From the NCBI RefSeq assembly GCF_900177805.1, contig NZ_FXAX01000001.1, positions 1,116,001-1,180,000 of the forward strand: a DNA stretch of 64,000 bases. Reading direction: 5' to 3'. The notes below the pieces were generated by a model. It did not search any database, was not told the origin of the DNA, and saw only the letters and a list, made by a program, of their open reading frames with translations. This DNA is from Fibrobacter sp. UWB13 (GTDB taxonomy: Bacteria > Fibrobacterota > Fibrobacteria > Fibrobacterales > Fibrobacteraceae). Positions 1 through 64,000 of the stretch are shown here, piece after piece. Every line of letters begins with the position of its first letter. The first letter of the stretch is position 1. A program made the translations under genes and the position numbers.

Positions 1-47
1 TGAAAGTTAAAAGACTGAAAGACAGAATCAGAAATAGGAAATAAGGA

Positions 48-1379
48 ATGAAGATTGTTGCATTCATAGTCACCCTTATCAGTTGTTGCCTGATGTTCTA
101 CGTCAAACGGGAATGGAAGGCAGCTCTGCTCGTCATGGGCACTATGACATTGACGGTAGTAACCATTCCCGCAGTTCCTTTGCACAACGCAAACTTTTTG
201 CTGCTGGCATCGTTCCTACTATCGGAATTGCCTTATTTACGGTGGCACCTTGGAGCGTTACGCAGCACTCCATTACTTCGGAACGTACTCTTTTGGGCAT
301 GTATATCAGCATTGATAGCCGCATTCACAACCACTTACACTTCTCCTGGCTTATTTTTACGTTTCGAGCTTGTGTTCAAGTATTTTGTTATTGCATACGC
401 TTTTTTGGCAGTCAAAGACGAAAAATCTTTAAAGCCAGTATTATATGTATCGATGTGGTGTTTGATAGTACTTACTCTTTTTGGAATTTTGAATTACATA
501 ACCAAAAGCGCTACTTTTGTCAATGCTTTGACGGAAGGCAGCACAATCCTTTGGACTAAAGATACGTCCTTGGGCGATCTTTATGCACAGGATAGACGTT
601 TCAGGGTGTTATCAATGTTCACATCAGCTTTTGATTATGGTTATACCTGTCTTGTTATTTTATTGTTGCACATATATGCTTGGATTCGAGGTCTAGAATC
701 CAAAAGCACTTTCCTTATAGTACTTGTTTGCAGCTTATTTGGTATTATTTTCTGCCAATGTCGTATTGTATGGGTAAGCCTCCTTTTGTCAATCAGTTGT
801 TTTTACATATGGAATTTTTCTCCCAGCAAAATCATCGTTGCAAGCGTCTTAATCTTGTGTACTTTTATTGTCTCCTATACTTCGATTCCCATTGTAGAAG
901 AAAAAATGAACATGCTGACCGACGCTTTCGCCGAAAAAAGTGAAACAGAAGGAAGTTCTATACAATTGCGAATGTCCCAATTCATACATGTACTTTCCTA
1001 CACTAAAGGACATGAACTGTTAGGGTTGGGACATGGATATTGGGCATACAACTTAACAGAGGATTTAGAATCAATCGAAGGTCTTTTCGGCATAGAAAGT
1101 GTTATCCTTCAATATTTGCTTGAACGGGGCTACATAGGTCTCATTTTATGGGCGCTTTTTTATGCGATCATTTTCCGATATTTTTGGAAGAATCGCAAAA
1201 AAGTCCGGACATTAACGGGCTTAGGAGCTTCAATCCTTACCGCGTATCTAATTTTCTCATTAGGCACCGGTGAATTGGGATCTGTTCGTCCAACGCTATT
1301 GTTATTGGGTTTCGTTATAAAATTGATAGAACAGCCTAAATCAAAAGAAAAGTGTTTAACAAATACCACCCTCTCCTAA
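48..1379 (+). CDS. O-antigen ligase/polymerase-like membrane protein (Wzy/WaaL type)
   Basis: A 443-residue, strongly hydrophobic protein with about ten to twelve predicted membrane segments, starting at residue 5. A larger hydrophilic stretch lies near residues 275-345. This is the usual layout of O-antigen polymerases and ligases, which join sugar repeat units at the periplasmic face of the inner membrane. A purine-rich AAGGA sits just before the ATG. It is followed after 4 bases by a GT2 gene, so it belongs to the same polysaccharide operon. The gene is markedly AT-rich, unlike the housekeeping genes later in the window. The family is clear from topology and context. Whether it acts as polymerase or ligase cannot be told from sequence alone. 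Confidence 0.75.
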   Translation: MKIVAFIVTLISCCLMFYVKREWKAALLVMGTMTLTVVTIPAVPLHNANFLLLASFLLSELPYLRWHLGALRSTPLLRNVLFWACISALIAAFTTTYTSPGLFLRFELVFKYFVIAYAFLAVKDEKSLKPVLYVSMWCLIVLTLFGILNYITKSATFVNALTEGSTILWTKDTSLGDLYAQDRRFRVLSMFTSAFDYGYTCLVILLLHIYAWIRGLESKSTFLIVLVCSLFGIIFCQCRIVWVSLLLSISCFYIWNFSPSKIIVASVLILCTFIVSYTSIPIVEEKMNMLTDAFAEKSETEGSSIQLRMSQFIHVLSYTKGHELLGLGHGYWAYNLTEDLESIEGLFGIESVILQYLLERGYIGLILWALFYAIIFRYFWKNRKKVRTLTGLGASILTAYLIFSLGTGELGSVRPTLLLLGFVIKLIEQPKSKEKCLTNTTLS

Positions 1380-1383
1380 TAAT

Positions 1384-2352
1384 ATGACACATCGACTCGC
1401 TATCATCATTCCTGCTTACAAAGCTACTTTTCTGCCGGCTGCACTTAATTCTATTGCAGCACAGACATGCAAGGACTTCACCTTGTATGTTGGCGATGAT
1501 TGCAGTCCGGAACCGATTAGCGATATCGTTGAACGATACAAAGAAAAGATTAATCTTGTTTATCAACGGTTTGAGACCAATTTAGGAGGGAAAGACCTTG
1601 TTGCTCAATGGGAACGGTGTATTGCCATGAGTCAGGATGAGCCTTACATATGGCTATTCAGCGATGACGATGTGATGGAGCCGAATTGCGTGGAGGAACT
1701 ATTCAGACAGATAGATAAGACGGAGGGAGTTTATAACCTGTATCACTTCAATGTAGATGTAATTGATGAACATGGAGCGTTTAAATTCCGGAAGCAAGAT
1801 TATCCGGCAGAGCTTTCAGCATATCGTTTCTATTGTGGCAAGAACTCGATGAGACTTTCTGCTTTTGTAGTGGAGAATGTTTTCTCACGAGAAGTTTATG
1901 AACGATTTGGGGGCTTTATGAAATATGATCTGGCATGGGGCAGTGACATAGCCACATGGATTGTGTTTTGCGGGGAAAAAGGAATGTGTACCGTACCTCA
2001 TGCAAGGATAAAATGGCGTCAGAGTTCACAGAATATTTCACCCAATTATTCACAACAGATAGCAGAACGTAAGTTAAAGGCAGACCAAAATCTGCTGAAT
2101 TGGGCATATCGGTATTTCGGCATGGAACCAGACATCTACAACGTAAATAGAGCCATCTTTATTTATAAGATACATCAATACAAGAAACATGTGAGTAAGG
2201 CATGTCTCAAGGAAGCATTTGCATCTTTCTTTGCAGTACACGGACGTCACTGGGACAGGCCGCTGATCTATTTCTTCGCCATCCTCATTGACGGGATTTA
2301 CTTCCGAATCAGAAAATGGTTCACATGGCTCTATGGAGATTTTAAAGGATGA
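1384..2352 (+). CDS. glycosyltransferase family 2
   Basis: A 322-residue inverting GT-A type glycosyltransferase. The N-terminus (AIIIPAYKATFLPAALNSI) is the nucleotide-binding start of GT2 enzymes. GDD at residues 37-39 and the DDD motif in LFSDDDVMEP (about 94-96) are the expected sugar-nucleotide and metal-binding acids. The C-terminus has a basic and aromatic amphipathic stretch that could touch the membrane. It probably adds one sugar of the repeat unit on the cytoplasmic side. Its stop lies 4 bases before the start of the fused GT4 gene, which indicates translational coupling. The sugar specificity is unknown. Confidence 0.87.
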   Translation: MTHRLAIIIPAYKATFLPAALNSIAAQTCKDFTLYVGDDCSPEPISDIVERYKEKINLVYQRFETNLGGKDLVAQWERCIAMSQDEPYIWLFSDDDVMEPNCVEELFRQIDKTEGVYNLYHFNVDVIDEHGAFKFRKQDYPAELSAYRFYCGKNSMRLSAFVVENVFSREVYERFGGFMKYDLAWGSDIATWIVFCGEKGMCTVPHARIKWRQSSQNISPNYSQQIAERKLKADQNLLNWAYRYFGMEPDIYNVNRAIFIYKIHQYKKHVSKACLKEAFASFFAVHGRHWDRPLIYFFAILIDGIYFRIRKWFTWLYGDFKG

Positions 2353-2356
2353 AAAG

Positions 2357-4606
2357 ATGAAGATTATATATTATAGTTCCCCTTTTTATGCCGACTGCGA
2401 TTTCCCATTGATAGGGGAATTGCAACGTAGAGGCCATGACGTGAGATATTACATCTCTGTTGCGTCTTTCAGCAAGCGGTCAACACTTATTGACTTAAAA
2501 GAGTTGTATCCGCATACAGGTATTTATCCTGCAACGAAAATATACCCGGAGTTCAATGAGTTCCGCCATATTCTTGATCTTTCGCAAGTATATGTCGTTA
2601 ATCAGAAGTACAAACAGAAATTTCATCCTGTCAACCTACTATTGATGATTAAACTGGTCATACATTTTACGATGCAGAAGCCAGATGTTATTCATTTAAC
2701 CGAACCGCCTTGCTTGACACAGAAATTATTGTATCTGATAAAAAAGAAATTAGTATTGACCGTTCATGATCCTTTCAGACATTCTGGTTTTACAAATAAA
2801 ATGGCAGAGAGGAATAGAAGACTGGCTTTTAAGAATATTTCCAAACTGGTATTACTCAATGAGAGGCAGTCTTCCTCATTTGCATCCTATTATGATGTTC
2901 CCAAAAATCATGTCTTTATCAACAAACTGGGGATGTATAATTGCATTCAGCATATAGACCCACTGCCATTCCAGATTGACAGGCCTTTCATTCTCTTTTT
3001 TGGGCAAATTGTAGAATACAAAGGGGTTGAATATCTATTGGAGGCCATGAAGATTGTACATAGCCATCATCCCGAATTAATGTTGGTGATAGCCGGTGGT
3101 GGGAAGTATTATTTCGACATTGAGCCATACAAGAAACTGGACTATGTAAAAATCATAAATCACTATATAGGCACCAGGGATTTGGCAGGCATGCTTCGGG
3201 CTTGTGAATTCGGGGTCTGCCCTTACAAGGACGCAACGCAAAGCGGCGTCATTCAGACAGCCTTCACTTTAGAGGTACCGATGGTTGTTACCAATGTGGG
3301 CGCTCTCGCTGATGCTGTTCAACACAACAAGACGGGTATAGTTGTAAAGCCCTGTGATGTGAACGATTTGGCAAATGGAATCATGGACTTATATTCAAAC
3401 AAAGAAAAACTGAATGCGATGAGAAAGAATATCAAGGAAGAATGGAAGAAGGATATGGGTTGGGATTCTATCGCAAATGACTATCTGAAATGTTATAAAA
3501 ACATGAAAATCCTTGAAGTTGTATTTAACCTTCGTCCTGGTGGCGCAGAACGTTTTGCCGTTGACCTGACAAACGAGCTTTCAAAAGCCAATGACGTAAC
3601 TATAATGGCAATAAAAGATGATTCTGTTGAACCAGAACGAGATTTGTTTTATGCTTCCGAGTTGGCGGAGCGTGTAACATACAAAAATGTTGGTATTAGT
3701 AAAGGTTATTCTTTACATAAAGTAATAAAGATCTACAAGGCCATAAAAAATGAGAAGGCGGATATTGTTCACTTGCACGGTGACAATATGCCTCACTATT
3801 GTATTCTGGCCATATTACTGCTCAATCGGAAATCAAAGTTTTATCAAACCATTCATAACGATATTCATAACGGATACGATACATTGTTCTATCGTTTTCT
3901 TGTTAAAACGTTTGGCTATAAAAAGAAAATGGGGTTTGTTGCATTAAGCGAAACCAACTACCGCGACATGCTTGAGATTTATCCAAAAATCAAAGGAGTA
4001 TGCATTCCCAATGGTCGGGCGCCTATAGTGCCAACGGATAGATTTGAAGAGACAAGAAAGGAAATAGCTTCATATAAAAGTGTAGCAGATAGTCGTATCT
4101 ATATTCATGTGGCACGGTGTAATCCCCAAAAGAACCAAACGCTTTTGGTAGAGGCTTTTGGCAAGTTTGTGCAAAAAGGCTACCATGCAGACTTGATTAT
4201 TATCGGTCCCGGTTTTGAAAACAAATTAGGGGAATCCATTCGGGCAAAAGCTGGGAAGAATATCCATTTCATAGGAACGCGCAAGAATGTGGGTAATTAC
4301 ATACTCCATGCAGATGCGTTCTGTCTGTCATCGGATTTTGAGGGTATGCCTATAACCTTATTAGAAGCAAGCCTCGTTGGTGTTCCTATTGTATCAACAC
4401 CTGTTTGTGGTGCTGTGGATATCATTGATAATAAGGTTAATGGGATATTAAGTAAAGGACACACAGTAGAGGAATACTTGGATGCTTTAGAATATTCTTA
4501 TAAACATTTGAGTGAATTGAGGCAGAATTCTCTAAAGATGAAAGATAAGAGTTCTTATACGATAGAGAATTGTGCGAGAAAATACATGGATTTTTTCAAT
4601 CGGTAA
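2357..4606 (+). CDS. two GT4 glycosyltransferases fused in one polypeptide
   Basis: The start chosen is the ATG at 2357, with AAAGGA at 2344-2349 as ribosome binding site. An upstream in-frame ATG would lie inside the GT2 gene. The 749-residue product consists of two complete GT-B (GT4) enzymes. Residues about 1-380 hold LILFFGQIVEYKGVEYL-like and VIAGGGKYYF motifs. Residues 383-749 begin with a fresh Met and a typical GT4 start (MKILEVVFNLRPGGAERF) and carry the nucleotide-binding block FEGMPITLLEASLVGVPIV. There is no stop and no clear ribosome site at the join near 3503. Free-standing GT4 enzymes are about 350-400 residues, so this is a gene fusion. It probably adds two consecutive sugars. 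Confidence 0.85.
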   Translation: MKIIYYSSPFYADCDFPLIGELQRRGHDVRYYISVASFSKRSTLIDLKELYPHTGIYPATKIYPEFNEFRHILDLSQVYVVNQKYKQKFHPVNLLLMIKLVIHFTMQKPDVIHLTEPPCLTQKLLYLIKKKLVLTVHDPFRHSGFTNKMAERNRRLAFKNISKLVLLNERQSSSFASYYDVPKNHVFINKLGMYNCIQHIDPLPFQIDRPFILFFGQIVEYKGVEYLLEAMKIVHSHHPELMLVIAGGGKYYFDIEPYKKLDYVKIINHYIGTRDLAGMLRACEFGVCPYKDATQSGVIQTAFTLEVPMVVTNVGALADAVQHNKTGIVVKPCDVNDLANGIMDLYSNKEKLNAMRKNIKEEWKKDMGWDSIANDYLKCYKNMKILEVVFNLRPGGAERFAVDLTNELSKANDVTIMAIKDDSVEPERDLFYASELAERVTYKNVGISKGYSLHKVIKIYKAIKNEKADIVHLHGDNMPHYCILAILLLNRKSKFYQTIHNDIHNGYDTLFYRFLVKTFGYKKKMGFVALSETNYRDMLEIYPKIKGVCIPNGRAPIVPTDRFEETRKEIASYKSVADSRIYIHVARCNPQKNQTLLVEAFGKFVQKGYHADLIIIGPGFENKLGESIRAKAGKNIHFIGTRKNVGNYILHADAFCLSSDFEGMPITLLEASLVGVPIVSTPVCGAVDIIDNKVNGILSKGHTVEEYLDALEYSYKHLSELRQNSLKMKDKSSYTIENCARKYMDFFNR

Positions 4607-4625
4607 TTAGAGGATCAATTTTTAT

Positions 4626-5255
4626 ATGGTTATGTCAATAAGTAATTTTATAAAGCAGAATAGATTTATCAGAGGTTTTTACTTTCTTTATCGAGACTAC
4701 TTTGGCTGTTGCAAGCGAAGTAGGTTTGGTTATATAGCTGATGATGTTACATTGATGCCACCTCTTCGAATAGATAACCCAAAGAATGTATTCCTTTATG
4801 GCGACAACGGGTTAAGAAATGCCGATATTATGGTAACAAATGCTCGTTTTATCATGAAGCCCCATTCAGGAGCCGCGGAAGGATTGCGTGTAACAACAGG
4901 AAATCACGCCATGATAGTTGGTCGATTCTATCGTACAATTACCGAGCAAGAAAAGCCCTATGGCTACGATAAAGACGTGGTTGTAGAGTCTGATGTATGG
5001 ATAGGGCGGAATGTAACTCTTCTCTGCGGCATTACTATCGGAAGGGGTGCCATTATTGGTGCCGGGGCTGTTGTCAACAAAGATGTTCCTCCCTACTGCG
5101 TCGCCGGCGGTGTACCGGCTAAGCCCATTAAGTTCAAATGGACAATTGACCAAATTCTGGAACACGAATCGAAACTATACCCCGAAGAAGAACGCTTTTC
5201 AAGAGAGCAATTAAAAAAAATATTTACCGAAACAAAGACAAGGTATAAGGTTTAA
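4626..5255 (+). CDS. left-handed beta-helix (hexapeptide) O-acetyltransferase
   Basis: A 209-residue protein whose residues about 115-175 show the hexapeptide repeat pattern (DVWIGRNVTLLCGITIG, then GAIIGAGAVVNKDVPPY, then VAGGVPAKPIK). This is the signature of acyltransferases of the WcaF/NodL/LacA group, which use acetyl-CoA and work as trimers. It presumably acetylates a sugar of the exopolysaccharide. GAGG at about 4610-4613 is far from both ATG codons (4626 and 4632), so the exact start is uncertain. The following gene begins 4 bases after the stop. Confidence 0.85.
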   Translation: MVMSISNFIKQNRFIRGFYFLYRDYFGCCKRSRFGYIADDVTLMPPLRIDNPKNVFLYGDNGLRNADIMVTNARFIMKPHSGAAEGLRVTTGNHAMIVGRFYRTITEQEKPYGYDKDVVVESDVWIGRNVTLLCGITIGRGAIIGAGAVVNKDVPPYCVAGGVPAKPIKFKWTIDQILEHESKLYPEEERFSREQLKKIFTETKTRYKV

Positions 5256-5259
5256 AGTT

Positions 5260-6357
5260 ATGCGAGTCATTATAGTCTCACCCTCTCTTGACCCGACGAA
5301 AAATGTCAGCGGAATGTCCTCTGTGACGCGATTTATCATAGCGAACAACCCACATCACAACTATGTGCATTTTGAATTAGGACGGAAGGATATCGAAAAG
5401 GGCGGCATTTATAGGGTAAATCCTATCATACGAAAATATAAAGACTGGAAAAGCCTTCTAAAGACTTACCCTGATGCTATCGTACATTATAACTTTCCAT
5501 TGGATAAACTTGGCATCGCACGAGATACGCCCTTTATGCGTGCGGTGCTCAAGAATGGAAACAAGATGGTTGTTCACATTCATGGTGGGGTTTATCTTAC
5601 ATCCGAAAGCATCCCATTTCCTTTCCGACAGATGTTGAACTATGTGTTTTCATGGAATGTGCCTTTCATTACGCTGAGTGAGACGGAAACTGAGATCCTT
5701 AGAAATAGATTCCATGCAAAACACGTAGTGTCACTGCCGAATTGCGTGGATTTGCAAGACTCCCGAACTTATGATCGCAAATACAAAGATACTTCAACTC
5801 CTCTTACATTAGGCTATTTTGGCCGTATAACCAAGACAAAAGGCATGGACTATCTCTTGCAGGCTTGCTGTTTATTGAAAGAGCTCCATATCCCGTTCAG
5901 TCTAAAAATCGCAGGAGCGGAAGAAGTTGAAGGACAATATCTGCCGCAGTTCAGTAGGACGTTTGGAAATCAGTTTGTGTATTCGGGAAAAGTTAGTGGA
6001 GATGATAAGAAATCCTTTTTGCAAAGCCTTGATGTACTTGCTATGCCCACCTTTTTCGAGGGACTTCCAATGTCGCTGCTTGAATGTATGAGCTATGGAG
6101 TGGTCCCTGTCGTTACGCCTGTTGGCAGTATTCCAACTATTGTAACAGACCGACAGAACGGGATGCTCATAAAAGTAAAAGATACGCAATCTATCGTGGA
6201 TGCGATTACTTACTTGCATACCCACAGAGACAAATTAGAACTGATGAGCAAATTATCTCGCAACTACATATACGAGCACTTCGACTCAGATTCTTATATA
6301 GACAAACTCAACAACATTTATAGGACCTGCTCATGTCACTCCAACTCAAAACGCTAA
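5260..6357 (+). CDS. GT4 glycosyltransferase
   Basis: A 365-residue GT-B glycosyltransferase. The N-terminal half has the acceptor domain start (MRVIIVSPSLDPTKNVSGMS) and a histidine-rich HIHGGVY stretch. The C-terminal half has GYFGRITKTKGMDYLL at about 187-202 and FFEGLPMSLLECMSYGVVPV at about 267-286, the usual nucleotide-sugar binding block with its glutamates. It is the last sugar transferase of the cluster. A 78-base gap with an AT-rich sequence separates it from the Wzc-like gene, so a separate promoter there is possible. Donor and acceptor are unknown. Confidence 0.87.
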   Translation: MRVIIVSPSLDPTKNVSGMSSVTRFIIANNPHHNYVHFELGRKDIEKGGIYRVNPIIRKYKDWKSLLKTYPDAIVHYNFPLDKLGIARDTPFMRAVLKNGNKMVVHIHGGVYLTSESIPFPFRQMLNYVFSWNVPFITLSETETEILRNRFHAKHVVSLPNCVDLQDSRTYDRKYKDTSTPLTLGYFGRITKTKGMDYLLQACCLLKELHIPFSLKIAGAEEVEGQYLPQFSRTFGNQFVYSGKVSGDDKKSFLQSLDVLAMPTFFEGLPMSLLECMSYGVVPVVTPVGSIPTIVTDRQNGMLIKVKDTQSIVDAITYLHTHRDKLELMSKLSRNYIYEHFDSDSYIDKLNNIYRTCSCHSNSKR

Positions 6358-6435
6358 ATAAAACCGCAGAATAAAGGTATAAAATTCTGATTTTTTTTAA
6401 CTTTCATATATACGAATCCTAAATACTGAATAATT

Positions 6436-8604
6436 ATGATTAATGAAGTCAATCAAAAACAAAATTCGCAATGCTCAGAGCATTCGAAGCCAGTCGATGC
6501 AGCACAAGATATTCTCAACCTGCTAAATATTATCCGACATCACTGGATCATAATCGTGAGTTTTACTATTGTCGGCTTAATGGCGGGGCTAACCTACTCC
6601 CGCTATAGCCGAAACTTATTTGAATGCACCACAATGCTCCAGCTCGACACAAAATCGAAGAACGCCAAAGCAATTGTAGATATCGGCGATCTTTTCCAGC
6701 AGCAGAGTCCTGCCAAAGCAGAAATACTCTTGATTCAAAGCATGAGCGTCATGCTACCCGTTGTTGAAAAACTGCACTTAAATTATACAGCAAAACCACT
6801 GGGGATAATCGATCGTCTTTTGCAGCGCGAAGGCCGCATGGACTTGAAACTGTTCGAGCCGCCAAAACCCAAGGATGATGAAAAGATCGAATGGATTACC
6901 GAAATCCTTTCTGATAGTACTTATGATTTACGTTCTCCGTTTGGAGGTAGCCTTGTCATAGGCAAAATTGGAGAAACCTATCGCGTGCCTTTTGCTGATG
7001 ATACCGTAGCCATTTCTGTTGAGTCCATATCCGCCAAACCAGGGCAAAAATTCAGTCTTACGAGGATACCAGCCCTTTACGCAGCGAAAAATTTGAGTCT
7101 AGCCATAAACGCAATTGAAAAAGAAAAAAATACCAACATCATTGAAATATCGTACATGGACCGTTATCCAGACCGAGCTGCTGCAGTGCTCAACGCCATC
7201 GCCGAAACTTATGTGCGACAGAACGTCGAGATGCGCAGTGCAGAAGCCGAGAAATCCCTCGAGTTTCTGGAACAGCAATTGCCGTCCATCAAGGCAAAGC
7301 TTGATTCCGCACAACAACTCTTGACAAACTACCGTAACACAGTCGGGACAGTCGATTTGGGAGCGGAAGCCCAAGGAACCTTGAAACGTCAGGTGGAACT
7401 CAGGACAATGTTGCTGGCTTCGCAGCAGGATTACCAGGAAAAAAGCCGTCTGTTCAAGCAGGACCATCCTGTCATGCAGGCCCTTTTGCAACAACAGGCC
7501 CGCCTAAAAAAAGAGATTGGTATCGAAGAGAACAAGACGAAGAAACTTCCGACCACACAACAGGACGTTTTAAAGCTCCAGCAGGACGTCGAAATCAACA
7601 ACGAACTCTATACAAGCGTTTTGAACAATATGCAACAACTTCGCGTGGTACGTGCAAGTGAAATCGGCAACGTGCGCATTGTCGATAAAGCTTATATCGA
7701 CGCCAAACCAGCAAAGCCAAATCGCAAAAAGATCACACTGGCAGGCTTTGCAGGAGGACTTGGATTCGGTTGCATTCTAGTCATTCTTTTGCAGCGCATA
7801 CGAAATCGAGGCGTAGGGTCATCCACCCAAATAGAACACGAAACTGGAGTGAGCGTCTATGCAAAGATTCCTAAGACAAAAATCAACCCCAAGCTTCCGA
7901 ACGTCAACGACAAGCGTTTCATTTTGGCAAAGGAAGATTCCGAAGATATCGCTATAGAAAGAATCAGGACTCTCCGCACGACATTGGAATTTTCTTGTTT
8001 GGACGAAGGTGGAAAAGTAGTCATAGTAACAGGCATCACCCCCGGTGCCGGAAAATCATTCATTTCATTAAACTTGGCATACCTTTTTGCTAAACAAGAG
8101 AAACGAGTACTGTTCATTGATGCCGACCTCCGCAAGTCAAGGCTTTCTCACATACGTGAGAAGGGCGTTTCTGATATAATCTCAAAAGTCTGCCATTTAG
8201 AGGACGTCATAATTAATTTGGGCGAAGGTGCAGACTTTTTACCTAACGGAACACATACACAAAACCCAGCCGAAATGCTCTCGTCCAAAGCATTTGCAGA
8301 ACTCATACACGAATGTCGAGAAAAATACGATGTCGTCATCATCGATACTCCGCCGACATCACTTGTTTCTGACGCCCAAGCCATTGCAAAATTGGCCGAC
8401 TTCGGTTTGCTAGTCATTGAGTACAAAAAACATACCATGGAAAGCATACAAGAAGCCATAGACCTAATCAGCTCTTCCAAACTTGAGAAAAAAGCTATTG
8501 TGTTGAACCAATGTGTTCAAGACGACAGTTCCTATGGTTATGGATACGGTTATGGATATGGCTACGGCTATAAGAACCGATACAGATCCGACGAAAAGAA
8601 ATAA
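6436..8604 (+). CDS. wzc: Wzc-like polysaccharide co-polymerase with tyrosine autokinase domain
   Basis: A 722-residue inner-membrane protein that controls polysaccharide chain length and export through cycles of tyrosine phosphorylation. A first membrane helix at about 36-56 and a second at about 434-456 bracket a periplasmic Wzz domain with a coiled-coil part (about 250-400). The cytoplasmic BY-kinase domain follows: Walker A GITPGAGKS (about 533-541), Walker A' VLFIDADLR, Walker B VVIIDTPPTS. The tail is a run of alternating Tyr and Gly (seven Tyr) plus one more Tyr, which is the expected autophosphorylation cluster. No partner phosphatase (Wzb) or outer-membrane exporter (Wza) is seen in the window. 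A strong hairpin terminator follows. Confidence 0.92.
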   Translation: MINEVNQKQNSQCSEHSKPVDAAQDILNLLNIIRHHWIIIVSFTIVGLMAGLTYSRYSRNLFECTTMLQLDTKSKNAKAIVDIGDLFQQQSPAKAEILLIQSMSVMLPVVEKLHLNYTAKPLGIIDRLLQREGRMDLKLFEPPKPKDDEKIEWITEILSDSTYDLRSPFGGSLVIGKIGETYRVPFADDTVAISVESISAKPGQKFSLTRIPALYAAKNLSLAINAIEKEKNTNIIEISYMDRYPDRAAAVLNAIAETYVRQNVEMRSAEAEKSLEFLEQQLPSIKAKLDSAQQLLTNYRNTVGTVDLGAEAQGTLKRQVELRTMLLASQQDYQEKSRLFKQDHPVMQALLQQQARLKKEIGIEENKTKKLPTTQQDVLKLQQDVEINNELYTSVLNNMQQLRVVRASEIGNVRIVDKAYIDAKPAKPNRKKITLAGFAGGLGFGCILVILLQRIRNRGVGSSTQIEHETGVSVYAKIPKTKINPKLPNVNDKRFILAKEDSEDIAIERIRTLRTTLEFSCLDEGGKVVIVTGITPGAGKSFISLNLAYLFAKQEKRVLFIDADLRKSRLSHIREKGVSDIISKVCHLEDVIINLGEGADFLPNGTHTQNPAEMLSSKAFAELIHECREKYDVVIIDTPPTSLVSDAQAIAKLADFGLLVIEYKKHTMESIQEAIDLISSSKLEKKAIVLNQCVQDDSSYGYGYGYGYGYGYKNRYRSDEKK

Positions 8605-8615
8605 CTAATAAGTAT

Positions 8616-8646
8616 CCCCCGACATAGCAAATGTCGGGGGAATTTT
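8616..8646. terminator. intrinsic terminator after the polysaccharide cluster
   Basis: A perfect 10-bp stem, CCCCCGACAT with ATGTCGGGGG, encloses a 5-base AGCAA loop and is followed by AATTTTT. It lies between the convergent Wzc-like gene and the AAA-ATPase/nuclease gene. The T-run favours the + strand. Confidence 0.9.
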
Positions 8647-8667
8647 TGTCTAGATCAACGATGTAAT

Positions 8668-10248
8668 TTACCCATCCACCATTTTCCAATCGCCGATATT
8701 CCGTTTTTTTGAATCGATGTTTACGGCAACTTTGTATAGTTTCTTCGGTAAACCTTGTTCAGTTTTATGTAGTCTGTACGGGTCAAGGTAACCACGGCTG
8801 CCAATTTGAGCCAAAGCATCTTCAATTGAACCGTCCAACTTGAATTCAATAACATATACGGCAGTCTTTGTTTCCAACACTATATCGGCACGACCGCCAG
8901 CAGATTTCTGTTCACAATGGACTAGAAACGGAGTCGCAATACGGAAAACCCCGAAAATTAAAGTACTATAGAGAAGTTCATCCCGCTTTGCGGCATCGTA
9001 AGGGATGTCGCTCAAGTAAACCTTGATTGCATCCATCACAGAAGCCACATCGCCAGAATTAAATCCGTTGATGATTGTGTTCGCAACGGCGTTATATGCC
9101 ATAGAATCCTTGCCCGAAAAATACTTTAAAAGTCCCTTGGTAAAGCCTTCTGCAACTTCCTCGTTCGGGTATGCCAGCGTGTATGGCAAAAACTGCGATT
9201 CGTCATAACCTTTAATAGTCAGGTAGCCGCTCTGGTATAGCACAGGAACTGGGCTGCCATTCCCTTCTGTCGGAACATTAAAGTCATCAGCAGAAGCGGC
9301 AATTCCGTTTTTCAAAAGCTCCGGATCAATGCCAAACTTGCAAATCCAATCCATGAGGTATGTCGGAGTTCCCGTTTCGAACCAGTAATTTGTAAGATCT
9401 TTATCTTGCAATGCATTTATCAAACTGAACGGATTGTATACGTCTGGCGACTTTTTGGAAAAATGGTAACCGTCATACTTGCGCTTAAGTCCCGCGCACA
9501 CCTGTTCAAAAGTTTTGCCGGTAGCTTGAGCCATCACCTCAATTTCGGGATTCATCTGCGTCCGCAGTTCTTCTTCGGTAATGCCACAGAGAGCCGCATA
9601 ATCATCGACCATGCTGATGATTTTCAGGTTATTGAGTTCGCTAAAAATACTCAACTGGCTGAACTTGGTAATACCCGTAATGAATATGAACTTAAGATGA
9701 TCATCAAGACTCTTGAGCGGGCTGTAAAAGTCGCGTAATTTTTGACGCATTTGGTCAAAAGCATCTTTGTCAACAAGAGTATCCAGAAGCGGAGCATCAT
9801 ATTCATCAACAAGGAAAACAACCTTCTGCCCCGTTTTTTGCTCGGCTCTCAATATGAGTCCGTTCAATCTGGAACTTGGAGAATTCTCGTCAATTCCTTT
9901 CCCGTAAACTTTTTCGTATTCAGCAAGACTGAGATTAATCAGTTCATCCAGCATGCCGGGGTTCATATATTTCATTTTGCTGAAATCGAACCTTAAAACT
10001 GGATGTTTTTTCCACTCCGTTTCTAGCTTGTCAATGGCAAGCCCAGCAAACAACTCCTTGCGACCACTAAGGTAACAGTCTAGCGTACTGATAAGCAACG
10101 ATTTTCCAAAACGCCGAGGGCGAGCCAGAAAATAGACTTTGCCTTCCTTGACCAGCTTATACACCAAACCGGTCTTATCAACGTAAATCGCATTATTCTC
10201 CCGGATAACCGAGAAAGACTGCATACCTATAGGGAACATTCTTGCCAT
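8668..10248 (-). CDS. AAA-ATPase-like / PD-(D/E)XK nuclease family protein
   Basis: Start taken at the ATG at 10248 (MARMFPIGMQSF), because the family begins near the FSVIRENNAIYVDKTGLVYK block. A further ATG at 10239 is possible. The 526-residue protein has an N-terminal AAA-like ATPase part: RPRRFGKSLLISTLDCYL as Walker A, and KVVFLVDEYDAPLLD as Walker B. The C-terminus has GGRADIVLETKTAVYVIEFK, the acid/Lys pattern of a PD-(D/E)XK nuclease. These proteins are abundant and duplicated in gut Bacteroidetes and Fibrobacter. Their role is unknown, and a defence or mobile-element link is only a guess. Confidence 0.82.
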   Translation of the reverse strand: MARMFPIGMQSFSVIRENNAIYVDKTGLVYKLVKEGKVYFLARPRRFGKSLLISTLDCYLSGRKELFAGLAIDKLETEWKKHPVLRFDFSKMKYMNPGMLDELINLSLAEYEKVYGKGIDENSPSSRLNGLILRAEQKTGQKVVFLVDEYDAPLLDTLVDKDAFDQMRQKLRDFYSPLKSLDDHLKFIFITGITKFSQLSIFSELNNLKIISMVDDYAALCGITEEELRTQMNPEIEVMAQATGKTFEQVCAGLKRKYDGYHFSKKSPDVYNPFSLINALQDKDLTNYWFETGTPTYLMDWICKFGIDPELLKNGIAASADDFNVPTEGNGSPVPVLYQSGYLTIKGYDESQFLPYTLAYPNEEVAEGFTKGLLKYFSGKDSMAYNAVANTIINGFNSGDVASVMDAIKVYLSDIPYDAAKRDELLYSTLIFGVFRIATPFLVHCEQKSAGGRADIVLETKTAVYVIEFKLDGSIEDALAQIGSRGYLDPYRLHKTEQGLPKKLYKVAVNIDSKKRNIGDWKMVDG

Positions 10249-10325
10249 ATCGCTAATATAATAAAAGAGAGCAAAGCGAACAAGCGGGGACGCTTTCGAC
10301 CCCATTTGAGAGTCTCAGAACCACT

Positions 10326-10820
10326 TTAATAACGAGTCTTGTCCGTCTTTGTCGCCCACTTTTTAAATGCAACTAGCGCTTCGTTCCGCATAAAATGATC
10401 GCACTTGATGGCGCGTTTTTCGTACGGCAAGTCAAGCTGATCATAAATAAAGGAATCGTCAAATTCAATTGCGGCAGCATCGGCTTTTGTATTGGCGTAG
10501 CAGATGCGTTTGACTCGAGCCCAGTACAGAGCGCTCAGGCACATCGGACAAGGTTCGCAACTCGTGTAAACAGTACAGCCGTCCAGCATGAAAGTTCCGA
10601 GTTTTGCACAAGCATTGCGAATTGCAGTTACCTCAGCATGAGCCGTCGGGTCGTTATTCGGCACAACGCGATTTGCGCCCGTAGCCACAACCTCGCCATC
10701 CTTGACAATCACAGCGCCAAACGGACCACCACCATTATCAACATTTTCAACGGACAACTGAATTGCCATCTGCATAAAGCGCTTGTCTTCATCCGTAATA
10801 TTCTTCAATTCTTCTTGCAT
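10326..10820 (-). CDS. guaD: guanine deaminase (cytidine-deaminase fold)
   Basis: A 164-residue zinc deaminase converting guanine to xanthine and ammonia. HAEVTAIR holds the zinc His and catalytic Glu, and TSCEPCPMC holds the two zinc cysteines. The sequence follows B. subtilis GuaD closely from memory, including GGPFGAVIVKDG, NDPTAHAEVTAIR, LYWAR, and the FDDSFIYDQLDLP segment. That segment separates guanine deaminases from tRNA adenosine deaminase TadA. AAGGAG lies 5 bases before the ATG. The gene is divergent from an arginase-fold gene across about 160 bases, which may tie two nitrogen-releasing activities to one control region. Confidence 0.88.
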   Translation of the reverse strand: MQEELKNITDEDKRFMQMAIQLSVENVDNGGGPFGAVIVKDGEVVATGANRVVPNNDPTAHAEVTAIRNACAKLGTFMLDGCTVYTSCEPCPMCLSALYWARVKRICYANTKADAAAIEFDDSFIYDQLDLPYEKRAIKCDHFMRNEALVAFKKWATKTDKTRY

Positions 10821-10980
10821 AAAAACTCCTTGACCTCACTAAAATAATCAAAAAATCGAGGAAAAACAACAACAAGAAAAATTCAAAACATGCTATTTCT
10901 ACCAAAGTCTGTCATGACAGCCTCCGAGCGAGCAACGCCTTTTTTGCCCAAGACAGCAGATTTTTAACTATTTTTTGACA

Positions 10981-11862
10981 ATGATGATTACAGTTCAAGA
11001 TTTCACGGGCGTTTACGCCGAACAAGCCTTTATGCAAGAACTGCGCGCCACCGCAGAAACAAGCAAGGACGTTCGCTGGCTCGACTGCACGAAAATCGTA
11101 GGAACCGACTGCTACTGTGACGACGACGCCATCAAGGAAATCAACGAATTGATTGATAACGCAGAGAGCAACAGCAAGAGTGAAAGCGACCGCAATATCG
11201 AGAATCGCGACAATTCCACAAGCGGCATTGCGCCACAACTAAGTATTCACTTTTTTGACAACGGCAATTATCATTACATGAGCAAGCTCTGGACTGACAG
11301 AGTCCAAGAACCGTTTACGCTCATCGTATTTGACCACCATCCTGACATGCAACCACCCCGCTTTGGCGGAATTTTAAGCTGTGGCGGCTGGGTCAAAGAA
11401 GTCCTCGACAACAATAAGTTTGTCCAAAACGTCATTATCATCGGAGTCAAGGATGAACTCGTCGAAACCGTCCGCAAAGAGCTTTCGCAATCCGGGGAAG
11501 CTAATATTTTAGAGAAGGTTACATTCATCAAAGAAAGTGAACTCAGCATTCTCTCGTCTCTAATCTGCAGCGATTTTGTGAACGTCCTCTCGCCTAATCT
11601 CTACATTTCCATCGACAAGGACGCACTCTCACCCACCTACGCTGCAACCAACTGGGATCAAGGTTCACTTACGCTTGACGCCCTCAAAAATTTCATCACG
11701 ACACTTACCGCAGGTCGCAAAATTCTTGGCATTGACATCTGCGGCGAACGCGCCCACGATTTCGAAGGCAACGAACACCACACTGTTCAAGAGGCTGATT
11801 CGCTCAACAGCGAGCTAAATCGCGAACTTGTCGAGTTTTTAAAGAAGATTAAGGAATCTTGA
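10981..11862 (+). CDS. arginase/agmatinase-fold ureohydrolase family protein
   Basis: A protein of about 293 residues. Either ATG at 10981 or 10984 can start it, and a TTG at 10975 is also in frame. LIVFDHHPDMQPP and YISIDKDALSPTYAA correspond to the two metal-binding blocks of arginase, agmatinase and formimidoglutamase (DxHxD and SxDxDxxxP). The second block is a variant: Lys-Asp-Ala instead of the usual Asp-Val/Ile-Asp. That leaves fewer acidic ligands, so the reaction cannot be assigned safely. ERAHDFEGNEHH near the C-terminus is a further acidic/His patch. It overlaps the 63-residue gene on the other strand by 14 bases at the 3' end. Confidence 0.72.
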   Translation: MMITVQDFTGVYAEQAFMQELRATAETSKDVRWLDCTKIVGTDCYCDDDAIKEINELIDNAESNSKSESDRNIENRDNSTSGIAPQLSIHFFDNGNYHYMSKLWTDRVQEPFTLIVFDHHPDMQPPRFGGILSCGGWVKEVLDNNKFVQNVIIIGVKDELVETVRKELSQSGEANILEKVTFIKESELSILSSLICSDFVNVLSPNLYISIDKDALSPTYAATNWDQGSLTLDALKNFITTLTAGRKILGIDICGERAHDFEGNEHHTVQEADSLNSELNRELVEFLKKIKES

Positions 11863-12040
11863 ACTGCAGAATTTCTTCGGCGGTCAATTCATCAAATTCC
11901 TTTCCCACACGCTCAGCGTACTTTCCCAATTCATAGATATTCAACTTGCTTTTCGGCGGATTCTTATACGGATCAGGCGGAGCCAAATACTCTTCCATGG
12001 AATCAGCTAAAATAACAGCGGGCTTTCTAATTCCACTCAT
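11849..12040 (-). CDS. 63-residue protein of unknown function coupled to the GNAT-like gene
   Basis: The start is set by a strong CTGGAGGT site 8-9 bases before the ATG at 12040, which lies inside the end of the upstream gene. The two reading frames overlap by 14 bases. The product is soluble, acidic in its second half (RVGKEFDELTAEEILQF), and has a Pro-rich middle (YLAPPDPYKNPPKS). No domain is recognised. Its size, its coupling to an acetyltransferase-like gene and its place beside a restriction locus would fit a toxin-antitoxin-like or accessory pair, but this is inference only. Confidence 0.65.
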   Translation of the reverse strand: MSGIRKPAVILADSMEEYLAPPDPYKNPPKSKLNIYELGKYAERVGKEFDELTAEEILQFKIP

Positions 12041-12584
12041 AGGTATAGACCTCCAGGAGTTTTCGAGACGTTTCCGTTTTAACAGCAAATTGATATGGAT
12101 GCAACGCACCCAAATAAGTTGCTCCTAGAACATCAATATAATGATTTAACAGTTCCTTGTTAAGGGCAAAACCATAAATAAATCCATCATACCCCCAAGC
12201 AAAAGAACGGTCGGCCGCAATAGCAAAAAGATGACCTCCAACACCGATGTATTTTTGAACTTTTGCAAGGCCTTTGTTATTGTGCGGAGCAGTACATGCC
12301 CAATGAATATAAGCAGCCCGTGCGTCTACATCATTTCTCACCCCTACAAGCCCCTGGATTTCATTATTTTCCTTCAACGCAAGGGCAAAAACTTCAACTT
12401 CTTTGGGCGTTTTTATCCAATTGATTCCCCAACCATTCTTTTCGTTGAATTGTCTCAGGAAAGACCTACTTTCAATCCTGAACACCACAGTTTCCTTAAT
12501 TTCACCAGTCTCGGTATCTTTGAGACAGGGAACAATTTCGTCAAGCCAAATGCCGACACCACCAGCGTTTACTCCATTCTTCAT
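12027..12584 (-). CDS. GNAT-like acetyltransferase-fold protein, unknown substrate
   Basis: Start taken at the ATG at 12584 (MKNGVNAGGVGIWLDE); the longer frame adds 30 unlikely residues. The 185-residue product has a central stretch, VFALALKENNEIQGLVGVRN, then AAYIHWACTAPHN, then an alpha segment ending GGHLFAIAADRSFAWGYDGF. This pattern of strands followed by a helix resembles the acetyl-CoA binding core of GNAT enzymes, but the standard R/QxxGxG/A loop is only loosely present (KYIGVGGH). Its stop overlaps the start of the 63-residue gene. It is probably one transcript with it. The substrate is unknown. Confidence 0.6.
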   Translation of the reverse strand: MKNGVNAGGVGIWLDEIVPCLKDTETGEIKETVVFRIESRSFLRQFNEKNGWGINWIKTPKEVEVFALALKENNEIQGLVGVRNDVDARAAYIHWACTAPHNNKGLAKVQKYIGVGGHLFAIAADRSFAWGYDGFIYGFALNKELLNHYIDVLGATYLGALHPYQFAVKTETSRKLLEVYTYEWN

Positions 12585-12735
12585 TTTTCGCTCCTCTCCG
12601 CCTACAAGCATAAAAAGGCGGGGCTTAATTGTTTGTCGCCCAAAGCATATAAGTATACATTTGAACACTAACAAATATAAATTACTAGATGGCGATAGTC
12701 AAGAGGTTTTCCACTTTTTTGTCATTTATCTCATT

Positions 12736-12798
12736 TAGCAACCCATGGTTGCTATTTTGCAATTTCAAAAAGAGCAGGCATTGCCTGCTCTTTTTTTT
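12736..12798. terminator. tandem hairpin terminators between hsdR and the GNAT-like gene
   Basis: The first hairpin (12736-12754) pairs TAGCAACC with GGTTGCTA around a 3-base loop. The second (12767-12798) pairs AAAGAGCAGG with CCTGCTCTTT around CATTG, with eight T on the + side and a T5 run on the minus side, so it can work in both directions. It ends the hsd operon, which is read on the minus strand. Confidence 0.85.
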
Positions 12799-12832
12799 GC
12801 AAGCAGAACTTGCACAAACTACTTAACCTTCC

Positions 12833-15805
12833 CTATCCGACAGTCGCTCTCACCATTGTTCTTGCAGCAGAAATGACCCGTTCCACGAGGAAATTTTGAA
12901 ATTCCTGATTATTAAGGAATATGCGGAAGAGTTCCGAGCGGGCAGCCATATTCTTGACGATGATTTGCTGCAAGGCATCATTGCCTTCGATTTGCACAGT
13001 TGATTCATCGGCATGCAAAACGGCATTGGCGAAACTTTCATTTTCGGCAAGTTCCTTGGGCAGTTCATCAATATCCTTCTTGACCTTATCGGGATATTCC
13101 CATTCCACACCGCCGTAGCGTTGATTGAATTCCTCCAGAATATCACTCAACTTGACAAGTTCCGGTTCCTTTTTGCCAACGGCTCCATTACCTGTCGGCA
13201 CGGGCGCGATTTCGGCATTCTCGTTTTCGAGAGAAATCTTTGCCGCTTCTTGCTCCACAATTCGTAATTGGTCAAAGTCAATAGAATCTAACAAGCCTTC
13301 TGTAAAGTCGTCATCTTTTAACTTTGGCAATTTCGTCACGAGAAACTTGTAGAACGTCCAGCGTTTTTCCCAATCCTTACTACCGAACGGCATAATGGCA
13401 GCAAGGAAAGTGTAGATGCGCACGAAATTCTTCATGGCACTCTTGCATGCAATTTGCTGTTCTTCTTGCAAGTCATTCTTAAAGCGGTCCACGCACACAT
13501 TGATAATCGGATCCAGTTCTTCGCGTGGAGCAGAACCAAAATACTTTTGGCAATACAAATCTATCTCGGCTTGCGTGTAGATATTGTATTCATCCAACTC
13601 AAAAATCAAGTCGTTCAGTTTATTCGGATCGGTTTCGCCAGCAAGCGTCGTCATCTTGTAATAGCGTTGGAACGACGCCTTGATATTTTCAGGCTCATTC
13701 GCGAAATCGAGAATGAAGGTATCTTTCTTTTTTGGATGACAGCGATTTAAGCGGCTAAGCGTCTGCACAGCCTTGATATCTGTTAAGCCTTTATCGACAT
13801 ACATCGTATGCAGCAGCGGTTCATCGTAACCCGTCTGGAATTTGTCGGCAACAACAAGAATGCGATACGGGTCCACCTTCATGTTCTTTTCGATATCGGC
13901 AGACGGGAACTTGTTGATGCTCGCCTCGGTTTCTTCCTTGCCGTGATACATTTTCTTTCCGCTAAATGCAACAACAGCCTTGTACGGACTCTTCATATCC
14001 TGCAACTGCTTCGAAATGGCGTAATAGTAATCAATCGCCCTTTCGATTCCGGCAGTCACCACCATGGCACGGGCCTGTCCACCCACCTTGTTCTTGTTGA
14101 TGACGTTATTGATAAAGTGGTTTACAATGATGGCGGCCTTTTTCTCGACCGTTTCGGGGCGACTCTCCACATACCAGCGGATTTTCTTTTGCGCCTGGTC
14201 GCGGTCAAATTCAGGATTTTCCTTTCGCTTGCGGATGATTTCCGATTCAACGACCTTGTAGTAACTCTGGTACGGCGTATAGTTTTTCAGCACATCCAGG
14301 ATAAAGCCTTCCTGAATGGCCTGGCGCATGGTGTAATTGTGGTGCGGTTCGAATTTCGGTTTTCCATCAGGTTGTGGAATCTTTTTTCCGAACATTTCGA
14401 GAGTTTTGTTCTTGGGAGTCGCGGTAAAGGCGTAGTAATTCGCGTTCTTTACCATCTTACGACCTTCTATAGTCTTGTTCAAGATGTCTTCGAAATCTTC
14501 CTCACTCTCAGCATCAACACCGGAAATTGCCATATTCATTTTAGCCGAAAGCGAGCCGTTTTGACTACTATGAGCTTCGTCAATGATAATTGCAAAACGA
14601 CGGTTTGCAAGCGTCGTGCCTATTTCCTTGAGAATAAAAGGGAATTTGTGAACAATCGTGATGATAATTCGCTTGCCAGCAGTGAGTTCATTGCGCAGCG
14701 TTTCCGAAGAATCCGCCCAACCAACAATATTACCAAGTTGGTTATAGGCTTTTATATTATTACGAATTTGCTTGTCAAGATTCACACGGTCAGTTACAAC
14801 AATAATGGAATCCATCAGCTTCTCTGTACCACGCAATTGCTGAGCAAGCATAAAGGCGAGCCACGTAATCGTATTCGATTTACCCGAACCCGCACTATGC
14901 TGAATCAGGAATTTTTGCCCTAATTCATGCGACTTGGTTTCTCTTACCAAATAACGAACCGCATCAAGCTGGTGGTAACGAGGCCACACAACAGATTCTT
15001 TAACAAGCCTTCCTTTTTCATCTGTAAATCTAGCCACTTGTGCCAAATTTTCAATAATGTACGAGAGCGTAGGCTTTGTAAGCACGTAATCCCATAAGTA
15101 GGCCGTTCGCGGACCATTCGGATTCAACGGATTGCCAGCACCTCCATCAACACCCTTGTCAAACGGCAGGAACCACGATTCCTTGCCCTTCAATTCCGTA
15201 CACATGCGGATGTTGTCATCATCTACGGCAAAGTGGACCGCACAACGCCTGGGCTGCAACAGCAATTCCTTGGGATTGCGTTCATTCGGGTTAGAATACT
15301 GTGCAACCGCATTCAACACGGTCTGGCCGGTATAATGATTCTTGAGTTCAATGGTGATGACAGGCATGCCGTTAATGAAAATCACCATGTCGATAGAGAG
15401 ATCCGGATTTGCGACGCTAAAGTGAACCTGGCGTGTGACAGAAAAAATATTTTTATTGTAAAAGACATGTCCCGATTCGCTTAATTCAGAAGGGAGTGGG
15501 TAATACATGTCAAAATGCGTGGTATTGTAATTGTACCCCTTGCGAATAACATCAATAACACCACGCTTAGTAATTTCGTTTTTGAGTCGTTCGAAGAATG
15601 AATGTCGTGAGTGTTCATTGCTAAAATCTACAGCATTTCGAACTTTATCCTGTTGCGTATCACAAAGGAACGTTTCGATCTTATTGCAATCTAAAGCATA
15701 ATCGGTGCTGTAATCGGATGATATCCCCCTAAAGTAGCCGTTCTGCTCAAGAAGGTATTTTTCGATGAGAGTTTCGAGACCTTTTTCTGAAGTATCCGTT
15801 GGCAT
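12833..15805 (-). CDS. hsdR: type I restriction enzyme, R subunit
   Basis: A 990-residue motor and nuclease subunit that cuts DNA after ATP-driven translocation when the HsdS target is unmethylated. The PD-(D/E)XK nuclease site is VITIELKNHYTGQT at about 155-168. The SF2 helicase Walker A is HSAGSGKS (about 301-308), the DEAH box is IIIDEAHSSQ (about 405-414), and later motifs include FTATPKNKT and QTGYDEPLLHTMYVDK. Full family length, and all key residues are present. GAGG lies 8 bases before the ATG at 15805. It is the last gene of the hsdM-hsdS-hsdR operon. Confidence 0.95.
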   Translation of the reverse strand: MPTDTSEKGLETLIEKYLLEQNGYFRGISSDYSTDYALDCNKIETFLCDTQQDKVRNAVDFSNEHSRHSFFERLKNEITKRGVIDVIRKGYNYNTTHFDMYYPLPSELSESGHVFYNKNIFSVTRQVHFSVANPDLSIDMVIFINGMPVITIELKNHYTGQTVLNAVAQYSNPNERNPKELLLQPRRCAVHFAVDDDNIRMCTELKGKESWFLPFDKGVDGGAGNPLNPNGPRTAYLWDYVLTKPTLSYIIENLAQVARFTDEKGRLVKESVVWPRYHQLDAVRYLVRETKSHELGQKFLIQHSAGSGKSNTITWLAFMLAQQLRGTEKLMDSIIVVTDRVNLDKQIRNNIKAYNQLGNIVGWADSSETLRNELTAGKRIIITIVHKFPFILKEIGTTLANRRFAIIIDEAHSSQNGSLSAKMNMAISGVDAESEEDFEDILNKTIEGRKMVKNANYYAFTATPKNKTLEMFGKKIPQPDGKPKFEPHHNYTMRQAIQEGFILDVLKNYTPYQSYYKVVESEIIRKRKENPEFDRDQAQKKIRWYVESRPETVEKKAAIIVNHFINNVINKNKVGGQARAMVVTAGIERAIDYYYAISKQLQDMKSPYKAVVAFSGKKMYHGKEETEASINKFPSADIEKNMKVDPYRILVVADKFQTGYDEPLLHTMYVDKGLTDIKAVQTLSRLNRCHPKKKDTFILDFANEPENIKASFQRYYKMTTLAGETDPNKLNDLIFELDEYNIYTQAEIDLYCQKYFGSAPREELDPIINVCVDRFKNDLQEEQQIACKSAMKNFVRIYTFLAAIMPFGSKDWEKRWTFYKFLVTKLPKLKDDDFTEGLLDSIDFDQLRIVEQEAAKISLENENAEIAPVPTGNGAVGKKEPELVKLSDILEEFNQRYGGVEWEYPDKVKKDIDELPKELAENESFANAVLHADESTVQIEGNDALQQIIVKNMAARSELFRIFLNNQEFQNFLVERVISAARTMVRATVG

Positions 15806-15827
15806 ATTTCAAACCTCTTTTCTTTTA

Positions 15828-15854
15828 AGTTCACTGAGCTTGCCGAAGTGAACT
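15828..15854. repeat. hairpin repeat overlapping the hsdS stop codon
   Basis: AGTTCACT and AGTGAACT form an 8-bp stem around an 11-base loop (GAGCTTGCCGA). The right arm covers the TAG stop of hsdS, read on the minus strand. The sequence matches a short interspersed palindrome type common in intergenic DNA of several phyla. It could slow or stop transcription between hsdS and hsdR and so lower hsdR expression. Confidence 0.7.
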
Positions 15855-17121
15855 AACAAACTTTTACCTTGCCTGTAACCACATCACTTATCAAACTTTG
15901 CTTATACTCGTTCAAGTTCGCAATCTGATTTTCGATGGACGCAATCTGAGAATCGATAGAAGAAACTTTCTTCTCTATATAGGCAACAATTTCCTTTTGT
16001 TCGGAAAGAGGGGGAATAATCACAGGAAATGTATAGAACTTACTTGGATATAATCTCAATCTACTGTCAATAATCCCTTTTGAAAGAGTTTTAAAAGCCC
16101 CTGCATAAGCCTTTAGCCTCAGCAAATAGTGAAAGTACTTCGGAACACAATCAATTATAAAATTGAACACGCAATACGCAGGACTTATCACACCTTCTAA
16201 TTCTGAAACAGCATAACTACCATTCCACGCAAGCATAATATTCATTACAAACTGATTTTTGTGAACAATTTTATAACCTTCAGTTGTTTCCGCCTCAAAC
16301 ATCCCAACCTTTTCACAATCTCGCTTTAAAGAAACTCCAGTGTACTGTGAAAGGCTTAACAATTCACCTGTATTATCGGTAATTTTCTCATCGCTCTCAT
16401 TAAAAACATGTCTTATTCTTTTTACTTCCCAGTTTTCAGGGATTTTCCCAATCCAGGAGATGCCAGAGTCTTTCATTCGGCAATCCTTATTCAACTTGCC
16501 TGTGACGGCATTTGCGATAACGGACTGTTTGTATTCTTTCAGGAGTTCGATTTGTTTCTGTTTTGCCGAAACAAGTTCATTGATTTGTGCAGTCTTTTTG
16601 TCCAAGTATTCCGCAATCGCCTTTTGTTCTGAGAGAGGAGGGATAGGAATAAGTTGATTTTTTATATCTGCAAATGACAAAGTTAGCCTAATTCCAGAAC
16701 CCATTCCATGAAGCATCTTTTTATTATCCATTGTCTTGAAAAGCCATAGATAATACATGGAATCGATGGAATTCTTTGGGGACATAGCTATATAAGCAGA
16801 TGTAATAATACCCGGAGCAGGGCATATCGCAACACGCTGGGAAACGAAGTCGTAATTAAGATTTAGGCCATTAAAAACAATATCATTCTCGTTTAAAACC
16901 GTGTATTTGACATAGGTATCTTCATATTCCCGTTCATCGCCAAGTTCATTCTTCAGAACAAGGGAACCAAATTTAAACTGATAAGCCTTTTTGAAGATGA
17001 AATCTTTATTTAGCGCTTTGTTTTCATTAAAATACGCTCCAACACGTTTCGTTTCCCAATGTTCCGGCACCTCTCCTATCCAAGAGATTCCTGAATCCTT
17101 GTATCGCGCATACTTTCTCAT
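15853..17121 (-). CDS. hsdS: type I restriction-modification specificity subunit
   Basis: Start taken at the ATG at 17121 (MRKYARYKDSGISWIGE), with AAAGGAA about 9 bases upstream. The longer frame reads into repeat DNA. The 422-residue protein has two target-recognition domains. Each is introduced by a near-identical block (KDSGISWIGEVPEHWE and KDSGISWIGKIPENWE). Each is followed by a conserved linker helix (IPPLSEQKAIAEYLDKK and IPPLSEQKEIVAYIEKK). This gives the usual pseudo-symmetric layout for a split, bipartite DNA target. No spare hsdS fragments or inverted copies for specificity switching are seen nearby. Confidence 0.93.
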   Translation of the reverse strand: MRKYARYKDSGISWIGEVPEHWETKRVGAYFNENKALNKDFIFKKAYQFKFGSLVLKNELGDEREYEDTYVKYTVLNENDIVFNGLNLNYDFVSQRVAICPAPGIITSAYIAMSPKNSIDSMYYLWLFKTMDNKKMLHGMGSGIRLTLSFADIKNQLIPIPPLSEQKAIAEYLDKKTAQINELVSAKQKQIELLKEYKQSVIANAVTGKLNKDCRMKDSGISWIGKIPENWEVKRIRHVFNESDEKITDNTGELLSLSQYTGVSLKRDCEKVGMFEAETTEGYKIVHKNQFVMNIMLAWNGSYAVSELEGVISPAYCVFNFIIDCVPKYFHYLLRLKAYAGAFKTLSKGIIDSRLRLYPSKFYTFPVIIPPLSEQKEIVAYIEKKVSSIDSQIASIENQIANLNEYKQSLISDVVTGKVKVC

Positions 17122-17142
17122 ACAAACAAATTCCTTTAGATT

Positions 17143-17210
17143 CTTCGACTCCACTTCGTTCCGCTCAGAATGACACTCGAATAAGAGATTGCTTCGCTCA
17201 GGATGACAAA
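17143..17210. repeat. two degenerate interspersed repeats between hsdM and hsdS
   Basis: Two neighbouring units, CCGCTCAGAATGACA and TTCGCTCAGGATGACAA, end in the ATGACA signature found at several other intergenic sites here. They fill most of the 94-base gap between hsdM and hsdS. These two genes are normally tightly coupled, so the units look inserted. Confidence 0.75.
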
Positions 17211-17215
17211 TGGGG

Positions 17216-19054
17216 CTATTCTTCCAGAATCTCCGCTAGGGCACCTTCGGTTTGCCGTTCCAGTTTCATGATGTCGTTCTTGATATCTTTCAGGCTACGG
17301 AGTTCCACAGGCTTGTAGAAATACTTGGTAAAGCTCAGTTCGTAACCAATGGTGGGTTCGCCGAAAATCACGTCGGGCGTGTAGGGTTTGACTTCGTTCT
17401 CGTAGAAGCCTTCAATCCCGCCAGGATAGTTCATCGGAATCTGTTCCGTTTCGTTACGGCTCGCCTTGTATTTTACATTGCCTTTCTTGTCCTTGACCGG
17501 TTTTCCACTTTCGTCCAATACGGGCTTCATCAGCGGCACAGACCAGTAACCGAATTCAGAATTGTCGAAAATCTTGCTCTGTTCCGTTTCCTTGAAATCC
17601 ATCAGGAGTTTCAAAATCTTTGCACGGTCCGCCTCGTTCGTTTCGCAATTCTTTTCGCCCAGATTCTTGCGAAGCGGGGTCTTGATGGCAGTCGCATCAA
17701 TCAACTGCACCTTGCCCTTGCGGCGTTTTTCCTTGCGGTTCGTGACAATCCAGATGTAGGTGCCGATACCCGTGTTGTAGAAATCCTTTTCAGGCATGGC
17801 GACAATCGCTTCGAGCATATCGTTTTCGATGATATACTTGCGCAAGTTGCTATTGCCCGAGCCCGCATCACCCGTAAAGAGCGAACTTCCGTTGTGTACT
17901 TCCACAATGCGAGTGCCGAGTTCCGTTTCCTTCATGCGGCTCACGTTGTTCGCCAAGAAGAGCATCTGCGGGTCGCCAATGTCGGGGACAAAGTTTATGT
18001 CGTCCGAAAGCACAAAACGGCTGTCGGTGATTTCCTTCTTGTCCGAAATTCCCCAGTTCTTGAGGTCTTCTTTCCATGCCGTACCAAACGGCGGGTTCGA
18101 AATGCAGAAGTCATAAGTTTCGCCAATGTGACCGTCTTGCGAAATGGTCGAGCCAAAAGCGATATAATCGCGCTGCTGCTTGTTCAACGAATAACTGAAG
18201 CTCTTGATTTGGCCCGAAATCATGATGTCCGCCTTGCAGGTGGCGTAAGTATCGGGCATCAGTTCCTGACCGAAAATGTGAATCTTGATTTTCTTGTCGC
18301 GTTCTTTCGCCATGTCAAGGATTTTCTCCTTGGCAACCGACAAGATTCCTCCCGTACCGCAGGCTCCATCGTAAATGGTGTATGTCGAATTTTCAAGTTT
18401 GTCCGCAATCGGGAGTATAGTCAAGTCGGCAAGCAGTTTCACCATATCGCGCGGCGTAAAGTGACGACCGGCGCTAGTCACCGCGTAGGCTTCGTTGAAG
18501 CGGCGAAGCAGTTCTTCGAACACCGTTCCCATCATGTGGTTATCGACACCGGGCAAGGTCTCTTTTCCGCTCGCATCTTTTACAGACAAGATTCCCAAGT
18601 TGATGGACTTGTCGGTAAACTTCTCGAGAATGGATCCCAGGCGGTTGTTCTCGGTAAGCTTGTCGATGGTCGGCAACAGTTCGAATTTCTTGACAATATC
18701 CTGGACATCCTTGCTATAGCCGTCGATGTATTCCAAGAAGTTCATTTTGAGACGGGAAGGATTTGTCTCTGCCGTCAGCGTGCGCATCGTGAACTTTGAA
18801 ACATTCACAAAGGGATACTTGGTGATGGCGGTCAGCACAGGCTCGTAGTTCACAATCTTCTGCTTGTCGAGTTCGGCCTTTTGCTTGAGAACAGCCTCTT
18901 TTGTGGGCTCCAAAAGCACATCAATGCGGCGGAGCACCATCATCGGGAGAATGACCTTCTTGTAATCAACCTGTTCAAAAACATCCACCAACACATCGTT
19001 GGCGATATTCCACATAAAACTGACCAGCTTGTTGAACTGCTGCGTGTTATCCAT
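17216..19054 (-). CDS. hsdM: type I restriction-modification methyltransferase subunit
   Basis: A 612-residue N6-adenine methyltransferase subunit. The N-terminal HsdM_N bundle spans about 1-150. The S-adenosylmethionine site is YDGACGTGGIL (about 226-236), and the catalytic NPPF lies in CISNPPFGTAW (about 316-326). Together with HsdS it methylates the host target and protects it from HsdR. TTGAGG sits 5 bases before the ATG at 19054. It is the first gene of the operon. The structured RNA candidate ends about 70 bases upstream. Confidence 0.95.
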   Translation of the reverse strand: MDNTQQFNKLVSFMWNIANDVLVDVFEQVDYKKVILPMMVLRRIDVLLEPTKEAVLKQKAELDKQKIVNYEPVLTAITKYPFVNVSKFTMRTLTAETNPSRLKMNFLEYIDGYSKDVQDIVKKFELLPTIDKLTENNRLGSILEKFTDKSINLGILSVKDASGKETLPGVDNHMMGTVFEELLRRFNEAYAVTSAGRHFTPRDMVKLLADLTILPIADKLENSTYTIYDGACGTGGILSVAKEKILDMAKERDKKIKIHIFGQELMPDTYATCKADIMISGQIKSFSYSLNKQQRDYIAFGSTISQDGHIGETYDFCISNPPFGTAWKEDLKNWGISDKKEITDSRFVLSDDINFVPDIGDPQMLFLANNVSRMKETELGTRIVEVHNGSSLFTGDAGSGNSNLRKYIIENDMLEAIVAMPEKDFYNTGIGTYIWIVTNRKEKRRKGKVQLIDATAIKTPLRKNLGEKNCETNEADRAKILKLLMDFKETEQSKIFDNSEFGYWSVPLMKPVLDESGKPVKDKKGNVKYKASRNETEQIPMNYPGGIEGFYENEVKPYTPDVIFGEPTIGYELSFTKYFYKPVELRSLKDIKNDIMKLERQTEGALAEILEE

Positions 19055-19122
19055 AAGAACCTCAATTGTAAGCCCTTATGCAAGCACAATCAACAATCGC
19101 TCTAAATGACGTTTATGACAAC

Positions 19123-19302
19123 AAAAAAGGCGTGGTATCGAATGCACCTACCGCCTCAGGTAACGACCAAGTAACCCAGTATCAGATAAGCACAAACGAC
19201 CCACGCACAGGGTGCGTGAGTGTCTGCCTTACTCTCTGATACTTGAAATTTTGGTCGTTTTCGAGGCGAGAATAAGAGCTATAACTCAAATTTCTATGCG
19301 CC
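19123..19302 (-). ncRNA. candidate structured RNA, long rod with internal loops (6S-like architecture)
   Basis: In a 395-base gene-free stretch, five nested stems line up. GGCG 19129-19132 pairs with CGCC 19299-19302. CGCCTC 19152-19157 pairs with GAGGCG 19263-19268. AACGACCAA 19162-19170 pairs with TTGGTCGTT 19251-19259. AGTATCAGA 19178-19186 pairs with TCTGATACT 19235-19243. CACGCAC 19202-19208 pairs with GTGCGTG 19212-19218 around an AGG loop. A large bubble lies between the outer two stems, with a small GAG/CTC hairpin on one side. On the minus strand the closing stem is directly followed by six T, so this strand is favoured. It could be 6S-like RNA, an hsdM leader, or an unknown RNA. The rest of 19055-19449 holds one repeat and nothing else recognised. 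Confidence 0.6.
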
Positions 19303-19361
19303 CTACATCTTGCGATGCAAGGCTATGTCACTAACAATATAGATTATTCAAAAGAAAAAGG

Positions 19362-19387
19362 AGATTTCCGCGTTCGCGGGAATGACA
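19362..19387. repeat. hairpin repeat with ATGACA end
   Basis: TTCCGCG and CGCGGGAA form a short stem, followed directly by TGACA. It is one unit of the dispersed repeat family seen at 46663, 54544, 59036 and 60363. It lies downstream of the pectate lyase stop, which is read on the minus strand. Confidence 0.8.
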
Positions 19388-19449
19388 AAAAGCGCTCACT
19401 ACGACGTAAAAAAAGATGCCGCACGGAGTTCGGCGCGGCACCCCCATTT

Positions 19450-21144
19450 CTACTTCACGGTAATAAACTTGCTTCGATCCACGCCTGCGTCGGGAGCACT
19501 CATTCGCATCATGTACAGCCCTGCAGGCAGCCCACGTGTCATCCAGGCGACATCACCAACTTTTGCGGACAGCACATTCATACGGCGAACCAGCGAGCCC
19601 TTCGTATCGAAAATGTCGACGTGATAAACGCTAGGCTCAACCACAGCAGCTGTTTTCGTGTGAATCGACGTCGGCTTTTCCGTCGTATCTTTTTCAGCAG
19701 CCTTTACGAGCGTGACATCGAACTGATCGATGTTCGGGCCATCATTACCGCCAACGGTTGCAAACTTCACAGCATTTTCATCTGCAGCAAGACTTACCAA
19801 AACTTCAGCAGTTTCCCAGACGGTCCAGCCACCCGTTGTCTTGAAAGATGTCGTTGCGGTATCCAGGCCTGCAGAAATCGCAAGAGAGCGAGCTTCACTG
19901 GAACCGTTTGCGAAATCGATATCAAAACGATATTGACCAGCCGTATCGACTTTTACTTTCACAACGACATCGCCGCCCTTATCGAAATTCACGTAGCCAT
20001 CGCCGTGATAGCCGCCATTGCTATTTTCAGAAACGCCACCTGTGATTGTACCCTTTTCAGCCTGGTACTGTTTATCAGGTGTCGGCGGTTCCGGTTCCAC
20101 ATAATTAGCATCACATTCCGTCGGACTCTTGAGCGTAGCGCCCGCATTCGCCTTCACGGCAGCTTCAACTTCGCTCGCCTTGAGCATAAAGCTCGTGTAT
20201 TCATACGGCGGTGTAAAAGAAGTCCCCGTTCCCTTCGTATTGCCTGAGCAGTTTGTGAAAATGTTGTCTATAACTTCATTCACGCCCGTGCCATTTGCTA
20301 CACCTGTATAAATCGGATTATTTTCGTTGATGAACACATTGCGTTCGGTGCGCACTCTGCACATATGCCCTGCAGCAACACCAAGTACATCCGTACCATT
20401 CGTGATGTTAGCGTCACCCGTTAAAAGGTTGTTCACCACATGCACATTACCATAGCGGCAGCGAGGTTTGCGCTGGTTTGCAGCCTTCCACCAGTTGAAC
20501 ATGTAAGTCACATTCAGCTTGCCTTCGCTTTCGGGTTCATTGTCAGAACTGCCGATGAGATTCGAAAGGTTGTGCGAACTCTTTTTCTTGTAGCCAAAAA
20601 TGCACCACGTAAACGTTACGTTATCTGCACCTTTTACCACATCGGCATTGCCATCCTGACCATCCCAGAATTCACAGTGGTCAATCCATATATTTTTGGA
20701 ACCGTTATTTTCAATGGTAAGGTTGTCCCAAGCCTGCTCAGCATTACTGCCCGGCCCTTGAATCACGATATTGCGAACGATAATGTTTGAAGCCTTGCTG
20801 ATGTGAATTGGCGCTTTAAGCACAGTCCCCGGCTTAAGTCCGATGATGGTCTTGTTGGAACCCGTGATATTCAAGCGGTCCCCCGTTCGCCCGCTCCAGC
20901 CATCGCCAAGCGTACCGTCTATGTAAATCACACGCGGAGAAGAATCCTTCGCGTACTTTTGCAAATCAGCAAATGTTTTTACGGTAATGGGAGTTGCATT
21001 TCCGCCACCGGTTACATTAAATTCAGTCGAAGTACGGCCCGAACGAGTCGCCCAGCCAATCGGTTTGCACTGATCCACCGCTGCAGACGCACAAACAGCA
21101 AGTCCGCACAACATCGTTAAAATTCGATTAGATACTTCAAACAT
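19450..21144 (-). CDS. secreted pectate lyase (PL1) with carbohydrate-binding module and C-terminal sorting-like domain
   Basis: A 564-residue exported enzyme cleaving pectate by beta-elimination. The signal peptide covers about 1-22 (ILTMLCGLAVCASAA). A PL1 right-handed beta-helix spans about 25-340: IWIDHCEFWDGQDGNADVVK holds Ca-binding acids, and NQRKPRCRYG near residue 225 holds the catalytic arginine region. A Pro-rich linker (EPEPPTPDKQ) leads to a CBM6/35-type beta-sandwich (about 360-485, starting QYQAEKGTITGG). The last 60 residues (DIFDTKGSLVRRMNV, LPAGLYMMRM, ending ITVK) resemble type IX secretion tails. AAGGAA precedes the ATG. It fits plant-fibre breakdown. Confidence 0.9.
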   Translation of the reverse strand: MFEVSNRILTMLCGLAVCASAAVDQCKPIGWATRSGRTSTEFNVTGGGNATPITVKTFADLQKYAKDSSPRVIYIDGTLGDGWSGRTGDRLNITGSNKTIIGLKPGTVLKAPIHISKASNIIVRNIVIQGPGSNAEQAWDNLTIENNGSKNIWIDHCEFWDGQDGNADVVKGADNVTFTWCIFGYKKKSSHNLSNLIGSSDNEPESEGKLNVTYMFNWWKAANQRKPRCRYGNVHVVNNLLTGDANITNGTDVLGVAAGHMCRVRTERNVFINENNPIYTGVANGTGVNEVIDNIFTNCSGNTKGTGTSFTPPYEYTSFMLKASEVEAAVKANAGATLKSPTECDANYVEPEPPTPDKQYQAEKGTITGGVSENSNGGYHGDGYVNFDKGGDVVVKVKVDTAGQYRFDIDFANGSSEARSLAISAGLDTATTSFKTTGGWTVWETAEVLVSLAADENAVKFATVGGNDGPNIDQFDVTLVKAAEKDTTEKPTSIHTKTAAVVEPSVYHVDIFDTKGSLVRRMNVLSAKVGDVAWMTRGLPAGLYMMRMSAPDAGVDRSKFITVK

Positions 21145-21320
21145 CTCAAAAATTCCTTATTTTTCCAACATATAATTTATATTCCTAAAGCCATTACAGG
21201 GCGCAATCCTGAATTAAATTTCTAGACATTTTGTCAAAGAAACCAAGCGACGAAACTAAAATTGCTATTATTCCTTACGGATTACAAATAATCAATAACT
21301 ATAACTAGCAAATAACAACT

Positions 21321-22430
21321 ATGGATATCAATCAGCTCGCACAACAGCACATTTTGAAGCAGCCGCTCTACGTGACCGGCAAACCCATCGCCTACACCGC
21401 TCGTGAATTCGGTCTCGACCCGAAAGACATCGACAAGCTCGCCAGCAACGAAAACCCGTTTGGCCCGAGTCCGAAGGGCATGGCCGAAGCCCGCAAGGCT
21501 TTGGAAGAAGTGAACCTCTATCCGGATGGCGGTTCTTACGACCTCATCGGAAAGATTGCTGAATTCCGCGGCGTGAACCGCGACCAGATTGCTGTGGGTA
21601 ACGGCAGTAACGAACTTTTGGACATGATTGCCCAGGTGTTCCTCGGCCCCGGCACGGAAGCCGTCATGGGCAACCACAGCTTCGCTGTTTACAAGCTCGC
21701 CACGATGGCCATGAATGCCAAGATTGTTGAAGTTGACATGCCCGCTCCGGGATACAACTACAACCTCAAGGCTATGCGCGACGCCGTGAACGAAAAGACC
21801 CGCATCGTGTTCCTCGCTAACCCGAACAACCCGACCGGTTCTGATCTCACCGCCAAGGAAATTTTGGACTTCGCCGACAGCCTCCCGGAAACTTGCGTTC
21901 TCGTGATGGACGAAGCCTACACCGAATTTATCGAAGACACGCCGGAACTCGTTCCGGATTTCAACAGCCGCATCGCCGAAGGCAAGAACATCATCTGCTG
22001 CCGTACGTTCAGCAAGATCTACGGTCTCGCTGGTCTCCGCGTGGGCTACTGCATCACCCGTCCGGAAATCGTCGCCCTCATCAACCGTGTGCGTGAACCG
22101 TTCAACGTGAACAGCATCGCTCAGGCAGCTGCAATCGGCGCTATCGACGACCAGGATTACGTGAACAAGGTTCGCGAACTCAACAAGAAGGGTCTCGAAC
22201 AGCTCAAGGCTGGTTTCAAGGAACTCGGCCTCGCCTTCGTCGACAGCCACGCAAACTTCATCGCCGTCAGCGGATTCAAGGATCCGATGGACGCCTTCAA
22301 GTTCTTGCAGGCCAAGGGCACCATCATCCGTCCGCAGCCGGCTATGGGTGACGTGCTCCGCATTACCGTCGGTACCGAAGCTCAGAACAAGAAATGCCTC
22401 GAAAACATCAAGGCATATCTCGGCAAGTAA
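21321..22430 (+). CDS. hisC: histidinol-phosphate aminotransferase
   Basis: A 369-residue PLP enzyme of histidine synthesis, fold type I. KLASNENPFGPSPKG is the substrate-binding start. NPNNPTGSDLT holds the PLP-contacting Asn, and DEAYTEF the cofactor Asp and Tyr. TFSKIYGLAGLRVGY contains the Schiff-base lysine. Full length. No clear Shine-Dalgarno is seen, which is common in this window. The 176-base AT-rich region upstream (21145-21320) must hold its promoter, but no confident -35/-10 pair was found. Another his gene, hisB, lies far away at 60.5 kb, so the pathway is scattered. Confidence 0.95.
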   Translation: MDINQLAQQHILKQPLYVTGKPIAYTAREFGLDPKDIDKLASNENPFGPSPKGMAEARKALEEVNLYPDGGSYDLIGKIAEFRGVNRDQIAVGNGSNELLDMIAQVFLGPGTEAVMGNHSFAVYKLATMAMNAKIVEVDMPAPGYNYNLKAMRDAVNEKTRIVFLANPNNPTGSDLTAKEILDFADSLPETCVLVMDEAYTEFIEDTPELVPDFNSRIAEGKNIICCRTFSKIYGLAGLRVGYCITRPEIVALINRVREPFNVNSIAQAAAIGAIDDQDYVNKVRELNKKGLEQLKAGFKELGLAFVDSHANFIAVSGFKDPMDAFKFLQAKGTIIRPQPAMGDVLRITVGTEAQNKKCLENIKAYLGK

Positions 22431-23227
22431 ACCGAGAAAGAGACTGCGCGAAGCCCGCGTCTGGCGCCACTAACGCCAAAGCTCACGGCGTTGCCCGTGT
22501 GATTTCTAAACGCGGTTTTTGCAGCAGAAGCCAAGCAGAAAACCTGGTCCGCGAGGGCCGGGTTTCTTTGCGTGGTAAAATCGTCCGCGATCCGGACACT
22601 CCCGCTCGCGAAAATGATGAAATTTGCGTTGACGGAAAGCATGTAAAAGCAAGCGAGTTCGTTTACTTTATGATGAACAAGCCGCGCGGCTATGTCACTA
22701 CGGCAAGCGACGAAAAAGGGCGCGCAACCGTCATGGACCTTTTCCGCGAGCAATACGCCAAGATGTTCCCCGACAAGCCTGTGCCGCACATATCGCCCGT
22801 TGGCAGGCTCGATGCCGCCAGCGAAGGGCTTTTGCTATTTACAAACGATACGCAATGGGCGGATGCTTTGCTGAATTCTCAAGAGTCGCGCGGCCTCACC
22901 CACACAAAAATCTATCGCGTTCAGGTTGCGGGAATGCCAACTGCGGCGGAACTTTCGCAAATGGAAGCGGGTTTCAACGTTCCGCCACGCGTCTTTGGCG
23001 AACCCGAAGAGTTCATGCACGCCGTCAGCGCCAAGCTCTACAGTGCAGGCGAAAAGAACTGTTGGTTAGAAATCACCTTGGACGAAGGCAAGAATCGTGA
23101 AATTCGCCGCATGCTCGCGAAGCTCGGCTACGAAGTTTTACGCCTTGTGCGCATCAAGTTCTGCAATTTTAAGTTGGGCGATTTAAAGCAGGGTTGCATC
23201 AAAAAACTAGATGCCCCGCAACATTAA
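22394..23227 (+). CDS. pseudouridine synthase, RsuA/RluB/RluE/RluF family
   Basis: The protein modifies a uridine in ribosomal RNA. An S4 RNA-binding domain covers about 33-80 (RVISKRGFCSRSQAENLVREG). The catalytic block SPVGRLDAASEGLLLFTND holds the family Asp, and GKNREIRRMLAKLGYEVLRL is the conserved C-terminal motif. The ATG at 22394 overlaps hisC by 37 bases and gives a basic 34-residue leader. A GTG at 22499 would cut into the S4 start. The ATG is preferred but not certain. It converges with nadK, with a 4-base overlap. Which rRNA site it modifies cannot be told. Confidence 0.88.
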   Translation: MPRKHQGISRQVNRERDCAKPASGATNAKAHGVARVISKRGFCSRSQAENLVREGRVSLRGKIVRDPDTPARENDEICVDGKHVKASEFVYFMMNKPRGYVTTASDEKGRATVMDLFREQYAKMFPDKPVPHISPVGRLDAASEGLLLFTNDTQWADALLNSQESRGLTHTKIYRVQVAGMPTAAELSQMEAGFNVPPRVFGEPEEFMHAVSAKLYSAGEKNCWLEITLDEGKNREIRRMLAKLGYEVLRLVRIKFCNFKLGDLKQGCIKKLDAPQH

Positions 23228-24108
23228 GCAGATCGCGGTTTACCCGTCCAGCCAAGCTTTTCGCGAAGAGCGCCCACAAATCCCGTGTGACGCATACGAA
23301 TAAACGTCGTCACAAGCTTACTTTCAGACAACATCACATATTCATCCGGTTTCATTTCAAGCGTGATGCGCCCGTCAAAAACGAGATCAAGCGAGCAATT
23401 TACCGCCGAAGCCATTCGCAACTTTTTATCCGTCAGCGAAAGCACAAGCGGACGCACCGAGAGACTACTCGGAGCCACAGGCGTGAGCACCACTGCCGGC
23501 GTCGAAGGATGGATAATTGGGCCTCCAGCAGCAAGGTTGTATGCAGTCGAACCCGTCGGCGTCGAAACGAGAATTGAATCCGCCCAGTATTCCGTCAGGC
23601 AGGTATCGTTATAAGTCACGTTCACGTTTACCATGCGTTCCGGAGCGTGCGCGCGCACGTGGACTTCGTTCAGCACGGTCTGCTTTGCAATGCACTTTCT
23701 GCCGTGATAAACCGCAGCCTCGATCATCATGCGTTCGCGAGTCGAGAAGTCGCCAGCAAGCAAGCTATCGAGCGTCTTGGTCAAGCCTTCCACACGCGAT
23801 TCCGCCAAGAATCCCACGCGCCCAGCATTCACTCCAAGAATCGGGATGTTATGGCCAAGTGCCATGTGCGCGGCCGTCAGCACCGTGCCGTCACCGCCAA
23901 TCGCAAGCAGCAAATCCGTCTTCTGCAACGCGGATTCTTTCACCACGCGAATCGGCTTTTTCACGAGCTCCTTGAGGGAATCGAGCGCATAAAATTTCAC
24001 CTGCGGGTGTTCAAGCGCCCAAGAAGTAATCTGCTTCAAGGCACACGCCAAATCGGCACTTTTGTCCTTGAACCCGACAATTCCAATGCTGCTGAAAGAC
24101 TTTTCCAT
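23224..24108 (-). CDS. nadK: NAD kinase
   Basis: A 294-residue enzyme making NADP from NAD and ATP. Start taken at the ATG at 24108 (MEKSFSSIGIVG); an in-frame ATG lies 12 bases upstream. LLLAIGGDGTVLTAAH is the diagnostic GGDGT motif. NEVHVRAHAPERM and SILVSTPTGSTAYNLAAGGP are the NE and GSTAY blocks that bind NAD and organise the active site. The length is usual for the family. It probably follows the EPSP-synthase-like gene in the same direction, about 50 bases downstream. Confidence 0.95.
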   Translation of the reverse strand: MEKSFSSIGIVGFKDKSADLACALKQITSWALEHPQVKFYALDSLKELVKKPIRVVKESALQKTDLLLAIGGDGTVLTAAHMALGHNIPILGVNAGRVGFLAESRVEGLTKTLDSLLAGDFSTRERMMIEAAVYHGRKCIAKQTVLNEVHVRAHAPERMVNVNVTYNDTCLTEYWADSILVSTPTGSTAYNLAAGGPIIHPSTPAVVLTPVAPSSLSVRPLVLSLTDKKLRMASAVNCSLDLVFDGRITLEMKPDEYVMLSESKLVTTFIRMRHTGFVGALREKLGWTGKPRSA

Positions 24109-24160
24109 AACCATCCTCAAGTTTCGCGTTCACTCAAAGCGTTCGTTCTGCGCGCAATCC

Positions 24161-25540
24161 CTAACCCGCTTTTTCAGCGTTTTTCTCGGCATTTTCTGCC
24201 ACAAGCACATTCTTGAGCTTGTCGACAACACCCGGGAACATCGCTTCGACCTTGTCCATATTTTCAACCGGTTCATCGTTCTGGAGGGCAAGCGACAACA
24301 CGCTCAAGGCAAGTCCCATCTGCGCCGAATCGCCACCATCAAAATCGCTACCGTTCACAATCGTTTCAAGGCCGCGAATCACAAGGCCATCGTCGTACAC
24401 GCCAACTTCGGCCCCCGTCTTGCGCAAGTTCACCGCCAAGAATTCATTCTTGGGGCGCATTTCCTTGCGGACTTCCTTGGGTACACGCAAAATCGTTTCG
24501 CCTTCACCGTAGCAAGCCGCCACAGCCAACAGCGGGTATTCTTCAAGCGCCGTCGCAATCACGTCTTCGCTAAAGCGACGCCCCTGCAAGCGCTTCCCAG
24601 AAGCAAGCGGCTTGATTTCGACATCGCCAAAAACATCGCCATACTTTTCACGACGGCTTACCGTTTCAACATTCGCGCCCATACGCTTGAGGCATGTGAG
24701 TGCACCCGCACGGCTGCTGTTCAAGTCTACGTTCAAAAGCTTGATGACGTTGTCCTTCGGCATGTTCCCGACAGTCGCAAGTACCGCAAATGCAGTCGCT
24801 TCCGTCGTATCGCCCGGCACATAGTATTCGCGCGCGGTAATCACCTTCGTTTCCGAAAGTTCCGTAAACTGCGTACGTTCAATCTTCTTGCCCTGAGCAA
24901 TCATCAAGCGGCGTTCAAATTCGCTCAACTGTTCCATGCCACGGCCTTCATATTTCACAGCCGCACCAAAGTAAATGAGCATTTTCGTCCACTGGTCATG
25001 TACCGTAGACTTTTCTTCAAAATTCAAGTAATCATTGCGGATAAGCGCTCGGAGCAAAAGTCTATTGCGCATCACAGACGAAACGTTCCCGAGAGAATCC
25101 TTCTTGACGTTCAGTTCATCACGCAAAAAGTTAAAGACAAACTTTGCCGGTTCATCTTTTTGCACCTTAATCTTGAAATACTTCTGGAGCGTTTCCTTTG
25201 CCGCATTCACACGGGCAATGCCCGCATCATCAACTTCAGCAGCAAACGTGTAGAGCTGTTCTTCGTCCTTACTTGCGAGCGTCCAAAGCATCACGTTATC
25301 AGCTTCGTTGAACTTGAACGGAAGCATGGTCGGAATAGAGTACTGGAACCCCTTGCCATTCAAGACAAGCTGATGCCCTTGCAATTCGTAAGTGAGACCA
25401 AAATCTTTCAGCGCCTCGGCATACTTTTCACTACCACTTGCCCACGCAAAATTTTCCAACACGGTGCGGCCATTCACCAAAAGCGCCATCACCAACGTCA
25501 AATTCATCCGTTCACGGTCGGGATTCATCAAGAATTCCAT
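24161..25540 (-). CDS. EPSP-synthase-fold protein lacking the catalytic motifs
   Basis: A 459-residue protein alignable over its length to AroA (3-phosphoshikimate 1-carboxyvinyltransferase): PGDTTEATAFAVLATV at 242-257, EEYPLLAVAACYGEGETIL at 333-351, LRKTGAEVGVYDDGLVIRG at 372-390. The catalytic blocks differ. PGSKSxSNR is replaced by MNPDRERMN (5-13), SSQ by SSV, RVKExDR by EVRKEMRPKN (356-365), DHRMAM by DSAQMGL (404-410), and KTFP by EAMFP (432-436). The usual Lys, Arg and His ligands are therefore missing. The gene sits just downstream of tyrA and aroQ. It may be a regulator or a new activity. Annotation as active AroA is doubtful. Confidence 0.75.
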   Translation of the reverse strand: MEFLMNPDRERMNLTLVMALLVNGRTVLENFAWASGSEKYAEALKDFGLTYELQGHQLVLNGKGFQYSIPTMLPFKFNEADNVMLWTLASKDEEQLYTFAAEVDDAGIARVNAAKETLQKYFKIKVQKDEPAKFVFNFLRDELNVKKDSLGNVSSVMRNRLLLRALIRNDYLNFEEKSTVHDQWTKMLIYFGAAVKYEGRGMEQLSEFERRLMIAQGKKIERTQFTELSETKVITAREYYVPGDTTEATAFAVLATVGNMPKDNVIKLLNVDLNSSRAGALTCLKRMGANVETVSRREKYGDVFGDVEIKPLASGKRLQGRRFSEDVIATALEEYPLLAVAACYGEGETILRVPKEVRKEMRPKNEFLAVNLRKTGAEVGVYDDGLVIRGLETIVNGSDFDGGDSAQMGLALSVLSLALQNDEPVENMDKVEAMFPGVVDKLKNVLVAENAEKNAEKAG

Positions 25541-25559
25541 CGTCTATTCCTTAAGCAAA

Positions 25560-26744
25560 TTAACGTCTTTCTTTAACTTCGTATTCCAAATATTGCAGCG
25601 TCTTCACGGCACGGGCCGCTTCTTCTTGAGTCTTGAATGCAAGCAAAAGCGTACCCGCCACATTTTCGCGGACCTTCATGAGTTCAATATCGCGAATGTT
25701 AATACCTTCTTCAGCAAGCGGCTGCATCACGCTCAACAGAGCGCCCGGCTTATCCTTAAGCTGGACCGTAATTTCGTAGAACGAGTTGGTGTTATTGCGA
25801 CCCGGAGCAAACAAGCTCGCACGGCCATCGTTACCCGCCTTGAAAATATCGGCAAGCGCCTGCGAATTATCTGCAACCACGCTATGCTCGTCATTTTCAA
25901 AATCACCCGAAGCAGGCTTACCGTCTTTCACGACGTTGAGTCCGTTCATCGCCGCAATCGTCTTGTCGAGGCCATCGCGGACTTCGCAAAGGGCGCGAGT
26001 AGTCTCATCGCGATTCGTCACGGCGATATCGTGCCACATTCCCCAGCCCGAGGCGGCAATGCGCGTCATGTCGCGGAAAGCGCGGCCTGCAAAATGCTGG
26101 TAGTTGTGCTCGAGCAAGCGTTCCGGCAAGTTCCCGGCAAGCGTTGAGCTCAGCATCTGCGGCATGTGACTCACCCATGCCATCGTGCGATCGTGATGTT
26201 CCGGCGGGAACACGACAGGATTTGCGCCCACAAAGCGGATAATTTCCAAAAGCGGGGCATAAACAGATTCAGGCGTTCCATCTGGCGGGCAGACAAACCA
26301 ATATGCATTTTCAAAAATCGCAGGATCGTTGTATTCGCAAGTGCGTTTTTCAGAACCCGCCATCGGATGGCTACCGACAAAGCGGAACGGAGCGGGCAAG
26401 CGCACGCCCGCCTTGCAAATTTCAACCTTTGTCGAACCGATATCACTCACCAAGATTTCTCGGCCAGCATTAGTACCAGCCCACGAAACTTTACCGAGCG
26501 CATCAATCATCTTCAAAATGTGGAGGATCGGCGCACAGAGCAAAATCAGGTCGCTATCCTTCGCCCACTTTTCAGTCTCGTCGTATTCAAAAAATTCATC
26601 GGCAAGTTCAAGTTCACGAGCACGCTTGAGCGTTGCAGGAGAACTCACGGCACGAATCTTCGTCGGGAGCTTAGCCTGTTTGATGGCAGCAGCAATCGAG
26701 CTTGCCAAGAGGCCAAACCCCACCATAGTAATGCGGGCAACCAT
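25560..26744 (-). CDS. tyrA: prephenate dehydrogenase with C-terminal ACT domain
   Basis: A 394-residue enzyme of tyrosine synthesis that oxidises prephenate to 4-hydroxyphenylpyruvate with NAD(P). The Rossmann start is ITMVGFGLLASSIA (5-18). SDIGSTK (about 104-110) and FVGSHPMAGSEKRTCEY (about 125-141) hold the catalytic His and substrate-binding residues. The last 75 residues (ITVQLKDKPGALLSVMQPL onward) are an ACT domain, normally the site of feedback by tyrosine. The ATG overlaps the aroQ stop as TAATG, which indicates coupling. The long linker before the ACT domain (about 275-315) is unusual. Confidence 0.93.
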   Translation of the reverse strand: MVARITMVGFGLLASSIAAAIKQAKLPTKIRAVSSPATLKRARELELADEFFEYDETEKWAKDSDLILLCAPILHILKMIDALGKVSWAGTNAGREILVSDIGSTKVEICKAGVRLPAPFRFVGSHPMAGSEKRTCEYNDPAIFENAYWFVCPPDGTPESVYAPLLEIIRFVGANPVVFPPEHHDRTMAWVSHMPQMLSSTLAGNLPERLLEHNYQHFAGRAFRDMTRIAASGWGMWHDIAVTNRDETTRALCEVRDGLDKTIAAMNGLNVVKDGKPASGDFENDEHSVVADNSQALADIFKAGNDGRASLFAPGRNNTNSFYEITVQLKDKPGALLSVMQPLAEEGINIRDIELMKVRENVAGTLLLAFKTQEEAARAVKTLQYLEYEVKERR

Positions 26745-27007
26745 TATTCTTCCACCTTGCGAGTTTCTTCCATGATGACACGGAAAATATTTTGGAACGA
26801 TTCCGGAGAAAGCGGGCCACCGGCCTTTGCAGCCTTCTCGGCGACCAAATTCAAGACAGACTGTTCGCGACCTTCATCAAAAACGGGCAAACCTTTCTGT
26901 TTCTTGATTTTCCCAATTTCAGCAGCGTATGTAGCCCTCTTGTTGAGGAGCGACATCAGTTCATCATTAAGTTCGTCAATGCGAATGCGCCATTCATTAA
27001 TATCCAT
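26744..27007 (-). CDS. aroQ: chorismate mutase, AroQ type
   Basis: An 87-residue all-helical enzyme converting chorismate to prephenate, the substrate of the next gene. Start taken at the ATG at 27007 (MDINEWRIRIDELN), which gives the usual family length; the longer frame adds 19 implausible residues. RIDELNDELMSLLNKRATYAAEIGKIK carries the conserved Arg, Lys and hydrophobic heptads of helix 1, and PVFDEGREQSVL follows as in AroQ. The stop overlaps the tyrA start. Confidence 0.93.
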   Translation of the reverse strand: MDINEWRIRIDELNDELMSLLNKRATYAAEIGKIKKQKGLPVFDEGREQSVLNLVAEKAAKAGGPLSPESFQNIFRVIMEETRKVEE

Positions 27008-27067
27008 ATTGACGAATGTAGAAAAAATTGAGCGACGGGCGAACGCCCGCCTCCCTACACACAAGCC

Positions 27068-28231
27068 TTACGGCACGCGGTTTGCGTACTGGTACAGCGA
27101 AAGCCCAAATTCCGGGAGCGATGCGATCAGAAAATCAAAAATATCGGACTGGATATTTTCGTATTCTATCCATTCCACCGTATTGGCAAACGCATAGATT
27201 TCAAGCGGGAGCCCGGTCGGCGTTGGCGCAAGTTGGCGCGTCATGAGCGTCATGTCTTGAGCAATCGTCTTACGGCTGCGGAGATACGCCGTGCAATATG
27301 CCCTGAACGTTCCGATGTTCGTCAAATGGCGACCATTCAACTTTGTAACAGTGACATTTTCCGACACACCCGAATCTTCACCGATTTCACTCAGCTTTCG
27401 TTCCAAGTACGGGCGAAGCACATCAATCTTCATGAACTTTTCAATTTCTTCAGGCGTCAAAAAGCGGATGCTCTGCTGGTCAATGAAAAGCGAACGCTTG
27501 ATGCGGCGACCGCCGGATTCCTGCATACCACGCCAGTTGCGGAATGAATTGGTAATCAAGTCGTACGCCGGAATTACCGAAACCGTATTGTCCCAGTTAC
27601 GCACTTTCACAGACGTGAGCGTAATGTCAATGACCGAACCATCAGCATGATGGCGTTCAATTTCAATCCAGTCGCCCTTGCGCAAGAGGTCCGACAAGTT
27701 TATCTGGATTCCAGAGACTAATCCCAAAATTGAGTCCCTGAAAACCAACAACAAGACCGTAGCCATGGCACCAAGTGTCGATAAAATAATCACCGGGCTT
27801 TTATTCACAATCTGCGACGCCACAAGGATGGTCGCCACGCAGAACATCGCAAGTTTAATCGCCTGGAAAATGCCACGCATCGGGCGCAACTTCATTTTCA
27901 CATTGCGTTCATTTAAGCTTTCAATGACATCGAGCACCGCACTTGCAAGCAAGAACGCCGCCACCGTGAACAAAATATTTCCGATATGTTCACAAAATTC
28001 ATAAAGCCAATGGCCCTTCGCGAGCACATACGGGAACGACTGCACCAGAATTATTACCGGCACAAAAAAGAGCGCACGCGAAATCACTTTCTTTTTCACA
28101 AGCAAGTCATCAAACTTGTTCGGAGTCTTTATGGCAATCCATTTCGCAAGCGGATGCACTACGAAATACAAAAAGGCATAAACAGCCACAACGACAGCAG
28201 AAAGTATTGCAAATTGATAGTAATCGTTCAT
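27068..28231 (-). CDS. MscS-family mechanosensitive channel (YbdG-like)
   Basis: A 387-residue inner-membrane channel that opens under membrane tension to release solutes during osmotic downshift. Membrane helices lie at about 5-25, 55-75, 85-105, 128-145 and 150-172. The pore helix and beta domain are LGAMATVLLLVFRDSILGL followed by GIQINLSDLLRKGDWIEI. The cytoplasmic part has NWDNTVSVIPAYDLITNSFRNW, the standard MscS signature (N..ViPN-like). Domain order and length match YbdG/MscM-type proteins. Start ATG at 28231. It is divergent from galE. Confidence 0.92.
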   Translation of the reverse strand: MNDYYQFAILSAVVVAVYAFLYFVVHPLAKWIAIKTPNKFDDLLVKKKVISRALFFVPVIILVQSFPYVLAKGHWLYEFCEHIGNILFTVAAFLLASAVLDVIESLNERNVKMKLRPMRGIFQAIKLAMFCVATILVASQIVNKSPVIILSTLGAMATVLLLVFRDSILGLVSGIQINLSDLLRKGDWIEIERHHADGSVIDITLTSVKVRNWDNTVSVIPAYDLITNSFRNWRGMQESGGRRIKRSLFIDQQSIRFLTPEEIEKFMKIDVLRPYLERKLSEIGEDSGVSENVTVTKLNGRHLTNIGTFRAYCTAYLRSRKTIAQDMTLMTRQLAPTPTGLPLEIYAFANTVEWIEYENIQSDIFDFLIASLPEFGLSLYQYANRVP

Positions 28232-28288
28232 GCCTACAATCTAAAAATTTCGTATATTATGCACCGAACTTTTATCATTGGAGCAATC

Positions 28289-29305
28289 ATGAAAATAGCT
28301 GTTATGGGTGGCGCAGGTTATATCGGAAGCCACACCATCATCGAACTCTACAAAGCGGGTCATTCCGTTGTCGTCGTCGATAACCTCGTAAACTCAAGCG
28401 ATGAATCGCTCCGCCGCGTAGCAGAGCTTGTCGGCTCCCCCATTCCGTTCGTCAAAGCAGACGTCCGTGACGCGGCCGCCATGGACAAGATTTTCAGCGA
28501 AAACAAGTTTGACGCCTGCATCCACTTTGCAGGTCTCAAGGCTGTCGGCGAATCCGTCGCGAAGCCGCTCGAATACTACGAAAACAACATGAACGCTACA
28601 TTCGTGTTGCTCCATACCATGCGTAATCACGGCTGCAAGAACCTCATTTTCAGTTCTTCGGCAACCGTTTACGGCAACCCGGCACAAATCCCTATTACAG
28701 AAGCTTGTCCCAAGGGCCAATGCACCAACCCCTACGGACAGACGAAGTCCATGCTCGAAGAAATCCTCCGCGACGTGCAAAAGGCCGACCCAGAATGGAA
28801 TATCGTTTTGCTCCGGTACTTCAACCCGATTGGCGCACATCCGAGCGGACGTATCGGCGAAGACCCGAACGGCATTCCAAACAACTTAATGCCTTACATC
28901 ACGCAGACCGCAGTCGGACTCCGCAAGGAACTTGGCGTGTTTGGCAATGACTATGACACCCCGGATGGCACCGGTGTCCGTGACTACATCCACGTCTGCG
29001 ACCTTGCCTCTGGCCACGTGAGCGCACTCAAGGCAATCGAACGCAAGTGCGGACTCGCTATTTATAACTTGGGTACAGGTCACGGTTACTCCGTGCTCGA
29101 TGTCGTAAATGCTTTCGAAAAGGTCAACAACGTCAAGATTCCGTACAGCATCAAGCCGCGTCGCGCAGGCGACATCGCCACTTGCTACTGCAACCCGCAA
29201 AAGGCATTCGACGAGCTCGGTTGGAAGGCCCAGTACGGCATCGAAGAAATGTGCCGCGACGCTTGGAACTGGCAAAAGAACAACCCCAAGGGTTACAAGG
29301 GCTAA
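28289..29305 (+). CDS. galE: UDP-glucose 4-epimerase
   Basis: A 338-residue NAD-dependent epimerase interconverting UDP-glucose and UDP-galactose, feeding LPS and exopolysaccharide. Start at the ATG at 28289, with GGAG 6 bases upstream; the longer frame runs into the MscS gene. GGAGYIGSH (7-15) is the NAD-binding loop. SSSATVYGNP and NPYGQTK hold the catalytic Ser and Tyr-x3-Lys. RYFNPIGAHPSGRIGEDP is the UDP-sugar binding block. A terminator follows at 29322. Confidence 0.96.
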   Translation: MKIAVMGGAGYIGSHTIIELYKAGHSVVVVDNLVNSSDESLRRVAELVGSPIPFVKADVRDAAAMDKIFSENKFDACIHFAGLKAVGESVAKPLEYYENNMNATFVLLHTMRNHGCKNLIFSSSATVYGNPAQIPITEACPKGQCTNPYGQTKSMLEEILRDVQKADPEWNIVLLRYFNPIGAHPSGRIGEDPNGIPNNLMPYITQTAVGLRKELGVFGNDYDTPDGTGVRDYIHVCDLASGHVSALKAIERKCGLAIYNLGTGHGYSVLDVVNAFEKVNNVKIPYSIKPRRAGDIATCYCNPQKAFDELGWKAQYGIEEMCRDAWNWQKNNPKGYKG

Positions 29306-29321
29306 GCCATAAAAAAAATTC

Positions 29322-29350
29322 AGCCTCCCGCTTTAAGCGAGAGGCTTTTC
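29322..29350 (+). terminator. intrinsic terminator of galE
   Basis: AGCCTC and GAGGCT form the outer stem and CGCTT/AGCG the inner stem around a TA turn. TTTT follows. Confidence 0.85.
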
Positions 29351-29360
29351 AATTTCAGCA

Positions 29361-29386
29361 AGCGAGCAGGCGCTCGCTAAAATTTT
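29361..29386 (-). terminator. hairpin downstream of the Pro/Arg-rich secreted protein gene
   Basis: AGCGAGC and GCTCGCT form a 7-bp stem around AGGC. AAAATTTT follows on the + side and a weak T-rich stretch lies on the minus side. It lies between convergent genes. Confidence 0.55.
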
Positions 29387-29394
29387 ACGCAAAA

Positions 29395-29865
29395 TTAGTC
29401 GCGGTAGTCACGATGAGTGTGGTGTTTCTTGCGCGGCGGTTCCGGGCGATTGTTGCGATAGAGATCTTCGCATTCGCTGATGCTGCGAGCGGCAAAGAAC
29501 TTACCACGTCTCGGATCTCTGCAATCAATACGGTCAGCACGGTCACGACGGTAATCAATCTGCATCCAGACATCACCATTGTTGCAATAGAAGTCAAACT
29601 TGCGTTCCTTTTCGCCACGATAGCATTCGCCACGGCTATACATCTTCTGATCGTTGCTATAACGTTCAGCATGGATTCTGTCATGACGGTCGCACTTCGG
29701 TTCTGCAAACTTGCAGGTGATCGACGGAGCCGGAGGAGGTGGCGGAGGAGGCGGAGCCACGCGAGAGCTTTCCTCTTTCTTCGGTTCAACGTTAATCGTC
29801 AATGCCATAGCAGACGTGCTAAGCAGCATGAGCGACATCGCGCAAGTAAGCATAAGCTTATTCAT
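29395..29865 (-). CDS. small secreted Cys/Arg-rich protein with polyproline linker
   Basis: A 156-residue protein with a clear signal peptide (about 1-22, LMLLSTSAMA). A run of eight prolines follows at about 38-45. The rest is a highly charged domain with six cysteines (CKFAEPKC, GECYRGEKERKFDFYC, DCRDP, ECEDLY), which could form three disulphides in the periplasm or outside. The end is His/Arg-rich (RKKHHTHRDYRD). No known domain is recognised. It stands alone between terminators. The function is unknown. Confidence 0.75.
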   Translation of the reverse strand: MNKLMLTCAMSLMLLSTSAMALTINVEPKKEESSRVAPPPPPPPPAPSITCKFAEPKCDRHDRIHAERYSNDQKMYSRGECYRGEKERKFDFYCNNGDVWMQIDYRRDRADRIDCRDPRRGKFFAARSISECEDLYRNNRPEPPRKKHHTHRDYRD

Positions 29866-29939
29866 AAGACCTCTATATAATTTAATTGTTACAACAAAAA
29901 TAATATATTAAATATTTTGTAACAAAACCAACAAATTCT

Positions 29940-29973
29940 AAAAAAAATGGCCTCGCCCTCAAGGGCAAGACCA
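29940..29973 (-). terminator. intrinsic terminator of the pyrophosphatase gene
   Basis: Read on the minus strand, GGTCTTGCCCT and AGGGCGAGGCC pair with one mismatch around a 2-base turn. An A and then eight T follow. Confidence 0.85.
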
Positions 29974-30017
29974 TAGACAAATTTTATAACCCGCGACGCT
30001 AACCGCAGCTCTCGCTA

Positions 30018-30608
30018 CTAAATGAGTTCTTCGGCAGTTATCTTTTCGTCGTGTTCGGGTTCCTGATAGCAAGATTCTGGCACCTGGACCTGGTTCTGAA
30101 AGTAAGCCTTGTGTGCAGCAATCACCTTTTCACGAGCAAAAGCGGCATCCTTCCATTCACCAATTTGTACGTCCTTGCCTTCCAGTTCCTTGTAGTTCTG
30201 GAAGAAGTTCTTCGTAATGCGGAGGAACATCTGGTCCACGTCAGTAATGTCGCAGAACGGACGCGGGTTGAACACCGGCACGCCCAGAACCTTGTAGTCC
30301 TTCTTGCCACCGTCGGTCATATCAAGCGCACCGATCACACGGCAAGTGCAAACCGTACCCGTAATCATGGATGCCGGGCTGTAAATGAGCATGTCCAAAG
30401 CGTCACCATCGTCAGCCTTGGTGCTCGGGATAAAACCATACGTGCAAGGATAGCTCATAGAGCTCAAGAGGCAACGGTCAAGACGGAACACATGCAGGCG
30501 TTCGTCGTATTCATACTTCAAGTTCGTGTCTTTGCCGATTTCCACGACGCAATCCACTTCGTAAGGATACTTGCGTCCAATAGGAAGATCCAAATAATTA
30601 ATAGCCAT
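30018..30608 (-). CDS. ppa: inorganic pyrophosphatase, family I
   Basis: A 196-residue cytoplasmic enzyme hydrolysing pyrophosphate to two phosphates and so driving biosynthesis. CTYGFIPST and DDGDALDMLI carry the family Asp residues for Mg binding. The signature DxD[PE]xD reads DGDALD here, with Ala at the Pro/Glu position, an allowed but uncommon variant. KDYKVLGVPVFNP and FFQNYKELEGKDVQIGEW complete the conserved core. A C-terminal extension (after about 175) is acidic. It is a single-gene unit with its own terminator. Confidence 0.93.
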   Translation of the reverse strand: MAINYLDLPIGRKYPYEVDCVVEIGKDTNLKYEYDERLHVFRLDRCLLSSMSYPCTYGFIPSTKADDGDALDMLIYSPASMITGTVCTCRVIGALDMTDGGKKDYKVLGVPVFNPRPFCDITDVDQMFLRITKNFFQNYKELEGKDVQIGEWKDAAFAREKVIAAHKAYFQNQVQVPESCYQEPEHDEKITAEELI

Positions 30609-30727
30609 TTATTCTCCGTCGGCCCACTTTGAGCCTCATTATCTTTTTATTACAAATATAATCCCTAATTTAGTATTTATTCGGAAATTGTAAAGTCTTT
30701 TTTTACCAAAGTATATTCAAAACCGAA

Positions 30728-32011
30728 TTACCTGCTCCGCCAGCGCTGCGTTGTCGTCTTGCCCAAGATACCCCAACTAAACTTCGGTTTTCCCGTATCG
30801 GGGCTGTAGCCAACTTCAAAACGGATTCGGTCAAGCGCAGGGATCACGATATGCAAACCACCATAGACAGCCCCTTCGTAATTTTTCCAACCAGGAGCCC
30901 CCTTGTCCCAAAGCACGCTTGCATCAAAACCTGCCACCAGCTGGATTCCGTAAAAGAAGTTAATTCCCCACAGCGATGCCGAACGGCGTTCCAATAGCAC
31001 AAAACGCTCTTCAAGATTCAAGAGCATTTCATGAACGCCCAAATGCTCCGCATCCGGACTGTTAAGACCACGGAAAGAGTTCGTACCGCCATGATAGAAA
31101 TAATCATAGCGCTTTACATCGCCCGGACGCAAACGAACAAGCGCAGTTGCTCCCGTGACAAATCGCCCGATCGAATAGTAAGCGCGAGCATCTTCCAAGA
31201 ATTCGACAAAATTTTCGCCGCGCTTTCCGCCAACGCCCACATGCGTCACATCGCTTTCAAAATAAATTCCCTTGCGAGTATCGAGTTCGCTATCGCGGTA
31301 GTCCACAGCAAAGCCAAGCCCAAATTCCGGTAGCACGCCAGGTCCTTTTTCAAGATAGCGATAAGTCAACTTTCCTAAAAGCGAATAATGCGGAACAAAT
31401 TTCCAATTCAAGTCCAAACTCAACAACCAACTCGCGTCCCTGAATTCACGGAGATCGTCCCAGCTATCGGTTCGCGTAAAATCAATATTCCAACCAAGCG
31501 GGATGCCAAACAAATATGGCGAACTCGCGTAAAAGGCATACTCGTTATTTTCAAAGAACGGATCGATAGCCGTGCGGTAGTGCACTTCGGCACGAATGTC
31601 TTCGCCAAGCACATTCAGGTTCGCAAGCGCAAGTCCAAGCATAAGACCATCGCGGTCAGTTGTCTTGCTATCCGGCGATGGGATCCAACGGAAGATTTCT
31701 TTGAAATTATAAACGACGTTTCCACCTTTACAAGAAACGTAAATATCCGTAAAGAGGTCCAGGTCTTGCAGGCGAAGCTTTTCCGACTCAAAAGTCTTCT
31801 GCGAAAATTCGCCCCCAACCTTGTGCGTGAGTTCGCGCCACACCACACGAGGCTTAGTATGTTCCAAGCCTTCAAACTCAATCGATTCGATTTTTGCACC
31901 ATCGCTACACTGGTCAGAATCGACACGCAGCGAATCCGACTCTGCAGCGTTTGCAGATACAAAAGCGGAAACGACTCCCGCTAACAAAAAAGTCTTCACA
32001 AAAAATTTCAC
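30728..32011 (-). CDS. Omp85-like outer-membrane protein (one POTRA domain plus barrel)
   Basis: A 427-residue protein with signal peptide at 1-22 (LLAGVVSAFVSANA). One POTRA domain follows (about 38-105: IESIEFEGLEHTKPRVVWRE and FSQKTFESEKLRLQDLDLFT). The rest is a beta-barrel rich in alternating aromatic residues. The barrel includes YFYHGGTNSFRGL, which matches the (V/I)RGY-type substrate loop of BamA-superfamily proteins, and it ends in a strand with Trp/Arg instead of the usual final Phe. It is much shorter than BamA, nearer to TamA- or patatin-associated barrels. Its client is unknown. Confidence 0.8.
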   Translation of the reverse strand: MKFFVKTFLLAGVVSAFVSANAAESDSLRVDSDQCSDGAKIESIEFEGLEHTKPRVVWRELTHKVGGEFSQKTFESEKLRLQDLDLFTDIYVSCKGGNVVYNFKEIFRWIPSPDSKTTDRDGLMLGLALANLNVLGEDIRAEVHYRTAIDPFFENNEYAFYASSPYLFGIPLGWNIDFTRTDSWDDLREFRDASWLLSLDLNWKFVPHYSLLGKLTYRYLEKGPGVLPEFGLGFAVDYRDSELDTRKGIYFESDVTHVGVGGKRGENFVEFLEDARAYYSIGRFVTGATALVRLRPGDVKRYDYFYHGGTNSFRGLNSPDAEHLGVHEMLLNLEERFVLLERRSASLWGINFFYGIQLVAGFDASVLWDKGAPGWKNYEGAVYGGLHIVIPALDRIRFEVGYSPDTGKPKFSWGILGKTTTQRWRSR

Positions 32012-32097
32012 GAATCAAAGATACAAAAGGCATTCGCTAGCGTTTTTTGCGAAGCTCACAAAAATTGCTATATTTGAGGCACCAAATTGAGGTGATT

Positions 32098-32562
32098 ATG
32101 TTAGACTTTTTAGCAAACAACTGGCCCTACCTGATTATTCTGGTCGTGGTCGTCGCTTTATTTTTTGTTATCCGTGGTGCGCTCAAGGGCCTGAAAGCCA
32201 GAAGCCCGTTCAACATGGAAAACATCCGCAAGAGCACCGAACCGAACTTCCTCGCTCTCCAGCAGAAGTCCAAGGCATTGCTCGCCGACGCCGACATGAT
32301 TTGCGAAATCAAGCCGGGCAGCGATCAGGTGATTCCGAAGAAAGAAGATGTGAAGTTTTTCCGTCGCGCTGTTTCGCAGAAGTTTAAACTCGCTGTGTTC
32401 CAGGTTCCGGGTACAAACAAGGTCGTGTTCTTCTTCTGCAAGACCGAAGCAGGCATCAAGAGGAGACTCCAGAACTTGGTCATCAACCAGAAGTTCCGCG
32501 AAGGAAAGCCGCCTTACATGGATGTCGCTACTGGTGAAAAGCTGAGATACCCGAAGGCTTAG
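32098..32562 (+). CDS. small membrane-anchored protein of unknown function
   Basis: A 154-residue protein. GAGGTG 6 bases upstream sets the start at the ATG at 32098. One N-terminal membrane helix lies at about 9-27 (YLIILVVVVALFFVI), followed by a basic cytoplasmic domain. That domain has YLIILVV-independent features: an alternating hydrophobic core (FKLAVFQVPGTNKVVFFFCK) and Lys/Arg-rich ends (TEAGIKRRLQNLVINQKFREGK). No family is recognised. It stands between divergent and downstream genes as its own unit, about 85 bases before hrpB. Confidence 0.75.
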   Translation: MLDFLANNWPYLIILVVVVALFFVIRGALKGLKARSPFNMENIRKSTEPNFLALQQKSKALLADADMICEIKPGSDQVIPKKEDVKFFRRAVSQKFKLAVFQVPGTNKVVFFFCKTEAGIKRRLQNLVINQKFREGKPPYMDVATGEKLRYPKA

Positions 32563-32646
32563 GATCCAGTTAATTCTTCTTTTATATTACCCCGGTCAAT
32601 GCGCCGGGGTCAACTTTTTTAAAGAGACCTAAAGAGAACATCTACA

Positions 32647-35259
32647 ATGCGCACGTACAAAGATTTAGCCATTGCCGAAGAAGAACAAAAGCTCGTAGAC
32701 GCCGTCAACAAGACGAACAACTTGCTCGTCGAAGCGCCCACCGGTAGCGGTAAGTCTTTGTACATCCCATGGTTCTTGAGCAATCACTTCAGTGGTCGCA
32801 TTGTCGTATTGCAACCGAGACGCATTGCAGCACTCGCCCTCGCGCAATACTCCGCAAAGCTTCACAACGAACCTTGCGGAAAGACGGTCGGTTACCAGTT
32901 CCGCCAAGACAGTTGCAAATCCAGCGCTACGCGAATTTTGTTCCAAACGTACGGTAACTTTTTACAGGAACTTCTGCACGGCAAGATGAACGCGGAATGG
33001 GTCATCTTCGACGAATACCACGAACGCAAAGCCGACATGGACTTGCTCTTTGCGTACTTGCTCAAATTGCAAGCCGCAAGCCAAGCATCAGGTCGTGAAA
33101 GTATCAAAGCACCGAGAATCGCCGTCATGAGTGCAAAGCTCAACCGCGAAGAAATGGAACAAGCGCTCGGCGTCAAATGTCTAGAACTCGGACATCCGCT
33201 TTATCCCGTGCAAATTCTTCACCAGAAACCCGCCGCAGGCGTAAACATCAGCGCAGGTCAGGGAATCGAAAGTGAAGTTGTCCGTGCATTGCGCACGTTG
33301 TACCGCAATAACGTATGGCAAACAACGCTCGTATTCTTGCCGGGTAAAGCAGAAATTGCCAAAAGCCACACCGCCGCGAGCGAAGCTCTGGGCGACAACG
33401 TCGCCGAGTTCCTTGAACTCTACGGCGGTCAAGACCGCGAAACGCAAGACCGCATTTTTGAAGAAACAGAACGCCCACGCGTCATCTTTACAACCAACAT
33501 TGCAGAAACGTCTATCACAGTTCCAAATGTGACAGGCGTTGTTGATAGCGGCATTGAGCGAGTCAGCGAATATGACGATAGCGAAAAAGTAAACGTCCTC
33601 CGTACGCTCCCGATTTCGTTGCAGAACGCCATCCAGCGCAGCGGCCGTAGCGGTCGTACACAAAACGGTTGCGCCATCCGCCTCTGGACGGAAGATGCCG
33701 AAAAACACATGCCACAAGGCATCGTGCCCGAAGTCTTGCAAATCGAACCCTCGGAACTTTTATTGCAAAAGGCTGCACTTGAAGATTCATGGGCCCTATC
33801 GCCTAACGGCTCCAGGGTGACAATTGATGATGACGTCATTGCGAGCCCCAAAGGGGCGAAGCAATCTCAAATAAAACTGCCCACGGCGATTCCAGAAGCG
33901 CGCGAAAGAGTCGCCACATCGATGCTCAATAACTTCGGCATGTTGCAAGACGGTCACATCACGGAACTCGGCAAGCGAGCCATTCAAACACCGATTTCAA
34001 GCATTCCGCTCGCATTGATTTTAGCGAAAGCAACAAGCGCCGCAGACCTCCCCGACTTGCTCCTCGCCGCCATGGCCTGGATCCATTCCGGCACAGAATT
34101 TGTACAGAAATCAAAAAATACACTCAACTTGTTCACGCTCGCAAGCGATACGCTTTCTAAAGCCATCAACGTTCCACGAGAAGTTTCGTTCTCGCTAAAG
34201 CAGCTCCGCGACTTCCGCGACTCATTAAAGGAGATGCCCGTTTACTCTCCGTCCTCACATTTCATAGCGCAGCAACTTCTCGCCGCATTCCCAGATGCAC
34301 TCGCCACTCCAAGCGGTAACGTTTACAAGTTGAGCAACGGCAACACAATCCGTTTGCAAGTTTCAGAGCCGCCATATGCATTGCTCGCGCTCTCTATGCT
34401 CCGCACGGGTGGCGGCAGCAAATCAGAACTGCACGTAAGCCTTTACGCTCCAGTGCCCAAAGAATTGCTCGGCGGCGAAAGCGAAAACATTCGCTATGAA
34501 CTGTTATGGCGTAGCGGTCAAGAACGCTTTATCGGTGTCGAGATTCATGAAAGCGAAAGCCCCAACGGCGACGTTCGCGAAACAAGCCGCAAAGAAATCC
34601 TCCCGCAAGAAACCTCGCCCAAAGTCCTCGAAAAGCTCAAAGAGCTCACCGCCGAAGCTTGGCGCGACAAGCTCGAAAAAGAAAACTGGACCGGTCGTTA
34701 CCTCACCGAGAACATCCAGACGCTCCTCATCAAGATGCGTCTTGCAGCAAAGCTTTACCCGGAATACGGCCTCCCCGAATTCAATGACGAGGATATGGAA
34801 CTTATTCTAAACGAGCTTACGGACGGCATATTCCTTTTGCGCGACATCAACGAAGACCGTTACCGTAACATTGTCGAAGATTACTTCGGCAAGTCCATGC
34901 TTGCATGGTTGCAAAAAACGTTCCCCGATCATTACGTATTGCCCAACGGCAAGCGCGCCCGCTACAGCTATCAAGAAGTCGCCACCGCCGATGAACAGAG
35001 CAGCGGCAAGATTGTGCAAAGTGCAGACGGCGTTCTTGTCGAGATATCCGCACGCATCGAAGACTTTATGCAGCTCCGCGGCGAGCACAAAATCGCAGAT
35101 GGCAAGCTCAAAGTACGTTACGACATTCTCGCACCAAACTTCCGCACGATTCAAAAGACATGGGATCTCACAAGTTTTTGGCAAAACACCTACGCCGAAG
35201 TTCGCAAAGAACTCCGCGGACGCTATCCAAAGCACCCGTGGCCTGAAAAAATCATGTAA
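32647..35259 (+). CDS. hrpB: HrpB-like ATP-dependent RNA helicase (DEAH family) with repeat-derived insertion
   Basis: An 870-residue SF2 helicase. Walker A is VEAPTGSGKSLYIPW (about 28-42). The Walker B/DEAH box reads FDEYHER (about 120-126). FTTNIAETSITVPNV and QRSGRSGRTQNG are motifs V and VI. The C-terminal HrpB domain follows (RARYSYQE region). Around residues 385-408 the sequence SPNGSRVTIDDDVIASPKGAK corresponds at DNA level to intergenic repeat units (33800-33870). This suggests an in-frame insertion, and the protein is longer than the 810-840 residues usual for HrpB. Substrates of HrpB are poorly known. Confidence 0.92.
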   Translation: MRTYKDLAIAEEEQKLVDAVNKTNNLLVEAPTGSGKSLYIPWFLSNHFSGRIVVLQPRRIAALALAQYSAKLHNEPCGKTVGYQFRQDSCKSSATRILFQTYGNFLQELLHGKMNAEWVIFDEYHERKADMDLLFAYLLKLQAASQASGRESIKAPRIAVMSAKLNREEMEQALGVKCLELGHPLYPVQILHQKPAAGVNISAGQGIESEVVRALRTLYRNNVWQTTLVFLPGKAEIAKSHTAASEALGDNVAEFLELYGGQDRETQDRIFEETERPRVIFTTNIAETSITVPNVTGVVDSGIERVSEYDDSEKVNVLRTLPISLQNAIQRSGRSGRTQNGCAIRLWTEDAEKHMPQGIVPEVLQIEPSELLLQKAALEDSWALSPNGSRVTIDDDVIASPKGAKQSQIKLPTAIPEARERVATSMLNNFGMLQDGHITELGKRAIQTPISSIPLALILAKATSAADLPDLLLAAMAWIHSGTEFVQKSKNTLNLFTLASDTLSKAINVPREVSFSLKQLRDFRDSLKEMPVYSPSSHFIAQQLLAAFPDALATPSGNVYKLSNGNTIRLQVSEPPYALLALSMLRTGGGSKSELHVSLYAPVPKELLGGESENIRYELLWRSGQERFIGVEIHESESPNGDVRETSRKEILPQETSPKVLEKLKELTAEAWRDKLEKENWTGRYLTENIQTLLIKMRLAAKLYPEYGLPEFNDEDMELILNELTDGIFLLRDINEDRYRNIVEDYFGKSMLAWLQKTFPDHYVLPNGKRARYSYQEVATADEQSSGKIVQSADGVLVEISARIEDFMQLRGEHKIADGKLKVRYDILAPNFRTIQKTWDLTSFWQNTYAEVRKELRGRYPKHPWPEKIM
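33800..33870. repeat. interspersed repeat inside the hrpB coding sequence
   Basis: Two units lie side by side. GGCTCCAGGGTGACAA resembles the end of the intergenic repeat at 54544 (GCTCCAGGATGACAA). GACGTCATTGCGAGCCCC with AAAGGGGCGAAGCAATCT is the widely known GTCATTGCGAG...GAAGCAATC palindrome. It forms stems ATTGC/GCAAT and GCCCC/GGGGC. It is translated in frame as DVIASPKGAKQS. Confidence 0.75.
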
Positions 35260-35296
35260 TTTCATTACATGAAAAAAAAGTTTTTTTGAAAAGCAT

Positions 35297-35377
35297 GCGG
35301 GCGGGGCCCCAGCTCAGAGTTGCGAAGGCCGCACGGGCCCCTCCCTGCACCCTCCCCATCCTTGGCCGACGCTTTTT
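35297..35377. other. GC-rich structured block with G-quadruplex motif on the minus strand
   Basis: Between the convergent hrpB and choice-of-anchor genes an 80-base GC-rich block stands out in AT-rich DNA. GGGGCCC near 35302 can pair with GGGCCCC near 35335. On the minus strand 35338-35357 reads four G-tracts of 4, 3, 3 and 4 with loops A, TGCA and A. This is a canonical G-quadruplex pattern with very short loops. Confidence 0.7.
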
Positions 35378-35443
35378 GTAATACAAGACGCTAATCTATT
35401 TAATAATATTAAAGCACCTAAAATTTACTGTAACACTAAGAAG

Positions 35444-37021
35444 TTACTTCACACTATACACAGCGAGAGTTTTGCTGTACTCGTAGCCTACAACTAAAAG
35501 CGGTTCACCATTCGGGCTCTTTTCAGCAGGGATAAACAAGATGCCTTCAGGGCCGCGATCTTTCGGGTCTAAATAGAAATCTTCCAGTTTCGGAGCATTC
35601 CCGCTCTCGATTCCCGTAATGTCAAACACGGCAACGCCACTCGTGCGTTCCAGGCCAACAAAAGCATAGCGCTTATCGCCCACAATACCCGTCGTCACGT
35701 TTTCCGGTTCGCAGCCCTTGTCTTCACTGCGGGCATCCATTTTGACCTTGCCCTTCTTGGAATTCCAGTTAAAGTAATCAGGCGCCATCTGAGCCATCGT
35801 CTGTTCAAAAGCGTCGCCAGAATCCCACATCAGGTGCCCCGTTTCGCCATCGAAAATGCTAATCGAGCGCGTTCCAAAGCTATACATGTAAGGGCATCTG
35901 CCATTCTCCGTCTTATCCGGAGCCACATTGCAGCGTTCCAAATTGCTCACAGAAATGTTCTTCACCTCTTCGAGCATTTCGGTCGTAAACACGCTAGGAT
36001 CCAGCAAGCCATTCTGAGCCAGCATCATCGGAGTCGTCACATCCGTCCAAGCCTTGTAATCATTGACCGGAGCACCTTCATTCGCCGTAAGCACAAACGT
36101 CTTTCCGTTCACAGTGAACGCCGAAATTCCATCCGGTTGGCGCAAACCACGCAACGGATAATTCTTGATTTCAATTTGCTTGTTCTTCTTGATGTCCAGA
36201 CCAAATCCCGGCTTGGAATGATCCACATAACCAAGCGGGAACACATCCAATATTTTCTTCGATTCGACATCAAACTTCACAAGCGCATTGTTCTCTTGCA
36301 AGCTCACCCAAGCCATCTTGGAATCTTCGGAGACCGTAATGTATTCCGGCTCAAGCGACTGAACAAAACTCTTCACGCCCGTCTTACGAACGCCCTTTGC
36401 CATCAGAGCAAGCGAATCGAGTTCGCCAAATCCGACAACCGTCTTCTGCGGCTTTTTCCAAGCTTTCGCCAAATCAGCAGCACTCGACACATTCACGCCA
36501 GCAATCGACAAAACACCAATGCCGCCTTCCGGGTCTTCCACAAAATTTTCATCCGGAGAGCCTTCGCATGCCACGAGCAAATTCTTTCCATCCGGAGTAA
36601 ACGTAATCATGTCAGGCATGTAGCACAGTTCATGTTTACCAAGAACTTCAAGTTTCTTGTTGTAGCGCATGACCTGCACATGTCCCATTTTCCATTCGGG
36701 GTTGTTCAAAAGACTTACCGCTACGAGGTCACCATTGACCGTCACGCTAGAGGCGCCACCCGGCAACTTGACTTCACTTATCTTTTGGGGCTTTGCGGGG
36801 TCTGCCATATCGACCACTTCCAAAACATTTTCGCCGCCAACCACGAACAGCACTTTCTTTTCGGGCATGTACGCCGAAATTTCAGCCGTCGTCATCGGAA
36901 TGGAAGCAATCTGCTTCAGTATCGAACGCAAATGGAACGGTCCTGCCGGCACATCCGATTTTTTAGCAAACGAAAAGCCCGCGCACATAAGCAGGCTCAT
37001 GACGAAAGCGGTTCTTTTCAT
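35444..37021 (-). CDS. secreted choice-of-anchor I domain beta-propeller protein
   Basis: A 525-residue exported protein with signal peptide at 1-19 (VMSLLMCAGFSFA). The body reads as a seven-bladed-propeller type of the choice-of-anchor I family: VEVVD-like blades, ENVLEVVDMADPAKPQKIS, FTPDGKNLLVACEGSPDE, GLRQPDGISAFTVNG, LTANEGAPVNDY, and a closing DPKDRGPEGILFIP block. In other bacteria this domain occurs in large secreted phosphatase or nuclease-like proteins, sometimes with a sorting tail. No catalytic domain is added here. The function is unknown. It is followed by the G-rich block. Confidence 0.82.
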   Translation of the reverse strand: MKRTAFVMSLLMCAGFSFAKKSDVPAGPFHLRSILKQIASIPMTTAEISAYMPEKKVLFVVGGENVLEVVDMADPAKPQKISEVKLPGGASSVTVNGDLVAVSLLNNPEWKMGHVQVMRYNKKLEVLGKHELCYMPDMITFTPDGKNLLVACEGSPDENFVEDPEGGIGVLSIAGVNVSSAADLAKAWKKPQKTVVGFGELDSLALMAKGVRKTGVKSFVQSLEPEYITVSEDSKMAWVSLQENNALVKFDVESKKILDVFPLGYVDHSKPGFGLDIKKNKQIEIKNYPLRGLRQPDGISAFTVNGKTFVLTANEGAPVNDYKAWTDVTTPMMLAQNGLLDPSVFTTEMLEEVKNISVSNLERCNVAPDKTENGRCPYMYSFGTRSISIFDGETGHLMWDSGDAFEQTMAQMAPDYFNWNSKKGKVKMDARSEDKGCEPENVTTGIVGDKRYAFVGLERTSGVAVFDITGIESGNAPKLEDFYLDPKDRGPEGILFIPAEKSPNGEPLLVVGYEYSKTLAVYSVK

Positions 37022-37054
37022 TTCAACTCCCCGCGGCGGTGCCGCGACTAAAAA

Positions 37055-37513
37055 TTAATCAAGAATCAACCACATGATAAGCATGCCAAGACCAAAGCTA
37101 CCAAGCATCGATGCAGACTGCATCATCATGCTGTTCTTTTCATCTTCCTTAGCTTTGGCATCCTTGGCTTTTTGCTTTTCTGCCTGTTCCTGACTTGCCT
37201 GCATTGCAACGCTCAATGCCTTGGCACAAGTTTCGTTGTTCTTCTTCAGCGTGTTGTAGCTCTGTTCCCAGTTTTCGCACTTAGCCTTTTCCACTTCGAG
37301 ATCCGAACGCAGCGATTGCTTTTCTACAGTGCATGCGCTATCGCGAAGTGCCATCACGCTATCACGCACAGCAATTTCTGCGACAAGCTCCGCATTTTCT
37401 GCAGCACTACCTGCAGTTTTCGAATCAGCTGCATTTACAGCACTTACCAAAGCAAGCACAAGCAAAGAGCCCCAAGCCCACGACTTCACAAAAGAACGAA
37501 CAACAGAAACCAT
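37055..37513 (-). CDS. exported coiled-coil protein with C-terminal membrane helix
   Basis: A 152-residue protein. The N-terminal signal or anchor is SWAWGSLLVLALVSAVNA (about 12-29). A long charged helix at about 55-125, rich in Lys, Glu and Gln, looks like a coiled coil (EKQSLRSDLEVEKAKCENWE; KAKDAKAKEDEK). A hydrophobic C-terminal helix follows (MLGSFGLGMLIMWLILD). Together these would give a periplasmic coiled coil anchored at its end. No family is recognised. It lies 10 bases downstream of the PfkB kinase gene, so it is likely in the same transcript. Confidence 0.72.
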   Translation of the reverse strand: MVSVVRSFVKSWAWGSLLVLALVSAVNAADSKTAGSAAENAELVAEIAVRDSVMALRDSACTVEKQSLRSDLEVEKAKCENWEQSYNTLKKNNETCAKALSVAMQASQEQAEKQKAKDAKAKEDEKNSMMMQSASMLGSFGLGMLIMWLILD

Positions 37514-37523
37514 ATTCCCTCAA

Positions 37524-38483
37524 TTACATCTGGGCGTAAATGCGCTGCCAGCCTTCTTCCGGAATCTGGGCGCCCATCACCTGAACGACTTCGTTCGAAA
37601 CAATGCTACCGAGCTTGCCCGAGCGTTCCATATTCCAGCCGTTCATGTAGCCATAGAGGAATCCCGATGCCCAGAGGTCACCAGCACCCGTCGTATCAAT
37701 AGCCTTTGCAGCACCCGCAGACACGCGAGTTACCACGCCATCCTTAGCGATCAAGGCACCGCGCTTGCCAATCTTCACGACCGCGACCTTAGCCTTCTTC
37801 GCCAAGACTTCAAGAGCCGCTTCTTCCTTGACACCAGCATAAGCAAAAGCTTCATCTTCGTTAGCGATGATGATATCAATCATCTTTTCTTCGAAGAGTT
37901 CATCGAAGAGCTTGCGGCAAGCTTCGACCACGCCGAACGAGCTAAAGTCGAGAGCGGTTTCGACACCGAGGCTACGCGCGAGCGTAAACGACTTCTTGAA
38001 GCATTCGCCATTAAATGCACGGTAGCCTTCAGCGTAAAGGAGTCCCACATCGTCATAAAGAGCCGGAGTAAAGTCATCCGAACCGAGGAAGTCCGAAGCG
38101 CCAAGGTAAGTCCACATGGAACGCTGGGCATCCGGAGTCACAGCAGAGAAAACGCAACCCGTAGCGACATCGCTCATCCCGAGCTTCGATTCCACGCCGT
38201 TATTCTTCAAGTGTTCCTGGAAAAGCTTGCCGAGTTCGTCATCGCCAATCTTCGAAATAAAAGCAGCCTTGCCATGCAAGCGAGAAAGCCCCACCATGGT
38301 ATTGCAAGTCGAGCCACCCGGCACGCGAATCGGATTGTCAAGAGCGCCGAGGAACTTTTCCATCTGCGGCCAGTCGACCATGTTCATGCCACCCTTCTGT
38401 ACACCCTGAGCTTGAATCCATTCATCGCTCACGTTAGCCAAAATATCAACAAGGGCAGCGCCCATACCAAGAACTTTCTTCAT
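37524..38483 (-). CDS. PfkB-family carbohydrate/nucleoside kinase
   Basis: A 319-residue sugar or nucleoside kinase. The N-terminus has GMGAALVDILANV. The Gly-rich substrate block is VPGGSTCNTMVGLSRL with FISKIGDDELGK. The catalytic anion-hole motif is IDTTGAGDLWASGFLYG with the general-base Asp. It belongs to the adenosine kinase/ribokinase group. Adenosine kinase is a guess supported by the overall pattern. The ATG overlaps the rhomboid stop as TAATG, with GGAGG 6 bases upstream, which indicates coupling. Confidence 0.88.
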   Translation of the reverse strand: MKKVLGMGAALVDILANVSDEWIQAQGVQKGGMNMVDWPQMEKFLGALDNPIRVPGGSTCNTMVGLSRLHGKAAFISKIGDDELGKLFQEHLKNNGVESKLGMSDVATGCVFSAVTPDAQRSMWTYLGASDFLGSDDFTPALYDDVGLLYAEGYRAFNGECFKKSFTLARSLGVETALDFSSFGVVEACRKLFDELFEEKMIDIIIANEDEAFAYAGVKEEAALEVLAKKAKVAVVKIGKRGALIAKDGVVTRVSAGAAKAIDTTGAGDLWASGFLYGYMNGWNMERSGKLGSIVSNEVVQVMGAQIPEEGWQRIYAQM

Positions 38484-39376
38484 TAGAATCCTCCGCGACG
38501 GCGACGCAACTTGTCACCCGCTTTTAATAAAAATTCACGTTCCGATTCACTCAAGGACTGGAGGCCTTCGCGCTCCACCTTCTTGAGAATTTCATCCATG
38601 CGTTTCTGTTCATCTACGTAGAACACTTCACCTTCGAGAACTTCCGGTTCATCGGAACGGCGCGAGTTCGAACGCGCTCCCGAACTACGGTCTCGATTAT
38701 ACTTTTCAGGGTCTCTGGAGAACAAACGGAAAATAGCCGAAAGCGGTGAATTGTAAAGCACCTTCGCTCCGTTCTGGAAAATTGCCATGTAAATAAAACC
38801 AGCGACCACACCGCCCAAGTGGGCAAAGTGCGCAATCATGTCGCCCGAATTAGCAAAGAGAATATCAAGCGCAATCATCACCCACATGGCATTCTTGATT
38901 CGCATCGGAATGACAAAGAACATGAGGATAACGCGATCCGGGAAAAACTTGTAGTAAGCGACAAAGACACCCATCAAGGCGCCCGACGCACCGATAATCG
39001 GATTGTTCGTAAGCCCGAGGACGCACATGAAGAAACTGAACAGCGCCGCAAAAATGCCACAGAAAAAGTACATTGAGACAAAATGACGCGTCCCCATCCA
39101 TTCCGCGACCTCTGAACCGAACATCCAGAGCATCAGCATGTTGAAGAAGAAATGCATAAAGTCGAAATGGATGAACATGTACGTCACATAGCGCCAAAGC
39201 TCCAGCGGAACTCTCGGCATAAAGGCGCCGTAGTAGTTGATGTAATCCGTGAGGCTCCCATAACCAGCCCCTAAATTAACTTCTAGTCCACGCCCAAGAA
39301 AAGCGATAATGAATACGACTGCATTCGCAAGCAAAAGCGTCTGCAAAGCCTTGGGCAAATATTTAAATGGCTTCAT
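38483..39376 (-). CDS. rhomboid family intramembrane serine protease
   Basis: A 297-residue membrane protease. Six membrane helices lie in about 10-220. The catalytic serine is in GASGALMGVF and the catalytic histidine in AHFAHLGGVVAG. The H-x2-MH-x3-N motif of helix 2 reads HFDFMHFFFNMLMLW. The soluble C-terminal tail (about 225-297) is charged and ends in a helical segment, ERDFLLKAGDKLRRRRG-like. Substrates are unknown. It overlaps coaD by 14 bases. Confidence 0.92.
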   Translation of the reverse strand: MKPFKYLPKALQTLLLANAVVFIIAFLGRGLEVNLGAGYGSLTDYINYYGAFMPRVPLELWRYVTYMFIHFDFMHFFFNMLMLWMFGSEVAEWMGTRHFVSMYFFCGIFAALFSFFMCVLGLTNNPIIGASGALMGVFVAYYKFFPDRVILMFFVIPMRIKNAMWVMIALDILFANSGDMIAHFAHLGGVVAGFIYMAIFQNGAKVLYNSPLSAIFRLFSRDPEKYNRDRSSGARSNSRRSDEPEVLEGEVFYVDEQKRMDEILKKVEREGLQSLSESEREFLLKAGDKLRRRRGGF

Positions 39377-39944
39377 AATTTTTCCTAAACTCTTTTAAAA
39401 GCATGGAGACCATGTTCTTCGGCACATATTTAGAAATTAGCGACTTCTGTTCGGCGGCACTCTTCTCGGCACCACACTTGAGGAGTTCTCGCACAAGCGT
39501 ACTGCTCACCACAAGATGTTCCTGCGCACTGAGCAAAAGCACCGTCTCGACATCGCCATCACCGTAAATGACCTTGTTGTTCCAGGCGACCGCCTGTTCA
39601 GCATCCAAGTCGGCAGAATTGCGGATTCCGCGCACCAGGTAATGCGCGCCCACCGATTTCATAAAATCGACCGTCAGCCCACCATGGACGGCGACCGATA
39701 CATTCGGGAATTCAGAGACCGCCGCCTCCACCATCGCCTTGCGCGTTTCGGCATCAAACAAGTTTTTCTTACTTGCATTCTGGGCGACAAGTACAATCAG
39801 GGAATCAAAGATGCCGGCGGCACGTTTTACAAGGTCAAGGTGACCGACTGTAAACGGATCGAAGGATCCCGCAAACACCGCCACACGGTGTCCGCAGCCT
39901 TCCTCCACAACTGATTTTTTCTTTGCTTTAGAATTCCACACCAT
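39363..39944 (-). CDS. coaD: phosphopantetheine adenylyltransferase
   Basis: A 193-residue nucleotidyltransferase, the fourth step of coenzyme A synthesis. AVFAGSFDPFTVGHLDLVKRAA carries the (H/T)xGH motif, followed by KMVEA-type and VRGIRNSADLDAEQAVAWNN blocks typical for CoaD. The C-terminal SSTLVRELLKCGA block is the conserved S-S-x3-R. The N-terminus is about 20 residues longer than in E. coli. A downstream GTG start is possible but has no better ribosome site. Confidence 0.94.
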   Translation of the reverse strand: MVWNSKAKKKSVVEEGCGHRVAVFAGSFDPFTVGHLDLVKRAAGIFDSLIVLVAQNASKKNLFDAETRKAMVEAAVSEFPNVSVAVHGGLTVDFMKSVGAHYLVRGIRNSADLDAEQAVAWNNKVIYGDGDVETVLLLSAQEHLVVSSTLVRELLKCGAEKSAAEQKSLISKYVPKNMVSMLLKEFRKNYEAI

Positions 39945-39963
39945 GTGGTATAATGTACAAAAA

Positions 39964-40506
39964 TCACGCCCTAATAATTATCAGCGACGACTCGCCATAG
40001 CGGCGAACTTGCCCCTGAAAATCATCACCCTTAGCCCATTCAGGCAACTTGCGGCTCGGAGCCTCAAAAACAGCCACACCACCAGGGCTCAGCCATTCGA
40101 TAAACGGTCGCAAGTCCGGGTAATCCATGTCCTTGAACGGCGGATCCGCGTAAATCAAGTCAAAACCGCCATCGGCACAGACAATCTCTTTCTTGAGCGT
40201 AAGCACGCTTGTTTCCAGAAGCTTGAGCCTGGAATCCATGCCGACCGACTTGTAGGATTGTTCAATCATCCTCGCCTGCGGACGAGCAAGCTCCACCGCA
40301 GTCACACTTGCTGCCCCACGGCTCAACGCCTCAAGCCCCATAATGCCACTGCCGGCAAAAAGGTCCAGCATGCGGAATCCATCGACGCCCTGCAATATGT
40401 TAAAGAGAGCTTCCCTCGTGCGGGAAGCTGTCGGACGTGTTTTCATGGTATCCGGGGACTCGATATTGCGTCCCCGCAAAGAACCGCCAGTAATTCGAAT
40501 CGGCAT
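39964..40506 (-). CDS. rsmD: 16S rRNA (guanine-966-N2) methyltransferase
   Basis: A 180-residue S-adenosylmethionine-dependent enzyme. The N-terminus MPIRITGGSLRGRNIESP is characteristic of RsmD. Motif I is LDLFAGSGIMGLEALSRGA and the catalytic motif IV is YADPPFKD. It methylates G966 of 16S rRNA in assembled 30S subunits. In many bacteria rsmD sits directly beside coaD, and that order is kept here. The ATG lies one base after the PilN/O-like stop. Confidence 0.95.
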   Translation of the reverse strand: MPIRITGGSLRGRNIESPDTMKTRPTASRTREALFNILQGVDGFRMLDLFAGSGIMGLEALSRGAASVTAVELARPQARMIEQSYKSVGMDSRLKLLETSVLTLKKEIVCADGGFDLIYADPPFKDMDYPDLRPFIEWLSPGGVAVFEAPSRKLPEWAKGDDFQGQVRRYGESSLIIIRA

Positions 40507-40507
40507 A

Positions 40508-41497
40508 CTAGCGGAGAACGAACATTTCGACGCGCAAGTTCGTAATCAGGAACTTCTTGGCGTACTTCAAGTCAGCCTTCGGTACACCCATGCGAATCGG
40601 GGAATTAGCAAATGCATTCATGAAGTTCAGCAAATCAGCAAAGTCCGAAGTCGTCGACACGTTGTACGCATAGCGTTTGAACACACCGAAGTCTTCAACA
40701 ACAGGCTTTTCCAAGCCCTTCAGCTGAACCTTGTTCGAAGCGGCAAGATTCTTGAGAGCCTTGACTTCTGCCGGAATTTCTGCAGCAGGGACAAAACCAC
40801 GCACAGCATCGAGACGCACCTGCGGAACAGAGAACTGCCCAAACACAGCCACTTCGGTAGCCGCTTCAGATGCAATCGGCGACTGGAACTGCTTACTTAC
40901 AGCTTTAAGTCTATCCATAAGTGTATGCTGCGAAGAAGCCTTCATAGCAACACCGCGCAAGTAATAGTAGTTCGGAGCCTGGTACACGCATTCCGAGAAA
41001 CCGATATCATCCGGGGCTGCGGTATTGAGGAACGAAAGGAACTGCGGAAAGGAAGTCTTCTGATAAGAAAGCTTCTCGAGCGGCAAATAGCTGCCGTAGC
41101 CTGTTCGTTTGTTATTAAACAGGACCTGCGGATTGATTTCGGCAACAATGTCCTTTACAGGCATAGCGGCACGAACACGAGCCACCGCTTCTTGCTGCTT
41201 AGCAAGCTCTTCGGCGGTCGGACCGGCAGGGGTCGTCGTGGTTGTCGAACTCTTCTTCGCCCCAATCAAGTTGAGGTAGGAATCCGGGAACACGCCGTCC
41301 AAAACAGCCGGGACACCCATCACGCTCAAGTAGCAGCTAAAAGCGACAACGGCAAACAAAGCCGCAACGGCAACCGTCAAATACTTTCTCTTGTAGCGAC
41401 GTTCCACATCTGCAACGTTCGTCACATGCAAATGCTGGGCAACACTACCGATGGTGGAATTCTTTTCCGCCACCGCAATAAGGTTCATGTGAATCAT
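40508..41497 (-). CDS. PilN/PilO-like inner-membrane protein (type IV pilus/T2SS-like)
   Basis: A 329-residue protein whose ATG at 41497 overlaps the PilM-like stop (ATGA), with GGAGGG upstream. A short cytoplasmic N-terminus is followed by one membrane helix at about 40-60 (VAVAALFAVVAFSCYLSV). Then come a Thr/Ala-rich linker with coiled-coil character and a periplasmic domain with ferredoxin-like pattern. PilM proteins bind the N-terminus of PilN in type IV pilus systems. The gene order and topology fit that, but sequence similarity is low, so the name is by context. Confidence 0.6.
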   Translation of the reverse strand: MIHMNLIAVAEKNSTIGSVAQHLHVTNVADVERRYKRKYLTVAVAALFAVVAFSCYLSVMGVPAVLDGVFPDSYLNLIGAKKSSTTTTTPAGPTAEELAKQQEAVARVRAAMPVKDIVAEINPQVLFNNKRTGYGSYLPLEKLSYQKTSFPQFLSFLNTAAPDDIGFSECVYQAPNYYYLRGVAMKASSQHTLMDRLKAVSKQFQSPIASEAATEVAVFGQFSVPQVRLDAVRGFVPAAEIPAEVKALKNLAASNKVQLKGLEKPVVEDFGVFKRYAYNVSTTSDFADLLNFMNAFANSPIRMGVPKADLKYAKKFLITNLRVEMFVLR

Positions 41498-42405
41498 ACA
41501 CCCTCCATCTGATTGAGAGCGGCGCCAACAGCACCAACACAGCAAATCATGTCAACGGGGTTCACGCTTTCGTCACACGGAAGCTGAGACAAGCCAGTCA
41601 TCAACGATACCTGGTAATCGCCAAGTTTACTCGTAAGCGCATTCACAAACTGCTCGTTCGAAGCCATCTCACCGCAAAGGCGCACATCAGTCACACCATT
41701 GACGGCATTCTCCGTCTGGACAAGTTTCATCTGTTCAACAATCTCGTTCGCAAGAATCGGATAAGCCACGTCTTCGGTCTTACCGACCATCGAAAGCGTC
41801 GAGACGCAACGCAAAGCGAGAAGTTCATCGCGGCGCATCCAGGCAAGCGTCACGCCAGCGAAGTCCGCCTTCACCACGCAAACAGCATCCTTGATCTTTT
41901 CGCCAACATCCATCACGTTCATGAGCGAAAGCACATCGACTTCCATGGACTTCGGAGAAAGAATGCGGGAACGGAAACCCTTACGCAGAGCTTCGACCCA
42001 TTCCTTGCGGACCGCCATGATCAGTTCGTTATACCCAAAGGAATCATCGCCACTCAATGTAGTCGAGTCCACGATGTAGGCACTCACATCGGCATTGGTA
42101 AACAGTTCCATATACCATTTCAAGTACTGGTCCTTGTTGGCGACAGCCTCTGGCGGTACGTAGACCTTACGGATAATCGACATCGTTGCAGGCATCGTGA
42201 CAGAAGTCGCCTCGATATCTTTAATCTGGTTTTCGTCCACCCACTGCTGGAGAGTGCTTTCAAAAAGGAAAATATCGTAAATAGGGTTCGTTTCCGTCGG
42301 AAGGACAGCCACCTTGACAACCTTCTTTGCAGAAGAATCCACAAGGGCGACCTTCATGGAAGTATCCCCTACCTCAACACCTAGATATAACTTCGTTTCA
42401 CTCAT
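41494..42405 (-). CDS. PilM-like actin-fold protein
   Basis: A 303-residue cytoplasmic protein. The start KLYLGVEVGDTSMKVALVDS matches the phosphate-1 loop of PilM/FtsA-type ATPases. VCVVKADFAGVTLAWMRRDE and VRLCGEMASNEQFV correspond to the second nucleotide loop and the adenosine block. PilM forms a ring under the inner-membrane pilus platform and links the PilB ATPase to PilN and PilO. It is followed by a coupled PilN/O-like gene. A PilB/GspE ATPase lies 4.3 kb away. A full pilus operon is not present. Confidence 0.75.
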   Translation of the reverse strand: MSETKLYLGVEVGDTSMKVALVDSSAKKVVKVAVLPTETNPIYDIFLFESTLQQWVDENQIKDIEATSVTMPATMSIIRKVYVPPEAVANKDQYLKWYMELFTNADVSAYIVDSTTLSGDDSFGYNELIMAVRKEWVEALRKGFRSRILSPKSMEVDVLSLMNVMDVGEKIKDAVCVVKADFAGVTLAWMRRDELLALRCVSTLSMVGKTEDVAYPILANEIVEQMKLVQTENAVNGVTDVRLCGEMASNEQFVNALTSKLGDYQVSLMTGLSQLPCDESVNPVDMICCVGAVGAALNQMEGV

Positions 42406-42438
42406 AAATATGCTTATGTAAAGTTTTATATCCTAAAA

Positions 42439-42912
42439 CTAATCAAAAATTATCAATTGTATCATGTTTTCAAGCTTTTTCTTTCCAATTCCATGCACTT
42501 TTTTGAGATCTGAAGGGGCTTTGAACGGTCCAGAGGCGTTTCGGCGCTCTATAATCTTCTCCGCGAGCTTGGGTCCCACCCCCTTTATCGCGCACAAGTC
42601 GTCCGCACTCGCCGTATTGATGTTCAGCGGGAACGTGACTTTTTTCTTCGTCTTACGGTGATGCTCGGACAATTTCGGGACGGGATCTGTAAGGGTTATT
42701 ACTTTGTCGGTATCGTTAAACGGGACCGCACTCGTATCTGCATCAGGAACCGCTGCCGAAGATGCTACCGGAGGCGCATTTGCGACAACTATAGCGTCAC
42801 CGACTTCGAACGTTTCGATAGACGGGAGTCCCCACGGGAGGTAGCGGACGGTTAAGCCAATGATAAAGAGGAGGATTGCGAGTTTGAGAATTCTTTTTTC
42901 AGATGCGTTCAT
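42439..42912 (-). CDS. ComEA-like helix-hairpin-helix DNA-binding protein
   Basis: A 157-residue protein with an N-terminal membrane helix at about 8-28 (LKLAILLFIIGLTVRYLPWG). A variable linker (about 30-95) follows. The C-terminal ComEA helix-hairpin-helix pair reads LNINTASADDLCAIKGVGPK and SDLKKVHGIGKKKLENM. ComEA binds incoming DNA at the outer face of the inner membrane during natural transformation. Together with the PilM-like and PilB-like genes nearby this hints at a competence pilus. It overlaps kdsB by 14 bases. Confidence 0.88.
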   Translation of the reverse strand: MNASEKRILKLAILLFIIGLTVRYLPWGLPSIETFEVGDAIVVANAPPVASSAAVPDADTSAVPFNDTDKVITLTDPVPKLSEHHRKTKKKVTFPLNINTASADDLCAIKGVGPKLAEKIIERRNASGPFKAPSDLKKVHGIGKKKLENMIQLIIFD

Positions 42913-43651
42913 TGCCTTTTATAGAGGGTTCATCTAATAAGGGATATAATAAACGATCTACTAATATATTCTCGACGTGGGCTGCGTCCGCAGGGACGTC
43001 CACGGAAATGCTCGGGTAAGCGCTCTGGACAATGCGGATGGGGCGGCGCCCTAAGATTCGCATCTGCTCCAGCGAGCGTTCCAGCTCAATCTTGTTCTGC
43101 GTGAGCGACGCAAACTCATCGCGAGCTTCGCGGGAGTATGCGTAAATGCCCTGGTGCTGGAACCAGCGGTTCGCTTCTGCAGGCGGCACAGACCTTGTAA
43201 AGTCTACAGCCACACCGTCGCGCACGAGCACTTTCACGACGGTCTTGAGTTCAGCTTCTGCAGGGTTCAACGGGCATGCGACCGTCACCCAGCAGTCGGG
43301 GTGTTCCGAGAGGTCTTTCGCGACATCGCGGAGCACGGAAGGTTCAACGAGAGGCTCATCGCCCTGAAGATTCACGACAAGGTCAAGACCAAGCTTTTTG
43401 GCGGCCTCCGCCACGCGGTCGGAACCTGTTGCACATTCGCCAGTCATCACGCAGTCAAAGCCAGCCGCCTGGACGACAGCTTCGATTTCAGGACTGTCCG
43501 TCGCACAGACAATGCGATCAAAGCAATCCGCAAGGAGCGCGCGTTCCATAGTACGGACAATCATCTCCTTGCCGTTGAGCTTCAGGAGAGGTTTCCCCGG
43601 GAATCTGGACGAGCCCATGCGGGCAGGAACGATGCAACTGACCTTGTTCAA
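42899..43651 (-). CDS. kdsB: 3-deoxy-manno-octulosonate cytidylyltransferase (CMP-KDO synthetase)
   Basis: A 250-residue enzyme activating KDO for lipid A-core assembly, so it marks a Gram-negative envelope. The N-terminus CIVPARMGSSRFPGKPL is the nucleotide-binding signature. VVNLQGDEPLVEP (about 90-102) and the YxYS-type HQGIYAYSREARDEF block (about 160-175) match KdsB. Length is normal. Six bases separate it from gatC. Confidence 0.96.
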   Translation of the reverse strand: MNKVSCIVPARMGSSRFPGKPLLKLNGKEMIVRTMERALLADCFDRIVCATDSPEIEAVVQAAGFDCVMTGECATGSDRVAEAAKKLGLDLVVNLQGDEPLVEPSVLRDVAKDLSEHPDCWVTVACPLNPAEAELKTVVKVLVRDGVAVDFTRSVPPAEANRWFQHQGIYAYSREARDEFASLTQNKIELERSLEQMRILGRRPIRIVQSAYPSISVDVPADAAHVENILVDRLLYPLLDEPSIKGNERI

Positions 43652-43657
43652 GGCGAA

Positions 43658-43939
43658 TTACATCACCTTCGGGATGGCGAAGTGGTCGTTTTCGACAGCC
43701 GGAGCGTTAGCAAAAGCCTGTTCGAGCGTAAAGCCCTGCACCGGCACGTCTTCGCGGAGGATGGTAGCGCCGTTTTCGACAGCGGTCATCGGTTCCACGT
43801 TCGAAAGGTCCAAAGCCTTCAATGCTTCGAGATGGTCGAGCATCTTGTCCAAGTGACCCTTGATTGCCGGAATATCTTCTTCTGCAATGCTCAAGCGAGA
43901 CAACTTCGCGAGCTTCAAAACTTCTTCACGTTCAAGCAT
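43658..43939 (-). CDS. gatC: aspartyl/glutamyl-tRNA amidotransferase subunit C
   Basis: A 93-residue small subunit of GatCAB, which turns Glu-tRNA(Gln) and Asp-tRNA(Asn) into the amides. Start taken at the ATG at 43939 (MLEREEVLKLAKLSRLSI), with GAGG 6 bases upstream. The pattern DKMLDHLEALKALDLSNVEPM and REDVPVQG is typical of GatC. gatA and gatB are not in the window, so the subunits are encoded apart. Confidence 0.93.
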   Translation of the reverse strand: MLEREEVLKLAKLSRLSIAEEDIPAIKGHLDKMLDHLEALKALDLSNVEPMTAVENGATILREDVPVQGFTLEQAFANAPAVENDHFAIPKVM

Positions 43940-43979
43940 AAAAAACCTCTTTTTTACAGGATGCAAGATAGAATATTTT

Positions 43980-44010
43980 AGTAGGAAGTAGGAAGTAGAC
44001 TGTAGGAAGT
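43980..44010. repeat. short direct repeats (GTAGGAAGT)
   Basis: The unit GTAGGAAGT or a close variant occurs four times in 30 bases between the gatC start and the uvrD stop. No function is seen. Confidence 0.6.
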
Positions 44011-44034
44011 GGCTGGTAAACAGCGCCGGAGCAG

Positions 44035-46569
44035 CTATCCAATCACTTCCAATGCAGCGTATTTGAGGATAATGGTACGGTTCATGTTCTCACGGTCGAA
44101 ACGCACATCGACGCGGGCGTTATCGCCACTGCCGTAAGCCTTCATAATCACACCCGTTCCATACCTGGAATGGCGAACGCGAGCGCCCTCGTGATACGGA
44201 TTGTCATACTCAATTGTCGGGCCAGACGGAGCAGGCGATTTCACAACCTTCACCGGGTTGCGGTACACGATGTGCTTATCATTCTTCTTGATGGATTGTG
44301 GCACAGGCGCCGGGCGCGAACCAAACGAAGACCCGCCAAAACCGCTACGGGAGCCGCCAAAGCTACCGCCATGGGAGGCGCCGCCAAACGAGCGATTGCC
44401 ATAGGAATTGCCATACGAATTGCCCGAGCCCGAATTGCCATAAGACGGACGAGAACCATAACTCGACGAGCCGTACGATGAGCTAGAACGCGTATTCCCC
44501 ACAAAGCTAGGAACAGACGGGCGCGTATTCAAACATGGCGTAAAGTCAACGACGGAAGGATCCAGTTCTTTGAGGAACCTGGACGGAGCAAACGGTCGAA
44601 TGTTCCCTTGGAAGAACCTGCGTTCCGCATGGTACAGATAAAGTTTTTTTTCAGCACGGGTGCAGCCCACATAGAACAGGCGGCGTTCTTCTTCCATCTG
44701 CTCGTTAATTTCAGCCATCGAGAGCATAGACGTTCCACGCACAAGCGGGAAGATTTCGTCATCGCAACCCGCCAAATGAACCGTATTGAATTCCAAGCCC
44801 TTTGCCATGTGAATCGTCATGAGCGTTACAAGACCCTTCGACGTATCGACCTTCTTATCGCCATCCGTCAAAAGCGAAATATCCTGCAAGAACGCATCGA
44901 GCGTTGCACCCGGATGTTCTTCGTCAAATTCGCGGATAGCGTTAATCATTTCGTCCAAGTTCGCAATTCGTTCGTCGGCAGTGACTTCGTCTTCCTTGCG
45001 CAAGAAGTCCTTATAGCCTGTATCGTTGATGATATGTTCAGCAAGAATCGGGAGCGGATACTCACCAGAAGTCATCATGTTCTTCCAGTTCGTCACAAGG
45101 TCCGTAAACACCTTAAGCTTCGGAGCGCCGCGCCCCGTGCCGTTCGCCTCGGCCAATAAGTTGTCCCAGAACGACCCCTCGCCCGCTTTCACCTTGGCTA
45201 GTACGCCTTCGACTGTCGTCTTGCCGATGGCACGCGGCGGAGTGTTAATCACGCGCAAGTAGGCTGCATCGTCTTTTTCGTTGGCGAGCACGCGCAAGTA
45301 GGCAAGCACATCCTTGATTTCCTTGCGGTCCCAGAATCTTGTACCGCCAAAAATCACCGACGGGATGCGCAAATCGTTGAGCGCCTTTTCAAGCACGCGG
45401 GACTGCGCGTTCGTGCGGTAGAAAATTGCAGTCTTGGCATAAAAATCAGGACCCGCCTGCGCCACCGTCTTTGCAATGTTCGATGCTTCGGCACGGTCAT
45501 CTTCAAAATAGCGCACGTGAATGAGTTCGCCCGCTTCTTCCTTGGAGAACACGTTTTTCTGCATTTCTTGCGGGCGGACGTTATGCGCAATCACGGAACC
45601 CGCGCCTTTAACGATGTTTGCGGTCGAGCGGTAATTGCGTTCGAGCTTAACAATCGTCACCGGAGCAAAATCGCGGTGGAAGTTACGGATAATCTTGATA
45701 TTTGCGCCACGCCAACCGTAAATACTCTGGTCGTCATCGCCCACCACCGTCACGTTTTTCGTATTCTTGTCGATGAGCAACTTCAAAAGTTCATACTGGA
45801 CGTCGTTCGTATCCTGGTATTCATCCACGACAACGTACTGGAAACGTTCTCTCAGCTGTTCCGCCAAATTCGGGACCATCTGCAACATGCGAACCGTATT
45901 GAACAGCAAGTCATCGAAGTCCATCGCATTCGATTCCGCAAGCTTTTTCTGATAAGCGGCGTAATAGCGCGCCTTACGTTCTTCGTCGGCAAATTCAGCG
46001 TTCAAAGCCGCCACATCCGGAGTCTGCAAGACAGCATTATTGTTCTTGTACAAAACTGTATTCTTGAAACGGGAAATCGCGCTGTGGACCTTCTTCAGTT
46101 CATTCACGTCATAATCATCGCCAAGATCGTCCTTCAAGATTTCCTTGAGGATGCGCTTCTGGTCATCGTCATCGTAAATGGAAAAGTTTGCATCAAACCA
46201 CTTGCCGCCAAGAGCCTTGATTACGGATTCCTTGGCCAAGCAGAGTTTCAAAAGCTTAAGGCAAACGGAGTGGAACGTGCCCATCCACGTGAACGGCTTA
46301 CGGCAATTCAAAAGCTTCTGGATACGGTCCTTCATTTCGCGGGCGGCCTTGTTCGTAAAAGTCACCGCCAAAACGCGATTAGAATCAATCTTGTGGTACG
46401 AAACCAGATGAGCAATCTTGTAAGTAATGCAACGCGTCTTTCCAGAACCTGCACCGGCAAGAATCAACATCGGGCCGTTGATTTTCTTTGCGGCAGCGGC
46501 CTGTTCCGGGTTCAACTCTTTATCTAAAACACTATCATCAACAACATTGCATTCTACGAAATCGTCCAT
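44035..46569 (-). CDS. uvrD: UvrD/PcrA-like DNA helicase with Gly/Ser/Tyr-rich insertion
   Basis: An 844-residue SF1A helicase for repair and replication. NPEQAAAAKKI is the Q motif, LILAGAGSGKTRCITYK the Walker A, VVDEYQDTNDVQY the Walker B, and GDDDQSIYGWRGA motif III. LVTLMTIHMAKGLEF and RRLFYVGCTRA are motifs V and VI. At about 690-752 lies a 60-residue stretch of Gly, Ser, Tyr, Phe and Arg (repeated SYG, GGS and GSR), with no homology to the helicase core. The C-terminal PcrA Tudor-like domain follows (GARVRHSRYGTGVIMKAYG), which in PcrA binds RNA polymerase. The insertion looks disordered and is unusual. Confidence 0.94.
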   Translation of the reverse strand: MDDFVECNVVDDSVLDKELNPEQAAAAKKINGPMLILAGAGSGKTRCITYKIAHLVSYHKIDSNRVLAVTFTNKAAREMKDRIQKLLNCRKPFTWMGTFHSVCLKLLKLCLAKESVIKALGGKWFDANFSIYDDDDQKRILKEILKDDLGDDYDVNELKKVHSAISRFKNTVLYKNNNAVLQTPDVAALNAEFADEERKARYYAAYQKKLAESNAMDFDDLLFNTVRMLQMVPNLAEQLRERFQYVVVDEYQDTNDVQYELLKLLIDKNTKNVTVVGDDDQSIYGWRGANIKIIRNFHRDFAPVTIVKLERNYRSTANIVKGAGSVIAHNVRPQEMQKNVFSKEEAGELIHVRYFEDDRAEASNIAKTVAQAGPDFYAKTAIFYRTNAQSRVLEKALNDLRIPSVIFGGTRFWDRKEIKDVLAYLRVLANEKDDAAYLRVINTPPRAIGKTTVEGVLAKVKAGEGSFWDNLLAEANGTGRGAPKLKVFTDLVTNWKNMMTSGEYPLPILAEHIINDTGYKDFLRKEDEVTADERIANLDEMINAIREFDEEHPGATLDAFLQDISLLTDGDKKVDTSKGLVTLMTIHMAKGLEFNTVHLAGCDDEIFPLVRGTSMLSMAEINEQMEEERRLFYVGCTRAEKKLYLYHAERRFFQGNIRPFAPSRFLKELDPSVVDFTPCLNTRPSVPSFVGNTRSSSSYGSSSYGSRPSYGNSGSGNSYGNSYGNRSFGGASHGGSFGGSRSGFGGSSFGSRPAPVPQSIKKNDKHIVYRNPVKVVKSPAPSGPTIEYDNPYHEGARVRHSRYGTGVIMKAYGSGDNARVDVRFDRENMNRTIILKYAALEVIG

Positions 46570-46662
46570 CTAGCACTCCTAGTCGATATACAGATGTGCA
46601 ATATAGTAATTTGGTTATTGGTCAATGGTCATTAGTTATTTGTTTAGACTCTTACAAAAATA

Positions 46663-46736
46663 GGAGATCCCCGCTCGTCCCCGTCATCCCCGTCAAGCGA
46701 GGACAGGCGCGAGGACAGGTAGGCGGGGATGACAAG
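46663..46736. repeat. hairpin repeat with ATGACA end, upstream of uvrD
   Basis: ATCCCCGC and GCGGGGAT close a long imperfect hairpin whose interior carries two GAGGACAGG copies. It ends in GGGGATGACAAG. It lies in the 196-base gap between uvrD and the PilB-like gene. Confidence 0.75.
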
Positions 46737-46765
46737 ATTAATAGTCCGAGGTGACAAGCGTCGAA

Positions 46766-48691
46766 TTAATCGTCGGCGGTGGACGCGCCGATGGCTTGTT
46801 CCAAAGTGGTCTGACCCTGGAGCGCCTTGTTGATGCCGTCCATACGGAGCGTAATCATTTCGCAAGACTTAATAGCCTCGCGCTTGATTTCGTCACCGGA
46901 AGCGCGCTTAATCACGAGGTTACGCACAGCTTCGTTCGGCACGAGGAACTCGTAAATACCGCAACGACCCTTGAAGCCCGAACCATCGCACTTTTCGCAA
47001 CCGCGGCCATGATAGAACTGCATGTCCGGAGAAAGGTGGAGTTCATCGCGGAGTTCCTGAGAAATCTCGACCGGTTCCTTACAGTTCTTGCAAATGCGGC
47101 GCACAAGTCGCTGAGCCAACACACCCTTAATAGCTGTAGACACAAGGAACGGTTCCAATCCCATTTCGAGCAAACGAGGGAAAGCACCGGCAGCGTCGTT
47201 TGTATGGAGCGTACTGAAGACCAAGTGACCCGTCAAAGCAGCTTCGATAGCCATCGTCGAGGTTTCTTGGTCACGCATTTCACCGATCATGATCACGTCC
47301 GGGTCCTGACGGAGCAAGGCACGAATGCCCGCCGCAAAGGTAAAGCCTGCGGCATTGTTGATCTGACCTTGGTTCACACCGTCAATATTCAATTCCACCG
47401 GGTCTTCCATCGTCGAGATGTTGATCGTGGAATCCAAAATTTCTCGAATAGAAGCGTAAAGCGTCGTAGACTTACCGGAACCCGTCGGACCGGTAACGAG
47501 CACAATGCCGTTCGGGGCATTAATCGCATCGATAAACTGCTTGAGCACGCGGGCATCAAAGCCCATTTCCTTAAGCGGGAACTGACCCGAATTCGGGTCC
47601 AAAATACGCATAACGATCTTTTCGCAAACACCGCGCTTACGTAAAGAAATCGGGAACGAGCTCACACGAAGGTCAACTTCGGATCCCTTGTAACGCACCG
47701 TGAAACGTCCGTCCAACGGCTTACGCTTTTCAGCAATGTCCATCTTGGACAAGAGCTTGATACGCGAAAGAATCTGTGGCATCAAACGTGCCGGAATCGG
47801 AGACATCACCTGCAAGTCACCGTCAATACGGTAGCGCAACTTGAGGAACGTCTCTTGCGGTTCAAGGTGAATATCGGAAGCGTGACGGGCAATAGCTTCG
47901 TGAATCAAGGTCGTCACGATCTTCACGACCTGGCGGCCTTCTTCGTCAGTCAGTTCCGGTTCATCGCTATTGCCACTTCCACGTTCGACCGTTTCAAGTT
48001 CATCCTCGTTAGAACCTCCAATAAGTTCTGCAAGGGATTCTTCGGCAGGGCCATGGCCCGCAAAGAGGATATCGATAGTCTTCTTGATGTCCTGTTCAGA
48101 CGCCATGACCACATCGACATTGCGCTTGACCTTAAACTTGATAGAGTCCCTGAGACGCACGTTCGTCGGGTCCGCCATAGCGACCACGAGAGCCTGGCGA
48201 GCATCTTTCGACACGTAAAGCGGAACAATCTTGTTCGCCTTGCACTGTTCTTCGGGGATAAACTCATAAACCTTTTCATCGAGCTTGATGGAATCGAGCT
48301 TGACGTAAGGCACTTCGAACTGGCAGCAAAGAATGTCCGTGAGCTTTTTCTCGTCGATAAATCCTAAATCGATAAGCACACGGCCAAGGCGCTTGCCGCC
48401 CGACGTTTTTTGCTTTTCAAGAGCTTCGTTCAGTTTTTCCTGAGTAATAAAGCCCTGGTCCAGGAGCATTTCACCGATACGTTTCTTGGTAACGCTCTGC
48501 ATCTGGACACCGAGAATATCGGTCAGCTGTTCCTGCGAGACCATCCCCGCCTTCACAAGAACCTGGGCAAGAGTCAGTTTCTTGCCTTTTTGCGTCCAAA
48601 ACTTAACTTCGTCTTCGGCGTACTTTAACTGGTCTTCGTTAATCAGGTTAACGCGAACCAGCAACTGCCCTAAACTATTTGAATCTTTCAT
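46766..48691 (-). CDS. PilB/GspE-type secretion/pilus ATPase with two MshEN domains
   Basis: A 641-residue hexameric ATPase that powers pilus or pseudopilus assembly. Start at the ATG at 48691, overlapping thiL as ATGA. Two N-terminal MshEN repeats (GQLLVRVNLINEDQLKYA and GEMLLDQGFITQEKLNEAL) normally bind cyclic di-GMP. The core has VTGPTGSGKSTTLYASIREI (Walker A), MIGEMRDQETSTMAIEAALT (Walker B) and FSTLHTNDAAGAFPRLLEMG (His box). A Zn knuckle RICKNCKEP...GCEKCDGSGF is present. No platform PilC or secretin gene is near. Confidence 0.94.
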   Translation of the reverse strand: MKDSNSLGQLLVRVNLINEDQLKYAEDEVKFWTQKGKKLTLAQVLVKAGMVSQEQLTDILGVQMQSVTKKRIGEMLLDQGFITQEKLNEALEKQKTSGGKRLGRVLIDLGFIDEKKLTDILCCQFEVPYVKLDSIKLDEKVYEFIPEEQCKANKIVPLYVSKDARQALVVAMADPTNVRLRDSIKFKVKRNVDVVMASEQDIKKTIDILFAGHGPAEESLAELIGGSNEDELETVERGSGNSDEPELTDEEGRQVVKIVTTLIHEAIARHASDIHLEPQETFLKLRYRIDGDLQVMSPIPARLMPQILSRIKLLSKMDIAEKRKPLDGRFTVRYKGSEVDLRVSSFPISLRKRGVCEKIVMRILDPNSGQFPLKEMGFDARVLKQFIDAINAPNGIVLVTGPTGSGKSTTLYASIREILDSTINISTMEDPVELNIDGVNQGQINNAAGFTFAAGIRALLRQDPDVIMIGEMRDQETSTMAIEAALTGHLVFSTLHTNDAAGAFPRLLEMGLEPFLVSTAIKGVLAQRLVRRICKNCKEPVEISQELRDELHLSPDMQFYHGRGCEKCDGSGFKGRCGIYEFLVPNEAVRNLVIKRASGDEIKREAIKSCEMITLRMDGINKALQGQTTLEQAIGASTADD

Positions 48692-49689
48692 AGATGCGAC
48701 CAAGCCTGAGCATTCAGGAGTGCCTTAACTCCATCTTGCCTTTTCAAATAAACACCACTGCCACAAGATACCAAACCGATATCGTGGATTTCGCCCTTTT
48801 GGGGCACACTTTCTAAATATATACTTTTTGTAAGATTAGAAGTGAACAGAAGTTCGTATTCTTCGCCACCATTTAGTGCAAATTGGAGGGGAGAAAGCCC
48901 AAAATACCCGCACATTTCCAAAACATCGGGGTCAATAGGCAGTTTTTCCTCGTCAATTTCGATAGAAACGCCCGACGAGAGCGCAAGGTGGTTTGTTTCG
49001 GAACTAAGCCCATCGCTAATGTCCATGCAGGCGCCACGCACCCCCTGTTTGATGAGTTGAACCCCCGCATCCTCGCAAATTTTCGGGGCAAGGTGGTATT
49101 CGACGAGCCTCGGGAAGCGTTTAGCCTCCTCGGGATGGTTGATCAAAATCCAGAGTCCGGCATCGGATTTGCCGAGCGTGCCCGCCACAAAAACATGGTC
49201 CCCCGGTTTTGCAGCACTGCGAAGGAGTGTCGTTTCGCCATCGGTTGTGCCGAGGAGTGTTGTCGAAAACATCCCGACATCGCCAGAGACCGTATCTCCG
49301 CCAATCAACGTAATTCCTCTTCTCTCAAAGCCTTGAGCAACCGCTTTTGCGATTCTATTTCGAGTTTCTTCGCTCCAGTTTTTGTTCACGCAAAGTCCGA
49401 ACAGCGCAATCTTGGGTCGACCGCCCATGGAAGACACGTCTGAAACGTTGGACACAATGTGCTTCTCGACCGCCTGTTCCGGACTCGACCAGTCCAGGCG
49501 GAAGTGCGTGTTTTCGACCGAGAGGTCCTTGGTCGCAAGCCAGCCATCAAAGATGGCACAGTCATCCCCCGCCGACAGCCAACCACGGTGCGTGGGTGGT
49601 TCATTTTTTAAGGGAGCGACCCCATCCAATATTTTACGGACAAACCGAAATTCACCAAGATCAGGGAAATTCATATTTTTCAAGGACAA
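48688..49689 (-). CDS. thiL: thiamine-monophosphate kinase
   Basis: A 333-residue enzyme phosphorylating thiamine monophosphate to thiamine diphosphate. GDDCAIFDGW near the N-terminus is the Mg/ATP site, and VSNVSDVSSMGGRPKIAL the PurM-like core. TLIGGDTVSGD and ACMDISDGLSSE are also typical. NGGEEYELLFT is the conserved C-terminal motif. The linked PilB-like gene overlaps by 4 bases. The divergent upstream gene starts 49 bases away. Confidence 0.94.
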   Translation of the reverse strand: MSLKNMNFPDLGEFRFVRKILDGVAPLKNEPPTHRGWLSAGDDCAIFDGWLATKDLSVENTHFRLDWSSPEQAVEKHIVSNVSDVSSMGGRPKIALFGLCVNKNWSEETRNRIAKAVAQGFERRGITLIGGDTVSGDVGMFSTTLLGTTDGETTLLRSAAKPGDHVFVAGTLGKSDAGLWILINHPEEAKRFPRLVEYHLAPKICEDAGVQLIKQGVRGACMDISDGLSSETNHLALSSGVSIEIDEEKLPIDPDVLEMCGYFGLSPLQFALNGGEEYELLFTSNLTKSIYLESVPQKGEIHDIGLVSCGSGVYLKRQDGVKALLNAQAWSHL

Positions 49690-49738
49690 TTCAAATTTTC
49701 TCCCAATAATTTAACAATAAACTTTCTATACTTTAGGC

Positions 49739-50194
49739 GTGGGACATATATTTTTTATAACGCCATCATCGCCAGGCAGCCTCGATAAGCTGAACCAGTG
49801 GACCTTCCGCTGGCTTTTAGAACATGGTAACATGGCGGAAGATTCCACCCTCTATACTTGCAATTCCATCGAAAGTGCTCAGAGCCTTTTGGAATCAGCC
49901 CTCATCATCGGTCAGTCGCCATCGCTCATTATCTTTGACCATGCCGACCACGCTACCGAGAAGAACTTGGCTTTTAGCAAGGAACTCCACAACGGCATTC
50001 CCGAATCGTGGATTATCGAAATCATCCCGGACGACATGCCGCTCCCAGAAGATTCGAGCGACAACGGAACGTTCTGGATCAGACGCCCCATCAACGAAGA
50101 CGAATGGTGCGCTACGCTCGAAAATGTGCTGCACAAGAACGGCTGCCCGCAGTGGGCAAAGTGGACTCAGCACAAGAGCTACAGAGGATTTTAA
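49739..50194 (+). CDS. pseudo-receiver-like protein, unknown role
   Basis: A 151-residue protein with GTG start at 49739 (no clear ribosome site; other starts are not better). The pattern SLIIFDHADHATEKNLAFSK then WIIEIIPDD and FWIRRPINEDEW resembles a CheY-like receiver: alternating strands and helices, then a Lys/Arg-Pro block near the end. A clear phospho-acceptor acidic triad is not seen, so it is likely a degenerate receiver if it is one at all. It is followed 17 bases later by the glycosidase-like gene, hence probably one operon. Confidence 0.55.
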   Translation: MGHIFFITPSSPGSLDKLNQWTFRWLLEHGNMAEDSTLYTCNSIESAQSLLESALIIGQSPSLIIFDHADHATEKNLAFSKELHNGIPESWIIEIIPDDMPLPEDSSDNGTFWIRRPINEDEWCATLENVLHKNGCPQWAKWTQHKSYRGF

Positions 50195-50211
50195 AACAGA
50201 GGTTTTTAACC

Positions 50212-51192
50212 GTGATTAAAGGCGTCAGCTACTTTGGTGTGCGCTCTCCGAAGCTCGCACACGTAGATCTTGTACAGATAAAAGAAGCAGGATACAACGC
50301 AGTCCTCCATACATGGAGCGAAGAAGACCTACAATATTATTATGATACCATGAAGCAGATCGTGAACGATTCTGCCGCCATGGGACTTTCCGTTTACGTG
50401 AACCCGTGGGGAGTCGGACGCGTATTCGGCGGTGAAGCTTATTCGGAACTCACCGCAAGGAATCACGACATGTGTCAGGTCGCCATAGACGGAAAGCCTA
50501 AGGTTGCCGCCTGCCCGAACCACCCGGAGTTCCGCGCCTACATGCACAAGTGGATTGCCACAGTCTGCGATACAAACGTCTCTACGATTTTCTGGGACGA
50601 GCCGCACTTTTACTTCGAGAAGGGCGGGCTTAGCAACTGGAGCTGCCGCTGCGAAAAATGCCGCGCAAAGTTCCGTACAAAGTTTGGCTACGAGATGCCC
50701 GCCGAGCTTACGGATGACATAAAACAGTTCCGCGAAGAAAGCCTTATTGAATTCTTGGACGAGATGACACAAGATGTTAAAGCGCGCGGCAAACGCAACT
50801 GCGTTTGCATGCTCCCACCGTGGTTCCCGGCGGGGCTCGACGACTGGAGTCGTGTCGCGCGCCTCGATGCCGTCGACGAAATTGCAAGCGACCCGTACTG
50901 GGAGCGCGGAGCAAGTGAAGAATGGGTCCGTGAAAAATACCGCGAAACAGCAAATAAGCTCGTCGAAGTCGCAAACCGCTACGGGAAATCCGTACAAATG
51001 TGGGTCAAGGCATACCAGATTGAAGCAGGGCGCGAAAATGACCTCGCCATCGCCGTCGATGAAAGCCGTGCCGCAGGCATCAAGAACATATTCGCCTGGA
51101 GCTACCGTGGCACCGAAACATTAAGTTGGCTGAAAAGCGATAATCCCGACAAAGTTGCAGAGGTATTCCGCACAAAGCTTAAAAATTGCTAA
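50212..51192 (+). CDS. TIM-barrel glycosidase-like protein
   Basis: A 326-residue soluble protein with GTG start at 50212 (AGAGG 9 bases upstream; the longer frame overlaps the previous gene). SYFGVRSPKLAHVDLVQIKE and NAVLHTWSEEDLQYYY open a barrel. TIFWDEPHFYF is a strand ending in two acids, where a glycosidase nucleophile or acid would sit. WSCRCEKCRAKFRTKFGYEMP is a Cys cluster as seen in GH42-like barrels. There is no signal peptide, so it acts in the cytoplasm. The substrate is unknown. Confidence 0.6.
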   Translation: MIKGVSYFGVRSPKLAHVDLVQIKEAGYNAVLHTWSEEDLQYYYDTMKQIVNDSAAMGLSVYVNPWGVGRVFGGEAYSELTARNHDMCQVAIDGKPKVAACPNHPEFRAYMHKWIATVCDTNVSTIFWDEPHFYFEKGGLSNWSCRCEKCRAKFRTKFGYEMPAELTDDIKQFREESLIEFLDEMTQDVKARGKRNCVCMLPPWFPAGLDDWSRVARLDAVDEIASDPYWERGASEEWVREKYRETANKLVEVANRYGKSVQMWVKAYQIEAGRENDLAIAVDESRAAGIKNIFAWSYRGTETLSWLKSDNPDKVAEVFRTKLKNC

Positions 51193-51193
51193 T

Positions 51194-51210
51194 TTGTATT
51201 TTAAATACAA
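51194..51210. promoter_or_regulatory. AT-rich palindrome upstream of the outer-membrane barrel gene
   Basis: TTGTATTT and AAATACAA form a perfect 8-base inverted repeat around one T, about 23 bases before the ATG at 51233. It could be an operator. As an AT-only palindrome it could also be chance. Confidence 0.35.
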
Positions 51211-51232
51211 TTATACACCAAGAGGATCTAAG

Positions 51233-52087
51233 ATGAGAGAAAAAATCATTGGCGCAACGCTTTTACTGGCATCGCTTGCATTCGCTCAATATGAAACAAG
51301 CGGCGATTACTTCGGAACAAGCGAACCGACAAATTCCACAAGCGCTTTCGAAAGCACTTCTTACTCCACAACTACCGCTCCTGAAAAAAAGGAGAAAAAA
51401 GACCCGTACTACCACTCACACAAGGGCTTCTATTTTTCAACAAGCCTGACGTTTGGTTACACCTATCTCCGCTACAATAACCACGACGTGTATTACGATG
51501 GTGTGGAAATCGATGAATACAAGTTTACCGGTTTCATGACTCCTTATGAAGAAGTCCGCCTCGGTGGTTCCATCGCCAACGTAGCCTCTGTTTACGGTTT
51601 ATTGGGCTTTGGTATTGGAACAGGAACGTTCAAAACGGAAAGCATCAACGATAGACATAGCTATGGCGATAGCTACAGCTACGATAACGGATTCTATCAC
51701 AACCAAAGAAAGTACGATGCCACAAGCATCAAGTTCTATTTTGGTGCAGGCTGTGAATTCTACCCCATCCAAGACATCGACAATCCCATGTACGGATTGT
51801 TCCTCGGACTTTCTTACGGTCTTGCTGTTGATGGAGCTTTTTACGAAAAAGTCGACACCTATGATGGATACAAATACGACAAGTCCGAAGGCTTCATCAC
51901 AGGCGCCTTCAGATTTGAAGTGGGTAAGGACTTCTGGTTCAGCAGACGCTGGAGCTTTGGTGTCGCCTTCAACTACACTATTGGTTGGCTTGACCTCGAT
52001 GATTCAGACTACTATGACAGAAGCTATCAAGATAGCGAAACTTATGCTCAACACACCTTCGGTTTGACCATCAGGCTGTCTCACTAA
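51233..52087 (+). CDS. outer-membrane beta-barrel protein (paralogue 1)
   Basis: A 284-residue exported protein. AGAGGATC sets the ATG at 51233. The signal peptide covers about 1-20 (IIGATLLLASLAFAQ), then comes a Ser/Thr-rich linker of about 50 residues. The body has alternating strand residues with many Tyr, Gly and Phe: GFYFSTSLTFGYTYL, PYEEVRLGGSIANVASVYG, FYFGAGCEFYPIQD, and WFSRRWSFGVAFNYTIGW. It ends in a strand, TFGLTIRLSH. It shares these blocks with the next gene, so the two are tandem duplicates. Role unknown. Confidence 0.82.
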   Translation: MREKIIGATLLLASLAFAQYETSGDYFGTSEPTNSTSAFESTSYSTTTAPEKKEKKDPYYHSHKGFYFSTSLTFGYTYLRYNNHDVYYDGVEIDEYKFTGFMTPYEEVRLGGSIANVASVYGLLGFGIGTGTFKTESINDRHSYGDSYSYDNGFYHNQRKYDATSIKFYFGAGCEFYPIQDIDNPMYGLFLGLSYGLAVDGAFYEKVDTYDGYKYDKSEGFITGAFRFEVGKDFWFSRRWSFGVAFNYTIGWLDLDDSDYYDRSYQDSETYAQHTFGLTIRLSH

Positions 52088-52103
52088 AAAATTAACCAAG
52101 GAC

Positions 52104-52129
52104 GCCCGCTAAAAAAGCGGGCTATTTTT
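52104..52129 (+). terminator. intrinsic terminator between the two barrel genes
   Basis: GCCCGCT and AGCGGGC form a 7-bp stem around five A, followed by TATTTTTAT. Confidence 0.85.
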
Positions 52130-52139
52130 ATAAAAAGAT

Positions 52140-52814
52140 ATGATTAAGAAACTACTTGCCACCACTGCTATCGCACTGTTTTTAACATCGCAAGCTTTTG
52201 CGGCTGATACGCGCACAGACGCAAGCAAAGTTCACGCCCACCATGGATTTTATTTCTCTGCAGATTTGGCTTTAAGCTACGCAACATCAGAAGACATTGT
52301 TACCGACTGGGATGATAAAGTCGCTCTGAAATGCAATGGCTGGTTGCCTTACAGCGAGGTCCGGGTCGGCGGATACATTGCAAACATGGTATCTGTTTAC
52401 GGAGCTTTCGGTCTTGGATTAGGGAAAGCCGACTACGAAAACCCGAGCGCCCACGATTCAGATAAAAGAAAAATGGACGCCGTCATAATGAAAGCGCTAT
52501 TGGGTGTCGGTGCCGAATTCTATCCTTTCCAGAACAAAGAAAGCGCTCTTTACGGACTGTATTTCGGGCTTAGCGTAGGCTATGAAATGGTCAAGACGCA
52601 AGACGACAACGATGGTTTGACCTATAACAGCGCAAAAGATGATTTAAACGATTTCCCCAGCGTCTTTATCCGACCTGAAATCGGTTACGACTGGTGGTTC
52701 AGCCCACGCTGGAGATTTGGCGTCGCATTCAACTACTCCTATGGCAAAATTGATGACGACTGGGAAACCAATACAAATCACAGTTTCAACTTTGCCATTA
52801 GAATAGCGCGCTAG
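52140..52814 (+). CDS. outer-membrane beta-barrel protein (paralogue 2)
   Basis: A 224-residue exported protein with signal peptide at about 1-21 (ATTAIALFLTSQAFA). It matches the previous gene in HHGFYFSADLALSYA, PYSEVRVGGYIANMVSVYG, LLGVGAEFYPFQ, LYGLYFGLSVGYE and WFSPRWRFGVAFNYSYG, but lacks the Ser/Thr linker. It would form an 8-to-10-stranded barrel. A terminator separates it from its paralogue, so it has its own expression signals or depends on read-through. Role unknown. Confidence 0.82.
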   Translation: MIKKLLATTAIALFLTSQAFAADTRTDASKVHAHHGFYFSADLALSYATSEDIVTDWDDKVALKCNGWLPYSEVRVGGYIANMVSVYGAFGLGLGKADYENPSAHDSDKRKMDAVIMKALLGVGAEFYPFQNKESALYGLYFGLSVGYEMVKTQDDNDGLTYNSAKDDLNDFPSVFIRPEIGYDWWFSPRWRFGVAFNYSYGKIDDDWETNTNHSFNFAIRIAR

Positions 52815-52817
52815 TTT

Positions 52818-54392
52818 TTACTTCATCACACGTATCGTCGCGGAGCCGTTACGGGACTTCACGAGATACGTGCCTTTTTGTTTTACGAGAGCGCGAACTT
52901 TCTGCGAAACATCTTGAGCGGTTGCGGCCTCGACGCGACCAACATGCGCTCCGAGCATATCGAATACATCGTAGGTTTGTGCGCCCGATGAAGCCTCGAA
53001 TTTCGGACGAATGGCAAGCGACGGATCATAAACATTAATCCAGTCAATGTTCACATAGTTGCTTGTAATCAAGAGCTTCAGCACATGCTCGCCCTTAGTA
53101 AATTCGGCCTGCCCCAATTCCAATCTTTCATAGACATCCCACTCATCGCCCGTTTTTGGAACTTTCGTGGAAGGGACAATTTCTTTATCATCCAAAAGCA
53201 AGCTAAAGCTAGACGATTCCGTACCTGAAGCCACATTCGCAGAAATGTAGAACTTGCCATCACGCTTCACATTCACGGTGTATTCCAGCCATTCGCCTTC
53301 TTGCGTATAACCGATAGCGTAATTGTCTCCGCCCTTATAAATATCGACACCATCCTTACGGTACTCGCCACCCCTGTTCTCGGAATCGTTATCCAAGTAA
53401 GAGGAATTGCCCGAACCTACACCATTGATATCATAGTTTTCCGCCTCGATCTTGCCCGGGATTTTGACGGCCTCACCTGCCACAACACTATCGCCTTCCA
53501 CCTTGCCAAACGGTTTCTGCGGAACAGGTTCCACGGGTTTGCGGTTCACCGCCTTGAGCATCTGCGCTGCATAACGCTTGCCGAATTCCACGTAGGCATC
53601 GTGATTGAAGTGATAGCGGTCCACGCCATTGCCCTTCAAGTTCTCGGACGAGGCGTAATAGGTGTTGTCCATCGTGTTCGGGAGTTTCGACACGCGGTCG
53701 GAATAGCAGCAGCCTTCACGCAAGAGTTCGCCTGCCACGAACGGCACCGTATCGGAGCTCAAGTTGAGCGCCTTGAGAATATCGTCGCGAGTTTTCTTCA
53801 CAATTTTTGGCCAGTCCGGGTAACCGCCGTCCGTTTCGCCCTGGTGGAAGATGATACCCTTGATAACGCCCTTTTCCTGCGCCTTTTTAGCGATGTCGAT
53901 AATCGTCTTCGTCACGTTTCCGTCGCTTGCATATTCTTTCGCGTAGTTCTGGAGCCAGGTTTCTGCCGTCGAGAGGTAACTCGCATACTGATCCTGGTCA
54001 AAGAGCTTGATGCTTGCACCGCCCACCGCGACCGGGATAATCCCAATCGTCACGTCGGGCATGCTGTCGGCCATGGTGCGGCCAAACCAGTCCGCCACAG
54101 AAATCGTGTTGCCGCAGTTAAAGAGCGAAGGCACTGCCGGGTAAACGTCACCGAGCGTATTGCGCCCCTTGCCCGAGCATTTTTGCGTTGCGAAAATTTT
54201 GAAGCGTGAATTTTCGACCTTATCTGCGCTCTGAGCATCAGCCGTGCCGCCCATATTGGACTGCCCGTACGCAATGTAAATGTGGAAATTCGGGTCTGGA
54301 GCAGCACTTGCCGAAATTGCACCAAACGACATCAAGCCCGCAGCAACACATGCCGCGGACGCAAAACCAGAAAGCTTATTAAACATTCCCAT
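52818..54392 (-). CDS. secreted acetyl (xylan) esterase, CE6/SGNH type, with CBM6-like module and C-terminal tail
   Basis: Start taken at the ATG at 54392, with AAAGGG 5 bases upstream. The 524-residue enzyme has a signal peptide (about 1-31). An SGNH esterase domain follows: IYIAYGQSNMGG (Ser 45 as nucleophile), IIFHQGETDGGYP as the HQGE block, and YHFNHDAYVEFGKRYA with the catalytic Asp/His. It would remove acetyl groups from xylan, as CE6 enzymes of F. succinogenes do. A CBM6-like module at about 310-445 starts IPGKIEAENYDINGVGSGN. The tail YDVFDMLGAHVGRVE...GTYLVKS ends in VMK, as in the pectate lyase. Confidence 0.9.
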   Translation of the reverse strand: MGMFNKLSGFASAACVAAGLMSFGAISASAAPDPNFHIYIAYGQSNMGGTADAQSADKVENSRFKIFATQKCSGKGRNTLGDVYPAVPSLFNCGNTISVADWFGRTMADSMPDVTIGIIPVAVGGASIKLFDQDQYASYLSTAETWLQNYAKEYASDGNVTKTIIDIAKKAQEKGVIKGIIFHQGETDGGYPDWPKIVKKTRDDILKALNLSSDTVPFVAGELLREGCCYSDRVSKLPNTMDNTYYASSENLKGNGVDRYHFNHDAYVEFGKRYAAQMLKAVNRKPVEPVPQKPFGKVEGDSVVAGEAVKIPGKIEAENYDINGVGSGNSSYLDNDSENRGGEYRKDGVDIYKGGDNYAIGYTQEGEWLEYTVNVKRDGKFYISANVASGTESSSFSLLLDDKEIVPSTKVPKTGDEWDVYERLELGQAEFTKGEHVLKLLITSNYVNIDWINVYDPSLAIRPKFEASSGAQTYDVFDMLGAHVGRVEAATAQDVSQKVRALVKQKGTYLVKSRNGSATIRVMK

Positions 54393-54468
54393 ATATCCCT
54401 TTGGGTTAAACAACAATTATAAATTATACAGAAATGCGGCTAAGCGCGCGACTGCCCCGAGAAAAACT

Positions 54469-54485
54469 ATAGACAGTTTGTCTAT
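54469..54485. promoter_or_regulatory. 7-bp palindrome upstream of the esterase gene
   Basis: ATAGACA and TGTCTAT pair around GTT, about 77 bases before the esterase start. It could be an operator for that gene or the tip of a leader hairpin. Confidence 0.35.
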
Positions 54486-54506
54486 GCGACTTCGCCGCAG
54501 TACAAC

Positions 54507-54535
54507 AAAAGCCCCGTCGCTTGGACGAGGCTTTT
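54507..54535. terminator. bidirectional terminator downstream of efp
   Basis: AAAAGCC and GGCTTTT, then CGTC and GACG, pair with one mismatch around GCTTG. T-runs are present on both strands. It ends efp, which is read on the minus strand. Confidence 0.85.
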
Positions 54536-54543
54536 GAAAAATC

Positions 54544-54580
54544 ACTGGATCCCATCGCGCTACGCGCTCCAGGATGACAA
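54544..54580. repeat. hairpin repeat with ATGACA end at the efp stop
   Basis: GGATCCCATCGCG and CGCGCTCC surround CTA, followed by AGGATGACAA. The unit ends 5 bases before the efp stop codon. Its GCTCCAGGATGACAA end is close to the copy inside hrpB. Confidence 0.75.
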
Positions 54581-54584
54581 TGTC

Positions 54585-55169
54585 TTACTTTGCGCGTTCG
54601 AGGTAAGAACCGTCGCGGGTATCCACGCGGATCTTGGTGTTGTTTTCGATGAAGAGCGGAATCATCACCTTAGCGCCAGTTTCGAGAGTGGCTTCACGCA
54701 TCACGTTACCGCTGGTGTTGCCCTGAACTGCCGGAGGAGCGTCAACGATCATCAAGTCAACGAAGGTCGGCGGGATAACTTCGATCGGAAGTGTAGCCAT
54801 CGTCTTCGGGTCCTTCCACCAAGTGACTTCGACAGTAGCGCCATCGAGGAGCCAAACTTCGCAGCCATTGAGAGCTTCCTTGGAGATTTCTTCAGTTTCC
54901 TGAGTTTCGCTGTTGAGGAAGTACCAAGTAGAACCGTCGTTGTAGAGGTAGGTCATTTCGGTGTAGGTCACATCAGCTTCTTCCACCGTATCACCGCTCT
55001 TCCAGGTGCGTTCGAGAGTACGGCCAGTCACCAAGTTCTTGATACGAACGCGGTTAAAAGCCTGACCCTTACCCGGCTTCACAAACTGGTTTTCGATGAT
55101 TTCATACGGCTGACCATCAACCATGATTTTCAATTTTTTACGGAATTCGTTGGTGCTTACAGTACCCAT
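54585..55169 (-). CDS. efp: elongation factor P
   Basis: A 194-residue, three-domain translation factor that relieves ribosome stalling at polyproline. GAGGATAAT precedes the ATG. The first domain has QFVKPGKGQAFNRVR, where the loop lysine (K34 in E. coli) takes the beta-lysyl mark. Later WWKDPKTMATLPIEV and GDTRDG-like C-terminal VDTRDGSYLERAK match the OB domains. The divergent neighbour 41 bases away is an EpmB-like enzyme, so lysylation of this lysine is likely. No epmA is seen in the window. Confidence 0.95.
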   Translation of the reverse strand: MGTVSTNEFRKKLKIMVDGQPYEIIENQFVKPGKGQAFNRVRIKNLVTGRTLERTWKSGDTVEEADVTYTEMTYLYNDGSTWYFLNSETQETEEISKEALNGCEVWLLDGATVEVTWWKDPKTMATLPIEVIPPTFVDLMIVDAPPAVQGNTSGNVMREATLETGAKVMIPLFIENNTKIRVDTRDGSYLERAK

Positions 55170-55210
55170 ATTATCCTCTTTTGGTTTTTGATTCTAAATT
55201 TAGCAATATA

Positions 55211-56179
55211 ATGGACAATTCTGTTAAAACATTCACGCATATTTCTGAATTTTTAGACTATTTGGGCAATGATTTTACCGGTTTGACAAGCGAAATGCGC
55301 GCAAACCTCGACCAAGAGCCCACATTCGCATTCAACTGTTCCAAGCACTACGCCGACCTCATCAAAAATTCGGCAGAGCCCGTCAAACTGCTACGCGAGG
55401 TTCTACCGAGCAAGGACGAACTCAAAGATGCCCCCGGCTTTGTCGATGATCCTGTGGGAGACCTCCCCGCCGGCAAGTCCGAATGCATTTTGCAAAAGTA
55501 CGAGAACCGAGCCCTCATCGTCTCGACTTCTGCCTGCGGTGTGCGCTGTAGATTCTGCTTCAGACGCAACTATCCCTTCCAGGACACTCAGAATATCGCG
55601 AGTGAAGTTTCGAACTGGCTGGATGTCCATACGAGCATCTGGGAAGTGATTCTCTCGGGAGGAGACCCGCTCACGCTTGGGCCGGGACCGTTCCGCGACC
55701 TCGTGGAAGCAATCGCATTCCACCCGTCTGTGACGACACTCCGCATCCACACGAGACTCCCGATCATGAGACCGGACCTCGTGATGCAGCATTTTGAACT
55801 TTTGCGTGAACTCCCCGCACGATTCAATTGTGTGCTCGTGGTGCACGTGAACCACCCCGACGAACTAGACGAAGAATCCGCCGCCGTTTTCGCACAACTT
55901 AAATTCAGCGGATGGACACTTTTGAACCAAAGCGTTCTTTTGAAAGGCGTGAACGATGACGCCGATACACTTGAACGCTTGAGCCGCAGACTATTCGAGC
56001 AAGGTGTACTCCCCTACTACCTGCACCAACTCGACCATGCAAAAGGTGTCGCCCATTTTGAAGTCAGCGACGAACGCGCCCGAGAACTCATCGCGCAGAT
56101 TCGCACCAAGCTCCCCGGCTACCTCGTACCGAAACTCGTTCGAGAAATCGCCGGCGAAAAGAGCAAGACGCCGGTGTAG
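55211..56179 (+). CDS. epmB: KamA/EpmB-family radical SAM lysine 2,3-aminomutase-like protein
   Basis: A 322-residue radical SAM enzyme. Start taken at the ATG at 55211; the longer frame would need a TTG. The cluster motif CGVRCRFCFRRNYPF (C-x3-C-x2-C) binds the [4Fe-4S] centre. ILSGGDPLTLGPGPF and RIHTRLPIMRPDLVMQHF are typical of KamA-type enzymes, which need PLP. HQLDHAKGVAHFEV is the conserved C-terminal block. Being divergent from efp supports EpmB, which makes (R)-beta-lysine for EF-P, rather than catabolic lysine aminomutase. Confidence 0.88.
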   Translation: MDNSVKTFTHISEFLDYLGNDFTGLTSEMRANLDQEPTFAFNCSKHYADLIKNSAEPVKLLREVLPSKDELKDAPGFVDDPVGDLPAGKSECILQKYENRALIVSTSACGVRCRFCFRRNYPFQDTQNIASEVSNWLDVHTSIWEVILSGGDPLTLGPGPFRDLVEAIAFHPSVTTLRIHTRLPIMRPDLVMQHFELLRELPARFNCVLVVHVNHPDELDEESAAVFAQLKFSGWTLLNQSVLLKGVNDDADTLERLSRRLFEQGVLPYYLHQLDHAKGVAHFEVSDERARELIAQIRTKLPGYLVPKLVREIAGEKSKTPV

Positions 56180-56188
56180 AAAAATTTT

Positions 56189-58057
56189 TTAATCCTTCCG
56201 TTCGCGTCCGAGGATTCCATTAATGCAATCCTCGAATTCAGTGTCATTACGCTTTCTAATCTCGTACGCTCCCGATTCCATTTCTTTTAGATAGGGAGCA
56301 TTTTCTTCACGGCACTGTTCTTGCGTAATATTTGGATTTTCTCGGTTATACGCATTGCAAACAACATTACCCGATGTCAATGTTACGGACACACTATCCT
56401 TTATTCTCGCATAATTCAATTTCAAATCAAAAGAGTGTCCCTCATAAGTAAACTTCATACTCCTATTCGTTTTTTCTTGCACTGTAATTCCATAATCTTC
56501 AGCTAAAGATTCAACATTCCGACCACCATAGAAAGGAGTTTCAATCTGAATAGAATTTTGGCTGTCCAAGAACATAAATAATTCTTCGACAAAAACGGAT
56601 TTCATGTAATCATAGTCCGCAAGCTCAGCAATATAGAACTCCGTTTTTCCATTATCAATTTTTACAAAATCCTCATCGGCATCATTCAGGCAACCCATTT
56701 CACCTTTAGCATCAATCAGTCTGCACGGCAAAATTTTCCAGATTCCATCAAGCTTTCCAGACGATCCTCCAACAAGGAATATCGTCTCTGTCGATTCAAA
56801 ACCGTCATTACCATCTGCATAAAGTACCGCCGGCCGTGTAAGCGCCAAAGTATCGCCGCGGAAGCCATAGGCATACGTATTTGAATCACCGTAATAGAAA
56901 TCAGGGTCATACATAAATGATTCGCCTTTCTTGAGGCATCCACCCACTTGTTCATCAACAAACGTTAACGAGTCTTGAGTTTCATTAACAAGAGCTTTAC
57001 CGGAATACACCATACGAGCCGATGCAAATGCAGTTTGCACATCAACATTTCCAGAGTCAGCACTTGTAGATGTCTTTACATCACTTTCAAGAATTCCCTG
57101 GATGCATTTTGAGAATTCTCGACCATTATCTCTTTGATATCGCAGCGCATGACCATCAGAATCTGAATCTTTTGCTAGAAAATCCAGATAAGCTGAATTT
57201 TCTTCACGGCATAATTCGGGCGGGACATCATTTTTCTTACTGTAATTGCCAACGCACGTCGTTCCATTAGACGAGAGCGTTACAGCCATACTATCGCTAT
57301 AACGGACATAATCCAATTTCAAGTCAAACGTGCGACCTTCATGTGTAAACTTTATACTCTTATTCGTTTTTTCTAGGACAGTAATTCCATATTTTTTAGG
57401 ACTATTGTTATAACGTGAATAGAAAACATCTTCGAACATAATGGTTTGTTTATCGTTCAAAAATCGGAATACATCACCCACAAAATCCGAGTTCATATAA
57501 TCATAGTTAGCCACATCACCAACACGGAATTCAACTTTATCGCCATCGAGCTTAAAAAACTTTTCGTAAGCGTCATTGTTACAGTAATAAACTCCGTCAA
57601 GATAGAAGCACTGCGTCAAGCGCCAAGTGCCGTTCAACACACCAGAGGTTCCGCCAATATATTGAACCGTCTCAAGTTCTTTTGTTGTTTCATCTTCGTA
57701 AATGAAGGAAAGCTGCAATGTATCTTTGCGGAAGTTATAGGCAAAGTGATTTGTATCTGCAGAATAATAGTCTGGATCATAATAAAGCGATCCATTGTGA
57801 TTAAAGCAGCCCCCCAAGTTTTCAATTACAAACGTAAGAGAATCATTGGATTCATCAACCACAGCCTTACCCAATTGAGACACGCGAGCCGAAGCAAAAG
57901 CAGTCTGAACATCAATGATTCCGCCATCATCATTCGAAGACGTATTCGTATCTTCGGTAAAACCGGAGCACCCCGCAAATAGCGTAATACTAGTGAAAAC
58001 CGTTGCGAAAGCAAGGCTCATGGCAAATATATTTTGCATCAGATTATTCTTTTTCAT
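56189..58057 (-). CDS. lipoprotein made of two tandem copies of one domain
   Basis: Start taken at the ATG at 58057 (MKKNNLMQNIFAMSL), with GGAG six bases upstream. The 622-residue product has a lipobox (FAGC, Cys near residue 30), so it is membrane-anchored. Two copies of about 300 residues follow. VQTAFASAR begins each. Shared blocks are YDPDYY/YDPDFY, GGTSGVLNGTW/GGSSGKLDGIW, DYMNSDFV/DYMKSVFV, and YGITVLEKTNKSIKFTHEG/YGITVQEKTNRSMKFTYEG. The C-terminus of each ends in CREEN. No known domain is recognised. It overlaps the TIGR02147-like regulator by 14 bases, so they are one operon. Confidence 0.85.
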   Translation of the reverse strand: MKKNNLMQNIFAMSLAFATVFTSITLFAGCSGFTEDTNTSSNDDGGIIDVQTAFASARVSQLGKAVVDESNDSLTFVIENLGGCFNHNGSLYYDPDYYSADTNHFAYNFRKDTLQLSFIYEDETTKELETVQYIGGTSGVLNGTWRLTQCFYLDGVYYCNNDAYEKFFKLDGDKVEFRVGDVANYDYMNSDFVGDVFRFLNDKQTIMFEDVFYSRYNNSPKKYGITVLEKTNKSIKFTHEGRTFDLKLDYVRYSDSMAVTLSSNGTTCVGNYSKKNDVPPELCREENSAYLDFLAKDSDSDGHALRYQRDNGREFSKCIQGILESDVKTSTSADSGNVDVQTAFASARMVYSGKALVNETQDSLTFVDEQVGGCLKKGESFMYDPDFYYGDSNTYAYGFRGDTLALTRPAVLYADGNDGFESTETIFLVGGSSGKLDGIWKILPCRLIDAKGEMGCLNDADEDFVKIDNGKTEFYIAELADYDYMKSVFVEELFMFLDSQNSIQIETPFYGGRNVESLAEDYGITVQEKTNRSMKFTYEGHSFDLKLNYARIKDSVSVTLTSGNVVCNAYNRENPNITQEQCREENAPYLKEMESGAYEIRKRNDTEFEDCINGILGRERKD

Positions 58058-58880
58058 TTTTTTCTCCAACTTGTTTGCTCAATGGAAAGAGCTGTAAATT
58101 CATTCGATAAACGCGATCGTAGCTTTTCACGTTCGATACGATTTCCACTACTTTTTTGCGGAAAGCATCAAGTTCTGCAGCTAGGCGCTCATACGCTTCT
58201 CGGTCAAGCCCCATCGTCATGCCCGAAATGTGGCGGTATTCTCGCGTGTAGCGTTCTAGGGATTCGGCAGCCAAATGCGCATATTGCTTTTGCATATTGA
58301 CAACCGTCGCCGAGATAACTTCACGAGAGCTCGAAACACCTTCGCTTGTTTGCACGTAATTTCCGCATTCATCTTTTTTCAAGAGCCCAAGCGATTCCTG
58401 AAGTTCCAATGATTCACGAGCTTCGGCAGCAGAAATGGCAGGCACAAGAGCATGTCCCATTTCAAGAGGCGTTGCGCCCTTCATAATCGGGGCTAGTTCC
58501 CTGAGTGCCGGGTTTGCCCACGACGAAAAATATTCAAACGACTTTGCCTCTAAAAAATCAATCTTGTTTTCTTGCGCAATTTTCATCATCCGTTCAAAAG
58601 CGACTTGACGGACTTCAGAGCGAGCGGAATCGCAAAATTCGACCATCGCACGAAAATATTCTGCTTGCGCACCAGACAAGTTCATCGCCGGCAAGACTTT
58701 TTCAACGCCCACTTTCGAGAGACGCGTTTTACCATCGCAAACAAGTTTCAAAAATCCCGACGAAGAGAAGCCCGCAAGTTTTGCAAACTCGCGCCACGTA
58801 AATGCGGAACACTTTTTACGGCTCTCGTAAAAATCTCGCATGTATTCGCGGTAATCTCTATATTCAAAAACGGATTTCAT
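58044..58880 (-). CDS. TIGR02147-family DNA-binding regulator
   Basis: A 278-residue protein. The N-terminal YRDYREYMRDFYESRK then FTWREFAKLAGFSSSGFLKL reads as a helix-turn-helix (about 28-55) of the TIGR02147 type described from F. succinogenes. The rest is helical (AESLERYTREYRHISGMTM, RLAAELDAFRKKVVEIV), a possible ligand or dimer domain. It ends in KNEKE and overlaps the lipoprotein start. A -35/-10 pair and two palindromes lie upstream (58891 and 59013). It probably controls its own operon. Confidence 0.88.
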   Translation of the reverse strand: MKSVFEYRDYREYMRDFYESRKKCSAFTWREFAKLAGFSSSGFLKLVCDGKTRLSKVGVEKVLPAMNLSGAQAEYFRAMVEFCDSARSEVRQVAFERMMKIAQENKIDFLEAKSFEYFSSWANPALRELAPIMKGATPLEMGHALVPAISAAEARESLELQESLGLLKKDECGNYVQTSEGVSSSREVISATVVNMQKQYAHLAAESLERYTREYRHISGMTMGLDREAYERLAAELDAFRKKVVEIVSNVKSYDRVYRMNLQLFPLSKQVGEKNEKE

Positions 58881-58890
58881 TTTATGGGTA

Positions 58891-58910
58891 ATCTTTACAC
58901 CAATAAAGAT
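58891..58910. promoter_or_regulatory. palindrome overlapping the regulator's -10 element (candidate operator)
   Basis: ATCTTTA and TAAAGAT form a perfect 7-base inverted repeat around six bases. It overlaps the -10 and start point of the regulator promoter, which is the usual place for an autorepressor site. Confidence 0.5.
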
Positions 58911-58934
58911 AAATTACACCGCCAAAAAATTCAA
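58906..58934 (-). promoter_or_regulatory. promoter of the TIGR02147-like gene
   Basis: Read on the minus strand: -35 TTGAAT (58934-58929), 17-base spacer, -10 TATCTT (58911-58906). The start of transcription would be about 20 bases before the ATG at 58880. Confidence 0.55.
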
Positions 58935-59012
58935 CAATAATGAAACAAATTTTTTAAATTTTCTCTATTTTTAACGATTTTTATTTAAAATTGCAGATTT
59001 TTATTTAAGTAT

Positions 59013-59031
59013 ATGAAACAACATGTTTCAT
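59013..59031. promoter_or_regulatory. ATGAAAC palindrome upstream of the regulator
   Basis: ATGAAAC and GTTTCAT pair around AACAT. A further half-site ATGAAACA lies at 58940-58947, just upstream of the -35. It may be an upstream binding site of the regulator. Confidence 0.45.
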
Positions 59032-59035
59032 AAGG

Positions 59036-59080
59036 GAGAGGCCTGCTTTCGCAGGCATGACAAGGTGGCGGGCATGACAA
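59036..59080. repeat. double hairpin repeat with ATGACA ends
   Basis: GCCTGC TTTC GCAGGC ATGACA is followed by a partial unit GGCGGGCATGACAA. It belongs to the dispersed family and lies downstream of the unknown 352-residue gene. Confidence 0.8.
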
Positions 59081-59118
59081 ATCAATTCAAGACTTCACTG
59101 GAGTCAAGAAGGACTATT

Positions 59119-60177
59119 TTAGCACGCGAGCACGGATTCGATAAATTTCCGTTCTAGGAAATCATCAAACGATGTTGGCGCCATCACACGCAGGCCATCG
59201 CCTCTGCTGTACACCAAGCAATTTCCCTCAAGCCCGCCATACCATTTCATGCCCTTGAATACAAGAGTCATCCAGTCATCGATAGCGTAATCAATAGCAT
59301 CGTATTCGGAATCAGGCGTAGCATCCACACCGTTCAGGTACGGATGGAAAAGCGCGGCGTTGTACTTGGGCTTGAATTTTTCAATAAAGACATTCTCCGC
59401 ATCCATCGCAAGCAAATCGATAGAAGGCAAAGCAAGCCCGTTTAAAGGGAGTTGGAATTCGTTAATCGAAACCGCATTGCCAATCAAAAGGCTGTTATCC
59501 CGTTCTTCGACATCAAAGAACAGGAGCACAACATCATCACGGATATCCTCGCAATCTTCGATTTCCGATTCGAGCATATCAAGGAAGGGCTCGCGAGCAT
59601 GACGCATTTCAGCATGTTTCACAACCGGTCGCACAATCTTCCCGATAAACATCGGTTCGTAATTCCAAAGGAAACACTTGGTTTTATCCAAGTTCGGGAT
59701 TCGAATCAGCCTATTCGAATAAAGGTACAAGAGTTTCTCGGGCGTAAGCCAAGCCACAAAAGAGTCTTCGTCCAGGCACTTTTTCAGTTCCCTGTCGCTC
59801 GCCTTTTCATAGAACGCCGTATCAATCTCATAGAATTTCATTGCGTGAGTTGTTGCGACAACTTCATCTTTGGCGAGGACATGCGGCACGTCTGTACCCA
59901 CATCGACAACAAGCGTTTTCTTTTCGCTCGGCTTAAAAAGCGGTTCATCGGCAGGGATAGAAACGCTTACGCGACCGCATTCGCTTACGAGGTCAAGATC
60001 AATTTTATGCCCCGAAAATTTCACATTGCAGAAATCAAGGCGGGGCTTTTTAGCCACCATATAGACGCGAGCTTTACCAAGCGATTTACGATAGTCGACA
60101 TCGCTTTTAGCCCACGCCATATCGCAGAAAGCCAAAGGGCAACACGTCAATTTCAATGTCGTAGAAATCACCTTCAT
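59119..60177 (-). CDS. 352-residue protein of unknown function
   Basis: A mostly acidic protein with no clear signal peptide. A weak hydrophobic start (TLKLTCCPLAFCDMAW) is followed by charged sequence. Recognisable features are DVGTDVPHVLAKDE, FLDMLESEIEDCEDIRDDVV and a late DDWMTLVFKGMKWYGGLEGN. No family is recognised. Repeat units flank it on both sides (59036 and 60363), so it stands as a single gene. Many Cys residues occur (at least eight), which is unusual for a cytoplasmic protein here. Confidence 0.75.
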   Translation of the reverse strand: MKVISTTLKLTCCPLAFCDMAWAKSDVDYRKSLGKARVYMVAKKPRLDFCNVKFSGHKIDLDLVSECGRVSVSIPADEPLFKPSEKKTLVVDVGTDVPHVLAKDEVVATTHAMKFYEIDTAFYEKASDRELKKCLDEDSFVAWLTPEKLLYLYSNRLIRIPNLDKTKCFLWNYEPMFIGKIVRPVVKHAEMRHAREPFLDMLESEIEDCEDIRDDVVLLFFDVEERDNSLLIGNAVSINEFQLPLNGLALPSIDLLAMDAENVFIEKFKPKYNAALFHPYLNGVDATPDSEYDAIDYAIDDWMTLVFKGMKWYGGLEGNCLVYSRGDGLRVMAPTSFDDFLERKFIESVLAC

Positions 60178-60288
60178 CTCATCCTCGCTAAATCACCCAA
60201 ACCGAGGCAAAACATAAAACTTTTATAAGAAAAAACTTAGTATGTAGGACGTATATAAATACGTTAAATTTCTCACAAAATAAAGAAT

Positions 60289-60329
60289 CTTTACAGAAAA
60301 TGGCGAAACCGAAGTTTCGCCATGTAAAG
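60289..60329. other. strong hairpin upstream of the unknown gene
   Basis: ATGGCGAAAC and GTTTCGCCAT pair around CGAA, extended by CTTTACA and TGTAAAG outside. No T-run follows. It is part of the 294-base gap 60178-60471, which otherwise holds two ATGACA repeats. Confidence 0.7.
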
Positions 60330-60362
60330 CTTTACAAGATGTGAAAAGGATTCTAAAAAGGC

Positions 60363-60424
60363 GATGCCGGAACGAAGTCCGGCATGACAATAAAGATAAA
60401 GCCCGCTTTCGCGGGCATGACAAG
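60363..60424. repeat. two hairpin repeats with ATGACA ends, downstream of hisB
   Basis: ATGCCGGA ACGAAG TCCGGCAT then GACAA, and next GCCCGC TTTC GCGGGC ATGACAAG. They are the clearest two copies of the dispersed family and lie side by side. Confidence 0.85.
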
Positions 60425-60471
60425 TTCGGCGATTTTCGCGCTTTTCAACCGCGACGATTCTCGCGACCTTA

Positions 60472-61056
60472 CTACAGAACGCCTTTGCTGCTGGGGACGC
60501 CCTTCACGTTGCGGGAAGGAGCAACAGCCATGGCAACAGCGCGTGCAAAAGCCTTGAAGATGGATTCCAGGCAGTGATGGTTGTCATTGCCATAGAAGAG
60601 TTCCACATGCAAGTTCATGCGAGCGTTTTCACAAAGGCTCTTGAAGAAGTGTTCGAACATGCTTGCTTCAATTCCGCCTGCAGTTGCAGCCGGGAGCTTC
60701 ACGTTCCAGACAAAGCCGATGCGATTGCTAAAGTCGATGCACACGCGGCTCAAGGCTTCGTCCATCGGAACAAAGTAAAAACCATAACGTTCGATGCCCT
60801 TCTTGTCGCCGAGGCATTCAACGAGAGCCTGGCCAAGCACGATGGCGATGTCTTCCATGCTATGGTGCATATCGACTTCGGTATCGCCCTTGCAGGTCAA
60901 ATCGAGGTGGAAACCGCCATGCACTTGGAACAAGTTCAGCATGTGATCCAAGAAGCCCGAACCCGAGCTAATCTGACCTCTGGAGCAATCGTCCAGATTC
61001 AAGAAAAGTTGAATATCGGTTTCACTCGTCTTACGAGAAATCTTAGAAGAACGCAT
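60472..61056 (-). CDS. hisB: imidazoleglycerol-phosphate dehydratase
   Basis: A 194-residue Mn-dependent enzyme of histidine synthesis. GSGFLDHMLNLFQVHGG holds the first His motif, DMHHSMEDIAIVLGQAL the second, and GNDNHHCLESIFKAFARA the third (HH-x3-E type). These place the metal-binding histidines as in the family. GAGG lies 7 bases before the ATG. It is monofunctional, without the phosphatase half found in enterobacteria. It follows the RodZ-like gene by 11 bases. Confidence 0.96.
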   Translation of the reverse strand: MRSSKISRKTSETDIQLFLNLDDCSRGQISSGSGFLDHMLNLFQVHGGFHLDLTCKGDTEVDMHHSMEDIAIVLGQALVECLGDKKGIERYGFYFVPMDEALSRVCIDFSNRIGFVWNVKLPAATAGGIEASMFEHFFKSLCENARMNLHVELFYGNDNHHCLESIFKAFARAVAMAVAPSRNVKGVPSSKGVL

Positions 61057-61067
61057 CTTAGCACCTC

Positions 61068-62012
61068 TTATTTAAGGACACGACCGTCATAAACGCTGAA
61101 GCGAGCCACACGGCCAAACTTCGGCACAGGAACTGGAGTTTCCACGCCGTTCAAGTACATCTTGCCAATGGCACGCGGTTCACCAATCACAATGTAGAGC
61201 GTACCACTTGCGGTATAGACAAGCTTGTTATCAACCGTTGCAATGTTCGCTTCTTTCACAAAATCATCATCGTCTTCGTCGCGCTTGATGCCGACCCAAG
61301 AACGCATTTCGCCGGAACCGACAAGTTCAATGCGAGTACGGCCGTTATCCGAAACCGGGCCCGTCGTCACTGTCGTATCTTTCTTGGACGTCGAAGAGAT
61401 AAAAATCGTTGCAGATGCCGGGAGATTTTCAGCCTTTTTCACAGCCTTATCGACTTCAGCCTGAGTCACCGTCTCGTTCTTTTCTTCCTTGATGGAATCG
61501 ACCGGAACCGCAATAGCGCCTTCAGGCATGTCCTGATTGACTTCGGCAGATTCTTCGGCAGCAACCACCGATGGCGGATTGGCACTAGCGTCAGAAGCGG
61601 CTTTTTCACGGGTCACAAAATGGAGCCCGACCACCAAGAGGACGAGAATAATCACGATAGCTATAGGCACAGCCTTGCTATGTGGTTTCTTTTCTTCGTC
61701 CGTCATCGGAGCGATATTCTTGATGGGTTCAGCCTCGCGGACTTCGTAGCTTGAGCCCACTTCTTCGGCATACATTTTAAGGACAGCCTTGGGATCCAAG
61801 CCAAGCTTCGTACTTACGGAGTTCAAGTAGCTGCGGACATAAGCTTCGACCGGCAAAGACTTCCAGTCGCTCGATTCAATGAAATGAAGCATCTTTACCG
61901 AGATTTTCGTGCGCTCGGCAAGATCATCAATAGTAAGTCCTTGAGATTCACGAACGCGGACCAAAAAGTCACCAAGGCGTTCGTTTGGATTTTTCTCTTC
62001 CAACTGAATCAT
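61068..62012 (-). CDS. rodZ: RodZ-like membrane protein (HTH plus transmembrane helix)
   Basis: A 314-residue bitopic protein. The N-terminal HTH of the Xre type spans about 12-75 (LGDFLVRVRESQGLTIDDLA). In RodZ this domain binds MreB and helps set rod shape. A membrane helix at about 113-131 follows (VPIAIVIILVLLVVGL), then a Ser/Thr/Glu-rich stretch. A C-terminal beta domain ends GKMYLNGVETPVPVPKFGRV, the DUF4115-like part. Full RodZ domain order. It is followed by hisB in the same direction. Confidence 0.88.
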   Translation of the reverse strand: MIQLEEKNPNERLGDFLVRVRESQGLTIDDLAERTKISVKMLHFIESSDWKSLPVEAYVRSYLNSVSTKLGLDPKAVLKMYAEEVGSSYEVREAEPIKNIAPMTDEEKKPHSKAVPIAIVIILVLLVVGLHFVTREKAASDASANPPSVVAAEESAEVNQDMPEGAIAVPVDSIKEEKNETVTQAEVDKAVKKAENLPASATIFISSTSKKDTTVTTGPVSDNGRTRIELVGSGEMRSWVGIKRDEDDDDFVKEANIATVDNKLVYTASGTLYIVIGEPRAIGKMYLNGVETPVPVPKFGRVARFSVYDGRVLK

Positions 62013-62015
62013 TTG

Positions 62016-62588
62016 CTATACCCTAACTTGTAAACCATCCAACATTTCCAGTGTACGTGCAACTGGTAACCCAACCACGTTGTAGTAGCAACCGTTGATA
62101 GACTTGATCAAGCGCGCGCCATTCGTTTGAATGCCGTAGGCGCCAGCCTTATCCATCGGGTCCTTAGAATTTACATAATCTTTGAGCTCTTGTAAGGTGC
62201 AGTTTCTGAAAAACACCTCTGTTTTCTCTTCGGAGGCGCTAAGGATTTCGCCGTTACGGGCAATGGCGACTCCAGTAATCACAAAATGACTACGATTGTT
62301 TAGTTTGCTTAACATTTCAAGAGCGTTCGCTTCGGATTTCGGCTTGCCCAGCGGAACGTTATCCAAAAACACAAGCGTATCAAAGCCGAGCACATAAGCA
62401 TCGCGTTCCTGGCGAGAAACAGACAAAGCCTTGATGCAGGCATTTTCACGCGGGAAATCGAGCGGATTTGAGCTTGCGGGCTTTTCATCTTCGCCCGAGA
62501 CGACCACACGGAAGTTAACACCCAACTGTCTTAAAATTTCGGAACGGCGCGGCGAACCGCTTGCAAGTACAATTTCAGATTTAGTCAT
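62016..62588 (-). CDS. maf: Maf-family nucleotide pyrophosphatase
   Basis: A 190-residue house-cleaning nucleoside triphosphate pyrophosphatase. Start taken at the ATG at 62588 (MTKSEIVLASGSPRR), matching the family start; an ATG at 62609 is also possible and would overlap the LptD-like stop. SGSPRRSEILRQLG, VLGFDTLVFLDN, and DKAGAYGIQ are diagnostic blocks. Only 3 bases separate it from the RodZ-like gene. It may degrade modified pyrimidine or m7GTP-like nucleotides. Confidence 0.93.
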   Translation of the reverse strand: MTKSEIVLASGSPRRSEILRQLGVNFRVVVSGEDEKPASSNPLDFPRENACIKALSVSRQERDAYVLGFDTLVFLDNVPLGKPKSEANALEMLSKLNNRSHFVITGVAIARNGEILSASEEKTEVFFRNCTLQELKDYVNSKDPMDKAGAYGIQTNGARLIKSINGCYYNVVGLPVARTLEMLDGLQVRV

Positions 62589-62601
62589 ATTATCCACAGC
62601 A

Positions 62602-64000
62602 CTAGTCATAATTCTTTGTATCGGTGCTGCCGGCGTTGAGCTTGATATCGGGCAAGTCGCGGACATACACGGAGAAGCTCCAGCCTGCGGCAGGTCCCGT
62701 CGGCGTCCATGTGAAATCGAGCTGCCAGCAATGCAACACACGTTTGAACGTGAATTCGTGCGAAACAAACTTGCCTTCGTTATAATCGTAACGGGTGCTA
62801 TAAGAAACATCCCAGTTGACCGTCGGCTGGAATGTTGCCGAAATTCCCGTCGAATGAGATATGTTGTCCTTAAACAAATTCTTAGCCACGCGCGTACTGC
62901 TGAACGAATAACGGTAATCCAAACTCAAAGACCACTTGAGCATTTCGTACTTTTCAAGTTGTGACGGAAGACCGCCATTAAACGTACCGCTCCAATGGAA
63001 ATTCTTAGAAAGCTCATAGCCCCAATACGTGAGTTCCGGGAACTTTACCTTGTTCGGATTCGAGTCGTACTTATGGTAGAAGCTATGACGCGTATTGATG
63101 GTAAACATGTAGTCCGGCAAAATTTGGAAACCAAACGACGAAGATATATCCGAGAAATTGAGCGAATCCGCCGCAAAGTTGTACGAGAAACTATGCCTTG
63201 TCGTGAGCAAGCGACGCGTGCCATACTGGTCTTCGACCGCTTTAGCCTTTTTCGTGGAATCGCCCGTTGTATCGACATGCCCAGCCACCTTGAGATACTT
63301 GATATCAAAGTCGTTGCTCAAGCTAAAGCCAATCGTCTGTTGCTTTTGCTGGTACGGATACTGTCCCAAATACGGATGCGGAGCAAACTTCTTGACCGTA
63401 TCAATTTCAGGCGCGTACGTGTAAGAAACACTCGGAGAAAGCACATGGCGAACACCCGTGAATCGTCCAATTTCAGGCACCCAGATACCATAAAGTTTCG
63501 TGTCGGCAGTCAAGCTGTAATTGTGATTGTACGCGACATTACCAAACGTTCCCTCGTCCGGATTAAAGCTCATATAACGTTTTCTCTTGTACAGAGAATC
63601 GTTCGGATTGCGCCAAGACGTACCCGTCCAATAGCCCGTAAAAGTCGCTCTCGGAGTAATGTTAATGACGTCAAAAAGTCGTCCAGAGTAATCCAACGTG
63701 TACGTACCCGTATAGCCCAAGTATTGTGCGGTCGTATCCTTGTTGAGCGTCGTATCACGTTCACGATGCGACTTGTAGTTAAAGCGGTTCGTAAAGCTGT
63801 AATTGAACTTTTCTAGGAACGACTGGAACGAGCCGTCCTCAGCAGCCACCTCGCCTTCTTCCAGCTCAAAATTGAAAAGGTTCCCGCTCATGCGGTACTG
63901 GATATCAGGCAAATCCCTTTCGAGCATGCCCGTCGTGAGGTTATGGCTCTGCGAAATCTTGACCGTCAAACTCTTGTTATTCCCGAACTTTCCGGAATAC
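62602..64000 (-). CDS. LptD-like LPS-assembly outer-membrane protein (3' part)
   Basis: At least 466 residues, open to the window edge, so the start is outside. The sequence is beta-barrel strands with aromatic girdles (RFNYKSHRER, YTGTYTLDYSGRLFDV, VSYTYAPEID, FSYNFAADSL). Near the end VLHCWQLDFTWTPTGPAAGW matches the C-terminal Cys-Trp region of LptD barrels. LptD inserts lipopolysaccharide into the outer leaflet, which fits the kdsB gene here. The N-terminal jellyroll is not in view, so LptD proper is likely but not certain. Confidence 0.8.
   Translation of the reverse strand, partial: YSGKFGNNKSLTVKISQSHNLTTGMLERDLPDIQYRMSGNLFNFELEEGEVAAEDGSFQSFLEKFNYSFTNRFNYKSHRERDTTLNKDTTAQYLGYTGTYTLDYSGRLFDVINITPRATFTGYWTGTSWRNPNDSLYKRKRYMSFNPDEGTFGNVAYNHNYSLTADTKLYGIWVPEIGRFTGVRHVLSPSVSYTYAPEIDTVKKFAPHPYLGQYPYQQKQQTIGFSLSNDFDIKYLKVAGHVDTTGDSTKKAKAVEDQYGTRRLLTTRHSFSYNFAADSLNFSDISSSFGFQILPDYMFTINTRHSFYHKYDSNPNKVKFPELTYWGYELSKNFHWSGTFNGGLPSQLEKYEMLKWSLSLDYRYSFSSTRVAKNLFKDNISHSTGISATFQPTVNWDVSYSTRYDYNEGKFVSHEFTFKRVLHCWQLDFTWTPTGPAAGWSFSVYVRDLPDIKLNAGSTDTKNYD

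What the first reader, a model, noticed from the sequence alone, without database searches (positions are those of the whole stretch)
19123..19302. Long rod-like structured RNA candidate upstream of hsdM
Five nested perfect stems over 174 nt, a central bubble with a side hairpin, and on the minus strand a T6 tract directly after the closing stem. This is far more order than chance in a gene-free 395-base stretch. The rod-with-bubble shape recalls 6S RNA, but the closing stem is only about 4-6 bp and no known sequence motif is seen. It might be a new small RNA or a leader controlling the restriction operon.
Basis: partly seen in the sequence, partly recalled or inferred. Interest (0 to 1): 0.78.

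Follow-up and report, generated by a model that had tools for sequence, protein, structure and literature searches.

The report
RNA switch before restriction-enzyme genes
The stretch encodes one copy of an apparently undescribed family of RNAs that sits just in front of many unrelated DNA-restriction (anti-phage) gene sets in Fibrobacter, and that can fold in two mutually exclusive ways, one of which looks like a stop signal for transcription.

Summary
The structure is real: the minus strand of 19123-19302 folds at -74.6 kcal/mol, z -7.0. The RNA lies on the hsdMSR strand and probably runs ~19328 to 19123, ending in T6, 68 nt before hsdM. It has no Rfam match and is not 6S RNA. It belongs to a multicopy family: 66 of 67 sampled Fibrobacter-genus genomes carry 1-16 copies, and divergent relatives occur elsewhere in the phylum. 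Copies sit directly upstream, same strand, of operons; of 76 non-redundant copies 51 precede restriction-modification (R-M) genes of types I, II, IIG/ISP and III. Two competing folds are each supported by compensatory changes. The rod pairs two variable loops (cognate -27.7 versus non-cognate -10.8 kcal/mol). The rival is an intrinsic terminator that takes its 5' arm from the rod's hairpin (0 of 2000 permutations). G-U exceeds A-C 483:14, so the hsd-strand RNA is what is conserved. Best reading: a transcription-attenuating leader serving mostly R-M operons. The trigger is unknown and no transcript data were available.

The parts
19336..19341 (-). -10-like box TATATT of the predicted leader promoter
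   Evidence: A TATATT-like A/T-rich box at this spacing recurs in 71 aligned copies; position. No conserved -35 was seen.
19323..19330 (-). Conserved 5' end TGACATAG; predicted transcription start region (~19328)
   Evidence: Nearly invariant in 71 copies. The start itself is inferred.
19300..19323 (-). 5' hairpin P1 (GCCTTGCATC / GATGTAGGGC)
   Evidence: Changes together across copies in the alignment; coordinates
19276..19287 (-). Small hairpin GAG..GCTC, conserved
   Evidence: Alignments; coordinates
19268..19276 (-). a: CTTATTCTC, 5' strand of helix A; alternative partner b' in the rod
   Evidence: RNAalifold helix; coordinates
19236..19267 (-). Loop A: y (19263-19267), K1 GAAA..TTTC (19245-19262), z (19236-19243); locus-specific
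   Evidence: Pairs with its own loop B: cognate versus non-cognate tests
19228..19236 (-). a': GAGAGTAAG, 3' strand of helix A; alternative partner b in the rod
19199..19221 (-). Hairpin C (ACTCACGCAC / GTGCGTGGGT); its 3' arm is also the 5' arm of the terminator
   Evidence: compensatory changes at columns 82/95 and 84/93
19186..19193 (-). b: GTGCTTAT, pairs with a' in the rod or with b' in the terminator
   Evidence: b:b' shows both-side changes
19153..19185 (-). Loop B: z' (19178-19185), K2 hairpin (19159-19177), y' (19153-19157)
   Evidence: K2 stem covariation (columns 128/144)
19144..19151 (-). b': GTAGGTGC
19129..19140 (-). 3' arm of the terminator, CGATACCACGCC; 5' arm is TGCGTGGGTCG at 19197-19207
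   Evidence: Arm covariation in 90 copies, 0 of 2000 permutations as good
19123..19128 (-). U-tract (T6)
   Evidence: four or more T in 94 of 96 copies
19055..19122 (-). Spacer from the U-tract to hsdM, 68 nt, with a Shine-Dalgarno-like TTGAGG. It also contains TTGATT-17-TACAAT, which could be a second promoter.
   Evidence: Sequence; spacers of other copies
17216..19054 (-). hsdM, type I methylase subunit, first gene of the operon
   Evidence: NCBIfam hsdM 2e-21, below curated cut-off; PF02384 1.2e-41 at this place
15853..17154 (-). hsdS, specificity subunit
   Evidence: NCBIfam 1.1e-21, below curated cut-off
12833..15805 (-). hsdR, restriction subunit
   Evidence: NCBIfam hsdR 1.6e-57, below curated cut-off

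Best explanation
A cis-acting 5' leader RNA of the hsdMSR operon that works as a transcription attenuator. Transcription starts near 19328 (inferred from the conserved -10 and 5' end). As RNA polymerase moves on, helix A (a:a') and hairpin C form first. When the 3' half emerges the RNA can take one of two exclusive folds. In the ROD, loop A (y-K1-z) zips onto loop B (z'-K2-y'), hairpin C stays closed and b is held by a'; no terminator forms and hsdMSR is transcribed. In the TERMINATOR, b pairs with b' and the last 12 nt before the U-tract invade hairpin C to form a GCGUGGGUCG:CGAUACCACGC stem followed by U6; transcription stops after about 205 nt and a short leader RNA is released. Shown by sequence evidence: both folds are conserved by compensatory change, the RNA of this strand is the functional one, and copies sit directly upstream of operons that are mostly R-M. 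Inferred: that the terminator works, that the rod is the antiterminator, and that the balance is regulated. The signal that sets the balance is unknown.
For: Multicopy conserved family. At least 115 of 120 copies are followed by a same-strand operon. 51 of 76 non-redundant copies precede R-M genes of unrelated types. In ten genomes 25 of 64 PF02384/PF01555 methylase genes have a copy within 5 kb upstream, against 1 in mirror position. Rod: cognate loop pairing -27.7 versus -10.8 kcal/mol, best partner 67 of 76; y, x and z each 0 of 5000 permutations, also in 16 distant copies. Terminator: arms covary UCG:CGA, CCG:CGG, UUG:CAA, 0 of 2000 permutations; U-tracts in 94 of 96. Terminator fold on average 7.5 kcal/mol above the MFE and the MFE itself in 12 of 85. 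GU:AC 483:14. Start codons as close as 33-45 nt after the U-tract in several copies leave little room for a separate promoter.
Against: No transcript data. In this copy the rod is 19 kcal/mol more stable than the terminator fold, so termination here needs kinetic trapping or a factor. The 68-nt spacer here could hold a second promoter. Many R-M genes have no element (39 of 64) and some targets are not R-M. Permutation tests ignore relatedness, and copies were gathered with a model that contains part of the structure.
Confidence: 0.6

Rival explanations
1. A stand-alone small RNA: own promoter, own terminator, acting in trans or in a complex, and merely adjacent to an R-M operon that is transcribed from a second promoter in the spacer.
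For: Conserved -10 and 5' end, conserved terminator, discrete ~205 nt unit; a promoter-like pair in this spacer.
Against: Fixed upstream, same-strand position before very different operons; spacers too short for a promoter in several copies; the competing rod/terminator design has no obvious use in a free RNA.
Confidence: 0.17
2. A riboswitch-like or protein-binding leader: a metabolite (for example SAM) or a host protein binds the conserved parts and selects the fold. This shares the attenuator with the best explanation but names a trigger.
For: Highly conserved nucleotides outside the variable helices, such as GACATAG, GAAA..TTTC and GTTTGTGCTTAT.
Against: Much of that conservation follows from each strand having to pair with two partners; no ligand class matches in Rfam.
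Confidence: 0.3
3. A processive antitermination element (like HK022 put or Bacillus EAR) that changes RNA polymerase so that long accessory operons are transcribed in full.
For: Targets are long, accessory, horizontally acquired operons, including surface proteins in distant families.
Against: The conserved U-tract and terminator inside the element point to local attenuation.
Confidence: 0.07
4. A DNA-level site: a recombination or insertion signal for R-M cassettes, like integron attC.
For: Copies in direct orientation flank small gene cassettes, for example L042 and L048.
Against: G-U is tolerated and A-C is not (483:14), and the sense strand folds better in 75 of 76: RNA-level selection on one strand.
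Confidence: 0.03
5. A 6S RNA homologue.
Against: No RF00013 match in the genome at E<=10 with working controls; multicopy; gene-linked; two-state.
Confidence: 0.01

Closest known systems
pT181-type RNA transcription attenuators of plasmids (PMC3753616)
   Same: A leader RNA with mutually exclusive terminator and antiterminator folds and loop-loop complementarity that is specific to each system (details of pT181 otherwise from general knowledge).
   Different: Here both complementary loops are in the same RNA, no separate antisense gene is known, and the targets are chromosomal R-M operons, not a replication gene. No sequence relation was found.
Riboswitch, T-box and protein-controlled terminator/antiterminator leaders
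   Same: Conserved 5' leader with competing terminator, upstream of a set of related operons.
   Different: No known ligand, no Rfam match, locus-specific loops instead of a fixed aptamer as the main variable feature.
RNA regulation of R-M systems (antisense RNAs of EcoRI and Eco29kI; review PMC12707154)
   Same: RNA-level control of restriction genes.
   Different: Those are system-specific antisense transcripts inside the R-M genes; here one leader family serves unrelated R-M types. The review text has no occurrence of 'attenuation' or 'leader'.
Processive antitermination RNAs (HK022 put, Bacillus EAR)
   Same: Structured RNA near the start of long accessory operons.
   Different: A conserved competing intrinsic terminator is part of this element; put and EAR themselves were not compared beyond Rfam.
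6S RNA
   Same: Overall rod shape.
   Different: Fails the covariance model, is multicopy, and is tied to the downstream operon.

Membership tests
6S RNA (RF00013) | Match to the 6S covariance model | tested here: not met
   No match in the own genome at E<=10; 8 of 14 controls hit
6S RNA (RF00013) | Binds sigma-70 RNA polymerase and templates product RNA | not testable with these tools
   Needs biochemistry
Transcription attenuator leader | Located in the 5' leader, same strand, of an operon | tested here: met
   At least 115 of 120 copies; spacers
Transcription attenuator leader | Intrinsic terminator: GC-rich stem followed by a U-tract | tested here: met
Transcription attenuator leader | Mutually exclusive alternative fold, both conserved | tested here: met
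Transcription attenuator leader | Regulated termination in cells or in vitro | not testable with these tools
   No transcript data available
pT181-type antisense attenuator | A separate antisense RNA that binds the leader loop | not tested
   No antisense gene was sought; antisense strand folds less well
Known Rfam families (release 15) | Any match at the gathering score, or a credible weaker match | tested here: not met
Integron attC or other DNA recombination site | Structure conserved at DNA level, without RNA-strand bias | tested here: not met
   GU:AC 483:14; sense strand folds better in 75 of 76
Retron RNA | Adjacent reverse transcriptase gene | tested here: not met
   No reverse transcriptase among the downstream proteins scanned; not every neighbour was scanned

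The most novel reading that the evidence does not exclude
A self-addressed RNA attenuator for defence genes: the terminated leader released from an R-M locus pairs through its locus-specific loops with the nascent leader of the same locus and drives termination. Each R-M system would then sense its own dosage, or its arrival in a naive cell, without a control protein. The diversity of loops between copies would keep the systems insulated.
Probability: 0.12. Interest if true: 0.93.

Novelty: new variant of a known kind. Interest (0 to 1): 0.82.

Why it matters
If true, a whole bacterial family controls unrelated restriction-modification systems with one shared RNA device instead of a different protein for each. 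Control of R-M expression on entry into a new host is a recognised problem, and this gives a concrete, mutable element to test it with. The family is large (hundreds of copies), absent from Rfam 15, and a natural set of apparently insulated RNA switches.

Tried and rejected
6S RNA and all other Rfam families: no match. Weak cmscan hits (flavivirus CRE, FtrB, MIR319): below threshold and unrelated. First loci were read in mixed orientation, corrected. A fixed GGCG/CGCC closing stem was dropped because P1 uses the same GGGC in the full-length RNA. Leader-peptide attenuation: 40 of 94 leaders have an ATG ORF of 10 or more codons, but no conserved start was seen, so not pursued. DNA recombination site: rejected on GU:AC bias. 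A regular-expression tally of K2 stem pairs was in mixed register and is not used; covariation of that stem rests. The first attempt at the terminator-arm test failed on a wrong pattern (only its U-tract counts are used). Phage, plasmid and viral collections: no match. Specificity rests instead on a 21-base pattern scan of 84,980 species, which hit only Fibrobacter/Fibrobacteraceae records and three oddly labelled contigs, two of which match Fibrobacter loci at about 90-96% identity.

Full report
WHAT WAS CLAIMED AND CHECKED. Both strands of 19123-19302 fold far better than shuffles, the minus strand more so (-74.6 kcal/mol, z -7.0; plus -63.1, z -5.6). The gap, the gene calls and the T6 are as described. 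The operon downstream is hsdM-hsdS-hsdR (matches below NCBIfam's curated cut-offs but consistent with each other; N6_Mtase over its cut-off).

IT IS A FAMILY. The DNA occurs again in the same genome and in nearly all genomes of the genus. A covariance model from 30 copies (R1) finds 8 copies in the own genome. In a sample of the phylum, 66 of 67 genomes of the genus have 1-16 copies, 11 other genomes of the family are positive, and there are four genomes with weak hits in other families. A second model built only from six copies of those distant families (R2) finds more there and finds the Fibrobacter copies back at E-values down to about 1e-16. A 21-base conserved pattern hits only Fibrobacter-related records and three oddly labelled contigs among 84,980 species; there is none in viral contigs, and no similar DNA in phages or plasmids. 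Rfam has no such family.

WHERE IT SITS. I took 100 regions with 120 copies. At least 115 are followed, on the same strand, by an operon. Of 76 non-redundant copies, 51 have an R-M protein within 5 kb downstream by comparison with Pfam/PADLOC-annotated seeds (annotation). The types are unrelated: type I (hsdMSR, hsdR-hsdM), type III Mod/Res, type ISP and IIG single chains, MmeI-like, Eco57I-like, D12, EcoRI methylase, C5 methylase. Five more precede a 793-823 aa protein without Pfam match that shows methylase motifs such as DPCAGVGN and NPPY. A longer subtype, with hairpin C expanded to give ~233 nt, precedes in several cases type II systems: C5 methylases with Tsp45I, Eco47II or other type II endonucleases, or an AAA_5 gene. 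In ten near-complete genomes, 25 of 64 PF02384/PF01555 methylase genes have a copy upstream within 5 kb, against 1 of 64 in the mirror position; 22 of 31 copies of 110 bits or more have such a gene downstream. So the link is strong but not exclusive: many R-M genes lack the element, and other targets include an EndoU nuclease, a DAC/DACNG protein, TPR and membrane proteins. In the distant families one target is an N6/N4 methylase, but most sampled ones are surface proteins or mobile-element primases.

ANATOMY. From 5' to 3' on the hsd strand: TATATT, 5-6 nt, (T)GACATAG, hairpin P1, a short GAG..GCTC hairpin, a, loop A (y, K1, z), a', hairpin C, b, loop B (z', K2, y'), b', CGAYWCCACGCC, U-tract, then usually 30-115 nt with a Shine-Dalgarno and the start codon. 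Two global folds compete. The rod pairs y with y', K1 with K2, z with z', and a' with b, leaving hairpin C closed. The other keeps a:a', pairs b with b', and pairs the 3' arm of hairpin C with the last bases before the U-tract: a long stem plus U-tract, the layout of an intrinsic terminator. RNAalifold on the 30-copy alignment independently chose a:a', hairpin C and b:b'.

BOTH FOLDS ARE CONSERVED. Rod: duplex energy of loop A with its own loop B is -27.7 +/- 5.2 kcal/mol, with other copies' loop B -10.8 +/- 4.2; its own is the best partner for 67 of 76. Taken apart, y, x and z each beat all 5000 permutations, and so do the loops of 16 distant copies. Terminator: across 90 copies the arm pair changes together (UCG:CGA, CCG:CGG, UUG:CAA), mean -18.0 against -16.5 +/- 0.15 for permuted partners, 0 of 2000 as good. 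U-tracts of four or more T end 94 of 96 copies. b:b' and the K2 stem also carry both-side changes. The permutation tests do not model relatedness, so they are strong indications rather than exact probabilities; and copies were found with a model that includes part of this structure, though not the rod or the terminator pairing. In helices A, B and C, G-U cells outnumber A-C 483 to 14, and the sense strand folds better in 75 of 76: selection acts on the RNA of the hsd strand.

MECHANISM. For 85 copies the terminator fold lies on average 7.5 kcal/mol above the MFE and is the MFE in 12; helix A is in the MFE of 63 of 80 transcripts truncated just past hairpin C. This is the kind of energy landscape expected of a co-transcriptional switch. 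In the window's own copy the rod leads by 19 kcal/mol (-86.9 against -67.7), so this copy should read through unless folding kinetics or a factor favours termination. Several copies have the start codon 33-45 nt after the U-tract, which leaves little room for another promoter and argues that the genes are transcribed through the element. In this window the 68-nt spacer could hold a promoter-like pair (TTGATT-17-TACAAT), which is the main local doubt. The spacer is modestly structured (mean z -1.0 over 59 copies), in some copies with the Shine-Dalgarno or start codon in a hairpin; a second, translational layer is possible. What the switch senses is not known. A pT181-like loop (PMC3753616) in which released leader RNA acts on nascent leader of the same locus is attractive because loops differ between copies; paralogues in one genome cross-pair slightly less than expected (permutation fraction 0.03), which is only a hint.

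COMPARISON AND NOVELTY. It works like a transcription attenuator and meets the sequence-testable features of that kind. It is not a member of any Rfam family. A review and searches of the held literature showed R-M control by C proteins, methylases, antisense RNAs and start-site hairpins, but no shared attenuator leader. Most subscription papers and all supplements were not searchable, so absence from the literature is not proven. I rate it a new variant of a known kind, with high interest because one RNA design serves unrelated R-M systems.

Noticed in passing
L042:7646-9615, L048:8434-10411, L054:7569-9841, also L140, L141, L144, L145, L146: A cassette of three or four small genes (about 187-237, 130-139, 118-119 aa; no PADLOC, Pfam or NCBIfam match in the members scanned) stands between two copies of the leader, directly before an R-M operon with its own leader.
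   Followed up: partly
L048:10474-12855, L155:2753-5170, L178:4910-7381, L241:2753-5170 and relatives: A 793-823 aa protein without Pfam or NCBIfam match but with methylase motifs (DPCAGVGN, NPPY) follows the leader in nine cases; probably an undescribed single-chain R-M enzyme.
   Followed up: partly
L049:4002-4165, L135:7680-7851, L136:2301-2462, L050:7807-7975, L132:6734-6909, L133:7374-7549: Weaker copies with an altered 5' half lie about 70-140 nt after the end of an R-M operon and before small genes such as an EndoU nuclease; they may be a separate subtype.
   Followed up: partly
L272-L288 (long subtype), own genome L126:2416-2660 and L128:7034-7280: Hairpin C is expanded by about 65 nt. 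One long subtype (CAACTCCACGCC end) precedes type II R-M; another (AACGATCTGCGCC / AACGACTCGCGCC end) precedes unrelated or unknown genes.
   Followed up: partly
L322-L338 (families f7, f9, f10 of the phylum): In distant families the same RNA design precedes large surface proteins (beta-propeller, fn3, Laminin_G) and primases of mobile elements; a 246 aa gene recurs near three copies.
   Followed up: partly
spacers after the U-tract, e.g. L155, L038:14151, L043: Some spacers form a hairpin such as CATAAGGGC..GCCCTTATG that holds the start codon in the stem and the Shine-Dalgarno in the loop; a possible second layer of control.
   Followed up: partly
L228, L240, L266: Contigs labelled Bacteroidales, bacterium and archaeon carry the element; L240 and L266 match Fibrobacter loci at about 90-96% identity and are probably mis-binned. 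L228 gave no long match in that test and was left open.
   Followed up: partly
window 12027-12674: A 215 aa gene after hsdR without NCBIfam match recurs at the end of leader-headed operons in other loci.
   Followed up: no
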